64,000 nt of DNA from Verrucomicrobium spinosum DSM 4136 = JCM 18804 (lineage in GTDB: Bacteria; Verrucomicrobiota; Verrucomicrobiia; Verrucomicrobiales; Verrucomicrobiaceae). Position numbers and translations under genes: made by a program. The notes under the pieces are model-generated. The model was given only the letters and a program-made list of their open reading frames with translations. It was not told the origin of the DNA and did no database searches. Each line of letters begins with the position of its first letter. Position 1 is the stretch's first letter. Positions 1-64,000 of this stretch are shown one piece after another. Where the stretch lies: NCBI RefSeq assembly GCF_000172155.1, contig NZ_ABIZ01000001.1, positions 5,799,105-5,863,104 of the forward strand, written 5' to 3'.

Positions 1-2
1 TT

Positions 3-188
3 TACCATATCCCCACGGATCGACGTATTCCCTTGGGGCATTTCTTTGAGCCTCGCGAGTACAAGGGAGAGTACCGTTGTGACACCCACCCGCGCTCCAG
101 CAATGATGGCAAAAAAGTCGTGATCGACTCGGTGCATGCTGGCAACGGCCGGCAGATGTACCTGATTGACGTATCAGGGATCCATTAA
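3..188 (+). CDS. C-terminal end of a beta-propeller-like protein (partial)
   Basis: The window opens inside a reading frame that stays open for 61 codons and stops with TAA. The residues include DTHPRSSNDGKKVVIDS and GRQMYLIDV, which resemble the last blade of TolB/WD40-like or oligogalacturonate-lyase-like propellers, where a THPR-S-DG-K pattern is followed by a GRQMYLIDV strand. The start and most of the protein lie outside the window, so substrate and localisation cannot be judged. The frame and stop are seen directly; the family is inferred from a short stretch. No terminator-like hairpin is obvious in the 270 bases that follow. Confidence 0.6.
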   Translation, partial: YHIPTDRRIPLGHFFEPREYKGEYRCDTHPRSSNDGKKVVIDSVHAGNGRQMYLIDVSGIH

Positions 189-464
189 AGTGCGTCTTTT
201 TTCGGCGACCAGGTCTGGGCAGGTTCACCCCTTCTCTGCCTTCGCGTTTTAATTGGCGAATGCATGGAATCCCCCCCCTTTCTCTGTCATCCAACATGCA
301 GACAACATACAGAGTTTCCACTTTCCAGAGTCGGAAGATCCCTTAGAATAAGCCAAACCCCTATGGAAAGCGATGTTGTGGACACCGCGATACCGTGATG
401 CTCAGCCCGTCCCGGTGCCCCCCGCGAACTCTGCCTCCACCATGGGAGTTGGCTTGTCTGATTG

Positions 465-1274
465 ATGAAAAAGAACCGCTGGCGTTTCATTCTTCTCACT
501 TCCTGGATCCTGTTTACCGTTGCTTTCCTTCTGCGGGAAGTGCTGCTCCGCATCAGCAGTGTGGATGACCGGAGTTTGCTGCCTTGGGCTTTGACCCACA
601 CTCCCAGCCATTGGGCTGTCATGCTCACGCTGGCTTCGTTGGCGTACGCCATGTTCGTTTTCGCCCCCCTCCAACTGCCCTTTATGGCCCTGTGGACGGT
701 GCGGAAAACGCCCGTGCCTGCGAGAAAAAAACTTCCCGTCCTGCTCATCCCCTGCGCGCTTATTTCCACTTGGTGGGTGAGCGACACTCTCCGCCATCCG
801 CCCGACTCCAAGGGCCATTTCGAGGCAGTCATGTCCCACCCTCTTCCAGTGGGTTCCTCGCACTTCATGGCCATCCACCCCCTGGGGACTGGCACCTTTG
901 CAGAAATTTGGGGCAGCGTGCACGGCTACCGGATGAAGCTGCCCTCCAAGGAGGCGACGCACTATTGCCGCAGCCTGGGTGGGGCCCAATACGACTTTGT
1001 CGTGGAGTCGCTCGCAGACCCCTATGATGACTTCTTGAGCAGTCTGCCAAAGGAATGGGGCTACGCCTTGGGGCTGCCTCATTTGCAGGTGCATCAGTTG
1101 CCGCCCATCTGTGGCAAACCCGCTTTTGCCATGGTGGATCCCACCCGCGATGACATGCTGGTCATGGTATGGCAGCAGGGCCAGCTCGACTCACGTCCAG
1201 CGCAACATCTCTATCCCACCCGCTCTGCTGAGCCCGACTTCTACGCCAACGCGAAGAACAAGCCAGGGCAGTGA
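465..1274 (+). CDS. Hypothetical membrane protein with three N-terminal helices
   Basis: I do not recognise a family. The product is about 269 residues. Hydrophobic stretches at roughly residues 8-25, 50-77 and 91-106 look like three membrane segments, followed by a soluble C-terminal domain of about 160 residues that includes CRSLGGAQYDF and ends in a polar tail. The ATG at 465 is preferred; an in-frame TTG lies directly before it. There is no clear Shine-Dalgarno sequence. It stands alone: the upstream gene ends about 275 bases earlier and the next gene is convergent. Coding is supported by length, consistent GC-rich third positions and the hydrophobic pattern; function is unknown. Confidence 0.65.
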   Translation: MKKNRWRFILLTSWILFTVAFLLREVLLRISSVDDRSLLPWALTHTPSHWAVMLTLASLAYAMFVFAPLQLPFMALWTVRKTPVPARKKLPVLLIPCALISTWWVSDTLRHPPDSKGHFEAVMSHPLPVGSSHFMAIHPLGTGTFAEIWGSVHGYRMKLPSKEATHYCRSLGGAQYDFVVESLADPYDDFLSSLPKEWGYALGLPHLQVHQLPPICGKPAFAMVDPTRDDMLVMVWQQGQLDSRPAQHLYPTRSAEPDFYANAKNKPGQ

Positions 1275-1710
1275 GTTCCACCTCCAATATCGGGACCCAA
1301 ATACTGATTCCAACCGGATTCACCATGCTGCCAACGCTGCGGCCACCCTCGTGCGATCCTCTGGATTTTCGTAAGCAGTCGGATCGAAAGGGGCCTCGCG
1401 CTGATTGAGAGCCCCGAGCGCGTCAGTGCGGCCAGTAGGAAGGTGGAAGTGACGCGATTTTCATGGTTCTTCAGGTCCGTCGAGCGGTCATGACGATCAA
1501 GGGTGACTTCCCCCCAGTTCACCAGCCTTTTTTCGACACGGCATCGGCAAAGCAGTCAGGCACTATAGCTCGTCAGTCGCACCACCCGCGCCTCCCAATT
1601 TCAACCATCTCCAAAAGCTCCAGCCCTCCTCCCCCACAAAAAACCGGCCGTCCCCGCAGGAGCGACCGGTTTACTGAATTACTGGTTTACCGAGTTACCG
1701 ACCCACCGTT
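1275..1710. other. Convergent intergenic region, no gene seen
   Basis: About 435 bases lie between two convergent genes. Short frames exist on both strands but none has a recognisable protein or a start signal. The only clear structure is the hairpin terminator serving the minus-strand gene. Confidence 0.5.
1638..1672 (-). terminator. Rho-independent terminator of the sugar isomerase-like gene
   Basis: Read on the minus strand, an AAACCGG stem pairs with CCGGTTT across a GC-rich loop with extra internal pairs, followed by a run of six T. It sits about 40-70 bases past the stop of the minus-strand gene that starts at 2589. Confidence 0.75.
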
Positions 1711-2589
1711 TCACTTGGCCGCATTCTTCTCTCCCCAGGCCTTCACGAAATCAATGCACTGCTTGATGTCAGGCACGTTGTCTTCCCACTTGTTCTCGTA
1801 TTCCACGGAGATATTGCCATCGAAGCCCTGAGCCTTGAGCTCAGCCAGGCAGCCCGCCACATCGCTCACGCCGGTGCCATAGATCTGGTCAGGGCCCTGT
1901 TTGCCGATTTCCTTGCGGTCTTTCAGGTGGCTGCTGATGATGCGGCCTTTGAGAATCTTGAGACACTCGATGGGCTGAAGCCCGCTGGTGGCCCAGTGAC
2001 CGGTGTCGGCGCAGGCACCGATGCGGGGGTCGCGGTCCTTCACGAGGTCACGCACATAGTTCGGGTCCCAGAGCTGGTAGCTGCGGTCCAGCGGGCGCTT
2101 GGCGTGCTCATGATAGCCAACCTTGATGTCGAACTCCTTCACGCACTTCTCGATGGCGTCGATGTTCTTCACGTCTTCGGTCGTGATGGCGTAGAGGCCG
2201 AGTTTCTTGGCGAACTCAAAGATCTGACGCCACTCGGCTTCGTCCTTGCCACCCACGACGCCGTAGTTCACGGCCTTGATCTTGTGCTGGGCCAGCTTGT
2301 CCTGAAGCGCCTTGAAGTCGGCGTCGTTCATGGTGTGATGCAGCTTGCGATCCGGAGCCTCGGGGCTGAGCTTCTGGCCGGGATAGAACTCGATAACGGT
2401 GGCACCGGCCTTCTCGGCCTTTTCAATCGCCTCGAACGCGGTGAAACGGTTGAAGCTGTAAGCCTGGGGTCCGATGGCGAAGCCGCCTTGTTTGACCTCT
2501 TGAGGAATGGGGTTGGCGGCAAAGAGGCTGCACATGACAGCCATCGAGCCCGCCGCGAGGAGGGAGAAATAACGGTGCGAAGTTTTCAT
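1711..2589 (-). CDS. Secreted sugar phosphate isomerase/epimerase-like protein (xylose isomerase-like TIM barrel)
   Basis: The 292-residue product starts with a signal peptide (MKTSHRYFSLLAAGSMAVMC, cleavage expected after the alanines near residue 25). The rest fits the AP-endonuclease-2/xylose-isomerase-like TIM barrel: a substrate-loop region around AYSFNRFTAFEAIEKAEKAG, VIEFYPG, NYGVVGG, GYHEHA, ADTGHWATSG, SSHLKDR and a final VEYENKW strand. The histidine, glutamate and aspartate residues in these motifs are the usual metal ligands of the family. Export and this fold are common for Verrucomicrobia and Planctomycetes proteins thought to act on sugars; the substrate is unknown. ATG 2589 is chosen because it begins the signal peptide. 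A terminator follows. Confidence 0.85.
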   Translation of the reverse strand: MKTSHRYFSLLAAGSMAVMCSLFAANPIPQEVKQGGFAIGPQAYSFNRFTAFEAIEKAEKAGATVIEFYPGQKLSPEAPDRKLHHTMNDADFKALQDKLAQHKIKAVNYGVVGGKDEAEWRQIFEFAKKLGLYAITTEDVKNIDAIEKCVKEFDIKVGYHEHAKRPLDRSYQLWDPNYVRDLVKDRDPRIGACADTGHWATSGLQPIECLKILKGRIISSHLKDRKEIGKQGPDQIYGTGVSDVAGCLAELKAQGFDGNISVEYENKWEDNVPDIKQCIDFVKAWGEKNAAK

Positions 2590-2669
2590 GGATGCCCAGA
2601 CCACCACCGACCGCCATGGTTGTCAAGGCAGGTGCAAGTGAATCCCCCCAGCGTGAAAGATGACGCGTT

Positions 2670-4115
2670 TCAGGCCGTTCTGGGCTGTTGCGCGGCGAGG
2701 CGGCCCAAGGTGCCGATCGCCCTCTCCATCCGGGCGTTCCATGGGTGGGCACAGGACAGGCGGATGAAATTCCCAAAGTCTGGCTTGGGGGAAAACATCG
2801 GCCCCGGAGCAATGCTGATCTTCTGCTCCAGCGCGGCGTCATCCAGCCGCAGGGCGTCCACGCCTTTGGGCAGCTCGACCCACAGAACAAACCCACCTTG
2901 AGGTTGGGTGATGGTGACGGGACCAGGAAACGATGCCGCCACTGCCTGACGGAAACGGCCGACATTGTCAGCATACGTGCGGCGGATGGAGCGCAGGTAG
3001 TGGTCATAGCCACCGTTGGCCAGGAACTCCGCCACCGCGAGTTCCGGCAGAGTGGCCGTGGCCAGCGTGCTCGTAAGCTTCAGGGCCTGAATCTCCTTGT
3101 AAAAACGGCCCGGCACGATCCAGCCCACGCGATACCCGGGGGCCAGCGTCTTGGAAAAGGAGCTGCAGAGGATCACCAGCCCTTTGCGATCATAGGAAAG
3201 TGCGGTGCGGGGGCGATGGTCGCCAAAGTACAGCTCGCCAAAGATGTCGTCTTCAATGAGCGGCACCTCGCGCGCCGCCAAAAGCTCCACCAACCTCTCC
3301 TTGTGACTGTCCGGCATCAGGGACCCCAGGGGATTGCTAAAATTGGGCACGGCCACACAGGCGGCCACAGAGCGGGTTTTCAGCACCTTTTCCAGGACAT
3401 CCAGATCCATGCCGGTGCGCGGGTGCATGGGAATGCCCACCACTTTGAGCTGGAGCACCTCCAGCGCATGCAGGACTCCAAAATAGGCCGGCAACTCCAC
3501 CGCCACGACATCACCGGGCCTCGTGACCGCGCGCAGGGCCAGCATGAGCGCCTCCGTGCCGCCGGATGTGGTGATGATTTCATCCGGCGCGAGGTTGGCT
3601 CCTGCATCCACGGAGCGCCGGGCAATCTCCCGGCGCAGGGCAGCGGAGCCGGGGGGCACGTCATACGATACCGCGCTGCGTCCATGGCGTCTGGCTACGC
3701 CTGCCAGGATGCGGTTGAGCTTCTCGACCGGCAGCAGTTCCGCTCCCGGTGCGGCCCCCCCAAGCGGGACAATGCCCGGAATCCGGCTGGCTTCGAAAAG
3801 CCGCGACTGCAATCCGCCCACGGTGACCGCAGTCACCGCGCTGCGGGGACGGGAAACTTTCGGTTCCGCCACGGGCTTCAAGAGTTGGGGACGAACGAAG
3901 AAACCTGACTTGGGCCGCGCCTCGATGAGCCCCTGATCTTCCAGTGCCAGATAGGCCTGAAGCACCGTGGTGATGCTCACCCCATGCTGACGGCTGGCCT
4001 GCCGCACGGAGGGAATGCGGTCGCCGGGACGCCATGTGCCGCCACGGATGAGCCCCTCCACCTTTTGGCACACCTGCCGGTAGAGCGAATCGTGATCGGT
4101 GGATTCATGAATCAT
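2670..4115 (-). CDS. MocR-type regulator: GntR winged helix fused to class I aminotransferase domain
   Basis: The 481-residue protein has an N-terminal GntR winged helix (residues about 8-75, with PGDRIPSVRQASRQHGVS and LEDQGLIEARPKSGFFV) and a PLP-dependent aminotransferase-like domain. The PLP lysine is K322 in SSFSKTLAPGYRVGW; NFSNPLGSLMP and IEDDIFGELYF are also present. Members of the MocR/PdxR family bind PLP and regulate amino-acid, vitamin B6 or GABA metabolism. The ATG at 4115 directly precedes the winged helix; an upstream in-frame extension lacks conserved sequence. The target is unclear: the divergent neighbour is an acetyltransferase, and the 190-base gap between them is the likely regulated promoter region. 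Confidence 0.9.
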   Translation of the reverse strand: MIHESTDHDSLYRQVCQKVEGLIRGGTWRPGDRIPSVRQASRQHGVSITTVLQAYLALEDQGLIEARPKSGFFVRPQLLKPVAEPKVSRPRSAVTAVTVGGLQSRLFEASRIPGIVPLGGAAPGAELLPVEKLNRILAGVARRHGRSAVSYDVPPGSAALRREIARRSVDAGANLAPDEIITTSGGTEALMLALRAVTRPGDVVAVELPAYFGVLHALEVLQLKVVGIPMHPRTGMDLDVLEKVLKTRSVAACVAVPNFSNPLGSLMPDSHKERLVELLAAREVPLIEDDIFGELYFGDHRPRTALSYDRKGLVILCSSFSKTLAPGYRVGWIVPGRFYKEIQALKLTSTLATATLPELAVAEFLANGGYDHYLRSIRRTYADNVGRFRQAVAASFPGPVTITQPQGGFVLWVELPKGVDALRLDDAALEQKISIAPGPMFSPKPDFGNFIRLSCAHPWNARMERAIGTLGRLAAQQPRTA

Positions 4116-4307
4116 GGGACGGGCCAGGCTAGGCCGGAGTGCATTGGGGGGTGAACCCGTTTGCCCTTCAGCGCAAGCCTCAGGCACTATACGCGTACAT
4201 CATCGGCTTGGGAACCGGTGATGAAACACAGGGTCCGGATCCCAGCCCCGCCTTGACTCCCCGTGTCGGCAGTCGAGCCTGCCCCCGCCTCACACCTTAA
4301 GCACGTC

Positions 4308-4853
4308 ATGCCTGAATCACCCACCTGCATCTGTGACCCCCTCCTCACGGAGCGTCTGCTGCTCCGTCCTTTCACTCTGGAGGATGCCCCGGCAGCCCAT
4401 GGGTGGTTTTCTGATCCGGAAGTGATGCACCACATTCCGGGAGGTCGGGATGCCACGCTGGAAGACACCCGTCAGCGCATCACGCGGTACCTGCAGCATG
4501 GGCTCACCCTTGGCTTCTCGAAGTGGCTGGTGACGGATCGCTCAACGGGTGAACTGCTGGGGGATGGCGGCCTCTACACTCTGCCCAACGATCCAAGGGT
4601 GGAGCTGGGCTTTCGATTTGCCCGCCAGCACTGGGGCAAGGGGTATGCCTGTGAAATGGGACGGGCCTGGATGGAGCAGTATGCACAGCTGTTCCCCGGC
4701 AAGGCACTCTACGGTATCGTGCTGCCCGAGCATGTGCGCTCCCAACGTGTGCTCGAGAAGCTTGGATTTGAACCCGTGGGGGATGAGCGTGTCTATGGTC
4801 GCGTCATGAAAGTCTATCAACACCCCGATCATGACACGCGAACAACCCTCTGA
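4308..4853 (+). CDS. GNAT family N-acetyltransferase (RimJ/RimL-like)
   Basis: About 181 residues. The start LLTERLLLRPFTLEDAPAAH is typical of the RimJ/RimL branch, and the acetyl-CoA loop is seen as RQHWGKGYACEMGRAWM (R-x-x-x-G-x-G/A). The C-terminal region ends in SQRVLEKLGFEPVGDERVYG, also characteristic. The substrate could be a ribosomal protein N-terminus, an amino group on a small molecule, or an antibiotic; the sequence does not tell. A GTG 45 bases upstream keeps the frame open, but the ATG at 4308 leaves a normal-length domain. It is divergent from the MocR regulator and followed 21 bases later by the AIM24-type gene, so the two may be cotranscribed. Confidence 0.85.
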   Translation: MPESPTCICDPLLTERLLLRPFTLEDAPAAHGWFSDPEVMHHIPGGRDATLEDTRQRITRYLQHGLTLGFSKWLVTDRSTGELLGDGGLYTLPNDPRVELGFRFARQHWGKGYACEMGRAWMEQYAQLFPGKALYGIVLPEHVRSQRVLEKLGFEPVGDERVYGRVMKVYQHPDHDTRTTL

Positions 4854-4874
4854 GAAACACCTTCAGATTCTGCT

Positions 4875-5897
4875 ATGAGCAAGTGGTACTACCTCGGCAA
4901 ACAAAACCAGCAGGTCCAGACAGTCCAGACGGAACTGCCAGGCCTCGTGCAACGGGGCGAACTGAGCCCGGCCACCCTCGTATGGACGCCCGGCATGGGC
5001 CCCTGGACTCCGGCCAGCGAAGCGCTTCCCGCGCTCTTCCATTCTTCGCCCCCCGCAGGCGGAGGATTCGGCTGCCCGCCCCCGATCCCACAGGGTTTCA
5101 ACCAACAACGTTCCCATGAAATCGAGTACGAGATCATTGGCGACGACTTGCAAATCGTGGAGATCGAACTTGATCCCGGCGAAACGGTCATCGCAGAAGC
5201 AGGCGGCATGAACTACATGGAGGATGACATCCAGTTCGAGACCCGCATGGGCGACGGCTCCCAGCCTGACGGTGGCTTCATGGGCGCGCTCAAGAACATC
5301 GGCAAACGCATGCTCACGGGGGAATCGCTCTTCATGACCCACTTCACCCATCGCGGCAGCAGCGGGAAACGGCGCGTGGCGTTCGCTGCCCCCTACCCCG
5401 GCAAAATCATCCCTATGCGGCTCTCAGAGCTGGGTGGGGAAATCATCTGTGAAAAAGACGCCTTCCTCTGCGCAGCTCTAGGCACGGAGGTGGGCATCGC
5501 ATTCAACCGCAAACTCGGCACGGGCTTCTTTGGCGGCGAAGGTTTCATCCTCCAGCGTCTGCGTGGTGACGGACTGGTGTTTGTGCATGCCGGGGGCACC
5601 ATTGTGAAGAAGGAACTGCGTGGTGGAACCCTGCGCGTGGACACCGGCTGCCTTGTGGCCATGACCAGCGGGATCAACTACGACATTCAGCGCGCCGGCA
5701 ACCTCAAGAGCATGGTGTTCGGCGGTGAAGGGTTGTTTCTCGCAACCCTGAGCGGTCACGGCACGGTGTGGCTGCAAAGCCTGCCCTTCTCCCGTCTCGC
5801 CGACCGCATCCTGGCCAATGCCCCCAGCGCTGGTGGAGCCTCCACCGGTGAAGGGTCCGTGCTCGGCGGCCTGGGCAGGCTGCTGGATGGAAGGTAG
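4875..5897 (+). CDS. GYF_2 domain plus AIM24 family protein
   Basis: The 340-residue protein begins with a GYF_2/DUF4339-like module (residues about 3-52: [31 protein letters not shown]), a putative peptide-binding domain. The rest matches the AIM24/TIGR00266 family: [64 protein letters not shown] and [25 protein letters not shown], a double-psi beta-helix-like fold. The tail is glycine/serine rich. No signal peptide or membrane segment is seen, so it is probably cytosolic. Bacterial AIM24 function is not established; the GYF_2 fusion hints at a membrane- or protein-associated scaffold. It lies 21 bases after the acetyltransferase. Confidence 0.88.
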
Positions 5898-5916
5898 AAA
5901 AAGGGAGAAAGAAGAA

Positions 5917-5938
5917 GGGGCAGGTGAAGGCCTGCCCC
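5917..5938. terminator. Hairpin between convergent genes, probable bidirectional terminator
   Basis: GGGGCAGG pairs with CCTGCCCC over a 6-base loop. It lies between the plus-strand AIM24 gene and the minus-strand sugar dehydrogenase. The A-rich stretch just before it would give a T-rich tail on the minus strand; the tail on the plus strand is weak. Confidence 0.55.
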
Positions 5939-5991
5939 TAAACTTCAAAGCTCAAAATTCAAACTTCAAGCCACTCGCACTGACACACTGA

Positions 5992-7359
5992 TCAGCCCGC
6001 TGGCATCAGAGTATAAAGCGAGCCTTCCTGCGACATGATCACCACTTCACCCGCCGCATCGGGGGCGATCATCGTGGGGTTGAAGGGGCGCTCTTTGTCA
6101 TCGGGACGGCGGAAAAGTACGAGCCGCTCTTTTACCTGTTTCGAGTCCGGATCATAGCGCAAGGCCCAGACCACGCCGCTGCCCCAGTCGGCATAGATGT
6201 AACAACCCTGAAGCTGCGGCAGACGCTGGCCGCGGTACATGAACCCGCCCGTCACGCTGATGCCTTCAGCATGCGTGTAGGCAAAAACCGGCTCTTCGTA
6301 TTTCTGGTCGGGAAGGAAGGGCTGTAGATGAAAGGTGCTTGCACGAGGACCGTCATGGTCGCTCCAGCCATAGTTCGCACCTTTTTTGATGAGATTGATC
6401 TCCTCCCAAATGTCCTGCCCCACATCCGCGAGCCAAAGCTCCCCCCCCTTCGAATCAAAGCTAAAGCCCCACGGATTGCGGAGACCAAGCGCCCAAATCT
6501 CAGGACGCACTTCTTGTTTGTCCACAAAAGGGTTGTCCTTGGGAATGCCGTACGGGAGGTTTCCGGTCCGCTCATCCACATCGAGCCGCAGCATCTTCCC
6601 GTAGAGTACGAACGGGTTCTGCGCGAGACGGTAGGGATCATCCCGCAGCCCACCATCGCCGATCGCGATGTAGAGCATGCCGTCCGGACCGAAGGCCAGA
6701 CCACCAGCGAAATGGTTTGCCATGGGATGAGGCAACTCCAACAGCACACGCTCCGACGTGGGATCCGCCTTCAAGGGCTGCCCTGGCAGACACTCCATCT
6801 CACTGATCACCGTCCGGCGGGGCTCTGTGGTGGAATAGGAAATGTAGAACTTTCCATTGGTGGTGTACTTCGGATGAAAGGCCAACCCGTGAAAGCCTTC
6901 TTCGAAGAGGTACGCCCCTTTCAGCTGCTCGCGAAAATCGAGGAACAACTGGGAATCTCCCACCACCTCATTCTTGGGCAACACCCAGACTTCCCCACGC
7001 TGCTGCATCACCACCTCCCGAGGGGACTCACCGGGCAGCACGGCCATGGCCACAGGGCAGTCAAACTTTTGGGTCACGTGCAAACGCTGCAAAGCATACA
7101 CCGCCATTGCATCCTCCGTGGGCACACTCGTTTGGGTCCCATTCGGACTCATGCCCGCGCCCGGCGCACCAAGATTGCCGTTGGGGTTGGGATTGCCCGG
7201 ATTGTCTCCCGGCCCCAAAGCATCTGGCCGTTCAGGACGACCAATCGACAACAATTCCTCAGGGATGGCATCCGCCGCCTGCAAGACGCCCGCAGTTCCC
7301 ATGGCTACCGCCAGCAGACCACCCAAGACGCGGCATGAAAGAGCTTTTGAGGTTGGCAT
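5992..7359 (-). CDS. Exported PQQ-dependent sugar dehydrogenase-like protein (GSDH beta-propeller)
   Basis: 455 residues. An N-terminal signal peptide (hydrophobic core GGLLAVAMGTAGVLQAA) is followed by a proline/glycine/asparagine-rich linker and a six-bladed propeller of the glucose/sorbosone dehydrogenase family. Seen motifs are FHGLAFHPKYTTNGKFYISY, HFAGGLAFGPDGMLYIAIGDGG, WALGLRNPWGFSFD and GGELWLADVGQDIWEEIN. The family oxidises sugars using PQQ in the periplasm; many environmental homologues are only binding or hedgehog-interacting-like, so the substrate is open. The ATG at 7359 precedes the signal peptide. A convergent-gene hairpin lies after the stop. Confidence 0.88.
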   Translation of the reverse strand: MPTSKALSCRVLGGLLAVAMGTAGVLQAADAIPEELLSIGRPERPDALGPGDNPGNPNPNGNLGAPGAGMSPNGTQTSVPTEDAMAVYALQRLHVTQKFDCPVAMAVLPGESPREVVMQQRGEVWVLPKNEVVGDSQLFLDFREQLKGAYLFEEGFHGLAFHPKYTTNGKFYISYSTTEPRRTVISEMECLPGQPLKADPTSERVLLELPHPMANHFAGGLAFGPDGMLYIAIGDGGLRDDPYRLAQNPFVLYGKMLRLDVDERTGNLPYGIPKDNPFVDKQEVRPEIWALGLRNPWGFSFDSKGGELWLADVGQDIWEEINLIKKGANYGWSDHDGPRASTFHLQPFLPDQKYEEPVFAYTHAEGISVTGGFMYRGQRLPQLQGCYIYADWGSGVVWALRYDPDSKQVKERLVLFRRPDDKERPFNPTMIAPDAAGEVVIMSQEGSLYTLMPAG

Positions 7360-7545
7360 CGCGCATCATGGGAGCCATCCGCGTGCCATGTAAAGTGAGG
7401 AACAATTCACTCCATTTCTTAGCTTCTCGAAGGAATGCGGAATTACGGTTAGGCAAAGCCACCTCTTTCAGAAAAAGTGCAGACTGGAGAGAAAATTTGC
7501 GGCCTCGGATTAAGCCCAAGAGGCTCAGAGAACCCAGAGGACTAA

Positions 7546-7580
7546 TTTTTTTGGACAGAACTAACGGAGTTTACAGAGTT
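7546..7580. repeat. Dispersed intergenic repeat (GACAGAAYTAACGGA type), copy 1
   Basis: A T-run followed by GGACAGAACTAACGGAGT and TTACAGAGTT closely matches the left arm of the palindromic element at 36280-36454 (TTAGACAGAATTAACGGAAT). It lies in the gap upstream of the sugar dehydrogenase gene. It is non-coding and probably a remnant of a dispersed intergenic repeat. Confidence 0.5.
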
Positions 7581-7640
7581 GCATTTTCTGTAATACATTG
7601 ATAACGAGAGACTTATTAAATCCCTCTCGGCTTTCAACAC

Positions 7641-9242
7641 TCACTTCAGCAATTGCCGGGCGATGATGGCGTCCACAGGGTTCCAGTCATCAGTCATCAG
7701 CTTTCCCTCGCCACTCGCTGGCAGTTGATTTTGAGGGATGCGTCGGGCGAGGAGCGGGTACTGCCAGGATCCTGGCAAGTGAATCCCATCCTCGATCCAT
7801 GGTTTCCAGCTGTCTTGCGAGGCCAGGAGGACGACGTTTTGGGAATGCACCCGGGCACCTCCGACGGCAAAGACTTCCACATGCGGGAAGACGCTGCGCA
7901 CGGTGGTCAGGATGTATTCCAGAAGCTCGGCACGTTCCCCTTCCACGGCAGAGATCACATTCATCATGAACACCCCTTTGGGACTGAGGCGGCTTTTAAT
8001 TTCGGCAAAGAACTCCTGCGTCACCAGATGCGCCGGGATGTGGCGCACGCCATTGTAGGCGTCACCAAAGATGAGATCGTAGCCGCCTTCACTCTCCTTG
8101 AGGAAACGGCGGGCATCGGTGGCATGAGCATGAACGGAGGGATGCTCATCGAGCTTGAAGAACTGACGCCCGGTCTGGATGACTGCGGGATCAATTTCGG
8201 CCACATCCACATGCGAGCCCGGCACTAGGCGCGACAGCTCTTGAGGCATCCCGAAAGCGCCCGCTCCAATAAACAGGGCCCGCTTCAGCGGAAGGCTCTC
8301 GTTTAGCTGAGCCAGACGCCAGAACTTCTGATACTCCAGCACCAATCCCCCGTCTTTCATCCGCATGCCCCCTTCCATGGTGGAGTCCAGCTTGAGAAAG
8401 CGCTCCTTGGAGCCTGCCCCATCCCGTTCCACGACCTCGATTTGGTGATAGAAGGAACTGGCCCGGTGCAACGTGGTCATTCCGGGTTCCGTTGAGGTGC
8501 CCTCAGCCGTGGAACTCACCAGCGCGGCCAATACGGTGACTGCCACGGTGGAGAGCTGAACCTTTATGGACTTGCGAGCCATCCAGAAAGCCAACAGGGC
8601 CAGCAGGAGCAGCACGACACCGGAGCCAAGGAAAATGGACTTCACCCCAAATGCGGAGAGCAGAAAGAAGCCCGAAAGGAAGGTGCCCACAAAACTGCCC
8701 AGAGACCCCAACATGCTGATCACGCCAGCAGCCACCCCCACGTGCTCATCCTTGGCAGCCATGCTGTAGAACCGGACACTGGCAGGCGACACCGCCCCCA
8801 GCAGAATCCCAGGAATGGCAAACAGGAAGAGAGAGATAAACACCGGGCCAGCAATGAGCCCCCCTTTGGAAAGTGAGGGGCTGAGCACGCTGCTGAGCGC
8901 CGGGATGAACATGGTGAGGATGGCCGCTCCGGCGAGCAGTGCGCCCAGGAGATCGAGCCTTGAGAACTTGTCCGAAAGGTAGCCCCCCAGATAGCCTCCC
9001 ACGCTGAGAGCCACCAGCACCACTCCGATCAATGCCGTCCAGGTGTAGATACTGTTGCCAAAACTGGGTGCCAGCAGCCGGTTGGCAGCGATCTCGATGA
9101 CCATGATGGAGGCCCCGGAGAAGAAGCAGATCAGCCCGAGCAGCCAGCGGGTGGTGCGGGAATGGCTGGCTACAGCCGCCGCTGTGGCTGCGTCAGCCTT
9201 GGTAGAACCGCTTTTCGGAGAAGTCGCAGAAGGGATGGCCAT
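7641..9242 (-). CDS. Membrane-anchored spermidine synthase-like protein (fused MFS-like/SpeE)
   Basis: About 533 residues. After a polar N-terminus come hydrophobic helices (from WLLGLICFFSGASIMVIEIA to VVLLLLALLAFWMA, about seven or more), then a Rossmann methyltransferase-like domain: LFIGAGAFGMPQEL (SAM-like loop), DVAEIDPAVIQ, DARRFLKESEGGYDLIFGDAY and VFMMNVISAVEG. This is the fused-MFS/spermidine synthase architecture widespread in bacteria, whose substrate is uncertain; true putrescine aminopropyl transfer is not shown. ATG 9242 is preferred over an upstream in-frame start that would add about 40 residues. It is the last gene after parB and the lipoprotein on this strand. Confidence 0.85.
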   Translation of the reverse strand: MAIPSATSPKSGSTKADAATAAAVASHSRTTRWLLGLICFFSGASIMVIEIAANRLLAPSFGNSIYTWTALIGVVLVALSVGGYLGGYLSDKFSRLDLLGALLAGAAILTMFIPALSSVLSPSLSKGGLIAGPVFISLFLFAIPGILLGAVSPASVRFYSMAAKDEHVGVAAGVISMLGSLGSFVGTFLSGFFLLSAFGVKSIFLGSGVVLLLLALLAFWMARKSIKVQLSTVAVTVLAALVSSTAEGTSTEPGMTTLHRASSFYHQIEVVERDGAGSKERFLKLDSTMEGGMRMKDGGLVLEYQKFWRLAQLNESLPLKRALFIGAGAFGMPQELSRLVPGSHVDVAEIDPAVIQTGRQFFKLDEHPSVHAHATDARRFLKESEGGYDLIFGDAYNGVRHIPAHLVTQEFFAEIKSRLSPKGVFMMNVISAVEGERAELLEYILTTVRSVFPHVEVFAVGGARVHSQNVVLLASQDSWKPWIEDGIHLPGSWQYPLLARRIPQNQLPASGEGKLMTDDWNPVDAIIARQLLK

Positions 9243-9374
9243 GAAGAAGGGGTGATGAAGGGAAAGTGAAGCACCAAGCACCAGCATGGGCAGGCACCCC
9301 ACCAAAGCGGTGTCTGCTCCCATCGCAAATTGAAGTTGTCTTCTCCCAGAAGGGAAAAGCACCGGGCCGGGGCG

Positions 9375-9869
9375 TTACTCCCCGTAGAAGACGAGGCTCA
9401 CAATCTTCCAGCCACCCGAGGGTTCTTTCTTCAGGGTGAAAAGGTCAGAGCCACGCTCCTCATTGCTCCCCTTGGTCAGCACCCAGGTCACATAGGCCTG
9501 CACCCCTTTGGCATCCCCCTGAATGAGCATCGTCACCGGCTTCTCCGTCATCGGTGTGCTGGACAGCTGGTGCGCCAGTTTCTGGCCGTGAAGGAAATCC
9601 GTTAGCCCCTGACTGACCACCGAGTTGGGTCCGTCCAGGGTGAAAATTCTCGCCTGAGGATGGAAACACGAACCATAGCCCTCCATGTCGCGAGCAGACC
9701 AGGTGAAAAAGTAGCGTTCGAGAAACCTTCGCACCTCGACGTCGTCCGGGTGCGCCTGTCCCTTGGCACGACAGCCCGCCATCATGGCGGTGACCAGCAT
9801 CAAGCCAGCAATCATTACCGGGCGCACTATCGCGCGCCGCCGCCGCAGCCAGATCAGGACCTTACGCAT
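9375..9869 (-). CDS. Putative lipoprotein with NTF2/SnoaL-like domain
   Basis: 164 residues. A basic N-terminus (MRKVLIWLRRRRAIVR) and a hydrophobic core end in MMAGC, a plausible lipobox with Cys33 as the lipidated residue. The remainder (VRRFLERYFFTWSARDMEGYGSCFHPQARIF to GGWKIVSLVFYGE) has the helix-helix-sheet pattern of NTF2-like/SnoaL proteins, which range from small-molecule binders to enzymes. It lies between parB (9 bases upstream) and the spermidine-synthase-like gene, and is probably cotranscribed with parB. The domain call is by pattern only. Confidence 0.7.
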   Translation of the reverse strand: MRKVLIWLRRRRAIVRPVMIAGLMLVTAMMAGCRAKGQAHPDDVEVRRFLERYFFTWSARDMEGYGSCFHPQARIFTLDGPNSVVSQGLTDFLHGQKLAHQLSSTPMTEKPVTMLIQGDAKGVQAYVTWVLTKGSNEERGSDLFTLKKEPSGGWKIVSLVFYGE

Positions 9870-9878
9870 CGCTTGGGA

Positions 9879-10793
9879 TCAGGCTTCGAAATCCGCTTCC
9901 TCCACCCCCATGAGGGCCAGCAGGCGATTCAGGTCCTCCACACCATAGTAGTCCAGCTCAAGACGGCCCTTCTTTTCCCCGTGGTGCACGCTGGCGGAGG
10001 TGGAAAAATGCCGGGTGAGGCGCTGCTCCACGGCCTGGAGGGCAATTTTGAGCTCCGCGTCCGGCGAAGCAGGTTTGGCTTTTGGAACGGGCGGGTTGAG
10101 GATGCTCTCGATCAGCTTCTCGGTCGCACGCACACTGAGGCCCTTTTCCAGGACCATGGCGCAGGCCGCTTCCATGTCATCTGCGGACTTGAGTCCCAGC
10201 ACGACCTTGGCATGCCCGGGTGTGAGACGACCTTCGCGCAGTTGTTGCAGTGAAGCGGCCGGCAGTTCCAACAGGCGGATTGCATTGGCCACAGTGGCGC
10301 GATTTTTGCCCACTCGTTGCGCGATGTCTTCCTGGCGGAGGTTGAACTCCTTGCTCAGGCGCACGTAGGCCTGTGCTTCCTCCACAGGATTCAGATTCTC
10401 ACGCTGAAGGTTTTCAATCAGCGCCATCTCCAGCACATCCTTGTCAGACGCGGTCCGGACGATCACGGGCACTTCACTCAGCCCCAGCTCGCGGCTGGCA
10501 CGCCAGCGGCGTTCCCCCGCAATGAGCTCAAACTTATTGGCCACCAATCGCACGATCAGCGGCTGGATGATCCCGTGCTCACGGATGGAATCCATGAGCT
10601 CATGCAGTTGCTCAGGGGCAAACTCTTTACGAGGCTGCAACGGACTGGGCACCACCTCATCCAGCGGGACCTTGCGTACCGTCTCGCCTGGCGCGGGCTG
10701 GGGAGTGAAGGGCATGCTATTCCCCGCGGGAGGAGGAGTCCCCGCTTTTCCAATCAAGGCTCCGAGGCCTTTGCCGAGCGCTGCTTTTGCCAT
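9879..10793 (-). CDS. parB: ParB/Spo0J family chromosome partitioning protein
   Basis: About 304 residues. The N-terminus AKAALGKGLGALIGKAG is the classical ParB tail that stimulates ParA. The ParB/Srx CTP-binding domain follows: VPLDEVVPSPLQPRKEF, IREHGIIQPLIVR, GERRWRASRELGL and ENLQRENLNPVEEAQAY. The HTH is EDIAQRVGKNRATVANAIRLLELP, and a C-terminal dimerisation region ends the protein. The chosen ATG gives the standard N-terminus. ParB loads at parS and acts with ParA and SMC. ParA is normally just upstream, but here the next gene upstream is on the opposite strand, so parA must lie elsewhere. No consensus parS was noticed in the flanks. Confidence 0.95.
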   Translation of the reverse strand: MAKAALGKGLGALIGKAGTPPPAGNSMPFTPQPAPGETVRKVPLDEVVPSPLQPRKEFAPEQLHELMDSIREHGIIQPLIVRLVANKFELIAGERRWRASRELGLSEVPVIVRTASDKDVLEMALIENLQRENLNPVEEAQAYVRLSKEFNLRQEDIAQRVGKNRATVANAIRLLELPAASLQQLREGRLTPGHAKVVLGLKSADDMEAACAMVLEKGLSVRATEKLIESILNPPVPKAKPASPDAELKIALQAVEQRLTRHFSTSASVHHGEKKGRLELDYYGVEDLNRLLALMGVEEADFEA

Positions 10794-11009
10794 AAGGGGC
10801 GAGACTATCCCATCACGCCGCCAAAGCAAGCCTGTCGAACAGGTTCACCAAAACAGGGAATTTTCACTCCCACGTGTCTCAAGCCCATGTCAGACCGACA
10901 TCCATCGGAGGCTGGGAGGACTCATCACAGCCAGAGAGTTCTCTTTTTTCCAGGATTAATTCATAATCAGCCGTCGCCTGCGTCATGCAGGAGCACCATT
11001 CACCTTCCC

Positions 11010-14000
11010 ATGAGCACGACATCCCTTCCCCCAATCGTCCTCGCCCTGTCCCTGTCTATCCTCGCATCCGCACCGCTGGCGGCAGAGAACGGCAATGAGA
11101 TCGGCTTTGTTGAAACATTCGCTCTCGCTCCGGATCGCGAGAAGGTCCTGAATGAACTGGTGCCTGGATCTGCAGACTACTACTTCTACCACGCCCTTCA
11201 CTACCAAAACACCCGGAACGCTGCCCGCCTGGCCGACATCATGGCGGAGTGGCGCAAGCGATTCCCGGACAACTCAGAACCGCGCAGAGTCATTGAGAAC
11301 CGGGAGGCGCTTCTGAGCTACGAAGCCAGTCCGCAGCAAACGCTCACCTTTCTGAAGAACAAGTTCGGCCTTGCGTTCCAGCACACCCAGGAGGCTCGTG
11401 ACAAAAAGCCCGACCTGCCGAGCAGTCTGGACCCCGCCCGGGTCACGCGGTCGGTCTTTGAAAAGAACGCCCTGGATCAAAGCCCCAATCTCGAAGGCTT
11501 CGGAGTTCCGGCGATCGAAAGCCTGATCCGGAACAAAGCAGCCCTTACCCCTGCACAACGGCGCACCGCCCTGGGCCGGATCCTGCGCCCCGATCTGCCC
11601 GGCCTGGTCGAGGTCATCCATGCGGACCTCAGCAGCCGCGACTCCGGTGGCTTTGGTTCGTTGGGCATTCACCGGGCGCTGACCCTGGCGCAACTCGATG
11701 CGCTGGTGAAGCTGATGCCGGAACTCGGCAACAACACGCGGTTCGTCCACCAGCGCATGCGGAAGCTGGCCCCCTCCGCCGATGTCAACCTCGACGATGA
11801 CGACGCCGAACGGGAAGCCTGGCTCGACCGCACCTGGGCCTATGCCGCCACCCTGCCCCCCGCGTTCAACACCCTCAAGGCCCGCATCCTGCTTCACCGC
11901 CTGGAACACGACCGCGCCAAAGGCATCTACGATCAAGAGCGCTTCCTGCAATATTTGAAGCTTCCCCGGCAGGCCCCTTATGTAAGCCCACGATTGCTGG
12001 AGCAGGTGCCTGCCTCAAACCAGCTCAACAACCTGAACGCGGACCTGAGCGAACCCCTGCTGGACAGTCCGCCACCCCGTGGGGACGAGAGCCTGGTCCG
12101 TGACTATTTCCTGCAACTCTTCACCCGCGCGGGCCAGGCTGCGGAGGATGTCGAGACGACGCTGGCCCCCTGGACCCAGTATGTCCGCGAGTCCTGGCTC
12201 AAGCCGCTCTATGCGGAAGCCATGATCCTGGCCGGCCATGGCAACCCGGAGCGCTGGGCCGCCCTGCTCACGCCCACCGCCTTTCAGGAGCTGAAGGATC
12301 GGGTGGACATTGAGTTCCCCGCCACCAACGCCCGGCTCTTTCAGCCCGGGGATGAGATCCAGTTTGACGTTCTGCTGAAGAACACGCCAGGCCTGATCGT
12401 GAAGATTTACGAGATCAACCAGCTGAATTATTTCCTCTCCCAAAAACGCCAGCTCAATACCGATCTCAATCTCGACGGCCTGGTGGCGAATCAGGAAACC
12501 TCCCGCAGCTATCAAAATGGCCCTTTCCTCCGCAAGCGGGAGAACTTCACCTTCCCTGAGCTCAAGGGAAAACGCGGTGCCTGGGTGATTGAGTTCATCG
12601 GCGGCGGCCGGAGCAGCCGCGCCCTGGTGCGGGTGGGACAATGGCAGATGCTGCAGCGCCCCAGCCCGGGCGGCGACTATCTGGTCGTCCTGGACGAGAG
12701 GGGCACTCCCGTGCCGGATGCTGTCGCATGGCTGGACGGACGCAAGCTCACCCCCCAGGAGAAACTGGGCGGTGCCATTCTTGTTCCTTTCACAGCCAAG
12801 CCGGGAATCAAACCCGTCGTCCTTGCGGATGCCCAAGGCACCTTTGCGTCCCTGGCCCAGTTCGAACATCACGCGGAAGAGCCGCAGTTCTCGGCGCAGT
12901 TTCATCTCACCCGGGAGCAGCTCCTGGCAGGCAGAGAGGCAACCCTCGCAGTTCGCCCCTCCCTCATGCTCGGCGGCACCCACGTCTCCCCGTCTGCTTT
13001 GCTCGAGCCCAAGCTGACTCTGACGACGACAACGCTGGACGGCATCAGCACCACGCGCGAGGTGAAGGATCTCAAGCTGAACGCCACCAGCGTGCTCACC
13101 CACAGCTTCACGGTCCCCAACCGGATGGAACAGATCAGCGCCACCTTCAGCGCCAAGGTCGAACTCTTCACGCAAGGAGGTGAAAAGCGTCCTGTGGCCG
13201 CCTCGCGCACCTGGACGCTCAACACGCTCGACAAGACAGATGCCGTCTATGCCGGTCGGTTCTCCGCGATTGAAGGTCGTCATTTCTTCGAACTTCTGGG
13301 CAAGAATGGGGAACCTGTGGCAGACCGCCCAGTGGGATTCACCTTCTCTCACCCCGACTTCACCCAAACGATTGAGCTGGCGCTTCGCACCGATGAGAAA
13401 GGCCGCATCGACCTGGGAATCCTTCCCGATGTAGGTGCGATCTCTGCCCGCTGCCCGGACGGACAGACTGTGGGCTGGCAGAATCAACTGTATCAACGCA
13501 CCTGGCCGTCCCTGATTCAAGCTGCCCAAGGGGAGACATTGCGAATTCCCGCGCCTGCGGGCTTTACCGGAACCGATGGGACCTTGTCGCTGTTGGAAAC
13601 GAGATCAGGCACCTTTGTCGCGGATCGTAGCGCCATCGCCGTCGTGCGCGATGGCTTCATCGTGGTGGAAGGATTGCCCCCCGGAGACTACTCCCTCCAA
13701 CTGCGCGGTAAACAGCCTGTCAGTATGGACCTGCGCATCTCCGCCGGCAAGGCGGTGGCAGGATGGCTGCTGGGCACGCACCGTCAGCTGGAGCTCAAGG
13801 GCAGCAAGATGCTGCAGATCACCGCCGTCACCACAGAGGCAGACTTCGTGACGGTGAAACTGGCCAACATCAACCCCTTCACCAGGGTTCACGTGACCGC
13901 CACCCGGTTCGAGGAGCCATCCTCCATCTTCAACAGCCTGGGCTCCTTTCCCCGCTTTGGAGGATCCATCACCTCCCCGCCGCGGCTTCCTGCATTGTAT

Positions 14001-17000
14001 GCCGCCGGTCGCGAAATCGGGGACGAGTACCGGTACATTCTGGAGCGCCGCAGGGCCAGGACCTACCCCGGCAGCATGCTGCCCCGCCCTGGATTGCTGC
14101 TGAACCCTTGGGAAACACGTAGCACCAGCCTGACTGAGCTTGAGATGTCCGCGGGCCAGGCTGCCAGCTCCACAGCAGGCGGGCGGGATGGCGCGCTGCG
14201 CAAGGCCCGCGCAGAAAGCGCCCCCGGAGGGGGCCGAGGTGCCCAGCCCGTCACCCACGATGGCAATCTGGACTTTCTGGCCCTGACCGCCCCCACCCAC
14301 TACAACCTGGTGCCAGACAATACGGGCGTGGTCCGCATCCCCAGAAAAGATCTGGGCGACCGCCAGGACGTGCAAATCTATGCAGAAGATCTGGAACACG
14401 CCGTCTGGCAGAAAGTGCCCCTGCCAGCTACGGCCACCCAGTTCCGTGATGAACGACTCACTCGCAATCTGGATCCCGCGAGCCCCTTCACGGAAACCAA
14501 GGAAACCACTGTCCTGCAAAAAGGCCAGACCCTGGTTCTAGATGACATCCTCACCAGTGAGGTCGAAAGCTACGACACCCTGGGCGGCGTGTACTCCCTG
14601 CTCAAGACACTCAACACAGATCCGAATGTGGCGGAATTTGCCTGGATCCTGCAGTGGCCCCAGTACAGCGACGCGGAAAAGCGCGCCAAATATGGTGAGT
14701 ACGCCAGCCACGAACTGCACCTGTTCCTGGCGAAGAAGGATCCGGCATTCTTCACCAAGGTGGTCAAACCCTACCTTGCCAACAAGAAGGACAAAACCTT
14801 CATGGATGAGTTCCTTCTCGACGCCAGGCTGGATCGCTACCTCGAACCCTGGCGTTACTCCCGGCTCAACGTGGTGGAGCGCGCTCTGCTGGCCCAACGG
14901 CTTCCCGGAGAGGCAGCCCGCGCCGCCCGCCACCTGCGGGAGTCCTGGGAGCTGCTCCCCCTTGACCCTGAAGGACAGGACAGGTACTTCGAGACGGCCC
15001 TGAGGGGACGCTCACTTGATGGCACCGACAAGTCCCTGTGGGCTGACACTGAATCCAGCAAGTTGGTCCCTCTGGCAATAGAGGCCCCCGCACCGGCCCC
15101 GGCTCCAACTACCGCAGCAGCAGCCGCCCCCGCCGACAGGTTCAGCGGGAGCGTGGGACGCCTTTCCGAAATGGGGGACCCATCTTCCACGCCCGCCATC
15201 AGCCAGCGTGCAGCACGCGGTCTCTCTATCGCAGGCAAAAAGGACTCTGCCGGTGAAGAGATGGCAGAGAAGCAAAAGGAGCAGGCAGGGCGCGAGATGA
15301 TGGTGGCCCAGGGCAAGCCCCTGGAACTGACGGCAAACTTCGAAGGCCAGTACACCTATGCAGGGGTCGCCCTGCAGGCAGACGCGCAACACCTGGTTCG
15401 ATCCTATTTCCGCGAACTAGGTCCTGCCAGAGAATGGGCGGAGAACAACTACTACAAACTCCGCCAGACTGATCAAAACGCCAGCCTGGTCACGGTAAAT
15501 GCCTTCTGGAGGGATTTCGCGACCTGGATAGCAGAAGGGTCCAAAGGCCCCTTCGTCTCACCCCATGTCGCAGAGGCCAGTCACACCTTTACCGAGATCC
15601 TGCTGGCGCTCGCGGTGCTGGATCTGCCGTTTGAGGCCCCCCAGCATGCGACGAAGACGGAGGGCCGCCGCTTTGAACTCACCGCTGGCGCCCCAGTGTT
15701 GGTGTTTCACAAGCAGATCCGCCCCGCCCCCCGTGCCAACGACCAGGCAGCCGGCCAACTGCTGGTCTCGCAGTCCTTCTTCCGCGCCGATGACCGCTTC
15801 CGCCAGGAAGGCAATGAATCGTTCCAGAAGAATGTCACGGATGAGTTCCTCACTGGCACGGTTTATGGAGCCAACATCGTGGTGACCAATGCCACCAGCA
15901 CCCGGATCAAGGCGGAAATTCTGCTGCAGACCCCCCAGGGCGCCCTGCCGGTTCGCGGCAGCAAGGCCACGCAGTCACTTCGCCTGCCTCTGGAGCCCTA
16001 CACCACCACCACGCGGGAGTACTACTTCTACTTCCCAGAAACACCGCCCAAGGCGGGAGGGAGATTCGCCCACTACCCCGTGCATGTGGCGACGGGAGGC
16101 AAAGAGGCCGGCAAGGCCCCGGTCTTTGCCTTCAACGTCGTCAACCAGTTGTCCGGTGTTGACAAAGCGTCCTGGGACTATGTCTCCCAGTATGCTTCGG
16201 AAGCGGAGGTGTTCGCCTATCTGGAGCAGAACAACATCCAGCGCACGGATCTTGGTCGCATTGCCTGGCGCTGCCGTCAAAGCCCCGACTTCTATCGTCA
16301 GATCATCAAGCTGCTGGCGGAACGTCATGTCTGGGATGACACCCTGACAAGCTACGCTGTGTACCACAATGACAAGGTCACCCTCGGGGAGTGGCTCAAG
16401 CACCAGTATTCCGAAGAGTTCGGACCGGTTCTGGACTCCCCTCTCGTGAAGTTTGAACCTCTGGAATTTGATCTCTACGAACACCTGGAATACAGCCCGC
16501 TGATCAACCAGAGAGCCCACAGGCTGGGCAGGGAGTGGCGCATCGCCAACCAGGAGGTCCTGGCGCAGTATCAGCGCCTTCTGGCCACCCTGTCCTTCAA
16601 GCCCGCACTGGGGAGCACAGACAATCTGGCCGTGGCTTATTACCTCTTCCTTCAGGACCGGGTGGAGGAGGCTCTGGGCAGGCTCAAGGCCATCCCCACC
16701 CAGGACCTGGATACGCGAATTCAACACGACTACCTGCGCGGCCAAGCCGCCTTCTATGAAGGCGATACGGCGACCGCACGCACCGTGGCCGCCACCTACA
16801 GGGACTACCCAGTCCCCCGGTGGAAGCAACTCTTTGGAGAAGTGCTTTCCCAAGTGGATGAAATCGACGGCAAACCCACAGCGACCTCTCCGGATGGCTC
16901 CCCGCCTCAACCGGATCGTGAACGCCAGCAGGGCGCACTTTCCGCCACCGAGCCGACCTTCGAGTTCAAGGTGGAAAACCTTGCCATCGCGCTCACCTGG

Positions 17001-17618
17001 CGAAATCTGACTCAAGTGACAGTGAACTACTACCTGACCGACCCCGAGTTCAGCTTCAGCAGCAATCCCTTCGTGAGCGAGGATGCCAGCCGGTTCAGCG
17101 TGATCAAACCAAACCAGAGCGCCAGCGTGACATTGCCTCCGGGCAAGGACACCCTGAGCATCCCGCTCCCGGATGCCTACGCGCGTGCGAATCTCCTGGT
17201 GGAAATAGTGGGCGCTGGACAGCGCAAAACCCAAGCCTACCACGCGAACACCCTCAAGCTCGCCGTCACAGAGAACTATGGCCGGCTTGAGGTGCGCGAC
17301 AGCGGAACGGACAAACCCATCACGAAGGGCTATGTGAAAGTGTATGCCCGACTTCGAAACGGGACGGTCCGATTTTTCAAAGACGGCTACACCGACCTGC
17401 GCGGGAGATTCGACTACGCGAGCCTGAACGGCACCGCCGAAGGCCAGCCCGTCCCGCCCCCCATGCCTCTGCCCCGTCCTGCCGGAGCCCCCGGCAACGG
17501 ACTGGACCACCAGATGCTGAAGCCCAACGAGCTGAACGCAGTGGAGAAACTATCCCTCCTGGTGCTCACCGAGTCCAATGGCGCCCAGGTTCGAGAAGTC
17601 ACACCACCAGCGCAATAG
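11010..17618 (+). CDS. Giant exported protein of about 2200 residues, alpha-2-macroglobulin-like organisation
   Basis: The longest gene here (2202 residues from ATG 11010). A signal peptide (LPPIVLALSLSILASAPLAA) starts it; in-frame sequence upstream overlaps parB and is not used. The N-terminal third is helical, with a repeat-like region of short hairpins. The middle has several beta-rich modules (FQPGDEIQFDVLLKN, GEPVADRPVGFTF, LPPGDYSLQLRGKQP), reminiscent of MG/carboxypeptidase-regulatory domains. An Ala/Pro-rich linker lies near residues 1350-1380, and further helical and beta domains follow. It recalls COG2373 alpha-2-macroglobulin-like proteins, but the thioester motif C-x-E-Q was not found and cysteines are few. 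Function unknown; a periplasmic or surface role is inferred. A strong terminator follows. Confidence 0.8.
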   Translation: MSTTSLPPIVLALSLSILASAPLAAENGNEIGFVETFALAPDREKVLNELVPGSADYYFYHALHYQNTRNAARLADIMAEWRKRFPDNSEPRRVIENREALLSYEASPQQTLTFLKNKFGLAFQHTQEARDKKPDLPSSLDPARVTRSVFEKNALDQSPNLEGFGVPAIESLIRNKAALTPAQRRTALGRILRPDLPGLVEVIHADLSSRDSGGFGSLGIHRALTLAQLDALVKLMPELGNNTRFVHQRMRKLAPSADVNLDDDDAEREAWLDRTWAYAATLPPAFNTLKARILLHRLEHDRAKGIYDQERFLQYLKLPRQAPYVSPRLLEQVPASNQLNNLNADLSEPLLDSPPPRGDESLVRDYFLQLFTRAGQAAEDVETTLAPWTQYVRESWLKPLYAEAMILAGHGNPERWAALLTPTAFQELKDRVDIEFPATNARLFQPGDEIQFDVLLKNTPGLIVKIYEINQLNYFLSQKRQLNTDLNLDGLVANQETSRSYQNGPFLRKRENFTFPELKGKRGAWVIEFIGGGRSSRALVRVGQWQMLQRPSPGGDYLVVLDERGTPVPDAVAWLDGRKLTPQEKLGGAILVPFTAKPGIKPVVLADAQGTFASLAQFEHHAEEPQFSAQFHLTREQLLAGREATLAVRPSLMLGGTHVSPSALLEPKLTLTTTTLDGISTTREVKDLKLNATSVLTHSFTVPNRMEQISATFSAKVELFTQGGEKRPVAASRTWTLNTLDKTDAVYAGRFSAIEGRHFFELLGKNGEPVADRPVGFTFSHPDFTQTIELALRTDEKGRIDLGILPDVGAISARCPDGQTVGWQNQLYQRTWPSLIQAAQGETLRIPAPAGFTGTDGTLSLLETRSGTFVADRSAIAVVRDGFIVVEGLPPGDYSLQLRGKQPVSMDLRISAGKAVAGWLLGTHRQLELKGSKMLQITAVTTEADFVTVKLANINPFTRVHVTATRFEEPSSIFNSLGSFPRFGGSITSPPRLPALYAAGREIGDEYRYILERRRARTYPGSMLPRPGLLLNPWETRSTSLTELEMSAGQAASSTAGGRDGALRKARAESAPGGGRGAQPVTHDGNLDFLALTAPTHYNLVPDNTGVVRIPRKDLGDRQDVQIYAEDLEHAVWQKVPLPATATQFRDERLTRNLDPASPFTETKETTVLQKGQTLVLDDILTSEVESYDTLGGVYSLLKTLNTDPNVAEFAWILQWPQYSDAEKRAKYGEYASHELHLFLAKKDPAFFTKVVKPYLANKKDKTFMDEFLLDARLDRYLEPWRYSRLNVVERALLAQRLPGEAARAARHLRESWELLPLDPEGQDRYFETALRGRSLDGTDKSLWADTESSKLVPLAIEAPAPAPAPTTAAAAAPADRFSGSVGRLSEMGDPSSTPAISQRAARGLSIAGKKDSAGEEMAEKQKEQAGREMMVAQGKPLELTANFEGQYTYAGVALQADAQHLVRSYFRELGPAREWAENNYYKLRQTDQNASLVTVNAFWRDFATWIAEGSKGPFVSPHVAEASHTFTEILLALAVLDLPFEAPQHATKTEGRRFELTAGAPVLVFHKQIRPAPRANDQAAGQLLVSQSFFRADDRFRQEGNESFQKNVTDEFLTGTVYGANIVVTNATSTRIKAEILLQTPQGALPVRGSKATQSLRLPLEPYTTTTREYYFYFPETPPKAGGRFAHYPVHVATGGKEAGKAPVFAFNVVNQLSGVDKASWDYVSQYASEAEVFAYLEQNNIQRTDLGRIAWRCRQSPDFYRQIIKLLAERHVWDDTLTSYAVYHNDKVTLGEWLKHQYSEEFGPVLDSPLVKFEPLEFDLYEHLEYSPLINQRAHRLGREWRIANQEVLAQYQRLLATLSFKPALGSTDNLAVAYYLFLQDRVEEALGRLKAIPTQDLDTRIQHDYLRGQAAFYEGDTATARTVAATYRDYPVPRWKQLFGEVLSQVDEIDGKPTATSPDGSPPQPDRERQQGALSATEPTFEFKVENLAIALTWRNLTQVTVNYYLTDPEFSFSSNPFVSEDASRFSVIKPNQSASVTLPPGKDTLSIPLPDAYARANLLVEIVGAGQRKTQAYHANTLKLAVTENYGRLEVRDSGTDKPITKGYVKVYARLRNGTVRFFKDGYTDLRGRFDYASLNGTAEGQPVPPPMPLPRPAGAPGNGLDHQMLKPNELNAVEKLSLLVLTESNGAQVREVTPPAQ

Positions 17619-17660
17619 ACCCCGGCAGTTTTCTGTTCGCAGCAACGTCTGCCTATATTC

Positions 17661-17698
17661 GGGGGCAGGACCAGCCAAGGTCCAGCCCCCTTTTTTTT
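17661..17698 (+). terminator. Strong rho-independent terminator after the giant gene
   Basis: GGGGGC-A-GGACC pairs with GGTCC-A-GCCCCC (one A-A mismatch), loop AGCCAA, followed by eight T. It lies about 45 bases after the stop. Confidence 0.9.
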
Positions 17699-17786
17699 AG
17701 ATCGTAGCGCCTTCCCGTTCAGCGGCCTGGAAAACACGCCTTCATCCGGAAAGGACCAGTCGCACCGCGCCATGCGATACTGGGTT

Positions 17787-18374
17787 ATGAGCGACGAACT
17801 TCCATCCCCCCTGAGTCAACTCCCCGAAAAAGCTGGTGAACTTGCCCAGCAGGCGTCCACTGCCACTCGTGAGGCCATAGCCACCGCCCGCGACAGGGCA
17901 GGTACGGCCATTGCCACCGCCCGGGAAAAAACCAACGACGCCATGCATGTGGCGCGTGATCGTGCGACGGAGGCCTACGGCGTCGCCCGCGATCAAACCC
18001 AAAAGGCTCTTCACACTGCGAAGGACAAGACCAACCAGGCGCTGACGCAGAGCGGCAACTATGTGAAGGAAAATCCCATCCCCACCCTCCTGGGTGCGTT
18101 GGCCGTTGGCATCGTGGTGGGCGTCCTGATCAGCCGCAAGGAGGAGGAGCGCACCTTCCGCCAGCGCTTCGCAGAAGACCCTGTCAATGCCGCCCGAGGT
18201 GCCGTTTTCGCCGCCTTGGCCCCCATTGCGGAAAAGCTGCATGATCAGTATGATACGGCACGTTCCGGTGCACAACATGCTGTCAACAGGATCAACACCC
18301 GTCAGAACCGCCGGGCTGTGGACGACATCTTCTCCCAAGCACGTAGGACCGCCAGCCATCTGAAATTCTGGTAA
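17787..18374 (+). CDS. DUF883/ElaB-like membrane-anchored helical protein
   Basis: About 195 residues. A long amphipathic region (residues about 15-90) repeats an 11-residue-like pattern with A-R-D/E-K-T-x-x-A (TATREAIATARDRAG, TAREKTNDAMHVARDR, AKDKTNQALTQ). A short hydrophobic segment follows (PTLLGALAVGIVVGVLIS, preceded by VKENP), then a soluble tail. This is the layout of ElaB/YqjD (DUF883) and LEA-like proteins, which in enterobacteria are inner-membrane proteins that bind ribosomes in stationary phase; that role is not proven here. An ATG at 17772 is also in frame; 17787 is preferred. It is followed by a companion gene and probably shares its promoter and terminator. Confidence 0.7.
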   Translation: MSDELPSPLSQLPEKAGELAQQASTATREAIATARDRAGTAIATAREKTNDAMHVARDRATEAYGVARDQTQKALHTAKDKTNQALTQSGNYVKENPIPTLLGALAVGIVVGVLISRKEEERTFRQRFAEDPVNAARGAVFAALAPIAEKLHDQYDTARSGAQHAVNRINTRQNRRAVDDIFSQARRTASHLKFW

Positions 18375-18436
18375 ACGGGACATCCTTCGCCTGGCACCCA
18401 CTCATCTGATCCATCCCACTTCACCTCATCCCCGTT

Positions 18437-18811
18437 ATGAGTCTTCCCCAATCTTCCCTTCAGCCTGAGTCCGTGTTGAAGTCCATCGACCGCGGCGTGA
18501 CTGGCTTCCTCAATGAAGCTCAGGACACCGTACGACGACAATATGCCGAGGTCGAGGAGACGGTCCGCCGCTCCCCGGCGGCTTCCCTCGCTACTGCGGT
18601 AGCGGTTGGCTACTTCCTGCATCGGCTGCCGCTCCGCGCCATCATCAATGCCAACCTAAGGATCGTCTCCGCCCTGGCTCCCCCGGCCCTTTTCCTGTTC
18701 GGTGCCGCCAAGGTGTATGAGATGGTGAAAGAAGAATCCGAAGCAGCCCGGCTGCGCAAAGAGTACGGCTTCAATACCCCACCGCCAACCGCTCCACCCT
18801 ACGTGGATTGA
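18437..18811 (+). CDS. Small membrane protein paired with the DUF883-like gene
   Basis: 124 residues, function unknown. An amphipathic N-terminus (FLNEAQDTVRRQYAEVEETVRRSP) precedes two weakly hydrophobic stretches (ASLATAVAVGYFLHRLPL and IVSALAPPALFLFGAAKVYEMV) and a proline-rich end. The pattern echoes its upstream neighbour (amphipathic helix, then membrane insertion), and the 60-base spacing suggests one transcript. A perfect hairpin terminator lies 70 bases downstream, closing the pair. The start is the only ATG before the amphipathic helix. Confidence 0.65.
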   Translation: MSLPQSSLQPESVLKSIDRGVTGFLNEAQDTVRRQYAEVEETVRRSPAASLATAVAVGYFLHRLPLRAIINANLRIVSALAPPALFLFGAAKVYEMVKEESEAARLRKEYGFNTPPPTAPPYVD

Positions 18812-18880
18812 GCAAGTGAGTGAATGGCAACGGCAGCGGAGTGCCAACCGCTCTGCGCTTATCGAGTTCCAGAACTATCC

Positions 18881-18927
18881 GCCTCCCTTTTCGCTCCCCT
18901 GCTGGAGCGAAAAGGGAGGCATTTTTT
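18881..18927 (+). terminator. Perfect 17-bp stem terminator
   Basis: GCCTCCCTTTTCGCTCC pairs perfectly with its complement over the loop CCTGCT, followed by A and six T. It closes the small membrane-protein pair. Confidence 0.9.
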
Positions 18928-18932
18928 GTGAT

Positions 18933-19031
18933 TCTGCAACACCATCAACACCCTATTACCAAGTTACACCAAAAAAAGCCCCCCTGCCTTTCTTGGTGAA
19001 CCTCCAAAAAGGGTGTTGAGGGTGTTGCAGA
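18933..19031. repeat. 22-bp inverted repeat with inner hairpin
   Basis: The left arm 18933-18954 begins TCTGCAACACCATCAACA; the right arm 19010-19031 is its reverse complement with one mismatch. The 55-base interior holds a second small stem, CACCAA with TTGGTG. It begins right after a terminator and precedes no gene closely, so it is more likely a mobile miniature or repeat element than a regulator. Confidence 0.65.
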
Positions 19032-19100
19032 GTGACAAATCCCCCTGATGTCTCAGCCGGTGACATCTTGTTTCGCCTGCGATGTCCTCACCTTCGCTGC

Positions 19101-19203
19101 CACGCGGGGCCAGAGACCCCGCCTCCTTTAGTCCGCAGCCAAGCCACACGATGACTTGTTTCCTGGTACAGGAGGCGGGGGTTCCCAGCCCCGCTCAGTC
19201 GAA
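19101..19203. repeat. REP-like inverted pair of GC-rich repeat
   Basis: A sequence of the form GCGGGGC..ACCCCGCCTCCT at 19101-19126 faces its imperfect reverse complement AGGAGGCGGGGGTTCCCAGC at 19170-19200. A further copy of the second half, including the following CTCAGTCGA, occurs at 33878-33909. Two inverted copies about 45 bases apart are the layout of BIME/REP elements. Confidence 0.6.
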
Positions 19204-19478
19204 TGTGTTTTGACGTAGCGTCCCCTGATACGTGGCCATCCGTGCAGCGTTGGGAAGGCTGTGACCTGAAAAAGTGTACTGCAGACGGATGCAATGGCAT
19301 GAGCTGACTGACGTTCCCGGCAAGATGCCGCAAACAGCACGCAGGGATGCGTGCGCACCCCGAGCTTCCCAAGCACAGGCCATATTGAGAGAACCCGGGA
19401 CAGGAGCATCCTCGCTCCTGCCCTCATCCCTTTCTCGTACGATCAAACTCTATCCTGGCAACGATATCACCACCGCCC
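19204..19478. other. Intergenic region past rpoD with small hairpins
   Basis: No gene was recognised. On the minus strand, a 7-bp stem CAGGAGC/GCTCCTG at 19401-19420 lies about 60 bases after the rpoD stop, but without a T tract, so it is only a candidate terminator or repeat. Degenerate GC-rich repeat-like sequence fills the rest. Confidence 0.4.
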
Positions 19479-21314
<1,836 letters not shown>

Positions 21315-21508
21315 GAAGCCGGAAGCGGAAGAATCTTCTGGAGCCTAGAGCTACGGTCAAGAACTCTTTGTACAGTTGAGGAAAGCCTTTAGCCATCTCA
21401 GGAGCGAAACAGTTCATTTTTGCCCGAAAATCACTCTTTCCGTCTGGGTGGTGGGATTTTTGAAAATTGGCGGGTCATGCAAATCTAAAATTCATCAGCC
21501 CCATTCAC

Positions 21509-23383
21509 TCAGTAATCTTGTTTGCTGGGAAGCTGAGCGCGCCGGACGCCGATTTCCCCCTTCAACCGTATCACCTCTTGTTGGAGCAGGATGACTTCAT
21601 CCTTCGCCAGCCCTGGCTGACGGAGTCTGGTGGTCACATTTTGATAGAGGTTCTCCAGCCCCTGGAATTCGATGTGCTGCAGCGTCTGGAGTGCCGTCTC
21701 GATGGAAACCCGCTGGGGAGGCTCTGCCACCACACGGCTGAAAGCGCGCTCCTCTGCCGGGGTCAAAGTGGTCAGAAAGGCGCTCAAGCCTCCCGAGGTG
21801 GAGAGGTCAGACTGGGATTTGAACACCAGTTCCAGCAGTTCACAGCCCGGCACTGCTGCCAGAGCATCCAGCTGAGCATGCGTGCGAATGAGCGCCAGCA
21901 CCTCTGCAGAAGTCACCGCCAGACGAATCATCTGCCGGGCATGGGGATGAGGAGGCGGCAGTTCCGCCTCTTCTGGCCGGTCTGTGGCACCAGATGCACC
22001 TGACCCCGAAGCCCCGTTTCCACCATTTTTGCCTGCCGCGGCCTTTTGCTGCTGATTGGCGATGGATTTGGCAAGCCGGGCCACCTGCTTGCGGAAATCG
22101 GACTCCAGGATATTGAGGCGTACGCAGACCTTTTGAATGGCCGCGTCCCGGGCAATGTTGTTGTCCAGCAGCTGGATCATGGTGGCCATGTCCCCCGCAA
22201 ACCGCGTTTTCTCCCGAGTCTCCGCCATGTTGCGGGTGGAAGACGCATAGTCGATCATGTGATCGAAGAAATCCCGGGCGTCATCCAGCTTGGCCTGAAA
22301 CGCCTGAGGCCCCTCCTTCCGGATCAGCGAATCTGGATCCTCCCCCTGCGGGAGAGGTGCCACTTTCACCACCAGCCCAGTGGGTGCCAGGATGTGGAAG
22401 GCGCGCTCGGCCGCCTTGTACCCGGCATTGTCAGAGTCAAAACAAAGCACCACCTCCTCTGCATGTCGCTTCAGCATCCGGGCGTGAAACTCCGTGAACG
22501 CCGTCCCCAGCGGGGCGACCACATTCTCGAACCCACTCTCGAACGCCATGATCATGTCGATCTGGCCTTCACATACCACTGCACGGTTCGCCTTGATGAT
22601 GGCGCGCTTGGACTTGTCCAGGCCGAAGAGGACCTTGCTCTTGTTAAAGAGCATGGTCTCCGGAGAGTTCAGGTATTTCGCAGCTTTGGCGTTGGAATCC
22701 AGCAGCCGCCCGCTGAAGGCGATGACCTCTCCGTAGTCGTTGCGGATGGGGAACATCAACCGATGTCGGAAACGCGCATAGATTTGCCCTCCCCGACCAG
22801 AATCCTCATCACCCCGGGCCAGAATACCTCCAGCCACCAGCAGATTCTCCGTGTACTTGTGCTCCTCCGCCCACTTCATGAGCATGGGCGTCGAGGCGGG
22901 AGCGTAGCCCATTTCCCAAGATTTGGCGGTCGCCGCATTGATGCCACGGGACTTGAGATAGGCCCGGGCCTCCTCTGCCACCTGCCCTTTCATCAGCAGC
23001 AGGTGAAACCAGGCAGAAATGTCCCGATGCAGTTTGACCAACCCGTTGCGGATCTTGGCCGTGCGCTCCGCATTGGCGTCCCACACCTCTTCTTGGATGC
23101 GAATGCCGGCTGAGTCTGCCAGACGCTTCACCGCGTCCATGAACTGGAGACCATCATGCTCCATGACAAAACGGATGGCGGTGCCCCCAACCCCGCAGCC
23201 GAAGCAATGGTAGGAGCCACGCGCGGGATTCACGTAGAACGAGGGGGTTTTTTCTCCATGGAACGGGCAGAGGCCCCGCCAGTTTGTCCCCACCCGGCGC
23301 AGCTTCACGTAGCGCCCCACGAGATCCACGATGTCCGTGGCCGCGAGCACTTGTTGAAGCGTTTCTTCCGGGATTCGAGCCAT
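21509..23383 (-). CDS. dnaG: DNA primase
   Basis: 624 residues. The CHC2 zinc ribbon is intact (C39, H42, C60, C63 in CPFHGEKTPSFY and YHCFGCG). The Toprim region shows VVCEGQIDMIMAFESG and VVLCFDSDNAGYKAAERAF, and the primase core (YLNSPETMLFNKSKVLFGLD) is present. The C-terminal third, presumed to bind DnaB, is divergent and includes a Gly/Ser/Ala-rich linker around AAAGKNGGNGASG. DnaG makes primers for replication. It starts 80 bases after the YkgJ-like gene and precedes rpoD, consistent with one minus-strand unit. The ATG at 23383 gives the normal MARIPEETLQQV start. Confidence 0.97.
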   Translation of the reverse strand: MARIPEETLQQVLAATDIVDLVGRYVKLRRVGTNWRGLCPFHGEKTPSFYVNPARGSYHCFGCGVGGTAIRFVMEHDGLQFMDAVKRLADSAGIRIQEEVWDANAERTAKIRNGLVKLHRDISAWFHLLLMKGQVAEEARAYLKSRGINAATAKSWEMGYAPASTPMLMKWAEEHKYTENLLVAGGILARGDEDSGRGGQIYARFRHRLMFPIRNDYGEVIAFSGRLLDSNAKAAKYLNSPETMLFNKSKVLFGLDKSKRAIIKANRAVVCEGQIDMIMAFESGFENVVAPLGTAFTEFHARMLKRHAEEVVLCFDSDNAGYKAAERAFHILAPTGLVVKVAPLPQGEDPDSLIRKEGPQAFQAKLDDARDFFDHMIDYASSTRNMAETREKTRFAGDMATMIQLLDNNIARDAAIQKVCVRLNILESDFRKQVARLAKSIANQQQKAAAGKNGGNGASGSGASGATDRPEEAELPPPHPHARQMIRLAVTSAEVLALIRTHAQLDALAAVPGCELLELVFKSQSDLSTSGGLSAFLTTLTPAEERAFSRVVAEPPQRVSIETALQTLQHIEFQGLENLYQNVTTRLRQPGLAKDEVILLQQEVIRLKGEIGVRRAQLPSKQDY

Positions 23384-23463
23384 ACGCCAAGTGTCAGCTT
23401 CGACGATACAAACTCCGTCAGCAAGTTGTCACAAAAAGTCTCCCAAGAAAATCGCCACCCTGC

Positions 23464-23955
23464 CTACCGCTTGCCACGCTTGTTCTTCCCTCTCCCTACC
23501 TGCTGACCTCGTGCTCCGTCACCGTCTTCCAAGGCATCCTCCACCGCTCCTTGGATTGGGCGCGGGCCGTCACCGCCGAGTTTTTCATCCAACACCTCCA
23601 GGCGCTGAATGAGATCCGCCAGATGCTTCCGCGGATAGGGGCCACCCGCAGCTGGGCAAAAATGAGTGCGGCAGCCGAACGGGCGGTGCTGGTAGATCAT
23701 GCAGCGGCCATTCTGCCCCAGCAGCGGGCAGGCTCCGTCCCCATTGGGACGCACAGGCAGCTTCTTCCGGCCACTGGCCCGCACGCCGATCGCCGCATAC
23801 CGGGCCTCCCCCAACGTGAGCATGGGGGTCCGGCCTGTGAGGTGAAACTGGCAACACTCCGTGAGCATGCTGCACTGCCTCTCCAGGGGACGCGCCTCGA
23901 CAGCCGCATAAATGGCGGCCATTTCACTGCGTACTTCAGCATCCGAGAGCGACAT
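23464..23955 (-). CDS. YkgJ family cysteine-cluster protein
   Basis: 163 residues. Conserved cysteines occur as CSMLTECCQFH, ACPLLGQNGRCMIYQHRPFGC and RTHFC, the zinc- or iron-chelating YkgJ/UPF0153 pattern (C-x-x-C-C, then GRCMIYQHRPFGCR). The C-terminal 40 residues are basic and low complexity (GRGKNKRGKR). Biochemical function is not established for the family. It lies directly upstream of dnaG on the same strand and may share its transcript. Confidence 0.85.
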   Translation of the reverse strand: MSLSDAEVRSEMAAIYAAVEARPLERQCSMLTECCQFHLTGRTPMLTLGEARYAAIGVRASGRKKLPVRPNGDGACPLLGQNGRCMIYQHRPFGCRTHFCPAAGGPYPRKHLADLIQRLEVLDEKLGGDGPRPIQGAVEDALEDGDGARGQQVGRGKNKRGKR

Positions 23956-24026
23956 CCGCCCACCCTACCCAAAAAACTGCAATTTGCCACTCCCCCTTAT
24001 CCCTTCTCCCTCGTCCCTTTCCCCTC

Positions 24027-25757
24027 TCATTTAAACACCGTATCCACCCCCATGGCACTGTCCTTGGCGAAGCTGGGGATCCATTGAGGCCGACGTCGGG
24101 ACACGACCCGAAAAATGAGCGACAGCGTGTGCAGGGTGAGCAACCGGTCCAGCAACCGGTACCCGCGTTGCCGACGCATCAGCAATTGAAATGCCCACCC
24201 AAGATAGCGGGCCTTCACCCAGAAGGGCTTGAAGTCCATCTTCACCCGGTAGCGATGTCGTTCGCCCCCCTTCGGGTACTTTGCTTTATACGCCTTCTTG
24301 GTGGCGCGCAAGCGAGCCTCGATCTCGGCACAGAACGGCTGGAAGTAGTACTCCCGGGCCAGGGCGAGGATGTTGAAGGTGTCCGCCATGTACTCGATGT
24401 CGGCCTCCGGCATGCCACACTCCGTCGCCAGCGTCTTCATCTCCTCCAGCTTCTGCTGGCAGAGCTTGGTGGTACGCAGGCAGGCCTCCTTGTCCTGCAC
24501 GAAGTAGCCGAGCACCTTTTTCACCGAGTGGCTGATGAAGATGTTGTGCCAGTACACCTGAAGAATGGGCGGGATGCGCACCCGGCGGAAGAACAGTTTC
24601 TGCCGGGCGAACTCCTCTACATAAAGCAGTTCATGGATGACGGTGTCCGACAACCGGAGGAGTTCCAGGAGGGAACGCCAGTTGGGCAGAGCCTTGACCT
24701 GGGCAAAGTCCCGCACCGACTCCTCCACCAACTGGCGGTCTTTGAAGGTCCGGATGGCCACAAAGGTGTTCAGTTCCGTCCAGACTGCCCGGTCTTCCAG
24801 GAGGGCCAGCCGACGAAACGGCACCCAGCCGCCCGTCTGACACCACACCATGATGCCCACCAAGTTCTCCGCCTGGTCCAGCTCCCGTGCATACCGCTCG
24901 TAATCCCACCCTGTGAAGCTGGGGTACTCGCCACAGCCCTCGTATTCCCGGCGGGTCTGGAGCTCAATGATCTTCCTCACCCGGGTCCGGAAGAAGTTTT
25001 TGTTGAGCGGCAGGTAGCGGAAAAAGTCGCTCTCGCCGAACTTCATGGAGACGATAAGCGACGGACTGTCCACCACCCCCTTCAGCACGGTGACAAACGT
25101 TCCCCGGTGCCACATGAGATCGCCAATCCGGTAGGCCCCCACCGTCCAGGTGCGGAAAATGAGCTGTCGCCCGTGCTTCTCGAACACCGGCAGCAGGGTC
25201 TTGAGGAAGCGATTGACCTGCTCCGGGCGCTTCAGGTAGAGCTCGCTGCGAAACTCCCCCTGCACATCGGGTGCATCGGACTCGCCGATCCGCAGGATGA
25301 CCCCTGCCACTTGGGGGAAGTCGCGAAGAAACCCATCCAGCAGCTCGGCGAGGAATCGCTCCACCGTCCAGCGCAGCCGGGCGATGTGCTCCCGCACCGC
25401 CGGGGTGGAACTGAAGACATCCATGGTGAAATAGACCTGTAGCCCATGGCGCTGCGCGATCTCCATACACCGCCCAAACTCGGCCCGCCAGCGGCTGATC
25501 CGGGCGCGGGTGTCCAGTTCGTACCAAGAGTGATCCGCCAGGTGGGTGGCATCATCCAGAGAGATCGCGTTGTACCCCATCGCAGCCGCCCGGGCGCAGA
25601 AGGTGTCCAAATCCGCCCGAATCTGAGTCCACTGCGCCGCGGAATCGGGCCCATCCAGCTGAAGATGCTCAAACGGGATCTTGGACCAATTAATGGTCCG
25701 TCGGGGATACCCTCGGAAAAAGGGACCGATGGCATCTATGAGGAAGAGGTTCATCAT
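24027..25757 (-). CDS. Uncharacterised protein, possibly a glycoside-hydrolase-like TIM barrel
   Basis: 576 residues, no signal peptide. I do not recognise a named family. The first 300 residues alternate strands and helices like a TIM barrel, with DTFCARAAAMGYNAISLDDA, GLQVYFTMDVFSS, AGVILRIGESDAPDVQGEF and RQLIFRTWTVGAY; acidic residues at strand ends (ESD, DD) are where hydrolase catalytic residues would sit, as in GH67/GH20-like enzymes. The C-terminal half is helical and basic. It is divergent from a UbiA-family prenyltransferase gene 170 bases away, hinting at glycan or lipid-linked sugar metabolism. Enzyme activity is speculation. Confidence 0.55.
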   Translation of the reverse strand: MMNLFLIDAIGPFFRGYPRRTINWSKIPFEHLQLDGPDSAAQWTQIRADLDTFCARAAAMGYNAISLDDATHLADHSWYELDTRARISRWRAEFGRCMEIAQRHGLQVYFTMDVFSSTPAVREHIARLRWTVERFLAELLDGFLRDFPQVAGVILRIGESDAPDVQGEFRSELYLKRPEQVNRFLKTLLPVFEKHGRQLIFRTWTVGAYRIGDLMWHRGTFVTVLKGVVDSPSLIVSMKFGESDFFRYLPLNKNFFRTRVRKIIELQTRREYEGCGEYPSFTGWDYERYARELDQAENLVGIMVWCQTGGWVPFRRLALLEDRAVWTELNTFVAIRTFKDRQLVEESVRDFAQVKALPNWRSLLELLRLSDTVIHELLYVEEFARQKLFFRRVRIPPILQVYWHNIFISHSVKKVLGYFVQDKEACLRTTKLCQQKLEEMKTLATECGMPEADIEYMADTFNILALAREYYFQPFCAEIEARLRATKKAYKAKYPKGGERHRYRVKMDFKPFWVKARYLGWAFQLLMRRQRGYRLLDRLLTLHTLSLIFRVVSRRRPQWIPSFAKDSAMGVDTVFK

Positions 25758-25926
25758 GCGGATGTTGCCGTCCAGCCATACCCTCCGGCATCAGCAATGG
25801 AAAGCGCTCCCTGCGCCGGTTCGCTGACGAAATCGTCACCTCGAAGGCCGACAGCGGTCAATTTCACCCTGCTCTGGATGGAACTCCGGCGGCATTTCGC
25901 ATTTCCTCATTGCCCACGCCTGCTTT

Positions 25927-26892
25927 GTGGTTAACAAAACCGCCCCCGTGATCGAATACCTGAAAATCTGCCGCCCGGACCATTGGTTGAAGAACATCTT
26001 CATCCTCTTTGGCCATGTCGTGGCCTGGGCCTTGGTGCTGGATTTCCAACTGGACTTCGGCCTGGTCATCACTGCCCTGCTCTCGCTGATCCCGGCCTGC
26101 CTCGTGGCCTCAGCCAACTACATTCTCAACGAGATCCTGGACGCTCCGTTCGACGCAGTCCACCCCACGAAGCGGCTTCGCGGCATTCCTGCTGGAAAAG
26201 TGAAGGTGCCCTACCTCTGGTGGCTCATGGTAGGACTCATTGTGGGGGCCTTCGCCCTCTGCGCCCTGTTCAAGTTCAACTGGGGTTACCAAGCCTCCCT
26301 CGCCCTGCTCCTGCTGAGCGGGCTGGTGTACAATGTGCCCCCCATCCGCCTGAAGGATCGCGCCTTCATGGACGTGATCGCAGAGTCCTTCAACAACCCC
26401 ATCCGGCTCTGGCTCGGCTACTACGCCCTGGTGCAGCCCAATCAGGTGCCGCCACTCTCTATTGTACTGGCCTGGTGGTTCTTCGGTGCCCTGCTCATGA
26501 CCGGGAAGCGCTACTCTGAGTTCCGCTTCATTGGCGATGTCTCCGTGAGCGGACGCTACCGCAAGTCCTTCCAGGTCTATACGGAGAAGAGCCTCATCCT
26601 GGCGATGATCACCTATGCGAATCTCTTCTGCTTCTGCACAGGAATCGCCATGGCGGTCTATCCCCGCTTAAACAACCTCGTTTTCGTGTTCCCGATGATC
26701 GTCATTGCAGTCATCGCCTACTTCCACCACGCGATGAAGGAGGAAACGGCCCGTCTGGAGCCGGAACAACTCCTCAAAAACCCTTGGATCGCCTTCTGGA
26801 CCATCGTCACGGGTGCCGCGACGATCGCCCTTTTGCTCGCCAAAAGCAACTATGCCAAGGGCGCTCACTTGCTTGGCCCCCTTCAGTGGTAG
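25927..26892 (+). CDS. UbiA family prenyltransferase (decaprenyl-phosphate phosphoribosyltransferase-like)
   Basis: 321 residues with about eight or nine membrane helices. The opening EYLKICRPDHWLKNIFILFG and the loop NYILNEILDAPFDAVHPTKRLRGIPAG match the branch of UbiA enzymes that transfer phosphoribose to decaprenyl phosphate (N-x-x-D-x-x-x-D-x-x-H-P-x-K-R). The second acidic motif is less clear (VIAESFNNPIRLW; the last Asp of the typical motif is replaced). The start is GTG at 25927; no ATG precedes the conserved region. It would supply lipid-linked pentose for envelope glycans if the assignment holds. Downstream lies a large inverted repeat. Confidence 0.75.
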   Translation: MVNKTAPVIEYLKICRPDHWLKNIFILFGHVVAWALVLDFQLDFGLVITALLSLIPACLVASANYILNEILDAPFDAVHPTKRLRGIPAGKVKVPYLWWLMVGLIVGAFALCALFKFNWGYQASLALLLLSGLVYNVPPIRLKDRAFMDVIAESFNNPIRLWLGYYALVQPNQVPPLSIVLAWWFFGALLMTGKRYSEFRFIGDVSVSGRYRKSFQVYTEKSLILAMITYANLFCFCTGIAMAVYPRLNNLVFVFPMIVIAVIAYFHHAMKEETARLEPEQLLKNPWIAFWTIVTGAATIALLLAKSNYAKGAHLLGPLQW

Positions 26893-26916
26893 GAGCGGCT
26901 TCGCCGCAGACAGGGA

Positions 26917-27080
26917 AAAGACACCAGACTGCCAGACGCCAGACATCAGACCTGAGTCTGGCGTGACTTGAGGATTCATTGGGCGAGAAAGACGCTAAAG
27001 AGGAAGGACCGTCGTAGGTCTCTTTCGTGTTCGCCCCGCTGTCAGGTCTGATGTCTGGCGTCTGGCAGTCTGGTGTCTTT
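26917..27080. repeat. Perfect 39-bp inverted repeat, 86-base spacer
   Basis: The left arm 26917-26955 (starts AAAGACACCAGACTGCCAGA) is exactly reverse-complementary to 27042-27080. The spacer contains further complementary pieces (GGGCGA with TCGCCC, AAAGAG with CTCTTT), so the element can fold into one long hairpin. A T-run follows the right arm. It lies between the prenyltransferase and the next gene and could also act as a terminator. Confidence 0.85.
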
Positions 27081-27146
27081 CTCTTTTTTTCAACACGCGC
27101 TTCCCCACCCTGTCTATCGCCTTCGACAGTGCAACCCCTGACAACC

Positions 27147-27788
27147 ATGAACGAATCCCCTGCTTCGGTGGCGGCTCCCGCGAATCCGCCTGTGCTCCGT
27201 CGTCGCTATACCTGGACCAAGCGACTCCTTGTGACGGGCTGTGTGCTCGTTGGCCTTGGTGCTTGGTGGTACCAGTACAATCTGAACGCCTCGCCCTTCC
27301 GGCCCGTCCAACTGACGGCCGCTGAACAGGAAGCGGTGCAGACCAAGCTGGCCACGCTGGAGAACCAGGTACAGTCCACAGACCCGGCCAAAACGCTGGT
27401 TCTCAATGAGCGTGAGATCAATGGGTTCTTGCAGCAGCAAGGTTTGGGGGACCAGATCAAGGTCAGCATCAACAGTGGCAACATTGGTGCCCAGTTTCTG
27501 ATCCCGGTGGACAAGGACTTTCCCGTCATGGGAGGCAGTACCGTACGGGTGAAGGTGGCGTTCAACACCCATTTGGATGCCAACCGTCAACTTGCCCTGA
27601 GTCTGGCAGATATCAGCGTGGGCGGGATCTCCCTGCCTAATGACTGGCTGGGGAACATGAAGGGTCTTAATCTATTGGACCACAACAAGATGGGTGAAGG
27701 TGACGCGCAATTTTTTAAAAGTTTCGCCGCAGGCATCAAAGATTTTCAACTTAAGAATGGCGAGTTGCGTCTGGTCTTGAACGACTGA
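27147..27788 (+). CDS. Hypothetical single-pass membrane protein
   Basis: About 213 residues, family not recognised. A Pro/Ala-rich cytoplasmic tail leads to a basic stretch (RRRYTWTKR) and one membrane helix (LLVTGCVLVGLGAWWY, residues about 27-43). The outer part has an LTAAEQ..LVLNEREINGFL segment and alternating beta strands (FLIPVDKDFPVMGGSTVRVKV), reminiscent of DUF2140/YpmS-like envelope proteins, but that is only a resemblance. The ATG at 27147 is preferred; upstream in-frame sequence overlaps the inverted repeat. The last 40 residues are AT-richer than the rest. No partner gene is close. Confidence 0.6.
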   Translation: MNESPASVAAPANPPVLRRRYTWTKRLLVTGCVLVGLGAWWYQYNLNASPFRPVQLTAAEQEAVQTKLATLENQVQSTDPAKTLVLNEREINGFLQQQGLGDQIKVSINSGNIGAQFLIPVDKDFPVMGGSTVRVKVAFNTHLDANRQLALSLADISVGGISLPNDWLGNMKGLNLLDHNKMGEGDAQFFKSFAAGIKDFQLKNGELRLVLND

Positions 27789-27899
27789 TTCCGCTCCCAG
27801 AGGCCGATTCCGGTCGAGTGCCCCTATCGCATCTAACGATTCAAGTGGATGTAGGTAGGGGCGATTTTGTTAAATATTCTTAAATTTGTTTTTTTTGTG

Positions 27900-27927
27900 T
27901 TGCCGGAGAACAGCTCGACGGTATTAT
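27900..27927 (+). promoter_or_regulatory. Candidate sigma-70 promoter of the outer-membrane barrel gene
   Basis: TTGCCG and TATTAT are separated by 16 bases in an AT-rich leader. The start of transcription would fall about 20 bases before ATG 27954. It is a pattern match only. Confidence 0.4.
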
Positions 27928-27953
27928 TAGCGCGCAATCAAACTCAACCAACC

Positions 27954-28502
27954 ATGAAAAAAATCGCTTCACTTCTGATGACGCTCGCCCTCGCCTCCAG
28001 CGCGTTCGCGGGTCCTGTGTCCTACTCCGGCAAAGGCGGCAAAGCCGTTCAGCCGATGGCTCCGGTTCCTACCGGCTGTGAGTGCTTCGGCCCTGGCTTT
28101 GCCGTGGGCGCTTTCGGCGGTGGCTATCTTCCCGATGGCGACTCCGAAGACGACGTCCTTGGCGGCGGTGTGCTGGCCGAGTACTTCTTCACCCCGTACA
28201 TCGGTGTTCAGGGTACCTATGGTATCTTCGCCACCAACAGCGAGCATCATGAATTTGACGCCGCTTTGGTTCTTCGCTACCCCATCACCTCCCTTTGCAT
28301 CGCTCCCTATGCAATGGTCGGCGGCGGCTACAGCGTGAACTCCGATGACAAAGCCAACTACTTCGTCGGCGGCGGTATCGAAGCCCGTTTCGAAGGTCTT
28401 AACTGCCTTGGCATCTTCGCTGACGGCGCTTATCACTTCGCAGCTGACGACGGCGACGAAGACTACACCATCGTTCGCCTCGGTGTGAAAGTTCCGTTCT
28501 GA
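27954..28502 (+). CDS. Small outer-membrane beta-barrel protein
   Basis: 182 residues. The signal peptide (MKKIASLLMTLALASSAFAG) is clear and defines the start. The rest is rich in Gly and aromatic residues with alternating strands (GFAVGAFGGGYLP, VLAEYFFTPYIGVQGTYG, APYAMVGGGYSV, YFVGGGIEARFEG) and ends in the C-terminal phenylalanine (VRLGVKVPF) used for BamA-dependent insertion. It resembles OmpA/OmpX-like eight-stranded barrels. Codon use is highly biased to preferred codons, which suggests strong expression. A tight promoter-like leader and strong terminator isolate it as a single-gene unit. Confidence 0.85.
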   Translation: MKKIASLLMTLALASSAFAGPVSYSGKGGKAVQPMAPVPTGCECFGPGFAVGAFGGGYLPDGDSEDDVLGGGVLAEYFFTPYIGVQGTYGIFATNSEHHEFDAALVLRYPITSLCIAPYAMVGGGYSVNSDDKANYFVGGGIEARFEGLNCLGIFADGAYHFAADDGDEDYTIVRLGVKVPF

Positions 28503-28536
28503 TTCTGAGCCGGACACAAAGTCACATTCTTTCTTC

Positions 28537-28568
28537 GAGAGGGGAGCGGGCAACCGCTCCCCTCTTTT
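28537..28568 (+). terminator. Terminator of the barrel gene
   Basis: GAGGGGAGCGG pairs with CCGCTCCCCTC over a GCAA tetraloop, then TTTT. It lies about 35 bases after the stop. Confidence 0.85.
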
Positions 28569-28779
28569 ATGTGTGGGTGAGGTTCTCGGGGCACAAGGGC
28601 CGATCATGAGGAGCACCCAAGCCAAAAACCGGGGTGCGTAGCGATGAAGATTGGTCAGGCCCCGGCAGGCACCACAGGGGTACGCAGCGGCGCATCAGGG
28701 CACCGTCCGCAATGAAGTGCACCCGTCCGACTGGCAAAGGGCTGCCGAACCAGAGTAAAACCCCCTCCTCTTTTTAGTT

Positions 28780-28968
28780 ATGCCCGCCAAATCCAAAAAG
28801 CAGCAAATGGCCGCAGGAGCCGCCCTCTCCGCCAAACGCGGAGATCGTTCCAAGGCGTCCCTCAAAGGAGCTTCTCGCCAAATGGTCGAGTCCATGTCCA
28901 AAGCAGAACTGGAGCAAATGGCCTGCGCCAAACGCAGCGAGCTCCCCACCCGCAAGCGCGCAAATTGA
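28780..28968 (+). CDS. DUF3008 family small basic protein
   Basis: 62 residues, lysine/alanine-rich and predicted soluble. MPAKSKKQQMAAGAALSAKR is essentially the family signature of DUF3008, followed by MVESMSKAELEQMA. No function is established; such small proteins may bind nucleic acid. It is an independent gene, 35 bases before the next one, so the two may be coexpressed. Confidence 0.85.
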   Translation: MPAKSKKQQMAAGAALSAKRGDRSKASLKGASRQMVESMSKAELEQMACAKRSELPTRKRAN

Positions 28969-29002
28969 TAGGCGTCCGCTTTCCTTCCCCCTACCCCTAC
29001 TT

Positions 29003-29368
29003 ATGAAAGAGAACCCCTTTCTCAGTCCACGCCCCATCTCGCTGCCGCGCCGCGAGGCAAGCGCACTTGATTACCGCGTCATCGAATTCCGGCACGCTGG
29101 CCGGGCACGGTATGTGGGTGATTGCCGCATGGACGGCAGCCACGAGGGTGACAAGTCCGTCCGCGTCTTCTTTCGTCCCCCTCAAAACAGGGCCAACGAC
29201 ATCCGGCTGCCAGACCAACCAGTGGCTCCGGACAACGCCGATATGTTCCTGACCCAGCTGGGGCTCGCCGCCGTCAAAGTCCCCGCCGCCCTCTCTGACC
29301 CGTGCGTCATTGATCTGGAGACCGCCGATCAGTCCACGGAACCCATTGCGATCGGTGGCATTTATTGA
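29003..29368 (+). CDS. Hypothetical small protein
   Basis: 121 residues, no recognised family, no signal peptide or membrane segment. The N-terminus is Pro/Arg-rich, and the core (YRVIEFRHAGRARYVGDCRM, SVRVFFRPPQNRANDIRLPD) looks like a small beta-rich domain. The 35-base spacing after the DUF3008 gene suggests a shared transcript. An inverted repeat follows 70 bases downstream. Coding support is moderate. Confidence 0.5.
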   Translation: MKENPFLSPRPISLPRREASALDYRVIEFRHAGRARYVGDCRMDGSHEGDKSVRVFFRPPQNRANDIRLPDQPVAPDNADMFLTQLGLAAVKVPAALSDPCVIDLETADQSTEPIAIGGIY

Positions 29369-29439
29369 TCCAGCCGATTGCCAGTCTGCACTGCACTGAA
29401 GCCTGGACTTCCCTCCAGCTTCCAGCAAAGGCAGCTGCT

Positions 29440-29511
29440 TGTAGTTCAAACTTTAGTTTGCTCAGGACACGTCACCAAAGATCGACTGAGCAAACTAAAG
29501 TTTGAACTACA
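29440..29511. repeat. Perfect 26-bp inverted repeat
   Basis: The left arm 29440-29465 (TGTAGTTCAAACTTTAGTTT and the next six bases) is exactly complementary to 29486-29511, with a 20-base loop. Outward the arms extend imperfectly through CAGCTGCTTG and its complement to about 29432 and 29523. It lies between convergent genes and could serve as a bidirectional terminator or be a dispersed palindromic element. Confidence 0.8.
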
Positions 29512-29572
29512 AACAAGCAGCTGAGCCGCCTCTCATCCAGTTCACACCTCGAACCTCAACTGACGCACTGCG

Positions 29573-30823
29573 TCATGACGCACCCGCGCCGCGTCGCTCC
29601 TTCCCTGTCTCCCCCAGCTCTCCCTCCCGGAGAGCCTCCCCATCCAAGGTCGGCAGCACCCTGGCTCCGTCTGCCGGAAAGGGAATCGGCGTGACACACA
29701 AGACCTCCCCCTCCTGGGGAGCCTTCGGCGAGTTCGCTGAAATCACGATGCCTTTTTCATCTGCGGCGAGGGGCTCCACCGTCATGCGGCGCAGGCGATT
29801 CTCCGGGGAGATGAGGATGATTTCATTTCCAGCCCGCACGGCCACCCGGGGGATGACATACACATCCGTCAGCACCTCGCCCCGGATCTCTGCTTCCACA
29901 AACTGGCCAATCTTCAGCGGCGGCACGCCGTCGGCTCGCCGGGCATACGGATCATCCACCTGGGCGATGGCGATGATCTGCCGGGTCTCTGCGTCCAGGG
30001 AGCCCTCCACCCGCATCAATCGACCCTGCCACATGACCGGTTTCCCATTCAATGACGCACGCAAGCGGACTGGCACACTTTCAGTGTCTGCCACCTCGGC
30101 GGCCCCACTGCCGCGATAGCGCTCCGGGAGTTTTAGGAAACGCATCTCCCGCTCCGGCAACGGCAGGCGGATCTCCACATAGTCCACGGCAAAGACTTTG
30201 GCCAACTGGGTGCCGGGAGTGACGAGCTGCCCCACATCCACACTCTGCTGCAAGACCTGCCCGGCATACGGTGCCCGCACCACGGTGCGGGCCAGATCAC
30301 GCTCTGCCTTCATCACCTGGGCCTTGGACGAAGCCACATCGGCCTCGGCACGGGCCAGTTGCGGCTGCCTCAGAACCAGTGGGCTGGGTTCTCCCGTGCG
30401 GCCCAGTGCCTTCCAGTTTTCCAGCGCCTGTTCTGCCTTCGCTTTCTCCTCTGCCAGCAAGGCTTCCATTTGAGCCAGCGAGCCTTTCGCCACCACCACG
30501 GCCGTTTCGTAATCCACCGGATCCAGCTTGAGCAGGACCTCGTCTTTTTCGAAGAAGGCCCCGGCGCGAAACGACGGGCTGACTTCCACAATCTTCGCAC
30601 TCACTTCTGGCAGCAGCGTGCTCTGGGTGCGGGGCATGACCGTCCCCTGGGATCGGACCTGCACAGGGAAAGTGGACTTCTTCAGAATTCGCCCCTGCAC
30701 CTTCACCAGGACTGGCTCAGCCACGCTCACCTTTGGCGCAGGGCGGGAGGTGTACAACCACCATCCTCCCCAGGCACAACCTCCAAGGATCAACAAAGGC
30801 GAAACGACACGCAGGAACTTCAT
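29573..30823 (-). CDS. RND-type periplasmic adaptor (membrane-fusion protein) subunit
   Basis: About 416 residues. An N-terminal anchor (FLRVVSPLLILGGCAWGGWW) is followed by a barrel-sandwich region (SQGTVMPRTQSTLLPEVSAKIVEVSPSFRAG), a coiled-coil hairpin (SLAQMEALLAEEKAKAEQ to AEADVASSKAQVMKAERDL) and the return strand RAPYAGQVLQQSVDVGQLV. This is a HlyD/AcrA-type adaptor linking an inner-membrane pump to an outer-membrane channel. No RND or ABC pump gene adjoins it: the upstream gene is an envelope biosynthetic fusion and downstream lies a repeat. ATG 30823 begins the membrane anchor; an upstream in-frame start is less likely. Confidence 0.88.
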   Translation of the reverse strand: MKFLRVVSPLLILGGCAWGGWWLYTSRPAPKVSVAEPVLVKVQGRILKKSTFPVQVRSQGTVMPRTQSTLLPEVSAKIVEVSPSFRAGAFFEKDEVLLKLDPVDYETAVVVAKGSLAQMEALLAEEKAKAEQALENWKALGRTGEPSPLVLRQPQLARAEADVASSKAQVMKAERDLARTVVRAPYAGQVLQQSVDVGQLVTPGTQLAKVFAVDYVEIRLPLPEREMRFLKLPERYRGSGAAEVADTESVPVRLRASLNGKPVMWQGRLMRVEGSLDAETRQIIAIAQVDDPYARRADGVPPLKIGQFVEAEIRGEVLTDVYVIPRVAVRAGNEIILISPENRLRRMTVEPLAADEKGIVISANSPKAPQEGEVLCVTPIPFPADGARVLPTLDGEALREGELGETGKERRGAGAS

Positions 30824-30990
30824 CTGGCTGGGCAATACAGTCGCAAAAGCTTGAGTTCCCAAGGTCTCACACCGCTAGTTCCCTTGCGAGTGAAAAGAAA
30901 GGAGCGGGACCGGTGGTCCCTCTGGCACGCCTCAGCGGTGGAGCACTGACCAGATCCTGCCAGTCACGGACGACATGGACAGTCAGCAAG

Positions 30991-32979
30991 CTATGCCAGG
31001 ACCAACCCTTTCCCCAGTTCCTCACCCACCAGTCGCGCCACCTGCTCCGCTGTGACGCCCGTCATGCAGTCATAGTGGCCAAAGGGGCACTCGCGCTTGA
31101 AGCAGGGGCTGCAGGGCACGTGATGGCGCACAATGCGGTGGCGGTCGCCCAGAGGTCCGGTGAGCACGGGCTCTGTGGAGCCAAAGATGCTGACGGTGGG
31201 CACGCCCAAGGCGGCAGCCAGGTGCATGGTGCCGGTGTCATTGGTCACTAGCAGCCGGCAGGCGCGAAGCTCCGCAATGAGCTCGGTCAGGGTGGTGGCT
31301 CCCACGCGATTGCGGTGGCGCACATTGCCCAACATCTGACTCAAGGTCTCCCCCATGGCCTTCTCCCCCGGAGCGCCAAAGAGCTGCCACTCCACCTCTG
31401 GCCACTGCACGGAGACAGCGGCGGCCACCCCGGCGAAGCGGTCCATGGGCCAGCGCTTGGCCTGGCCGTACTCGGCCCCCGCACAGATGCCCACCCTGAT
31501 GGTGCCCTCCCCCGCAGCGCCGGTGGGCGGCACCGTGGGTGAAAACAGGCCGGGGTCGTCCGTCTTGGCCCCGCAGAACTTGGCCAGACGCAGGTAGCGG
31601 TAGGCGTGATGCTCCGGCGGCTTGTAGGACACCGGTTCTGGACACACCTGATGCAGCATCCGGGACCGGAGAGAGCCGTGATACCCCACCAGGCGAGGGA
31701 TGCCGGCCTGCTTCAACTCCAGGGTGGAGCGGGTGGAGTTAGTGAAGAGTACCGCAACATCATAGTAGCCCGACTCACGGATGCGTCGGGCCACACTGCT
31801 GATGCCTTCTTTCTTGGCCTTGGTGACCACCGCATCCACCTCCGGCACCGCGCTCCAGAGTTCCTTTAGATTGGCCTGGCAGAAGATCGTCAGCCGCATG
31901 TCCGGCCGCCCCTGCTTGAGCGCCCGGATCGCAGGCATGGCCATACACGCATCCCCCAGCCAGTTGGGTGAACGGACCAGGAGGTTAAAGGGTTGCAGGC
32001 GGCTCCCATCATACCCCTTGGGCAGGACGATGCCGCGGCGGTACTTGGAGAGCAGGAAGTCCGGCTTGGGTGTCTTCCAGCGGTTGTGCACCCAGAACCA
32101 GTCAGCAGGAGCACGGCGCACCAGCACCTCCACGGCAATGTTGAGCATGGAGGTCAGCCCCTCCGCCGTGGCTTTCTTCTCCCCGCTGCTCACGGGCGGG
32201 TAGATGACGAGTTTCCAGCGCGCCAGGCCGTCGTTGTACACCGCCATCGGCAGCAGAGGCGCATCACAACGCAGGGCCATCAGGGCAGCCAGGCTGGAGG
32301 TGGAGGCCAGCCGGTCAAAGAACGGGCACCAGATGCCCTTGTCCCCCGCGTGCTGGTCCACGAGCACACCAATCGCGCTGCTCCCCTCACGGAGATGCTT
32401 GATGGGAGCCCCGAAACCGTCGTTCCGGCTGAAGAGCACGTAACCCAGCTTCTCCCGGCGGCGGCGCAAATGCGACTCCAGATACGGATTGCTCAGGGGC
32501 TGGTAGATGGTTGCTGGCTTCCGCCCGTAGCAGAACAGGGAGGGAATATTCGTGAGCAGCTCCCAGCACCCGAGGTGGCAGATGGCGTAGAGCAGCGGCT
32601 TGCCGGATGCCGCCACGGCTTGGGCATGCTCCGTGCCCTCGATCGTGACCCGTTTCACGATCTCCGCCTCGGACATCACCTGGAACTTCAGGCTGCACAG
32701 GAAGTTCGCCCCCAGGCTCCGGAAGTGCTTCCGCGCCGCCGCCTTCCGCCAGTCGAGGTCCTTTTCCCGGCCAAACGCGATTTCCAGGTTCCTCAGCGCC
32801 AGCCGACGAGGGCCGCCGAAAAAGGCATGTGCCAGCCCGCCCAGGAACTGCCCGAGCCGGGCGCAGAAGGTCAGCGGCAGCACACTCAACACAGCCTCCA
32901 CCCCGCGTACCAACAGGTACATCAGGTACTGCCCCATACGGGTGATCACTTGGTCGCCAGAAGGCTTTTTGCTCGCCAT
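30991..32979 (-). CDS. LpxL-like acyltransferase fused to GT9 heptosyltransferase-like domain
   Basis: About 662 residues. Residues 1-320 form a lipid A late acyltransferase-like domain (LABLAT superfamily) with the H-x4-E catalytic motif CHLGCWE (H135, E140), preceded by a membrane-associated N-terminus. Residues about 335-660 form an ADP-heptose/GT9 glycosyltransferase domain: LLVRSPNWLGDACMAMPAI, the nucleotide-binding region VGICAGAEYGQAKRWP and NDTGTMHLAAALGVPTVSIF. Both activities normally occur in separate proteins of LPS synthesis, so this fusion would couple lipid A acylation with core sugar addition at the inner membrane. ATG 32979 precedes the acyltransferase domain. Confidence 0.88.
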   Translation of the reverse strand: MASKKPSGDQVITRMGQYLMYLLVRGVEAVLSVLPLTFCARLGQFLGGLAHAFFGGPRRLALRNLEIAFGREKDLDWRKAAARKHFRSLGANFLCSLKFQVMSEAEIVKRVTIEGTEHAQAVAASGKPLLYAICHLGCWELLTNIPSLFCYGRKPATIYQPLSNPYLESHLRRRREKLGYVLFSRNDGFGAPIKHLREGSSAIGVLVDQHAGDKGIWCPFFDRLASTSSLAALMALRCDAPLLPMAVYNDGLARWKLVIYPPVSSGEKKATAEGLTSMLNIAVEVLVRRAPADWFWVHNRWKTPKPDFLLSKYRRGIVLPKGYDGSRLQPFNLLVRSPNWLGDACMAMPAIRALKQGRPDMRLTIFCQANLKELWSAVPEVDAVVTKAKKEGISSVARRIRESGYYDVAVLFTNSTRSTLELKQAGIPRLVGYHGSLRSRMLHQVCPEPVSYKPPEHHAYRYLRLAKFCGAKTDDPGLFSPTVPPTGAAGEGTIRVGICAGAEYGQAKRWPMDRFAGVAAAVSVQWPEVEWQLFGAPGEKAMGETLSQMLGNVRHRNRVGATTLTELIAELRACRLLVTNDTGTMHLAAALGVPTVSIFGSTEPVLTGPLGDRHRIVRHHVPCSPCFKRECPFGHYDCMTGVTAEQVARLVGEELGKGLVLA

Positions 32980-33037
32980 TGCCTGTCTATCCCGCAAGAG
33001 GGGCGGGAGTGCAAAGTTGAAAATCCATTCTTCCGCC

Positions 33038-33799
33038 TCACTTCCCCACCACAAGGTGGACACCCAGGGCGATCAGCCCTGCGAGGAAACAAATACGGAA
33101 CTTCGCCGGCGACAGACGGGACCGGAGGAAAGTGCCCGCATACATGCCGATGAGGGCGGGCACGAGCATGAGCGCAGAGCTGCCGAGCACCGCCGTAGGG
33201 TAGCTCCCGTTCATCACCAGCCCCAGCGCCAGCACCACGGTGGATACGGTGAAGGAGATGCCCATGCCCTGGATCAGCTCGTCCTTCTTCAACCCCAGCG
33301 CCTGAAGATACGGCACGGCCGGGATGACAAACACGCCGGTCGCGGCGGTGACGAATCCCGTGCTACCCCCAATCAGCGGTCCCAGCCAGCGCTCCCATTC
33401 AGAACGCACCGTCATGCGAGCGCCCGTGAGCGCCCAGCCCGCGTAGCCGATGAGCGCCGTGCCCAGCCCCACCATCGCCCACTTCCCCGCCGGAGCCCCT
33501 AGAATCCACGCCCCGAGCAAACTGCCCGCCACAATCCCGATCTGCATGCCGCCCAGCCGCTTCAACATCGGCCCCAGCGTCCCCCACGGCCAGATCTGCC
33601 AGACATTCGTCACAAACGAAGGCACCACCAGCAGCGCTGCCGCCTCCGCCGGACTCATCACCAGCGCCAGCAAGGCCACCGCCACCGTGGGCAACCCCAG
33701 CCCGATCACGCCCTTCACCACCCCCGCCAGCACAAATACCGCCCCAGTGAGGAGCAACACGTTAAGTGATGCGGCATTCGAGAGTTCCAGCCAGGCCAT
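33038..33799 (-). CDS. TauE/SafE family anion exporter
   Basis: 253 residues with about eight hydrophobic helices. The family repeats are visible as VFVLAGVVKGVIGLGLPTV and GPLIGGSTGFVTAATGVFVIPAVPYLQALGL, typical of TauE/SafE sulfite or organosulfonate export. Substrate is unknown. It ends about 60 bases before the acyltransferase fusion starts, on the same strand, so read-through is possible. The ATG at 33799 is preferred over one 12 bases upstream. Confidence 0.88.
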   Translation of the reverse strand: MAWLELSNAASLNVLLLTGAVFVLAGVVKGVIGLGLPTVAVALLALVMSPAEAAALLVVPSFVTNVWQIWPWGTLGPMLKRLGGMQIGIVAGSLLGAWILGAPAGKWAMVGLGTALIGYAGWALTGARMTVRSEWERWLGPLIGGSTGFVTAATGVFVIPAVPYLQALGLKKDELIQGMGISFTVSTVVLALGLVMNGSYPTAVLGSSALMLVPALIGMYAGTFLRSRLSPAKFRICFLAGLIALGVHLVVGK

Positions 33800-33877
33800 G
33801 GTTCGAGTCAAAAACTGAACTACGTCTCAGCGAGGCTTCTGGAAAGGATTCTCACACGAAGGCACAAAGGCACGAAA

Positions 33878-33909
33878 AGGAGGCGGGGGTTCCAGCCCCG
33901 CTCAGTCGA
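33878..33909. repeat. Dispersed GC-rich repeat copy
   Basis: AGGAGGCGGGGGTTCCAGCC followed by CCGCTCAGTCGA matches the repeat half at 19170-19203 except for one base. It lies in a 230-base gap containing further short repeats (GTCTTG units near 33982-34015). Confidence 0.6.
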
Positions 33910-34031
33910 GCGTCTCCTAACTTCGCAGGCTGAAGCCTGTACTCCGTACAACTTCAGCCTCCAAAACCCGCACCGGACCTCATGTCTTGAGTCTTGTGTC
34001 TTGCAGTCTTGTGTCTCCCGCGCAGCGGGCC

Positions 34032-35495
34032 CTACCGCTTCTTCAACTGCGGGAACAGCACCACATCACGGATGCTCTCCGCACCCGTCAACATCATGAC
34101 CAGGCGGTCAATGCCGATGCCGATGCCGCCAGCGGAGGGCATGCCGTATTCGAGAGCGAGGAGGAACTCCTCATCCACCTTCTGAGTTTCCTCGCCCGCC
34201 TGGTGTTCCAGGCGCTCGCGCTGCACGATGGGGTCGTTGAGCTCGCTGTAGCCGGGGGAGATTTCCTGGCCGTTGATGACCAGTTCGTACACGTCCACCA
34301 CGCTGCCATCGGCCTTGTTCTGCTTGGCCAGGGGCACCAGTTCCGCAGGCACATGCGTGACGAAGAGCGGGTCGAAGCTCTTCTCCTCGATCAGCTTTTC
34401 AAACACCTGCTGGCTCACTTCGTAGTCCACCATGCCGCCGCTCACCTCGACGCCCAGCTCGGCGCACTTCGCCTTCTTGTCGTCCAGTGACAGCTCGAAC
34501 CAGCCCTCTCCGGCCACGCCCTTGATCAGCTCCTTGTAGGGAGCACGACGCCAGGGGCGCTGGAGGTTGATGGTGCGGGTCACGTTGCCTTCGTCATCCT
34601 TGTGCTCGATGAGGAGGCCACCGCAAAACTTCTCCGCCAGGTGGCAGACCATGCTCTCCACGAGGTCCGCCATCTGCTCGAAGTCGGAGAAGGCCCAGTA
34701 GGCCTCCAGCATGGTGAACTCGGGGTTGTGACGACGGCTCAGGCCCTCGTTGCGGAAGTTGCGGTTGAGTTCGAAGATCTTCGTGAACCCACCCACCAGG
34801 AGACGCTTGAGGAAGAGCTCCGGCGCGATGCGGAGATACATCGCCATGTTCAGCGCCTTGAAGAAGGTCTCGAACGGCGTGGCGGCGGCCCCACCGGGAA
34901 CGTCCTGCATCATCGGCGTCTCCACTTCCAGGAATCCGCGATCCTGCAGGAAGCGGCGGATCTCCGCCACCATGAGGCTGCGCTGCACGAAGGTGTCGCG
35001 GCTGCGCTCGTTGCTGATGAGGTCCAGATAACGCTGGCGATACTTGATCTCGCGGTCCGTCACGCCGTGCCACTTGTCGGGCAGCGGACGCAGGGCCTTG
35101 CTCATCACCTGGAGGGTCTCGGTGTGCACAGAGGGCTCACCCGTCTTCGTCACGAAGGTCTTGCCGGAAACGCCCAGCCAGTCGCCGATGTCCACGAGCT
35201 CAGTCAGAAGTTCAAACGCCTCGTCGCCGATCTCCTTCTTGTTCACGTAGCACTGGATGCGGCCCGTGATGTCGGACAGGTCAAAGAACACCGCCTTGCC
35301 CATGGTCCGGCGGGCCGTCACACGCCCGGCCACCTTCACCTCCAGATCCGGCTGGAAATCTCGGCGCAGCGCGCCTGGCTGATGAGTCGTGTCAAAGCGT
35401 CCGCCGAACGGGTCAATGCCGCGCGCGACCATGGTGTTCAGCTTGTCGCGGCGGATTTGCAGCAGTTCGGATTCGGAATGTTCTTGTCCTTGCAT
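34032..35495 (-). CDS. lysS: Lysyl-tRNA synthetase, class II
   Basis: 487 residues. The OB-fold anticodon domain is followed by the class II core: FKALNMAMYLRIAPELFLKR, motif 2 FELNRNFRNEGLSRRHNPEF and motif 3 GIGIGIDRLVMMLTGAESIR. It charges tRNA-Lys. The ATG at 35495 (MQGQEHSESELLQIRRDKL) is chosen; an in-frame TTG lies 15 bases upstream. The neighbouring metallophosphoesterase gene is divergent with almost no gap, so the promoters overlap. Confidence 0.97.
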   Translation of the reverse strand: MQGQEHSESELLQIRRDKLNTMVARGIDPFGGRFDTTHQPGALRRDFQPDLEVKVAGRVTARRTMGKAVFFDLSDITGRIQCYVNKKEIGDEAFELLTELVDIGDWLGVSGKTFVTKTGEPSVHTETLQVMSKALRPLPDKWHGVTDREIKYRQRYLDLISNERSRDTFVQRSLMVAEIRRFLQDRGFLEVETPMMQDVPGGAAATPFETFFKALNMAMYLRIAPELFLKRLLVGGFTKIFELNRNFRNEGLSRRHNPEFTMLEAYWAFSDFEQMADLVESMVCHLAEKFCGGLLIEHKDDEGNVTRTINLQRPWRRAPYKELIKGVAGEGWFELSLDDKKAKCAELGVEVSGGMVDYEVSQQVFEKLIEEKSFDPLFVTHVPAELVPLAKQNKADGSVVDVYELVINGQEISPGYSELNDPIVQRERLEHQAGEETQKVDEEFLLALEYGMPSAGGIGIGIDRLVMMLTGAESIRDVVLFPQLKKR

Positions 35496-35520
35496 GGGAA
35501 GTGTCGTCAATTATGCGGCA

Positions 35521-36264
35521 GTGAGCGGAAACGCACCTCTAGCCGAGACTCTGGTATTTGCTACTGCAAAGGTGTGCTCACACCAAGACGTGTGGCTGGA
35601 CAGTCGCGGGGCGCTGTGGCATCCCGGTAGTCGCTGGCTGGCCGAGGCGGACCTCCACTATGGCTATCAGCTGACCATGCGCCGGGCGGGTGGCCTCTTT
35701 CCCCAGTGGGGCATGGGCGACATCCGCACCCGGTTGCAGGCTCTGATCCGCCACTATCAGCCAGAGAAACTCATCTTGGCCGGCGACATCATGGACAGCA
35801 GCGGCTCTGCGGAAGAGACCCTCACCCTGCTCGCCGCCCTCCAGCCTCAGGTGCCCCACTTGATCTGCCTGGAGGGCAATCACGAGCGTCCCGCCCTGCT
35901 CAAACGCTGGACATTCCATCGCTGGCATCGCGAAGACGGCGACTACCTCTTCCACCACGGCCACAACCCGCAAGAGGTCCTCGACTGCCCCAAAGCCACC
36001 GCCGACGCCGCCCTTCAAATCACCGGCCACTGGCACCCCGCCGTGACCCTCAATGACGGTGCCGGCACCTCCATGAAGCTGCCCGCCCTCATCCAGCAAA
36101 AATCCCCCAAGCGCCGCTCCCAGAGCTCCAACACGCCGCTCGATCACTGGATCCTCCCCGCCTTCTCCCCCTGGGCCCGTGGCGGCCGCCTGCCTGCTCC
36201 CGGGGAAAAAGTGCGCCAGGAAATCTGGGCCTGCCATCAGCGGCGGGTTTTTGCCGTGGGGTGA
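35521..36264 (+). CDS. Calcineurin-like metallophosphoesterase (PdeM-like)
   Basis: About 247 residues. Metal-binding motifs are all present: EADLHYGYQ (D-x-H), LAGDIMDS (GD), LEGNHERP (GNH) and ITGHWHP (GHxH). The spacing and size resemble the ligase-associated endonuclease PdeM group, but no DNA ligase or helicase partner is nearby. The start is uncertain: GTG 35521 leaves a 25-base divergent gap to lysS, while an ATG at 35494 would overlap it. A repeat element follows the stop. Confidence 0.8.
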   Translation: MSGNAPLAETLVFATAKVCSHQDVWLDSRGALWHPGSRWLAEADLHYGYQLTMRRAGGLFPQWGMGDIRTRLQALIRHYQPEKLILAGDIMDSSGSAEETLTLLAALQPQVPHLICLEGNHERPALLKRWTFHRWHREDGDYLFHHGHNPQEVLDCPKATADAALQITGHWHPAVTLNDGAGTSMKLPALIQQKSPKRRSQSSNTPLDHWILPAFSPWARGGRLPAPGEKVRQEIWACHQRRVFAVG

Positions 36265-36279
36265 GGCGGAAATGCGGTT

Positions 36280-36454
36280 TTAACCACAGAGGCACAGAGG
36301 AATGACTTTTTTAGACAGAATTAACGGAATTAACAAAATTGGATTCAGTGGTCAGTTCCACCATCCAGAAGCTGAACCCTAATTCCGTAAATTCTGTTAA
36401 TTCTGTCTAAACCTCAGTTTCAGTGCTCTGTGTTCTCTGCGTCTCTATGGTTAA
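36280..36454. repeat. Long composite palindromic repeat element
   Basis: The outer arms TTAACCACAGAGGCACAGAG and TCTCTGCGTCTCTATGGTTA are imperfect complements. The inner arms 36310-36331 (TTTAGACAGAATTAACGGAA..) and 36390-36411 are complementary with one mismatch. A related single arm lies at 7546-7580. The element sits between convergent genes. Confidence 0.75.
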
Positions 36455-36469
36455 ACCTAAAACTCCCTC

Positions 36470-37603
36470 TCAGCTAATGACGACCGGTTTATCCTCGTTG
36501 TCCTGATCCTTCTTCGGCGCGGGCTTCGCACGGCGGCGCGGCACGGCTTCCTCCTGCAGGATACGGTCTTCCACCAAGGGCTTGGCACCGGTCTCGGGAG
36601 TAGGATCTTTCTCGGTGAAGGGTGACTGCTTCTTGTACGTCTTCAGACGCTCGCTGAGCTCCTGCTCCAGCTTGGCCTTCTCCTCAGGCTTGATTTCACC
36701 GTCCTTGTCGCCATCCAGCATCACGATGGCCTTCATCTGGGTCTGCACGGCTTCGCCGAATTTGCCACTGCGCGCCAGGGCGGCCGCCAGGGTGTCGATC
36801 ATCTCATACTGCTTGCCACTGAGTTTTTCCACGGCATTCCGCGCAAATTCCACAGCGCTGTCGCCATCATGAAAGCTGTCGTCCGGGCACACCGCCAGGA
36901 ACCACGCCAGGTCATTGCGGGCCCAAGGATCATCCGAGCGCGCGGCCCGGCGGTACCAGGCCTCCGCACGGCGATAGTCCAGCGGCACGCCCGTGCCGGT
37001 GTAGTAGAGGTAGGCCAGATGCGTCATGGCCCGGATCAGGCCGTTCTGCGCGGCCTTCAGGTACCACTCCGCGGCTTCGCGGGTGTTCTTGTCGATCCCC
37101 AGCCCGCGCTCCAGCTTGAAGGCGTACATCGCCTGGGAGGGGGCAAAGTCCTGATCCGCCGCCCGCTTCAGCCACTTGTTGGCCTCAGCCTGATTCTTCT
37201 CCACGCCCTTGCCCAGCTCGTAGCACTGGGAGAGATTCTGCTGTGCCAGGGCCAAGCCGTACTTGGCGGCTTTTTCATACCACTCGAAGGCCTTCTTCTC
37301 ATCCTTCGGGAAGCCCACGCCCTCTTCGTTCATGGTCCCCAGGGCATTCATCGCCTCCAGCTTCTCCTTCTCCGCCGCACGGGTCAGCCATTCGGCAGCT
37401 TTTTTCTCATCCTTTGGCATGCCTTCTCCTCCGAGATAGCGGATGCCCAGCTCAAACTGGGCGTCGGCATTGCCTCGCTCCGCCAGCTGCTGCAGCGCGG
37501 CCGGATCAAAGTCGTCCCCCACACCTCCACTTTGTGCATGCAAAGGCAGAACACCCACCAGCAGAGCGGCCGCGCCCAGAAGCGCGAAGCGAAGGATTTT
37601 CAT
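36470..37603 (-). CDS. Exported Sel1-repeat protein with EF-hand-like loop
   Basis: About 377 residues. A signal peptide (MKILRFALLGAAALLVGVLP) leads to five or six Sel1 repeats (A-x-x-G-x-x-x-A-Q-x-x-L-G-x-x-Y-x-x-G: ADAQFELGIRYLGGEGMPKD, LAQQNLSQCYELGKGVEKN, RAMTHLAYLYYTGTGVPLDY), a protein-protein interaction solenoid. A canonical EF-hand loop, DGDKDGEIKPEE, lies near residue 315, followed by a charged tail with basic PRRRAKPAPKK. The export signal and repeats suggest a periplasmic scaffold; the calcium loop is unusual for Sel1 proteins. Confidence 0.85.
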   Translation of the reverse strand: MKILRFALLGAAALLVGVLPLHAQSGGVGDDFDPAALQQLAERGNADAQFELGIRYLGGEGMPKDEKKAAEWLTRAAEKEKLEAMNALGTMNEEGVGFPKDEKKAFEWYEKAAKYGLALAQQNLSQCYELGKGVEKNQAEANKWLKRAADQDFAPSQAMYAFKLERGLGIDKNTREAAEWYLKAAQNGLIRAMTHLAYLYYTGTGVPLDYRRAEAWYRRAARSDDPWARNDLAWFLAVCPDDSFHDGDSAVEFARNAVEKLSGKQYEMIDTLAAALARSGKFGEAVQTQMKAIVMLDGDKDGEIKPEEKAKLEQELSERLKTYKKQSPFTEKDPTPETGAKPLVEDRILQEEAVPRRRAKPAPKKDQDNEDKPVVIS

Positions 37604-37674
37604 GGGATTAAACATATCGGGTAAGAATACGAACGACAACCTCAGACATCTTCCCAGCAGCAACCGTTCCGATC

Positions 37675-38088
37675 ATGTTGCGCTACTTTTCCCGTCTCAA
37701 TCGCGCCCGGAAGGTCCTTTGGAGCTACCTCCTATGGTGGATCCACACCATCGCCCACCATTTTGAGCCCCGGCCGCGCCTCTGGCTCACCTCTCTGGGG
37801 CTCAGCGGCATCATCGGCCTGGCCCTTCTGCTCAGCACCCGCACCTCCACCGCCGGCACCACCCGGCTGGACCGCTGGCAGATCTTCCGCCTCTTCCTCA
37901 TGCCGTTTTGCGTCTCCAGCTTCGCCGCCCTGGTGAAGGACCAGGGCTTCCTCCTCATCTTCCCACCCACCTGGCAGGAAAACTTCAGCGCCCTCACCCT
38001 CATCGCCGCCTTCTGGGGAATGACGGCGCTGTTGGAGCGCGTGTATGCGTTGAAGATGCCCTCGCCTCAGCTTGAACGACAAAGTTGA
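37675..38088 (+). CDS. Hypothetical membrane protein
   Basis: 137 residues, no family recognised. Predicted helices at about residues 37-53 (LWLTSLGLSGIIGLALLL), 70-87 (IFRLFLMPFCVSSFAALV) and 105-122 (FSALTLIAAFWGMTALL). A basic, tryptophan-rich N-terminus precedes them. It is divergent from the Sel1 gene with a 70-base gap, so its expression may be linked. The tandem repeat begins about 80 bases after the stop. Confidence 0.55.
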   Translation: MLRYFSRLNRARKVLWSYLLWWIHTIAHHFEPRPRLWLTSLGLSGIIGLALLLSTRTSTAGTTRLDRWQIFRLFLMPFCVSSFAALVKDQGFLLIFPPTWQENFSALTLIAAFWGMTALLERVYALKMPSPQLERQS

Positions 38089-38170
38089 AGCGGACCCGTT
38101 GCGGGGAAACTTCAAAAGCCAAACTTCTAACTTCAAACTTCAGAGGTTCCCCGGGCCTCGTTGGTGCCCA

Positions 38171-38335
38171 CCCCTCCACCCCTCCACCACTCCACCACTC
38201 CACCACTCCACCACTCCACCACTCCACCACTCCACCACTCCACCACTCCACTACTCCACTACTCCACTACTCCACTACTCCACTACTCCACTACTCCACT
38301 ACTCCACTACTCCACTACTCCACTACTCCACTACT
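38171..38335. repeat. 8-bp tandem repeat, about 20 units
   Basis: Units of CCACCACT run to about 38250, then switch to CCACTACT up to 38335, nearly uninterrupted. The complementary strand is rich in regularly spaced GG pairs. The tract ends 80 bases before the LysR gene start. Because the unit is 8 bases, it opens long spurious reading frames. Confidence 0.95.
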
Positions 38336-38413
38336 TCCGCGCCCCGCATTCCAAATTCCAAAATCAGACATTCCCCCCTCGCACAAATGCCGACTCGTTC
38401 TTAAACTCCCCGC

Positions 38414-39328
38414 ATGGAACTCCGGCATCTGCGCTATTTCCAGGCCGTGGCCGAGGAACTCAGCTTCTCCAAGGCCGCGGAGAAGCTCCACATCGCCCAG
38501 CCTGCCCTGAGCCGCACGGTCAAGGAGTTGGAGGATGACCTCGGGGCCGAGCTCCTCCAGCGCACGAAGCGCAGCGTGAAACTCACCCCCGCCGGGGCCG
38601 TGCTCCTGCATGAGGCGGGCATCCTGCTGGGCCTGTGTGAAGAGGCCATCCGCAAGGTCCACCGCACCGTGAAAGGCCAGGAAGGCGAGCTCCGCCTCGG
38701 CTTCATCGGACCGCCCACCCAGCCCTTCCTCTCCCGACTCCTCAAGGAGTACCGCCGCCGCCATCCCCGCGTGACCGTCATCTTAGAGGAGCGCACCCCT
38801 GAGCGCGTCTGGGAGATGGTCTCCAAGGACCGCATCGACGTCGGCCTCACCCGCCCCGTCGCCGCCAGCGACCGCATCCCCCTCCAGACCCTTCTCCTGC
38901 GTCGCGAGTCTCTCTCCGTCGTCGTGCCCCGCAGCCACCCCCTCGCCAGCGAGACCAAGGTCACCTGGAAAATGCTGGAAGGCCTTCCCCTCATCGTCCT
39001 CGCCCGCCGCGAAGGCGTCGGCCTGTACGACCGCATCATGATTGGGTGTCACCGCGCCGGGTTCTCCCCCAAGCTCACCCTCACCCCCAGCATCGTCGGT
39101 ACTGTCGTCACCTACGTGGAGGCCGGTGCCGGCATCGGCGTCGTGCCCGAAAGCGTCGACACCCTCACCCGCAGCCCCGACCTCATCTTCAAACCCCTCC
39201 ACCCCATCGTCTCCGTTGACCTCGTCATGGTCTGGAACAAGGGGGGCGCCAATCCGGCGGCGGAGGCGTTTAGGGAGCTTGTTTCTGAATGGGTTTCTGC
39301 GGACACGCTTATGCCGCTCGCTCAGTAG
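38414..39328 (+). CDS. LysR family transcriptional regulator
   Basis: 304 residues. The N-terminal HTH is clear: MELRHLRYFQAVAEELSFSK, AAEKLHIAQPALSRTVKELE, followed by the LysR substrate domain (GELRLGFIGPPTQPFL, SVVVPRSHPLASE, VEAGAGIGVVPESV). It resembles the CbbR/CatR/BenM branch regulating aromatic or organic-acid use. No adjacent target operon is evident: the upstream region is the tandem repeat and the downstream region holds direct repeats. Its own promoter must lie within or next to the repeat tract. Confidence 0.9.
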   Translation: MELRHLRYFQAVAEELSFSKAAEKLHIAQPALSRTVKELEDDLGAELLQRTKRSVKLTPAGAVLLHEAGILLGLCEEAIRKVHRTVKGQEGELRLGFIGPPTQPFLSRLLKEYRRRHPRVTVILEERTPERVWEMVSKDRIDVGLTRPVAASDRIPLQTLLLRRESLSVVVPRSHPLASETKVTWKMLEGLPLIVLARREGVGLYDRIMIGCHRAGFSPKLTLTPSIVGTVVTYVEAGAGIGVVPESVDTLTRSPDLIFKPLHPIVSVDLVMVWNKGGANPAAEAFRELVSEWVSADTLMPLAQ

Positions 39329-39378
39329 GCAGTGGACAGTGGGCAGTTGTCAGAAAGTGACACAGCCGTCCCGGCTGT

Positions 39379-39720
39379 GGTCAGGGGTATTTGGCCGCTT
39401 TGCCTCGGTCATTCGCACTCAGGTCTTTGCACCCCTATCGCTCCGTATCCCAGTACTTCAGTGGGCGGTGGGTCAGAATCCGTAACTTGCTCACCAAAAG
39501 TGTTTTGCCTCCGTTAGCGTCAAGTCAGCGTCCGTCAGCGGTTCCCTTTGGTCAGGGATGTTTGGCCGCTTTGCCTCGGTCATTCGCACTCAGGTCTTTG
39601 CACCCCCATCTCTCCGTATCCAAGTACGTCAGTGGGCGGTGCGTCAGAATCCGCAATTTGCTCACCAAAAGTGTTTTACCCCCGTTTAGCGTCAAGTCAG
39701 CGTCCGTCAGCGGTTCGCTT
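39379..39720. repeat. Tandem duplication of about 171 bp
   Basis: Copy 1 is 39379-39549 and copy 2 is 39550-39720. Both contain TTTGGCCGCTTTGCCTCGGT near the start and TAGCGTCAAGTCAGCGTCCG near the end, with scattered substitutions and small indels. No coding role is apparent; frames through it are not conserved between copies. Confidence 0.85.
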
Positions 39721-39788
39721 TCTTATCCCTTACCCCTTAACCCTCTTCCCTCTCTGAGTCAGCGGTTCCCCTTCCCTCCTCCAGCGAA

Positions 39789-39873
39789 GCGTCTCAACCA
39801 GCTGCGGAGCGGCGTCTCAACTAGCAGCCGCCCCGGCGGCCGCGTCTCAACCAGCCGCTTGCGGCGTCTCAAC
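39789..39873. repeat. Four copies of GCGTCTCAAC before the U32 peptidase gene
   Basis: GCGTCTCAAC occurs at 39789, 39812, 39842 and 39864, each preceded by GC-rich, partly self-complementary sequence and mostly followed by (C/T)AGC. The last copy ends about 20 bases before the proposed start of the downstream gene. The rest of 39721-39893 has no other clear feature. Confidence 0.6.
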
Positions 39874-39893
39874 TCTCCCCGTATCTTCCCGGC

Positions 39894-42527
<2,634 letters not shown>

Positions 42528-42876
42528 ACACAATGAAGAAAGCACTCCATTGGAAAGCTTTCGGACACGCGCACATTTTCCCGTCGGCAACTCGCTTTAG
42601 CATCCACAGTCGCCGTAAACCATTGCTTGGAGCCCCCCTCGAAGGGAGGCCCGGGGCTTGGTAGTCGCAGGTGCCACAAGGAGAAGACTCTAAGAACCGC
42701 AACGGATTTACACGACGCGCCTCCAATTTGAAGTCTGGACATTTCCAACGGCCTACGCAAACTTTGTCACCTCAAGGTGAGCAAATTGCCGTTCATCGCT
42801 CAGAAGTGCTTGCCCTGCGTTACGTGTCGCCATAGTTCCACCGTTTGCTTGCACTTCATCTGCAATACTTCTGGAA
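42528..42876 (+). other. Left boundary of the defence-like operon
   Basis: About 350 bases without a recognisable gene. GC falls within this gap. A GCCCC..GGGGC hairpin with an inner CCCTC-GAA-GGG stem lies around 42634-42658 and may terminate transcription from the U32 gene. The operon promoter should lie in the last 100 bases; no strong -35/-10 pair was found. Confidence 0.4.
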
Positions 42877-45800
42877 ATGACCGAATCGCCCGCTCCAGCC
42901 CCTGCCTCACTGCGCGACAATCGCCCCACCAGAGGGACCGTTGGTGACTTCCTAAAGCAAAAAATACAGCCCGACAGCATCCTTTCATTCGTTTCCGCCT
43001 ACTTTACTGTTCATGCCTATCAAGCTCTCGCTGAACAGCTTGAGAATGCCGACAGTCTGCGATTTCTCTTCGGCGAGCCGACATTCGTTTCTGGCATCGA
43101 CAAAGGAGGCAAGCAGGCAGCAAATTTCAAGCTGACTGAAAACGGCCTGACCATAGCCAAAACACTGGTGCAGGGGGCAGCGGCAAGAGCTTGTGCCGCA
43201 TGGATTGATCGCATGGTCCAGATTCGCTCGATCCGCCAATCGAACTTCCTTCACGGGAAGGCGTACCACATCCAAAACGGTAACGCCTCCAGCGCAATTC
43301 TTGGCAGCTCCAACTTCACGGTTCCAGGCCTTGGGCTGGGCCCGAACAGTAACATTGAGCTAAACCTGATTGTCGACTCTGACCCAGATCGGAGAGACCT
43401 CAAAGCTTGGTTCGATGAGGTTTGGACCGACGAGCGGCTAACCAAGGACGTTAAGCAGGAAGTTTTGACCTACCTCAATCGGCTCTCCGCTCCCAACTCG
43501 CCCCAGTTCATTTACTTCCTCACACTCTACCATCTCTTCAGGGGAGAGCTCGAGGGTGCGAAGGAAACAGATGACAACCTCAGAACCAGCAGTCTCCTTG
43601 AGGCAAACGTCTGGAAGATGCTTTACTCGTTCCAAAAGGACGGGGTTAAGGGTGCAATCAACAAAATCCGCGACTACAACGGCTGCATTTTGGCAGACAG
43701 CGTCGGGCTAGGAAAAACTTTCGAGGCCCTGGCGGTGATCAAATACTTCGAGCTAAGGAATGAAAAGGTCCTCGTTCTCTGTCCGAAGAAACTCAGGCAA
43801 AACTGGACCGTGTTTCGTTCCAACAGCCGCCTGAATCCGCTGCTCGACGACCGCTTTGCCTTCGACGTGCTTTCCCATACAGATTTGTCCCGCACCTCAG
43901 GAGTGACGGGCGATCACGATCTCGCTAATTTCCACTGGGACAACTACGGGCTCGTGGTAATTGACGAGTCGCACAACTTCCGCAACAACACTGTTGGGAA
44001 ACCAAATGACGACGGAACGTCGCGGCGCACCCGATATGAGAGGCTCCTGGAGGACGTGATTCAGTCCGGGCAGAAGACCAAGGTACTCCTGCTTTCCGCC
44101 ACCCCGGTCAACAACGGTATCTCAGACCTACGAAATCAGATTTCCTTCATTGCGGGTGGCGACGTAGCTCGCTCAGCAGACCCGACTCACGATGGTGCCT
44201 TCAGAGAGAAACTCGGCATTCCGAGCGTCAAAGAAACGACCCGCAAAGCCCAGGCCAAGTTCACCCTCTGGACCAAAAAGCCAGCTGAGCAACGAAAAGC
44301 TCGCGACCTCATTCACGAGCTGGGCAGTGACTTCTTCCATCTCCTCGACGGTCTCACGATCGCGCGCTCGCGAGCGCAGATCAAACGCTACTACTCTCAG
44401 GAAATGGAGAGGCTTGGCGGCTTTCCGAAGCGTAATCCCCCCCTCGCAGAATATCCTCACATCGACCTAAATCAGGAGTTTCTCTCTTTCGAGGAACTCG
44501 ACAGAAGGATCGGAGATTTGACGTTGAGCCTCTACCATCCCAGCACCAAGCTGAAAAAGGATCTCCCCCCGGAAGTTCGCACCCATTACGAGCAAAAAAT
44601 CGGCAACTTCAACCAGGCAGGCCGCGAGCGGATCCTCATCGCCATGATGAAGATCAACTTCCTCAAACGGCTGGAAAGTTCGATCGACTCCTTCCGCCTT
44701 ACTCTCGCGCGCACGATTGAGAAAATCGACCGTCTTGAAATGAAGCTCCAGGCTTTCCAGGAAGCTCGGAGCGCCAATCCCCAGCTCGACTTTGCCAATC
44801 TCTCCGAAGATGACTTCGACGATCTGGACCTCGACCCCGAAGATCTTGAGATCGGCGGCAAACACAAGATCAACCTCAGCCACCTCAACCTCCCAGATTG
44901 GTTGCTCGCCGTTCGTCTGGATAGGGACCAACTGCAGAACTTGCTGGATCACGCCAACCCCGTGACTGTCGCGCGCGATGCCAAGCTCACGCGCGTGAGA
45001 GAGATCATCACTGAAAAAGTGAAGAGACCGGGCAAAAACAAGGACGGTAAGCCGGTGCGAAAGGTCATCATTTTCACGGCCTTTGCCGATACGGCCCGCT
45101 ACCTGTACGAACACCTCGCCCCTTATTGCCGTGATACGCTCGGCGTTCACAGCGCGCTCATCTGCGGTGGGGGGAAGTACAAGACCTCGCTCGGCGGCAA
45201 TGATTTCGAGCAAATACTGACCAACTTCTCGCCGATTTCGAAGAAACGTGACAAGCAGCGTCAGCTTCCTCAAGACGAGGAAATCGACCTGCTCATTGCC
45301 ACCGACTGCATCTCGGAAGGCCAAAACCTCCAGGATGCCGATCTTCTGATCAACTACGACATCCACTGGAATCCGGTCCGCATCATCCAGCGCTTTGGCC
45401 GCATCGACCGGATCGGATCGAAGAACAAGACAGTCTCGCTGGTCAATTTCTGGCCTACCAAGGATCTTGACGCCTACCTCAATGTGAAGAACCGCGTCGA
45501 GGACCGGATGGCGCTTGTCGATCTCACTGCCTCTGGTGAGGACAATCTGCTCGCCTCAGACCAGATCGAAGATTTGATAAAAACGGACCTGCATTACCGC
45601 AACCAGCAGCTCAAACGCCTTCAGAACGAAATCCTCGATCTTGAGGAACTGGAAGACGAGATGATCTCGCTCGCGGACTTTTCGCTCACGGACTTTCGAC
45701 TGGCTCTGCTCAAGTTCCTGGAAAACAATCGCGAGCAGCTTGAATCTGCGGAACTCGGTCTCTACGCCGTCGTTCCTCCGGATCCGCAATTACCCGCTTC

Positions 45801-46218
45801 CCAGCCAGGTATCCTTTTCTGCCTGCGCCAGCGAGATGACAAGCGCTCTACCGAAGTGAACCCACTGGCTCCTCACTATCTGGTCTATGTGTTGGACGAT
45901 GGCAATGTACGCCTTACCTTCATGCAGCCGAAGCAGTGTTTGGAGCTCTTCCGCGTATTGGCAGCCGGTTATCCGAGTGCATTCACCGACCTCTGCGACG
46001 CATTCGATACTCGGACCAAAAATGGCGAGGACATGAGCCAAGCCTCCAAACTTCTCGAATCGGCTGTCGCCTCCATCAAGCGCACCTTCACCAAGCGTGC
46101 GACCGCCTCCCTCTTTTCGGGACGCGACGGCCTACTGCCCAAAGCCAGCGAGACGCCATCATCCACCGATGACATGGAGCTCATCACCTGGCTCGTTATC
46201 TCGAATCCTTTGAAATGA
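42877..46218 (+). CDS. PLD-domain SNF2-type helicase of a putative defence operon
   Basis: 1113 residues. The N-terminal 190 residues carry a single PLD-type motif, NFLHGKAYHI...GSSNF (H126, K128, then N and S), the nuclease signature of phospholipase D-like proteins. Two RecA-like SF2/SNF2 lobes follow: motif I DSVGLGKT (residues 274-281), DESH box at 363-366, LLLSATPVNNG, then ATDCISEGQN (about residue 808) and QRFGRIDRIGS (about residue 838), as in RapA/HepA-like proteins. An inserted helical segment lies between the lobes. GC is lower than in neighbouring genes (65 of 120 bases counted at 43081-43200). It starts the operon and ends 6 bases before the methylase gene. Confidence 0.9.
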   Translation: MTESPAPAPASLRDNRPTRGTVGDFLKQKIQPDSILSFVSAYFTVHAYQALAEQLENADSLRFLFGEPTFVSGIDKGGKQAANFKLTENGLTIAKTLVQGAAARACAAWIDRMVQIRSIRQSNFLHGKAYHIQNGNASSAILGSSNFTVPGLGLGPNSNIELNLIVDSDPDRRDLKAWFDEVWTDERLTKDVKQEVLTYLNRLSAPNSPQFIYFLTLYHLFRGELEGAKETDDNLRTSSLLEANVWKMLYSFQKDGVKGAINKIRDYNGCILADSVGLGKTFEALAVIKYFELRNEKVLVLCPKKLRQNWTVFRSNSRLNPLLDDRFAFDVLSHTDLSRTSGVTGDHDLANFHWDNYGLVVIDESHNFRNNTVGKPNDDGTSRRTRYERLLEDVIQSGQKTKVLLLSATPVNNGISDLRNQISFIAGGDVARSADPTHDGAFREKLGIPSVKETTRKAQAKFTLWTKKPAEQRKARDLIHELGSDFFHLLDGLTIARSRAQIKRYYSQEMERLGGFPKRNPPLAEYPHIDLNQEFLSFEELDRRIGDLTLSLYHPSTKLKKDLPPEVRTHYEQKIGNFNQAGRERILIAMMKINFLKRLESSIDSFRLTLARTIEKIDRLEMKLQAFQEARSANPQLDFANLSEDDFDDLDLDPEDLEIGGKHKINLSHLNLPDWLLAVRLDRDQLQNLLDHANPVTVARDAKLTRVREIITEKVKRPGKNKDGKPVRKVIIFTAFADTARYLYEHLAPYCRDTLGVHSALICGGGKYKTSLGGNDFEQILTNFSPISKKRDKQRQLPQDEEIDLLIATDCISEGQNLQDADLLINYDIHWNPVRIIQRFGRIDRIGSKNKTVSLVNFWPTKDLDAYLNVKNRVEDRMALVDLTASGEDNLLASDQIEDLIKTDLHYRNQQLKRLQNEILDLEELEDEMISLADFSLTDFRLALLKFLENNREQLESAELGLYAVVPPDPQLPASQPGILFCLRQRDDKRSTEVNPLAPHYLVYVLDDGNVRLTFMQPKQCLELFRVLAAGYPSAFTDLCDAFDTRTKNGEDMSQASKLLESAVASIKRTFTKRATASLFSGRDGLLPKASETPSSTDDMELITWLVISNPLK

Positions 46219-46224
46219 TTTTCC

Positions 46225-49200
46225 ATGCCTATTGTCACTGATATCCGGCCGCTACTCGCGAACGCTCTTCAGGGGCTTGAATTTGGACTGCTCCGTGATT
46301 CCGCAATACACCTTCTAAGTGTCCTCGGATACGAAAGTGATCGCACCCACGAATTGGCAGATTCTTCACCGCTAGCCTTTCTCGAACTCGTCGAAACGCA
46401 GAAAAGCGATGCGAAGTTCGATCAAGCCAAGGCTCTCTTCGCTGAGTGGAAATCCGCCGACATTCTTTTCCAGCTCACCAGCGAAGACCTTGCGGCCACT
46501 TCCAGCCTGTTCAAGGAAACCGATCTCAAGCCCGGCCTACTCCAGTCCTACCTCTTCTTCTCCATCGAGCTGACGGGCAAAAACTACGCCCGTGGCAAGC
46601 TCACCGGCATCGCCCGTCAGATCAACCGCGTTTTCCCCATGCCCGTCATGGTGCTGATCCGCCATGGCGACGCAACCGGCAGCCCCATCCTCTCCATCGC
46701 CGTCATCAACCGGCGGCAAAACAAACTCCAAGCCAGCAAGGACGTCCTCGAAAAGGTCACCCTCATCCGCAACATCTCCCTGTCTAGCCCCCACCGCGGC
46801 CATCTCGACATCCTTGCCTCCTTCGCACTCCAGAATCTCGTCCACCCGAAGAAACTCCCCATCCAGGACTTCGACACCCTCCACGCCGCGTGGGAGGAAA
46901 TCTTCAACGTCGAACTGCTAAACAAACGGTTCTACCGAGAACTGGCCAACTGGTATTTCTGGGCGCTCCCGCAGGTAGAGTTCCCCGCCGACATCGAGAA
47001 GGACGACGAGAAACGCCGCGCCACTGGCCTCATCCGGCTGCTCACCCGCCTCATTTTCTGCTGGTTCCTCAAGGAAAAGGGCCTCATCCCGGAAAAACTC
47101 TTCCATCCCACCGACCTCGCCAAGCTCCTCAAAGGCTTCGACCCCGAGAGCGAGACCAGCTCCGTCTATTACCAGGCCATCCTGCAGAACCTCTTCTTCG
47201 CCACGCTCAATCAGCGCATGGGCAAGGATTCCAAGGGCAACCCATACCGCGTCTTCGCCACCGACGAGGGCTTCCTGAAGAACAAGACCACCTACGATGT
47301 CAACAACCTCTACCGCTACGAAAAGCACTTCGCCGTCCCGCAGGACGAAGCCCTCGCCCTTTTCGCCGACATCCCCTTCCTCAATGGCGGGCTTTTCGAG
47401 TGTCTCGATCAATCCGAAGAGGGCACCGGCAAAAAACGCTACCTCGATGGCTTCTCGCGCAATCCCAAGATGCGCCCCCATGTCCCCGACCGCCTCTTCT
47501 TCGACAGCGGCGAGACTGCCGACCTCGCCGAAGTCTATGGCGACAAGAAACGCAAGGCCGAGAAGGTCACCGGACTCATCTCCATCCTGAACCGTTACAA
47601 GTTCACCATCGTCGAGAACACGCCCATTGATCAGGAAATCGCCCTCGATCCCGAGCTGCTCGGCAAGGTCTTCGAGAACCTCCTCGCCTCCTACAACGAA
47701 GAAACCAAAACCACCGCCCGCAAGCAGACCGGCTCCTTCTACACCCCGCGTCCCATCGTTGAATACATGGTGGACGAATCGCTCAAGGCCCACCTCACCG
47801 GCGCTCTAACGCAAAACGGCATGAGGGAGACGGACGCGCAGGCCGGCCTCGACATCCTCTTCGCATACACCGAGCGCGAGCATCCATTCCGCGAGCACGA
47901 AGTTGCCGCCCTGCTCGACGCCATCCACACCTGCAAGATTCTCGACCCCGCCTGCGGCTCCGGTGCCTTCCCGATGGGGATGCTGCAAAAACTCGTTTAC
48001 ATCATCCACAAGCTCGACCCCGACAACGCCCGCTGGAAGCAACTCCAGATCGACACCGCCGCGAAGATTCCCGATCCCTCCGCCCGCGACGCCGCCATCA
48101 CCGCCATCGAACGCGACTTCGCCGACAATGAGGACGACTACGGCCGCAAGCTCTATCTCATCGAGAACTGCCTCTACGGCGTGGACATCCAGCCCATCGC
48201 CATCCAAATCTCGAAGCTCCGTTTCTTCATCTCCCTCGTCTGCGACCAGCGCACCAACCGCAGCAAAAAGGAAAACCACGGCATCCGCCCGCTGCCCAAC
48301 CTCGAAACCAAGTTCGTCGCCGCCGACACGCTCATAGGGCTTCCGATTCCCGCGCCTGACCTCTTTGTGCGAACTCTGATTGATCCTATTGAAGCCAAGA
48401 TCGAATCCGCCGTGCATTCCCACTTCGGTGCTCAAAATCGTAAACAGAAGCTCAAGCTACAGGATGACATCAATCGCCTGCAGTCAGAGCTCGCTGAAGC
48501 GATTGCGACCAGTCTTGGCGCCAAGCCGGGTTCAGACGTTGCAGTCAAAGCCCGGCACATTGCAAAGTGGAACCGATTTAATCCTCAGATCGCAGCAGAC
48601 TTCTTCGATACTCACTGGATGTTCGGGCGCTCATTGGGAAAAGGCTTCGACATCGTCTTTGGCAATCCGCCTTATATCCAGATTCAGAAGTTTCCCGCCG
48701 CACAGAAAGCCATCTGGCAATCTCAAGGATTCAAGACCTACGCCGCCACTGCTGACATTTATTGCCTCTTTTACGAACGCGGCGCGCAACTCCTCAAACC
48801 GGGCGGGCACCTTGCCTACATCACATCTAACAAATGGATGCGAGCAGGTTATGGCGATCAGTTGCGTGGTTTCCTCTCATCTAAAGTGGACACTGTCTCG
48901 GTGCTCGACTTCGGCATGGCGCAAAACTTCGGGGCAGCCACTACCTATACCTGCATTGTGCAGCTTGAGAATCAACCCTACGCGCGAAAAACGCTCTCAT
49001 GCTACGCTGTCGATGACCGTGCAGCCATGGCCGACCCAGCGAGCTATTTTGAACAAAACCGCGTTCAGCAAGATCACCTGAACGATTCGCCATGGGTCGT
49101 CATCTCCAAGGAACGCCAGCGCATCAAGGAACTGGTCGAAGCCCAGGGCGTGCCGTTGGAGAAGTGGGCCATTCAAATCAATTACGGCATCAAGACCGGC

Positions 49201-50112
49201 TTCAACGATGCCTTTTACATCACGCAGGATCAGCGCGACGCGATGGTGGCTGAAGATCCAAAGTGCGCGGACTTGATCGTGCCCCTGCTGCGGGGGCGCG
49301 ATCTGGCCCGATTTCAGTCTAACTGGGACGGGACATGGATGATCAACACACACAATGGACTCCGAAGTGCTGGAGTTCCGCCGGTTGATGTCCGCAGGGA
49401 TTTTCCCGCAATCTGGAAGCACCTGATCCAATGGGAGACAGAGCTAAAGACGCGCCAAGACAAGGGCAACCATTGGTCGAACCTTCGAAATTGTGCCTAC
49501 CTGCGTGAGTTCTCGCAGCCGAAGATCATTTATCAGGATATCGCGCAGAGCCTCCCGTTCTACTTCGATGACCGCGAACACTTCTTCTTCAACAACACGC
49601 TTTGGATGATGAATGGGGACGCATCGCAGCTCCCCTACGTCACCGCGATGCTAAACTCATCGGTCTTCCGGTGCTGCTTTCGAGACAACTTCCCTGAATA
49701 CTCGGGAAACGCCTACCGGCTATTCGCCATCTTCATGGAGAAAATCCCGGTGAAAAAACCTACAGACCAGCAATCTGCGTTGTTCGAAAAGCTCGTTCCG
49801 TTGATTCAGTTCGCCAAACGCACCGACGAGTCGATCGCCGCACAGTTTCTCGAAGACCTGATCGATGCCTGCGTAATGGAGTGCTACTTCCGCGAGCACA
49901 TGGCCGAGCGCGACCTGCTGTTTCTCGACGACCTGGCTCCCCATCTCTCCGCCTACGACCCTAGCACCTCCGAATCGCAACAGCGCGAGTTCATCGCCCA
50001 ACTCCACCGCACGCTGAACGCCCCCACGTCGAAAATCCGCAACCGCCTCCTCCGCATCTCCGCCGACAGCCCCGACCTCCTCGCCGTCATCAAAGAGGAG
50101 GGCGCGGTATGA
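46225..50112 (+). CDS. Eco57I/TaqI-type N6-adenine DNA methylase, large
   Basis: 1295 residues. Motif I DPACGSGAF at 574-582 and motif IV NPPYI at 814-818 define a gamma-class N6-adenine methyltransferase of the Eco57I type. QTGSFYTPRPIVEYMVDESL precedes it, and IAIQISKLRFFISLVC and the region between follow the TypeIIG/PglX arrangement. The last third (YGIKTGFNDAFYI, PLLRGRDLARF, YVTAMLNSSVF) is a TaqI-like target-recognition domain. The first 450 residues form an unassigned domain in which I did not find a clear PD-(D/E)xK nuclease. GC changes sharply within the gene. Its stop overlaps the ATPase start by four bases (ATGA). Confidence 0.92.
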   Translation: MPIVTDIRPLLANALQGLEFGLLRDSAIHLLSVLGYESDRTHELADSSPLAFLELVETQKSDAKFDQAKALFAEWKSADILFQLTSEDLAATSSLFKETDLKPGLLQSYLFFSIELTGKNYARGKLTGIARQINRVFPMPVMVLIRHGDATGSPILSIAVINRRQNKLQASKDVLEKVTLIRNISLSSPHRGHLDILASFALQNLVHPKKLPIQDFDTLHAAWEEIFNVELLNKRFYRELANWYFWALPQVEFPADIEKDDEKRRATGLIRLLTRLIFCWFLKEKGLIPEKLFHPTDLAKLLKGFDPESETSSVYYQAILQNLFFATLNQRMGKDSKGNPYRVFATDEGFLKNKTTYDVNNLYRYEKHFAVPQDEALALFADIPFLNGGLFECLDQSEEGTGKKRYLDGFSRNPKMRPHVPDRLFFDSGETADLAEVYGDKKRKAEKVTGLISILNRYKFTIVENTPIDQEIALDPELLGKVFENLLASYNEETKTTARKQTGSFYTPRPIVEYMVDESLKAHLTGALTQNGMRETDAQAGLDILFAYTEREHPFREHEVAALLDAIHTCKILDPACGSGAFPMGMLQKLVYIIHKLDPDNARWKQLQIDTAAKIPDPSARDAAITAIERDFADNEDDYGRKLYLIENCLYGVDIQPIAIQISKLRFFISLVCDQRTNRSKKENHGIRPLPNLETKFVAADTLIGLPIPAPDLFVRTLIDPIEAKIESAVHSHFGAQNRKQKLKLQDDINRLQSELAEAIATSLGAKPGSDVAVKARHIAKWNRFNPQIAADFFDTHWMFGRSLGKGFDIVFGNPPYIQIQKFPAAQKAIWQSQGFKTYAATADIYCLFYERGAQLLKPGGHLAYITSNKWMRAGYGDQLRGFLSSKVDTVSVLDFGMAQNFGAATTYTCIVQLENQPYARKTLSCYAVDDRAAMADPASYFEQNRVQQDHLNDSPWVVISKERQRIKELVEAQGVPLEKWAIQINYGIKTGFNDAFYITQDQRDAMVAEDPKCADLIVPLLRGRDLARFQSNWDGTWMINTHNGLRSAGVPPVDVRRDFPAIWKHLIQWETELKTRQDKGNHWSNLRNCAYLREFSQPKIIYQDIAQSLPFYFDDREHFFFNNTLWMMNGDASQLPYVTAMLNSSVFRCCFRDNFPEYSGNAYRLFAIFMEKIPVKKPTDQQSALFEKLVPLIQFAKRTDESIAAQFLEDLIDACVMECYFREHMAERDLLFLDDLAPHLSAYDPSTSESQQREFIAQLHRTLNAPTSKIRNRLLRISADSPDLLAVIKEEGAV

Positions 50113-51782
50113 AGTCCCGCCTCCACCGCCTCGAAATCCGCAACTTTAAAGCCTTCCGCGAGCCGTTCACTCTCGAGCTCGAAGGCCGTCACCTGCTCGT
50201 TTACGGCAGCAACGGCTCCGGCAAATCCTCCCTCTACTGGGCGCTCTATACCTTCCTTCAGAGTGCCAACAAGCCTACTCCCGGCGTCGCCAAATACTTC
50301 GATCCCGCCGACCCGCAAAACCTGCTCAACATTCACGAGAAAGACCCGGCCACCAAGCCAGGTGAAATCGCCCTGACCCTGCGCGACATCGCGACGAAGA
50401 ACGACACGACGTATCGCATCAGCCAGACCGTCCACGGCACCCGCCAACAACCCGCGATCCTCAAAGGCGACCTCGCCAGCGACTTCATCACCTACCGCTT
50501 CTTCTTCGGTTTCTCCGATTTCCGAAACTCGCAGACGTTCAACGTCTGGCCGTTATTTGAGAAAGAGATTCTCCCTTTCTGTGTCACGACCGCCGGAGGT
50601 AGGCAAACGCCGGTTCAGATGTGGAACGCGATTCGGTCAGGCCAACCTAATCCTTATGCAAACAAAGGCCGCGCTGGGACGTATGCCTATGCCGACTTCC
50701 ACTCAGCCACTAAGAGGTTCGCGGCCATCCTTCCCGGAATCATTGATGCCATAAGCTCTGAGGCTCAGTCCTTCTACGACACGCATTTCGCCAAGGACGA
50801 CCAACCGAGGAAGATCACTTTAAAGCTCGGCCTCACGACGCCACCCTCGTCCTCGGGCGACAATCAGGCGGAGTTTCGGTTTACGCCTCCTGCAATCGGG
50901 TTTGGCGTCAAAATCGACGGCAGGACCATTGATCGTCCGCAGAGTTTTCTGAATGAAGCCAAGATGACGCAGCTCGCGCTGTCCGTCCGTTTCGCCGCTT
51001 CGCTGGTCAATCTTCACGAGTCCGACCTCAAGCTCCTCGTCCTCGACGACCTCCTCGTCAGCCTCGATATGAGCAACCGGATGAAGGTCGTCGAAATCCT
51101 CCTCTCCGATACCTTCGAGAACTACCAAAAGATCATCCTCACTCACGAACTCGGCTTCTTCCGCGAGTTCCGGCGCAAACTCGGTCCCGATCACCCGGAT
51201 TGGAGTTGTGTGAGCCTGGAGGGCACGCCTGCCACTGCGATCAGCGGTCGCACGGTCAAAACCGACCTTCAGAAAGCGGAGGAGTATCTCAACGGCTACA
51301 ATCTGGACGAAGCCGCGCTCTGCCTCCGCAAGGTTGCCGAGGATACTGCCAAGCGTTTCATCGATCACAATGAAGTGCTCCCCACAAAAGACTTCGTTGG
51401 TCTGACGGAGGCACTCCGAGCTGCACGTAACAAGATCCAAGCAGAGCTGCCGGTGGAACTCTACGAAAAGGTTGTACGCAATACTCCAAACGCCCATCGC
51501 AATCTCCTTATCGCTTCAGATGATTCTGATCTTGATGGAAACACGGCATTAGACCCTCAAACGAAAGGGAGGCTGAAGACCAATCGTAACCGCTTACGCA
51601 GCCTCATCTCTACAGAACACGTTGAGCGACTGAAAACGGTGAAACTAATCGACGACATCCTCGCTTGCACCGAGAGGGTCTTGAATCCCGCGGCCCACTC
51701 CGGATCTCCACCACTCTACAAAAAGGAGGTGCAAGACGCGCTCAACCTCATCGCGCAATTGGAGATTCGCCTAGCATCATGA
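50109..51782 (+). CDS. SMC/RecF-like ATPase with possible HEPN-like C-terminus
   Basis: 557 residues. LHRLEIRNFKAFREPFTLEL and Walker A GSNGSGKSS (33-41) open an ABC-type ATPase; SFLNEAKMTQLALSVRF stands for the signature, and Walker B LKLLVLDDLLVSLD (D313, D314) with an H-like ILTHELGFF follow. No long coiled coil is present, so it is RecF/AAA_15-like rather than true SMC. The C-terminal 170 residues are helical and end in RVLNPAAHSG, an R-x6-H pattern (R523, H530) like HEPN nucleases; this is a weak inference. Both junctions are ATGA overlaps, implying translational coupling to the methylase and to the next gene. Confidence 0.88.
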   Translation: MKSRLHRLEIRNFKAFREPFTLELEGRHLLVYGSNGSGKSSLYWALYTFLQSANKPTPGVAKYFDPADPQNLLNIHEKDPATKPGEIALTLRDIATKNDTTYRISQTVHGTRQQPAILKGDLASDFITYRFFFGFSDFRNSQTFNVWPLFEKEILPFCVTTAGGRQTPVQMWNAIRSGQPNPYANKGRAGTYAYADFHSATKRFAAILPGIIDAISSEAQSFYDTHFAKDDQPRKITLKLGLTTPPSSSGDNQAEFRFTPPAIGFGVKIDGRTIDRPQSFLNEAKMTQLALSVRFAASLVNLHESDLKLLVLDDLLVSLDMSNRMKVVEILLSDTFENYQKIILTHELGFFREFRRKLGPDHPDWSCVSLEGTPATAISGRTVKTDLQKAEEYLNGYNLDEAALCLRKVAEDTAKRFIDHNEVLPTKDFVGLTEALRAARNKIQAELPVELYEKVVRNTPNAHRNLLIASDDSDLDGNTALDPQTKGRLKTNRNRLRSLISTEHVERLKTVKLIDDILACTERVLNPAAHSGSPPLYKKEVQDALNLIAQLEIRLAS

Positions 51783-52186
51783 AGACGCAGGACGCCAGTA
51801 TTACCATGGTCGATGAAGATGTCGCTCGCTCTCTGCTAGATCAGCTCCTCGAAGATTCAAAACTCTATAAGACGAGCACTGACTACTTCAAACTGCTGGA
51901 GTTCACCAAACGACTGCGAAACTTCGCGCACTTCAACGCGATGTTGCTGCATGTCCAGAAGCCCGGCCTCCGCTATGCTGCCTCTGCTTACGACTGGAAA
52001 GAACGCTTTGGGCGTAGGCCAAAAGAGAACGCGCGCCCACTTCTGATTCTCTGGCCGTTCGGCCCAGTTGCGCTCGTTTATGATGTACAAGACACGGAGG
52101 GCAGAGACCTACCACAGGATGTGGACACTTTTTTGCACGCGGCGCAATCACAACGAAGCAATTATCCGGTTTCATCGAGAAGATGA
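51779..52186 (+). CDS. ArdC-like N-terminal domain, split from metallopeptidase frame
   Basis: 135 residues in this frame. KLLEFTKRLRNFAHFNAMLL, GLRYAASAYDWKERFGRRPKE and RPLLILWPFGPVALVYDVQD resemble the N-terminal ssDNA-binding-like domain of ArdC-type proteins and the corresponding part of ImmA/IrrE-like proteins. The sense ends soon after PQDVDTF; the last 17 residues look random. A T6 run at 52129-52134 within T-TTT-TTG lies exactly where the sense stops; a -1 shift there would continue into the HELAH frame to give a 287-residue protein. The start overlaps the ATPase stop (ATGA). See the findings for slip, mutation or sequencing-error alternatives. Confidence 0.75.
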   Translation: MKTQDASITMVDEDVARSLLDQLLEDSKLYKTSTDYFKLLEFTKRLRNFAHFNAMLLHVQKPGLRYAASAYDWKERFGRRPKENARPLLILWPFGPVALVYDVQDTEGRDLPQDVDTFLHAAQSQRSNYPVSSRR

Positions 52187-52641
52187 ACCGCAGAAACATC
52201 TCCTGCACCCAATTTGATGGTGGCGACGGAAAAGCCGGATCAATCCGTATGGAGAAACCTCCAACAACAAAGGAGGGAGGTCTCTACTCGATGCAAGCAA
52301 ACCGGAACCATACGGCTCCGGTGCAGTTCATCACCATCGCGCACGAACTGGCTCACCTGTTCCTTGGTCATCTTGGTTCGGATAGGAAACTCAACATTCC
52401 CGAGCGTCCGCGCCCAGACCATGCAAAAGAAGAACTTGAGGCCGAATCCGTCGCCTACCTCGTCTGCGGACGGAATGGGGTAGAATCGAAGCCGCAAGCC
52501 TACTTGACCCATTTCGTCGAATCGAATACCCCCGTGGACAGCCTAGATCTATACCAAGTCATGCGTGCCGCCGGCCAGATCGAAACCCTGCTCGGGCTAG
52601 CGTCTCTCACCCGGTACCAGAAACCCAACAGCTCAGCGTAA
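52183..52641 (+). CDS. HELAH zinc metallopeptidase part (ImmA/IrrE-like), probably continuous with the preceding frame
   Basis: 152 residues from ATG 52183, which overlaps the preceding stop (ATGA). The zinc motif is IAHELAHLFLGHLG (H54, E55, H58), with a downstream acidic ligand in ELEAESVAYLVCGRNGV (E87), the ImmA/IrrE-like arrangement that also occurs at the end of ArdC-type proteins. The codons before the ATG are open and meaningful in the same frame (ITTKQLSGFIEK back to the T6 run), so the real protein probably begins upstream. ImmA-like peptidases cleave repressors in phage and ICE regulation; here it could act as sensor or activator of the system. Twenty bases follow to the next gene. 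Confidence 0.8.
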   Translation: MNRRNISCTQFDGGDGKAGSIRMEKPPTTKEGGLYSMQANRNHTAPVQFITIAHELAHLFLGHLGSDRKLNIPERPRPDHAKEELEAESVAYLVCGRNGVESKPQAYLTHFVESNTPVDSLDLYQVMRAAGQIETLLGLASLTRYQKPNSSA

Positions 52642-52660
52642 CCTCTGCCAATTCGGGACC

Positions 52661-53254
52661 ATGAAGATCGAAACTCCCCCCGCTCCAGACGACGTACCCG
52701 CAGCTCTCCAGCTTCTCCAGGACGCTCTTGGAGAAGAAGAGGCTCGCATTCGCAAAGAGGGGTCCAAGGCAATGGAGGGAGGTGACTACGACACCGCCAC
52801 AACAGTGATCGATTTTGCCAGACGACTGCTGGCATTCCAGAAAAAAGTCGCGGGATTGGAGAACGAATGGGCCGAGCTTGAAGACCTGCGTGATAAGGCC
52901 ACGCCCGCCGTTCAGGAAATTGTTAGCAAGCGCTTCTTTGGCCAAAGTAAGAAGGGCGACATTACTTCCCAGGACGATTATTGCGGACCGGTTCTCCGTG
53001 TGCTTATTGAGATGGGCGGCAGCGGCAAGACCAAGGATGTCATTACGAAGGTGGGACAGGCCATGAAAGGCAACTTCAAGCCCAAGGACTACGAGAAGAC
53101 CACCAGCCGAGCGCGAGAGCCCCGTTGTGAAAACACCACCCGCTGGGCACGGCAGAAGATGGTGGACGACGGTCGAATGAAGTCAGACAGCCCCACGGGA
53201 GTCTGGGAAATCTCCGACAAGGGACGTGCGTGGCTGAAGAGGTCCGCAGTGTAA
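52661..53254 (+). CDS. Mrr_N-like winged-helix protein
   Basis: 197 residues. The first half is helical (ALQLLQDALGEEEARIRKEG, ATTVIDFARRLLAFQKKVAG) and may dimerise. The second half (GPVLRVLIEMGGSGKTKDVI, ENTTRWARQKMVDDGRMKSD, SPTGVWEISDKGRAWLK) matches the winged-helix N-terminal domain of Mrr restriction endonucleases, which binds DNA; the GVWEISDKGR strand is characteristic. No Mrr nuclease domain is attached. As the last gene of the operon it could be the specificity or regulatory subunit. No terminator hairpin is obvious before the convergent LysR gene, which ends 65 bases away. Confidence 0.8.
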   Translation: MKIETPPAPDDVPAALQLLQDALGEEEARIRKEGSKAMEGGDYDTATTVIDFARRLLAFQKKVAGLENEWAELEDLRDKATPAVQEIVSKRFFGQSKKGDITSQDDYCGPVLRVLIEMGGSGKTKDVITKVGQAMKGNFKPKDYEKTTSRAREPRCENTTRWARQKMVDDGRMKSDSPTGVWEISDKGRAWLKRSAV

Positions 53255-53318
53255 CAATCGAATCCTGAAAATGGGAGGCACTCCAGTCGATTAGATCGCT
53301 TAGATGAAAGCGGCCCCA

Positions 53319-54227
53319 TCACCGCGCCAACTGCTCCCCGACCTGCTCGCACAACGTCATAAACGTCTGCTCCGCGAGCGACACGGGCTTCTGCTTCATA
53401 TGGGCCACGACCCACTGACGCTTGATCCTTGACCGCACCAGCGGCAGCGAGACCAATTCACCGGACTTGATCTCCGCGGGCGCGGTCCAGGCGGCGACCA
53501 TGGCGACGCCTAGGCCGAGTTTGACGAGTTCCTTGATGGCCTCGGTGTTGCCGAGTTCGATGAAGGACTTGGGGCGGACGCCGAGTTTCAGGAAATACTC
53601 GCCGATCATCTCGAACGTGGAGCTGTTCCGGCTGGAGATGATGTAGGTCTCGCCGGCGAGGTCCTTGGTCTTGGGATGCTGCTGGGCCCAGGGATGGAGG
53701 GGGCTGGCTAGGAAGATGAGCTCGTCTTCAAAGAGCGGGCGGCAGTCCACGCGGGCGACATCGCGCGGGCGCAGGCACACCGCGAGATCGAGCACGCCTT
53801 GTTCCAGACGTTGCAGGGTGTCCGGCGTCTCCCCGGGCACGATGGAGATGCTATACAAGGGGAAGGAGTCCTTAAACTCCCGCAGCACGGTGGGCAGGAT
53901 GAACTGCGAAGCCGCAGGCGTGGATCCGATGCGAATCTGACCACGGGGGTTCTGGTCCAGCGCGCCGAGACTGGCGCGGGCCAGGGCCATCTGGCGCTGG
54001 ATCTCCTCCGCATGACGCAGCAGTTCCCGGCCATGGTGGGTGAGCAAAACACGCTTCCCCTGCCGGTGAAAGAGCATGCAGCCCAGGTCCTCCTCCAGGG
54101 CGCGGATGGCGTGGCTGATGGCGGATTGCGTCAAATGCAGGGCCCGCCCCGCCTGGGTAAAGCTGCCCTCACGGGCGAGGACGGTGAAGGCACGAAGCTG
54201 ACGCGAATCGAGGAGTGGGGAATCCAT
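53319..54227 (-). CDS. LysR family regulator divergent from the nitrate operon
   Basis: 302 residues. The HTH is RQLRAFTVLAREGSFTQAGR, ALHLTQSAISHAIRALEEDL, followed by the effector domain (GQIRIGSTPAASQFILPTVL, NTEAIKELVKLGLGVAMVAA). It resembles CysB/Cbl- and NtcB-like regulators of nutrient uptake. It is transcribed away from the nitrate ABC operon, and a 15-bp palindrome lies 2 bases before its own start codon, where LysR proteins bind to repress themselves and activate the divergent operon. A second copy of the palindrome lies 5.9 kb away upstream of the NasS-like gene. Confidence 0.9.
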   Translation of the reverse strand: MDSPLLDSRQLRAFTVLAREGSFTQAGRALHLTQSAISHAIRALEEDLGCMLFHRQGKRVLLTHHGRELLRHAEEIQRQMALARASLGALDQNPRGQIRIGSTPAASQFILPTVLREFKDSFPLYSISIVPGETPDTLQRLEQGVLDLAVCLRPRDVARVDCRPLFEDELIFLASPLHPWAQQHPKTKDLAGETYIISSRNSSTFEMIGEYFLKLGVRPKSFIELGNTEAIKELVKLGLGVAMVAAWTAPAEIKSGELVSLPLVRSRIKRQWVVAHMKQKPVSLAEQTFMTLCEQVGEQLAR

Positions 54228-54229
54228 CT

Positions 54230-54244
54230 ATGAATGAAATTCAT
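54230..54244. promoter_or_regulatory. LysR-type operator, copy 1
   Basis: ATGAATGAAATTCAT is a perfect palindrome in its arms (ATGAAT/ATTCAT) and fits the LysR T-N11-A pattern. It lies between the divergent LysR gene and the nitrate operon. Confidence 0.65.
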
Positions 54245-54395
54245 ACTTGGCGTTAGAAAGTTGTCGAGCGGTTTTTCAATCTTGGCCGGGCGGTGGCACA
54301 TGCCGTGCAGTTCAAAACAGCCGCAAAAGCGCATCCTGCATTTTTCATTAGCCACACTCATCCCTCCTTCATCCCCACCCTCCCAACACCTCTCC

Positions 54396-55688
54396 ATGAA
54401 GATGTACCCTGAAGCCGGCCTCACCCGCCGCGAAATGATCCGGAAGACCACCAAGGCCCTGGGTGCCAGCGCCTTGTTCTCCGGCCTGCCCGCAGGCTGG
54501 GTCGGCTCCGCCTTTGCCGATGACTCCCCGGAAGTCAAAGATGTGAACCTGGGCATCATCGCCCTCACGGACTGCTCCAGCATCGTGATTGCTCATGAGA
54601 AAGGGCTCTTCAAGAAGTACGGCATCAACTCCAAAGTAAGCAAGGGCGCGAGCTGGGCGGCGATCCGGGACTCGCTCTCCAACGGGGACCTTCAGGCCAC
54701 GCACATGCTGATCGGCATGCCGATTGCCTCCACCATGGGACTGGGAGGCGCACCCAAGAAGCCGATGATTGTCCCGTGGCTCATCAACCGCAACGGCCAG
54801 GCCATCACGCTCAAGAAAGAGCTGAAGGGCAAGGTGGGTGCGGATCCCAAGGCGCTGAAGCCCTTCGTGGATGAAGCCAAGGCGGCGGGCAAGCCGATGA
54901 CCTTTGCCATGACCTTCCCGCCTGGCACCCACGCCATGTGGATGCGCTACTATCTGGCGGCGGGCGGCATCCACCCCGGTGACGCGAGCGGGGCTGGCGC
55001 GGACGTGTCCCTCATCACCATCCCGCCGCCCCAGATGGTGGCGAACATGAAGGTGGGCCAGATGGATGGCTTCTGCGTGGGCGAGCCCTGGAACGCCCGC
55101 AGCATCGCCGAGGACATCGGCTTCACCTCCATCACCACCCAGGCGATGTGGAAGGACCACCCGGAAAAGGTCTGCGCCTTCACCCAGGAGTTCGCGGAAA
55201 AAAATCCCAAGACCGTGAAAGCGGTGCTCAAGGGTCTGCACGAGGCCAGCGTGTGGCTCGACAAGATGGAGAACCGCGAAGAGCAGGCCAACATCGTGAG
55301 CGCGGCCACCTATATCAACTGCCCGCCGGAGATCCTCCTGCCCCGTCTCCAGGGCAAGTACGACATGGGCGACGGCCGCCGCTACCGCGACCCGAACTAC
55401 ATGATCTTCAGCGACCGCAACTGCAACTACCCGCAGGCCAAGTTCGGCCTCTGGTGGCTGACCCAGCTCCGCCGCTGGGGCTTCACCCCGGGCGCGCCGG
55501 ACTACGCAGCCGTGACCCAGCAGGTCATGCGCGGCGACATCTACGAAGAAGCCATGAAGGAGATCGGCTACGCCCACGGCGGGGCCGACGACAAGCCGGA
55601 GAGCTTCTTCGACGGAAGCGTCTTTGATCCCAAGGGCGACCTGGAGGCGTATGCCGCCAGCTTTGCCATCAAGAGCCTCAAAGCCTAA
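54396..55688 (+). CDS. nrtA: Nitrate ABC transporter substrate-binding protein
   Basis: About 430 residues. The start is set by a Tat signal (LTRREMIRKTTKALGASALF, twin Arg) rather than the longer in-frame extension. The body matches NrtA/NasF: DVNLGIIALTDCSSIVIAHE, KGLFKKYGINSKVSKGASW, MTFPPGTHAMWMRYYLAAGG, QMDGFCVGEPWNARSIAEDI and PDYAAVTQQVMRGDIYEEAM. It captures periplasmic nitrate or nitrite for the permease encoded 31 bases downstream. It is the first gene of the operon after the LysR operator. A cyanate or taurine specificity cannot be excluded, but the linked NNP transporter argues for nitrate. Confidence 0.92.
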   Translation: MKMYPEAGLTRREMIRKTTKALGASALFSGLPAGWVGSAFADDSPEVKDVNLGIIALTDCSSIVIAHEKGLFKKYGINSKVSKGASWAAIRDSLSNGDLQATHMLIGMPIASTMGLGGAPKKPMIVPWLINRNGQAITLKKELKGKVGADPKALKPFVDEAKAAGKPMTFAMTFPPGTHAMWMRYYLAAGGIHPGDASGAGADVSLITIPPPQMVANMKVGQMDGFCVGEPWNARSIAEDIGFTSITTQAMWKDHPEKVCAFTQEFAEKNPKTVKAVLKGLHEASVWLDKMENREEQANIVSAATYINCPPEILLPRLQGKYDMGDGRRYRDPNYMIFSDRNCNYPQAKFGLWWLTQLRRWGFTPGAPDYAAVTQQVMRGDIYEEAMKEIGYAHGGADDKPESFFDGSVFDPKGDLEAYAASFAIKSLKA

Positions 55689-55719
55689 GCCCACCCCACC
55701 CCACCCCACTGAACCGCAG

Positions 55720-56610
55720 ATGAACCCGAACCTGTTCCAGAAAATCAAACTCGAAGCCTTTGTGCTGCCGGCACTGGCCATTCTGGGCTGCTGCCTGATC
55801 TGGTACGTGATTGCCGGAAAGTCCGTCACCACCGTCAAGACCGACGACTGGGGCGACACGGTGAAGGTGACGAAGCGTACCGGCATCTCCGCGGATCTCC
55901 CCACCCCGGCGGAGACCTGGACGGCGAGCAAGATGTACGTGACGGAGCCCTTCGCCAAACGCGGCGAGCTGGACCAGGGCATCCTGCGGTTCACCTGGCT
56001 GTCCCTGAAACTGGTGGCGCAAGGTTATTTCCTGGCGCTGCTGATCGGGACGCCGGTGGGATTCCTCCTGGGCCTGTCCAAGAAGTTCACGACGGCGTTT
56101 GACCCCATCATCCAGGTACTGCGCCCGGTCTCCCCGCTGGCCTGGCTTCCCCTGGGCATGATCCTCTTCAGCGGGGTGAAGATCATGGACTCCGGCGGGC
56201 GCACCACCTTTGGTGCCTCCGACGCAGCCGCCCTCTTCACCATCGCCATCTGCGCCATGTGGCCCACGGTGATGAACACTGCGGTGGGCGTGCGAGCCGT
56301 GCCGCAGGACTACCTGAACGTGGCCAAGGTGCTGAAGCTCTCCCGGACCAAGACGCTCTGGAAGGTGCTGGTGCCCGCCACCCTGCCTTACATGTTCACC
56401 GGCTTCCGCCTCAGCCTGGGCATTGCCTGGCTGGTGATCGTGGCGGTGGAGATGCTGACCGGCCGGCCCGGGGTGGGCGGCTTCCTCTGGCAGCAGTACA
56501 ACGCGAACAGCTTCGCCCACATCATCCTCTGCATCCTCACCATCGGCGTGGTGGGCTATGTGCTGGACCGCCTCATGAGCCTGGCGGAATCGAAGCTGAA
56601 GACAGCCTGA
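55720..56610 (+). CDS. nrtB: Nitrate ABC transporter permease
   Basis: 296 residues. One N-terminal helix (AFVLPALAILGCCLIWYVIA), a soluble loop, then five further helices. The EAA-type loop that contacts the ATPase is NTAVGVRAVPQDYLNVAKVL. ATG 55720 is preferred over an upstream in-frame start that overlaps nrtA. It forms the membrane channel of the nitrate importer with the two ATPases downstream (37-base gap). Confidence 0.92.
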   Translation: MNPNLFQKIKLEAFVLPALAILGCCLIWYVIAGKSVTTVKTDDWGDTVKVTKRTGISADLPTPAETWTASKMYVTEPFAKRGELDQGILRFTWLSLKLVAQGYFLALLIGTPVGFLLGLSKKFTTAFDPIIQVLRPVSPLAWLPLGMILFSGVKIMDSGGRTTFGASDAAALFTIAICAMWPTVMNTAVGVRAVPQDYLNVAKVLKLSRTKTLWKVLVPATLPYMFTGFRLSLGIAWLVIVAVEMLTGRPGVGGFLWQQYNANSFAHIILCILTIGVVGYVLDRLMSLAESKLKTA

Positions 56611-56647
56611 TGCGAGTTTCCTGAACCCCATCCTCTTTTACCAGGTC

Positions 56648-57574
56648 ATGTCCCAACCCATTCTCTCACTCAAGAACGTCAGCAAGGGCTACGGCTCCAA
56701 AGGAGCCCGTACCGAGGTGCTGCGCGATATCAGCCTGGAGGTCCGGGAGGGCGAGTTCGTCGCCATCGTGGGCTACTCCGGCTCGGGCAAGACCACCTTC
56801 ATCAACATGCTGGCCGGGCTGCTGAAGCCCGACAGCGGGGACGTGCTGCTGGATGGCAAGCCCATCACCGGTCCCGGCCCGGATCGCGGCCTGGTCTTCC
56901 AGAACTATTCCCTGCTGCCCTGGCTGACCGTCACGGAAAACATCGCCCTGGCGGTGGACAGCGTCTTCCCCACCTGGAGCAAGGAGCAGAAGGAGGCCCA
57001 CATCGCCAAGTACATCGCCATGGTGAAGCTCACCAAGGCCGCAGGCAAACTCCCCCGGGAACTCTCCGGCGGCATGCGCCAGCGCGTCTCCGTGGCACGC
57101 GCCCTGGCCATGGACTCCCGGGTGCTGCTGCTGGATGAACCCCTGAGCGCGCTGGATGCGCTGACGCGGGCCAATCTGCAGGACGACATCAGCGAGATCT
57201 GGCAGAGCGCCCGCAAGACAGTGGTGTGGATCACCAATGACCCGGACGAGGCCATCCTCCTGGCGGACCGCGTCATTCCCCTGCTGCCCACTGCCCCGGC
57301 CACGCTGGGCCAGGCCATCGACATCCCGCTGGCCCGTCCACGTGACCGCTCTGCGATCAACCACGACCCGCAGTTCAAGGCCCTGCGCAACCAGCTCATC
57401 AACCTGCTGCTGGCTGCCAAGGAAAAGAGCCGCACCACCGTGAGCAAGAAGCTGGTCCTGCCCGACATCCTCCCTGAGGACATCTCCACTCCGAACTCCA
57501 TCCAGTACCTGACCCGCCGCGGCCCCCGCCGCCGGTCCGAGGAAAAACGCGAAGAACTTGAAGTCGCATCATGA
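56648..57574 (+). CDS. nrtC: Nitrate ABC transporter ATP-binding protein, first copy
   Basis: 308 residues. Walker [11 protein letters not shown]-loop VFQNYS, signature [14 protein letters not shown], Walker [16 protein letters not shown]. The H-loop histidine is replaced by asparagine ([12 protein letters not shown]), while the second ATPase keeps it. The C-terminal 60 residues are an extra arm without the NrtA-like domain seen in some NrtC proteins. It pairs with the next gene as a heterodimer; the two overlap by four bases. Confidence 0.9.
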
Positions 57575-58491
57575 TGAGCACCCTTTCCGCAACCCCACCC
57601 AAGAAGACCCTGCTGGAAATCTCCCGGCTCTGGAAGGCCTACCCGGCCCCGGGCGGTGGAGAGGCCGTCATCGTCAAGGATTTCAACCTCAAGCTGGAGG
57701 AGGGTGAGTTCGCCACCCTCATCGGCCACTCCGGCTGCGGCAAGTCCACCGTGCTCTCCATGGTGGCCGGCCTGAGCGAGGTGACCAAGGGCGGCATCAT
57801 CCTGGCGGGACGGGAAACCACCGACCCCGGCCCGGACCGTGGCGTGGTCTTCCAGGCACCCTGCCTGCTCCCGTGGGAGACCGCGTTTGAAAACGTCATG
57901 CTGGGCGTGAACCAGGTGTACTTCACCGCGAGCAAGGCCGAGCGCCGCCAGATCGCGGAGTACTACCTGAGCGTGGTGGGCCTCTCGGACTCCATGCACA
58001 AGTACCCCGGGGAGCTCTCCCAGGGCATGCGGCAGCGCGTGGGCATCGCCCGCGCCTTTGCCCTCCAGCCGAAGATGCTGCTCCTGGATGAGCCCTTCGG
58101 CATGCTGGACGCGCTGACACGGTTCGAGCTCCAACAGGTGCTGCTGGAGCTGTGGCGCAAGTTCCGCATCACCACCCTGATGGTGACGCATGATGTGGAT
58201 GAGGCCATCTTCCTGAGTGACCGTGTGGTCATGATGACCGACGGCCCCGAGGCCGAGGTGGGCGACATCCTGCGCATCCCCTTTGCCCGGCCGCGAGAGC
58301 GCAAAGTGATCATGGAGGATCCGCAATACTACGAGCTGCGTGAGCACCTCATCACCTTCCTGAATGAGCGCTCCCATCTGCGCCCGAGCAAGGACCCGAA
58401 CTTCAAGCCCTCGCCCGACATGGCGGCGGAGCTCGCCTCCCACCCGCACATCAGTCCGGCCGGCATGAAGCTGCAGACCTCTGCCGCATAG
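57571..58491 (+). CDS. nrtD: Nitrate ABC transporter ATP-binding protein, second copy
   Basis: 306 residues. Walker [10 protein letters not shown], signature [14 protein letters not shown], Walker [16 protein letters not shown] and an intact H-loop [14 protein letters not shown]. All catalytic elements are present, so hydrolysis may occur mainly here if the partner is degenerate. The ATG overlaps the preceding stop. The C-terminal tail of about 60 residues extends beyond the core. The nrtC/nrtD names follow order only. Confidence 0.9.
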
Positions 58492-58680
58492 ACAGCCACC
58501 GGCCGCCGCCACTCATTTCCCATAACCGCCAGGGTGAACTCCTTCACCCCACGCCCTTCCCATGCCTTTTCCCGGCCGTCGCCAGACCACCCGGGGATCC
58601 CCTCAAACTCCCGCCTCAAATAAACTGCTGCAACAACCCGACACCACTCAACTCAACCCGTGCTCTCCACAACTACCCAC

Positions 58681-60027
58681 ATGAAACAAGCACTCGTCAT
58701 CCCGCTGCTCGCCGCCGCATCGGCCGGCCTCAGCCTCGCTGGTGAACCGGCGGCCAAGAACCCGAAGGCCGTGGTCATCCCGCCGCCGGAGCCCAAGATT
58801 GTCACCTTTGACTTCCAGGAGCGCCTCCGCTTCGAGTACCGGGAGAACAACTTCGACTTCAACGACGGCGTTAACTCCCTGACCGACGACTCCTGGCTCC
58901 TCCAGCGTGCCCGGGTCGGCATCAAGGTCTCCCCCACCGACTACCTCAGCTTCTACGTGCAGGGGCAGAGTTCCCTCGAACTCGACTCCGACCGTCCCAA
59001 TGAACCGGGCGTGATGGGAGCAGAAGGCGATGACGCCATCGACCTGCGCCAGGCCTACATCAAGATCGGGCCCAAGGACCTGAACATCACCATCGGCCGT
59101 CAGATCCTCAGCTATGGCGATGAGCGACTCATCGGCGCCTTCGACTGGAACAACCTCAGCCGCACCTTCGATGCGGTGAAGTTCCACTACGGCACCAAGG
59201 ACTGGAGCATCGAGGCCTTTGCCGCCTCCGTGGTGGTGGCCGACAGTGACACCTTCAACTACAGCGACCTCTTTGACGGCAACGAAACCGGGCGCAACCA
59301 GGTCTTCAGCGGCATCTACTTCAGTACTGCAGCCCTCTGCCCGCTGGGCTCCACCACCGACTTCTACGCCCTGCATCTGCATGAGGAATACCTCGCGGGC
59401 GATACCAACTTCGTCACGCTGGGCACCCGCCTGAAGGCAGATGTCACCAAGACCGGTGGCTGGGACTTCGAGACGGAGATGGCCGCGCAGTTCGGTGAGG
59501 TGAAGGACAAGGACCTGAGCGCCTTTGCCGGCCACTGGGGCTTCGGTTATGTGTGGACCAAGAGCGCGTGGAAGCCCCGCCTCTTTGCCGAGTACAACTT
59601 TGCCACCGGTGACAGCAATGCCGCCGACGGCGATGTGGACACCTTCCAGAACCTGTTCCCCACGAACCACAAGTTTTACGGCTACATGGACGCCTTTGCC
59701 TGGCAGAACATCCACAACCCGGCGATCAGCTTCTCCGTCCAGCCGACCAAGACGGTCAAGCTGCAACTGGACTACCACGCCTTCTTCCTGGCGGACACCA
59801 GTGATGCCTGGTACCGCGCCAACGGCGTGACCGCCGTGCGCCCCATCAAGGGCAGCGCCAGCGACTTCGTGGGCACGGAGCTGGACTTCACCGCCTCCTG
59901 GAAGGCGACGAAGAACCTCAGCTTCCTGGCCGGGTACAGCCACTTCTTCTGCGGCGACTACGCCAAGGCCACCGGCGCGGCGGATGATGCGGACTTCGCC
60001 TACGTGCAGGCCACGTTCGATTTCTAA
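58681..60027 (+). CDS. Alginate-export/porin family outer-membrane protein
   Basis: About 448 residues. A signal peptide (MKQALVIPLLAAASAGLSLA) is followed by a beta-barrel with FQERLRFEYRENNFDF, LLQRARVGIKVSPTDYLSFY, LRQAYIKIGPKDLNITIGRQ and a C-terminal phenylalanine (YVQATFDF). This is the AlgE-like alginate export porin family. Its position between the nitrate ABC importer and the NNP transporter suggests it admits nitrate, not alginate, which is inference. No terminator is obvious in the 190 bases before it, so read-through from nrtD is possible. A hairpin follows. Confidence 0.85.
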   Translation: MKQALVIPLLAAASAGLSLAGEPAAKNPKAVVIPPPEPKIVTFDFQERLRFEYRENNFDFNDGVNSLTDDSWLLQRARVGIKVSPTDYLSFYVQGQSSLELDSDRPNEPGVMGAEGDDAIDLRQAYIKIGPKDLNITIGRQILSYGDERLIGAFDWNNLSRTFDAVKFHYGTKDWSIEAFAASVVVADSDTFNYSDLFDGNETGRNQVFSGIYFSTAALCPLGSTTDFYALHLHEEYLAGDTNFVTLGTRLKADVTKTGGWDFETEMAAQFGEVKDKDLSAFAGHWGFGYVWTKSAWKPRLFAEYNFATGDSNAADGDVDTFQNLFPTNHKFYGYMDAFAWQNIHNPAISFSVQPTKTVKLQLDYHAFFLADTSDAWYRANGVTAVRPIKGSASDFVGTELDFTASWKATKNLSFLAGYSHFFCGDYAKATGAADDADFAYVQATFDF

Positions 60028-60084
60028 TCCTGCCTTTCACCCTCATTCATTCAGTTGATACTTCAGTTTGTTGTTGTGTGTCGT

Positions 60085-60120
60085 GGAACCCCTCTGGCCC
60101 ATGGGGGTCAGAGGGGTTTC
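60085..60120 (+). terminator. Hairpin after the porin gene, probable terminator
   Basis: AACCCCTCTG pairs with CAGAGGGGTT around a short GC-rich loop. The T tail is short, so termination strength is uncertain. It separates the first nitrate unit from the second. Confidence 0.55.
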
Positions 60121-60136
60121 CCATGGCCGGACACTC

Positions 60137-60151
60137 ATGAACTAAATTCAT
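60137..60151. promoter_or_regulatory. LysR-type operator, copy 2
   Basis: ATGAACTAAATTCAT shares 13 of 15 positions with the operator at 54230-54244 and keeps the T-N11-A pattern. It lies 20 bases before the NasS-like gene. Confidence 0.6.
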
Positions 60152-60170
60152 CGATATCCTGAAAATTGCG

Positions 60171-61392
60171 ATGAATCGCTCACGTGTATTATTCACGAAT
60201 GGCACACGGCATGCATTGCTTTCTGCCGTGAAATCCACCACATCCATCCCAGCCCTGAGCGCCACACCTGCCCCCAACAAGGTGCGTGTGGGATTCATTG
60301 CCCTGGCCGACTGCGCCCCGTTGCTCATCGCGGATGAGCTGGGCTTGTTTGAGAAACACGGGGTGGAGGTGGAACTGAGCCGGGAGGTCGGCTGGGCCAC
60401 CATCCGGGAAAAAATCCTCTACGGGCAGATCGATGCCGCGCACTCCATCGCCGGTCTGGCCCTCTCCCTCCGCCTCGGCCTGGAGGGCGCGGTCTGCCCG
60501 GCGATCTGCCCCTTTGTCTTCAACCTGCATGGCGATGCGATCACGCTGAGCATGAATCTCTGGCACCGTGGGGTGCGGGATGCGCAGTCCCTCCAGAAGC
60601 TCATCCGCAGCACGCCGCAGAGTCTTTTCACCTTTGCCATCGTTGCCCGCACGTCCTCGCATAATTTCCTCATCCGCCGCTGGCTGAAGAGCGGGGGCAT
60701 CGATCCCGACCGCGATGTGCGTCTGGTGGTGCTGCCGCCCACCCAGATGGCGGGTTCCCTGAACGCAGGCCTCATCGATGGCTACTGCGTGGGAGAGCCC
60801 TGGAATTCCCTCTCCATCGTTCACGGCACCGGTTGGTGCCCCGCCATCAGTGAGGACATCATGCCCGGCCATCCGGAAAAGATCCTCCTCACCACGGAGC
60901 ACTTCGCCGCCAAAAGGCCCGAGGCACTGGAATGCGATGATCCGGGCGCTCCAGGAGGCGTGCGAATACTGCGACAAGCCGGAGAAACCGCCGCGCATCA
61001 TCGAGATTCTCACCGGTGGCGGCCACCTGCGCGTGGATCCCGGCATTCTGGGGCTCTCTCTCATCGGCCCGTTTGACGATGGCACCAAGCAGCTGCGTGA
61101 TGCCTCGAACTTTCACATCTTCCACCGGCGGGATGCCAATGTGCCCACGTTGGAGAAGGCTGGCTGGCTGCTGGGCGAGTTCATCCGCCATGGCCTGATC
61201 CCGCCGGAGCTCAAAGACGTGGCCGCCCAGGCCTCTGCCGCCTGCTGGCGCACGGACCTCTACCACCGCGCGCTGAAGAAGACGCCCTCCAAGAAAACGC
61301 AAAACGCCAGGGCCAAAACCCGGGCCACGCCCTCCACCATCCGCAAACCCCGCCGCGCGCACGCTTCCGCACCTGCATCCGTCACCGCATGA
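60171..61392 (+). pseudogene. NasS/NrtA-like nitrate sensor gene, frameshifted
   Basis: NKVRVGFIALADCAPLLIAD, ELGLFEKHGVEVELSREVGW, DGYCVGEPWNSLSIVHGTGW and MPGHPEKILLTTEHFAAKRP match NrtA. Unlike the true NrtA upstream, it has no clear signal peptide, as in the cytoplasmic nitrate sensor NasS. At about 60933 a single extra T (in GAATGCGATG) breaks the frame; the C-terminal part (MIRALQEACEYCDKPEKPPR, ILGLSLIGPFDDGTKQLRDA) continues in the next frame to 61392 with a basic, Ala-rich tail. The first frame alone stops at 61076. It is either a pseudogene, a shift site or an assembly error. It overlaps the MFS gene by four bases. Confidence 0.75.
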
Positions 61393-62594
61393 AATTCGCC
61401 GACCTTAAGAACTCCGGGCACTGGCCCACCCTGCTCACCACGTTCCTGTACTTTGACTTCAGCTTCATGGTGTGGACCGTGCTGGGTCCCCTGGGCGCGC
61501 AGATCGGCGAGTCACTGCATCTGGATGCCGGGCAGAAGGGGCTGATGGTGGCCGTGCCGATCCTTTCCGGGGCCATCCTCCGCCTCGTGCTGGGCATGCT
61601 GGTGGACCGCATTGGAGCCAAGACCACCGGGACTCTGGCGCAGATCATCGTGATGCTGGGCCTGGCCGGAGCCTGGCTGCTGGGGGTGCAGAGCTTTGCC
61701 ACCGTGCTCACGCTCGGCTTTGTCCTCGGGTTCGCCGGGGCCAGCTTCGCCGTGGCGCTGCCGCAGGCAGGTCGCTGGTATCCGCCGCGTCTCCAGGGTG
61801 TGGTGATGGGCCTGGCGGGTGCGGGCAACGTGGGCGTGGTGCTGGACAGCCTGATCGCCCCCCGTCTGGCCAATGCCTACGGCTGGCAGAGCGTGTTTGG
61901 TTTTTCCTTGATCCCGGCCATCCTGGTCTTCATCGCCTACATCCTCATTTCCAAGGAGGCTCCCGGTGAGTTCAAGAAGAAGAAGGTGCGGGACTACGTG
62001 AACCTGCTGAAGGAGAAGGACGCCCACTGGTTCTGCTTCTACTACACGGTCAGCTTTGGCGGCTTCGTGGGTCTGGCCAGCTACTACGTGCTGTATTTCA
62101 AGAGCGAGTTCGGCCTCACTGCGGTGCATGCGGGTGACTACGCAGCCGCCTGCACCTTCATCGGTGCCATCCTCCGGCCCGTGGGTGGTGGTCTGGCAGA
62201 CCGGTTCGGCGGCATCCGCTCGCTCCTCGCCTTCTACTCCCTGGCGGCCGTCGGTCTGGTGGCAGCAGCTTTCACGCACCATGAATATGGCAACCTGGCC
62301 CTCTTCCTGGTCATCAGCGGGGCGCTCGGTATGGCGAACGGTTCCGTGTTCCAGCTCCTGCCCCAGCGCTTTGGCAAGGACCTGGGCGTCATGACCGGCC
62401 TCGTGGGCTGCGGCGGCGGGGTGGGCGGCTTCTACCTGGCCACCTCCCTGGGCTACGCGAAGAACGCCACCGGCTCCTGCAGCGTGGGCTTCCTGGTCTT
62501 TGCCGGTCTTTGCGTGCTGGCCATCTGCGGCCTGGCTCTGGTGAAGAACCGCTGGCGCACCACCTGGGGTGCCCTCACCGAGGCCCGCATCTGA
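61389..62594 (+). CDS. Nitrate/nitrite MFS transporter, NNP family
   Basis: 401 residues, twelve helices. The family signatures are GRWYPPRLQGVVMGLAGAGN and GLVGCGGGVGGFYLATSLGY, with FDFSFMVWTVLGPLG at the start. It belongs to the NarK/NasA nitrate or nitrite transporters. It overlaps the NasS-like gene by four bases. Having both an ABC and an MFS system suggests affinity-range partitioning. A kinase/phosphatase gene follows 40 bases later. Confidence 0.93.
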   Translation: MKFADLKNSGHWPTLLTTFLYFDFSFMVWTVLGPLGAQIGESLHLDAGQKGLMVAVPILSGAILRLVLGMLVDRIGAKTTGTLAQIIVMLGLAGAWLLGVQSFATVLTLGFVLGFAGASFAVALPQAGRWYPPRLQGVVMGLAGAGNVGVVLDSLIAPRLANAYGWQSVFGFSLIPAILVFIAYILISKEAPGEFKKKKVRDYVNLLKEKDAHWFCFYYTVSFGGFVGLASYYVLYFKSEFGLTAVHAGDYAAACTFIGAILRPVGGGLADRFGGIRSLLAFYSLAAVGLVAAAFTHHEYGNLALFLVISGALGMANGSVFQLLPQRFGKDLGVMTGLVGCGGGVGGFYLATSLGYAKNATGSCSVGFLVFAGLCVLAICGLALVKNRWRTTWGALTEARI

Positions 62595-62634
62595 TTCTTA
62601 TTTCCTAAGCCCCCTTTCTAAAACTCCGCCACTC

Positions 62635-64000
62635 ATGAAGATCCACCCCAGCATCTACGGCATGGCCCGGGAGAAGGACACCCCTTCCTCCGACGCCTTT
62701 GCCGTGAAGACCTGGGGTGACACCGTCATCGCCGTGCTGGCGGATGGGGCTGGCACAGGTGAGCCCGCCCGGGAGGCGGCACAGCGGGCGGTGAGCTCCC
62801 TGGTAAGCCACTACCAGGCCCGGCCGAAGTCCTGGGAGCCCGCGAGAGCGCTGGAGGAGTTCACGAAGCTGCTCAACCGCATGTTCTACCAGGAGTCCAT
62901 GGCCCGCTTCGAGCGGCCGGAGATGGTCTCCACTCTGGCCGTGGCGGTGATCGAAGGCGACCGCCTCTATGGCGTGAACGTGGGTGACTCCCGCATCTGC
63001 CTGGGTCGCCAGGGCGGCATGCGGGTGCTTTCTGAAGATCATGTGGATGACGAGCGCCGCAATGTGCTGACGAAGGCCCTGGGCATGGCTCCGGAGCTGG
63101 ATCCGCATGTGTTTGAAACCGAGGTGCGGGACGGGGATGTGGCGTTCCTCTGCTCCGATGGTGTGAGCAACCACTATGAAGTGGCCGGTCTGGCCACCGC
63201 GCTGGAGGGTCGCAGCTCGGCCCGCAGCATTGTGAAGACGGCGCGCGCGGCCGCCAGCGATGAAACCCTCGATGACATGAGCGCCATTGTCATCGATATT
63301 GCCGAAACCGGAAAACTGCGAGCCATGAGTGAACGCAGCCTGACCATCCCGACCGCCCTTGCCAAAGGGGAAATGCTCGATGGCTACGAACTCCTCCGCC
63401 CGCTCCAGATCGGCGGACGCGTCTGGCTCGCAGAAAAGGATGGCACCCAGGTGGTGCTGAAGTTTGCGCCCGTGGAGGCACTGGAGAGTGAGCAGCACCT
63501 CAATGCCTATCTGCGCGAGGTGTGGAACGCCACCCGTATCAAGAACGACTTCTTTGTCCGCTCTGAGGAGCCCGCTGGGGCCACAGCCCGGTACTATGTG
63601 ATGGAATTTGTGAACGCGCCCAGCCTGGCGACGCTCCTCACCACCCGCCGTCTGCATGTGGACGAGGCGCTGGCGCTTGGTAGTTTCCTCTCCCGCTCCG
63701 CCGCCGCGCTGCTGAAGCTGGATCTCGTGCATGGCGACATCAAGCCGGAGAACGTGCTGGTGCTGCGTGAAGGCGATGCCCTGAGCTTCAAGCTCGTGGA
63801 TCTGGGCAGCGCCGCGGAGATCTTCTCCGTCACCTCCCGCGCCGGCACGGCCAGCTACCTGGCCCCGGAGCGCTTTCACGGTGGCCCGGTGAGCGAGCGC
63901 ACCGAGATCTTCGCCATGGGCGTGACACTCTACCAGGTGCTCACCGGCCGCCTGCCTTACGGCCGCATTGAGCGCTTCCAGACGCCGTCATTTAGCGCGC
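62635..64000 (+). CDS. PP2C phosphatase-Ser/Thr protein kinase fusion (partial, runs off the end)
   Basis: 455 codons are visible. Residues 1-225 form a PP2C domain: VLADGAGTGEPA, VNVGDSRICLG, FLCSDGVSNH and DDMSAIVI carry the metal-binding aspartates. From about residue 250 a Hanks-type kinase follows: VVLKFAP, HGDIKPENVL (D368, K370, N373), KLVDLGSA (DLG rather than DFG) and SYLAPERF. A glycine-rich loop is poorly conserved. Such bifunctional kinase/phosphatases are encoded next to assimilatory nitrate genes in other bacteria such as Pseudomonas. It follows the MFS gene by 40 bases, so it is probably in the nitrate operon. The 3' end is outside the window. Confidence 0.9.
   Translation, partial: MKIHPSIYGMAREKDTPSSDAFAVKTWGDTVIAVLADGAGTGEPAREAAQRAVSSLVSHYQARPKSWEPARALEEFTKLLNRMFYQESMARFERPEMVSTLAVAVIEGDRLYGVNVGDSRICLGRQGGMRVLSEDHVDDERRNVLTKALGMAPELDPHVFETEVRDGDVAFLCSDGVSNHYEVAGLATALEGRSSARSIVKTARAAASDETLDDMSAIVIDIAETGKLRAMSERSLTIPTALAKGEMLDGYELLRPLQIGGRVWLAEKDGTQVVLKFAPVEALESEQHLNAYLREVWNATRIKNDFFVRSEEPAGATARYYVMEFVNAPSLATLLTTRRLHVDEALALGSFLSRSAAALLKLDLVHGDIKPENVLVLREGDALSFKLVDLGSAAEIFSVTSRAGTASYLAPERFHGGPVSERTEIFAMGVTLYQVLTGRLPYGRIERFQTPSFSA

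Follow-up and report, generated by a model that had tools for sequence, protein, structure and literature searches.

The long inverted repeat studied here is genuine, though its perfection is incidental: it belongs to a REP-like family of repeats with an unusual iterated core, dispersed over the genome of Verrucomicrobium spinosum DSM 4136. The family, which we call AGAC5 after its five AGAC units, consists of stop-linked, oriented, structured and positionally conserved elements. As it occurs in more than 100 places and very often right behind stop codons, it looks like a gene-end mark and not a one-off hairpin. The window, by which we mean the whole stretch of 64,000 nucleotides that was analysed, corresponds to positions 5799105-5863104 of the single contig (8,220,857 bases) that was searched as the organism's own genome.

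The arms of the inverted repeat lie at 26917-26955 and 27042-27080. In an inverted-repeat search of the window they were complementary at 39 of 39 positions with 86 nt between them, and of the 20 inverted pairs listed under a 400-bp limit this one is the longest, the runners-up being 33 nt at 88%, 31 nt at 87% and 30 nt at 97%. The first-pass annotation had described a perfect 39-bp inverted repeat with a structured spacer, and both parts of that description hold. The RNA fold predicted for 26893-27095 reaches −119.7 kcal/mol, compared with −67.6 ± 4.5 kcal/mol in 200 dinucleotide shuffles (z = −11.5), and it includes additional internal pairing within the 86-bp spacer (26956-27041). At up to 3 mismatches, the two arms are the sole matches in the window to a 20-nt core of the arm (chance mean 0.01).

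Each 39-nt arm is composed of one 37-nt AGAC5 member and two A's. The left element (plus strand, core 26919-26955, genome 5826023-5826059, 0 mismatches) has five AGAC units followed by CTGA and points away from an upstream gene of the UbiA prenyltransferase family (25927-26892, plus strand; PF01040, E = 2.2e-17), while the right element (minus strand, core 27042-27078, genome 5826146-5826182, 0 mismatches) has the same letters. Two nucleotides past the UbiA stop codon TAG (26890-26892) stands a hairpin, GCGGC-TTC-GCCGC (26895-26907, plus strand), directly followed by an extra AGAC at 26908-26911. Immediately past the right arm come CTC and a run of seven T's (27081-27090, plus strand), and the downstream gene (27147-27788, plus strand), which was without a Pfam family in the search, has its likely start ATG at 27147. 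A search of the window against Rfam 15 gave no match at gathering score. A further AGAC5 element in the window (33980-34016, minus strand) is solitary and lies behind a hairpin, CCCGCTGCGCGGG, 15 nt from a TAG stop codon.

The first-pass annotation had also taken the sequence to be repetitive and more than a mere terminator. The genome-wide search for the arm that it proposed bears this out: the arm was found all over the genome, with many single-arm matches elsewhere, so that its occurrence is not unique. The consensus of the family is AGAC-N3-AGAC-TN3-AGAC-N3-AGAC-N3-AGAC-N-TGA, usually followed by G; the five AGAC units of one element are thus set in 7-nt steps, with one 8-nt step containing a T, and are closed by YTGA(G). 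Allowing up to 2 mismatches, a search of the genome gave 146 copies and none of the reversed pattern; allowing up to 3, it gave 157 copies and one reversed match. Unit number varies among sites from 3 to 6, in addition to one long array. This array, in BvORR034 opposite position 4734216 of the V. spinosum genome (locus L141), has grown by repeats of a double unit of 15 bp (CAGACTGGCAGACAC), which points to slippage. Separately, at genome 1382021-1383500, AGAC elements stand in tandem at a spacing of nearly 490 bp with common flanks, forming a local duplication block near the AGAC5-flanked Y1 transposase gene discussed below.

The distribution of the family is narrow. In a scan of the phylum the pattern was present in 12 of 387 genomes, V. 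spinosum included, which argues against a general machinery. Among these carriers, genome G217 has 164 copies, four of the six genomes of one genus from another family have 7 to 25, and the remaining carriers have 1 to 6; the reversed pattern gave one match each in two further genomes. At the family level 8 of 68 genomes carry the pattern, with 126 copies in G394 and 22 in G391. Among the matches listed, exact copies came from Verrucomicrobium sp. BvORR034 and BvORR106 as well as from several metagenome-assembled genomes, part of which are labelled Bacteroidota; we infer that G217 is BvORR034 and G394 is BvORR106. Among the papers that searches of the open-licence PMC literature listed, none describes the AGAC5 family in its title or displayed abstract.

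Anatomy and placement were studied on 137 copies contained in 1.634 Mb of the V. spinosum genome taken around matches, so that densities in this sample are not genome averages. Of the 137 copies, 93 are solitary, without an inverted partner over the 1.2 kb on their inner side. The repeated unit is therefore a single element with a direction, two of which, facing each other, make up the palindrome; the earlier proposal of a palindrome as the repeated unit accordingly falls. An inverted partner within the same distance is present on the inner side of 44 of the 137 copies and on the outer side of 5. Opposite-strand neighbours less than 300 bp apart are convergent, with their AGAC ends outward, in 11 cases and divergent in none.

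A general likeness of paired arms is unsupported, as arms in the other pairs differ about as much as copies taken at random, for which the mean is 8.0 of 37 positions. The window pair, with 0 of 37 differences, is an exception, identical copies making up 0.16% of all pairs. Its identity would be explained by a recent local event, such as copying between the arms, or by two copies of one young subfamily, neither of which is needed by the family. The suggestion of a recently duplicated repeat may therefore fit the letters of the window copy, but not the arrangement, because two sister species also have the inverted pair in this position. Over orthologous pairs (8 comparisons at 7 loci, 12 loci of other genera or duplicates having been left out by name), 108 arm differences within species compare with 135 across species, a slight and unconvincing excess of likeness. 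Paired copies show a mean of 7.99 differences, compared with 8.05 for the rest, and 229 of 500 permutations gave a difference as large. The family thus departs from REPINs, which are mostly inverted doublets and better conserved than singlets: 93 of the 137 copies have no inner partner, and conservation does not differ.

Outside coding sequence, as predicted with a simple purpose-written gene-calling script, lie 127 of the 137 copies. A stop codon occurs within 40 nt on the AGAC side of 57 copies (random expectation 11.9 ± 2.9) and within 18 nt of 47 copies (6.9 ± 2.3); the expectation was derived from 2000 placements in the same gaps, with a maximum of 23 in the 40-nt test. On the TGAG side, two copies are equally near a gene's 3′ end, using the same 40-nt range. 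No stop codon was found within 40 nt on the AGAC side of 70 of the 127 intergenic copies. Distances from stop codon to array cluster at 13-15 nt, matching the hairpin in length, or close to 0 where the hairpin is missing. A typical stop-linked copy thus reads as a stop codon, few or no nucleotides, a GC hairpin of 5-6 bp with a triloop (missing in some copies), five AGAC units and YTGA(G), and the copies point away from the gene end. The stop codons used are TGA in 29 cases, TAG in 21 and TAA in 7 (background 614, 326 and 218, respectively).

The same asymmetry was observed in a cruder open-frame test, which overcounts gene ends. For the organism's own copies (n = 135) it placed a gene end beside the AGAC end in 61, beside the TGAG end in 13 and at a control position in 12; the corresponding figures were 44, 4 and 10 for BvORR copies (n = 100) and 38, 14 and 8 for copies of other genera (n = 77). 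Counted from the genes, 68 of 921 stop codons have an AGAC pair in sense and 3 have one in antisense over the next 60 nt; over 80 nt, without truncation at the next gene, the numbers are 70 and 7 of 1158. Another 3′ end is faced by 31 of the 57 stop-linked copies, compared with 382 of 1122 ends in the background, and of the 26 stop-linked copies that lie in tandem gaps, 21 have 120 nt or more between them and the following start. Stop-linked AGAC5 copies favour the ends of transcription units. With respect to replication, 80 of the 137 copies are on the leading strand compared with 609 of 1158 genes, a weak difference that depends on an origin and terminus guessed from GC skew over the stretches sampled. 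The codon-use score is slightly higher for genes that have a stop-linked copy (0.276 versus 0.235 per codon, P = 4e-5).

Directly ahead of the first AGAC, a perfect stem of 4 bp or more is present in 81 of the 137 copies, compared with about 7 in shuffles; apart from this small hairpin, most copies are solitary and self-unpaired. Among 342 distinct elements from V. spinosum and its relatives, 151 enclose a triloop in a perfect stem of 5 bp or more; 18 versions of this stem occur, among them CCCGC/GCGGG, CCGGC/GCCGG and GCCGC/GCGGC. This diversity indicates that stem letters change on both sides while pairing is kept. Pairing is also kept at orthologous sites; at the window site, the stem is GCGGC/GCCGC here and GCCGC/GCGGC in both sister species. 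The triloop is TNC in 136 of the 151 perfect stems, which corresponds to GNA on the opposite strand, and GNA loops are very stable in DNA. Single mismatches in the stem are 6 G·T versus 6 A·C and so give no wobble bias of the RNA type; the structure may therefore matter in DNA only, and RNA is not favoured over DNA.

Comparison with the sister species extends these observations to individual sites. Between the same two genes, both sisters have the hairpin, the left element, the inverted right element and the run of seven T's behind it, with differences in the variable letters. The spacer consists of other sequence there, the distance between the elements being 222 bp in G217 and 678 bp in G394 compared with 86 bp here, and the sister arms pair less well, with 12 of 37 positions differing in G217 and 5 of 37 in G394. 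Over 46 shared sites, divergence is 1.9% at the 24 fixed letters and 25% at the 13 variable ones, in flanks that are about 82-97% identical; part of the constraint on the fixed letters comes from ascertainment, the relatives' copies having been taken from an exact-pattern scan. Of the sites bracketed by both flanks, 47 of 50 are shared between species, in a sample biased upward by the choice of our own stretches around matches; from this count 7 loci (other genera, duplicates) were dropped, as were elements whose flanks fell on a different stretch or strand.

When sites were instead anchored in the relatives, 46 of 60 were counted as shared and 14 scored below 21 of 24; for this comparison 12 loci were dropped by name, together with alignments shorter than 200 bases, below 80% identity or ending more than 40 nt short. 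Reading the low-scoring sites by eye, we found 8 without AGAC-type sequence in V. spinosum and 6 with another unit number or a decayed copy. The clearest absence is at genome 400100 (locus L191), where the gene end and its TAG stop codon are shared: in BvORR034 they are followed by AGAC5, and in V. spinosum by a short-period repeat of the GTAAAAAGTGAAAAGTG type. The first-pass idea of a MITE-like element is weakly supported: 8 of the 60 anchored sites lack the element here, but 47 of 50 doubly flanked sites are shared in the biased sample, and of the target-site duplications it had asked for none was visible at the outer ends of the window pair when the sequence was read by eye.

Other short-period families were tested at stop codons as well, and CACAGAG and GAATTAAC were positive; arrays of AAAAGTG, CACGAA and ACACC gave 0, 0 and 0 sense matches past stop codons. 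Within 80 nt after the 1158 stop codons, AACCACAGAGGCACAGAG repeats number 9 in sense and 0 in antisense, and AGAATTAACGGAATTAAC repeats 12 and 1. These two often occur together, in V. spinosum at genes at 395188, 396746, 470227, 1384461, 1385839 and others, and the window has a convergent pair of both families at 36286-36451. The window contains further repeats: a 17-bp perfect hairpin with a T run (18881-18920), adjoining a 33-bp inverted repeat of the TTGCAACACC/GGTGTTG type (18925-19039); a 30-bp inverted repeat at 97%, TGTAGTTCAAACTTTAGTTTGCTCAG, with a 20-bp loop (29436-29515); and a tandem array in which about 21 units of 8 bp, CCACCACT/CCACTACT, follow one another in perfect phase (38168-38335).

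Among known repeats, AGAC5 invites comparison with the REP, BIME and REPIN sequences of the GTAG and CGTC super-families. According to the portions available of two reports on these (PMC3733652, PMC3116915), the likeness includes more than 100 intergenic copies, a small hairpin, a mostly downstream position relative to genes, opposite pairs and a copy-flanked transposase locus, of which AGAC5 has one. As described in the available part of PMC3733652, REPs as a class are located 3′ of genes and are believed to work at the RNA level. AGAC5 is likewise a short, dispersed, extragenic and high-copy repeat (146 copies; 127 of 137 outside coding sequence). It differs from what is described there in its core, which is an unpaired array of five AGAC units and not a palindrome, and in its stem of only 5-6 bp around a 3-nt loop; moreover, it is without a GTAG tag, occurs mostly as singlets and shows no general RAYT association among the loci scanned. 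In place of the REP palindrome core of 20-40 bp, the conserved part is the unpaired array, with a short-stem hairpin ahead of it in 81 of the 137 copies. Read on the opposite strand, the letters ahead of the hairpin are TGTCT in 53 of 79 copies and CGTCT in 16 of 79. CGTC REP families have TGTC variants, but with stems of 8-9 bp in the accessible text (PMC3733652).

REPs within 15 nt of E. coli stop codons are reported to stall ribosomes and lower translation, as stated in the available portion of PMC12306157. The AGAC5 hairpin resembles them in position, being also directly past the stop on the sense strand, and that portion describes no counterpart of the AGAC array. The TAACTGA direct repeats of Beggiatoaceae, of which one genome has 169 sets with a proposed post-transcriptional role, are, as far as the accessible part of PMC4679880 describes them, likewise intergenic 7-nt-period arrays oriented to genes; they are near-exact heptamers mostly before start codons, whereas AGAC5 has variable letters, stands behind stops and has a hairpin. 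Finally, the Y1 gene at genome 1373783, within long inverted repeats containing AGAC5, recalls the TIRYT-type Y1 loci in the available text of PMC3733652, from which it differs in being one locus only, the dispersed part being AGAC5 alone.

That locus bears on an alternative in which AGAC5 is selfish, REPIN-like mobile DNA. A convergent pair would be moved by a Y1 (IS200-like or RAYT-like) transposase via hairpins of single-stranded DNA, preferring stop codons as targets, and singlets would be remnants. We regard this as possible, though doubtful. The Y1_Tnp gene (PF01797; locus at genome 1373714-1374214) lies between two divergent AGAC5 copies inside the longer inverted repeats, as does its counterpart at the same locus of G217. 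Its protein is related by sequence to solved transposases such as that of ISHp608; none of its solved-structure matches bears the name RAYT, the names given being transposase and IS200-like. Against mobility of this kind, the full pattern (at 20 of 24) flanks both sides of only 2 of 45 Y1 loci (15 of the 39 PF01797 matches in V. spinosum and 30 in seven relatives), which represent one orthologous locus, and of 0 of the 8 loci scanned among 18 in G394, despite its 126 AGAC5 copies. Shorter AGAC arrays are found near two other Y1 loci of V. spinosum (L101 and L108). The 11-to-0 convergence of close opposite-strand neighbours, the GNA loop in 136 of 151 stems, the stem's lack of RNA-wobble bias and the 8 of 60 anchored sites without the element here would all suit mobile DNA, but paired copies, unlike those of REPINs, are not better conserved (7.99 versus 8.05), singlets outnumber doublets, and 47 of 50 doubly flanked sites are common to species in the biased sample. 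AGAC5 is therefore not filed under RAYT-driven REPINs, its link to a transposase resting on one locus, although an enzyme of this type may have played a part in the past.

A simpler reading, which we regard as unlikely, makes the window pair nothing more than a hairpin between two genes that terminates transcription in both directions or stabilises mRNA. The very stable fold, the gene end just upstream and the seven T's past the right arm here and in both sisters agree with such a role, but the sequence is not unique in the genome, most family copies are solitary and unpaired except for the small hairpin, and the G217 arms differ at 12 of 37 positions. A terminator scan, whose loop limit of 8 excludes an 86-nt loop, did not report the pair; its single hit, located in the spacer, was close to the chance level (1 hit, 0.4 expected). 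With its 86-nt loop, the pair is also no classical intrinsic terminator of GC stem, short loop and T run. Still less probable, in our judgement, is an origin as neutral debris, with slippage-prone short-period repeats gathering at gene ends where insertions are harmless. Unit numbers of 3 to 6, the long L141 array and the unrelated repeat at the orthologous stop codon of L191 speak for it, but debris would not be expected to show such exact placement (near 0 or at 13-15 nt), so strong a bias to sense, re-matched stems or AGAC letters that are nearly frozen.

AGAC5 is well established as a dispersed family; its mechanism we infer from placement and structure. The reading that we prefer, with a probability of about 0.5, is that of a REP-like 3′-end element whose core is unusual in being iterated and which probably works at the point where translation ends. 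A copy would be read at the 3′ end of the message during ribosome termination, the hairpin abutting the stop codon and the array behind it offering a putative one-sided binding site. By analogy with REP hairpins near E. coli stop codons, this module of hairpin and array could tune termination, message decay or 3′-end processing. Two facing copies can, as predicted, fold into one long hairpin, perfectly so in the window, where a T run follows; there, pair and T run may protect or end the UbiA transcript. More tentatively, and at odds that we consider low, stop-linked AGAC arrays might be docking sites for a candidate dedicated, multimeric RNA-binding protein or a GUCU-repeat RNA, with one contact per AGAC, in a post-transcriptional network joining many Verrucomicrobium transcripts at their 3′ ends, in which AGAC, CACAGAG and GAATTAAC would be among several interchangeable short-period families in the same slot.

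What began as a single hairpin thus becomes a family with a sharp rule, in which a hairpin and an AGAC array stand directly past stop codons, the place being kept across species while the letters between the AGAC units drift. Genes that have the element in one species and lack it in another or, in the one case of L191, have an unrelated repeat instead would provide a natural test of stop-proximal repeats, and REP-like biology would be extended to a phylum in which little is known of message ends.
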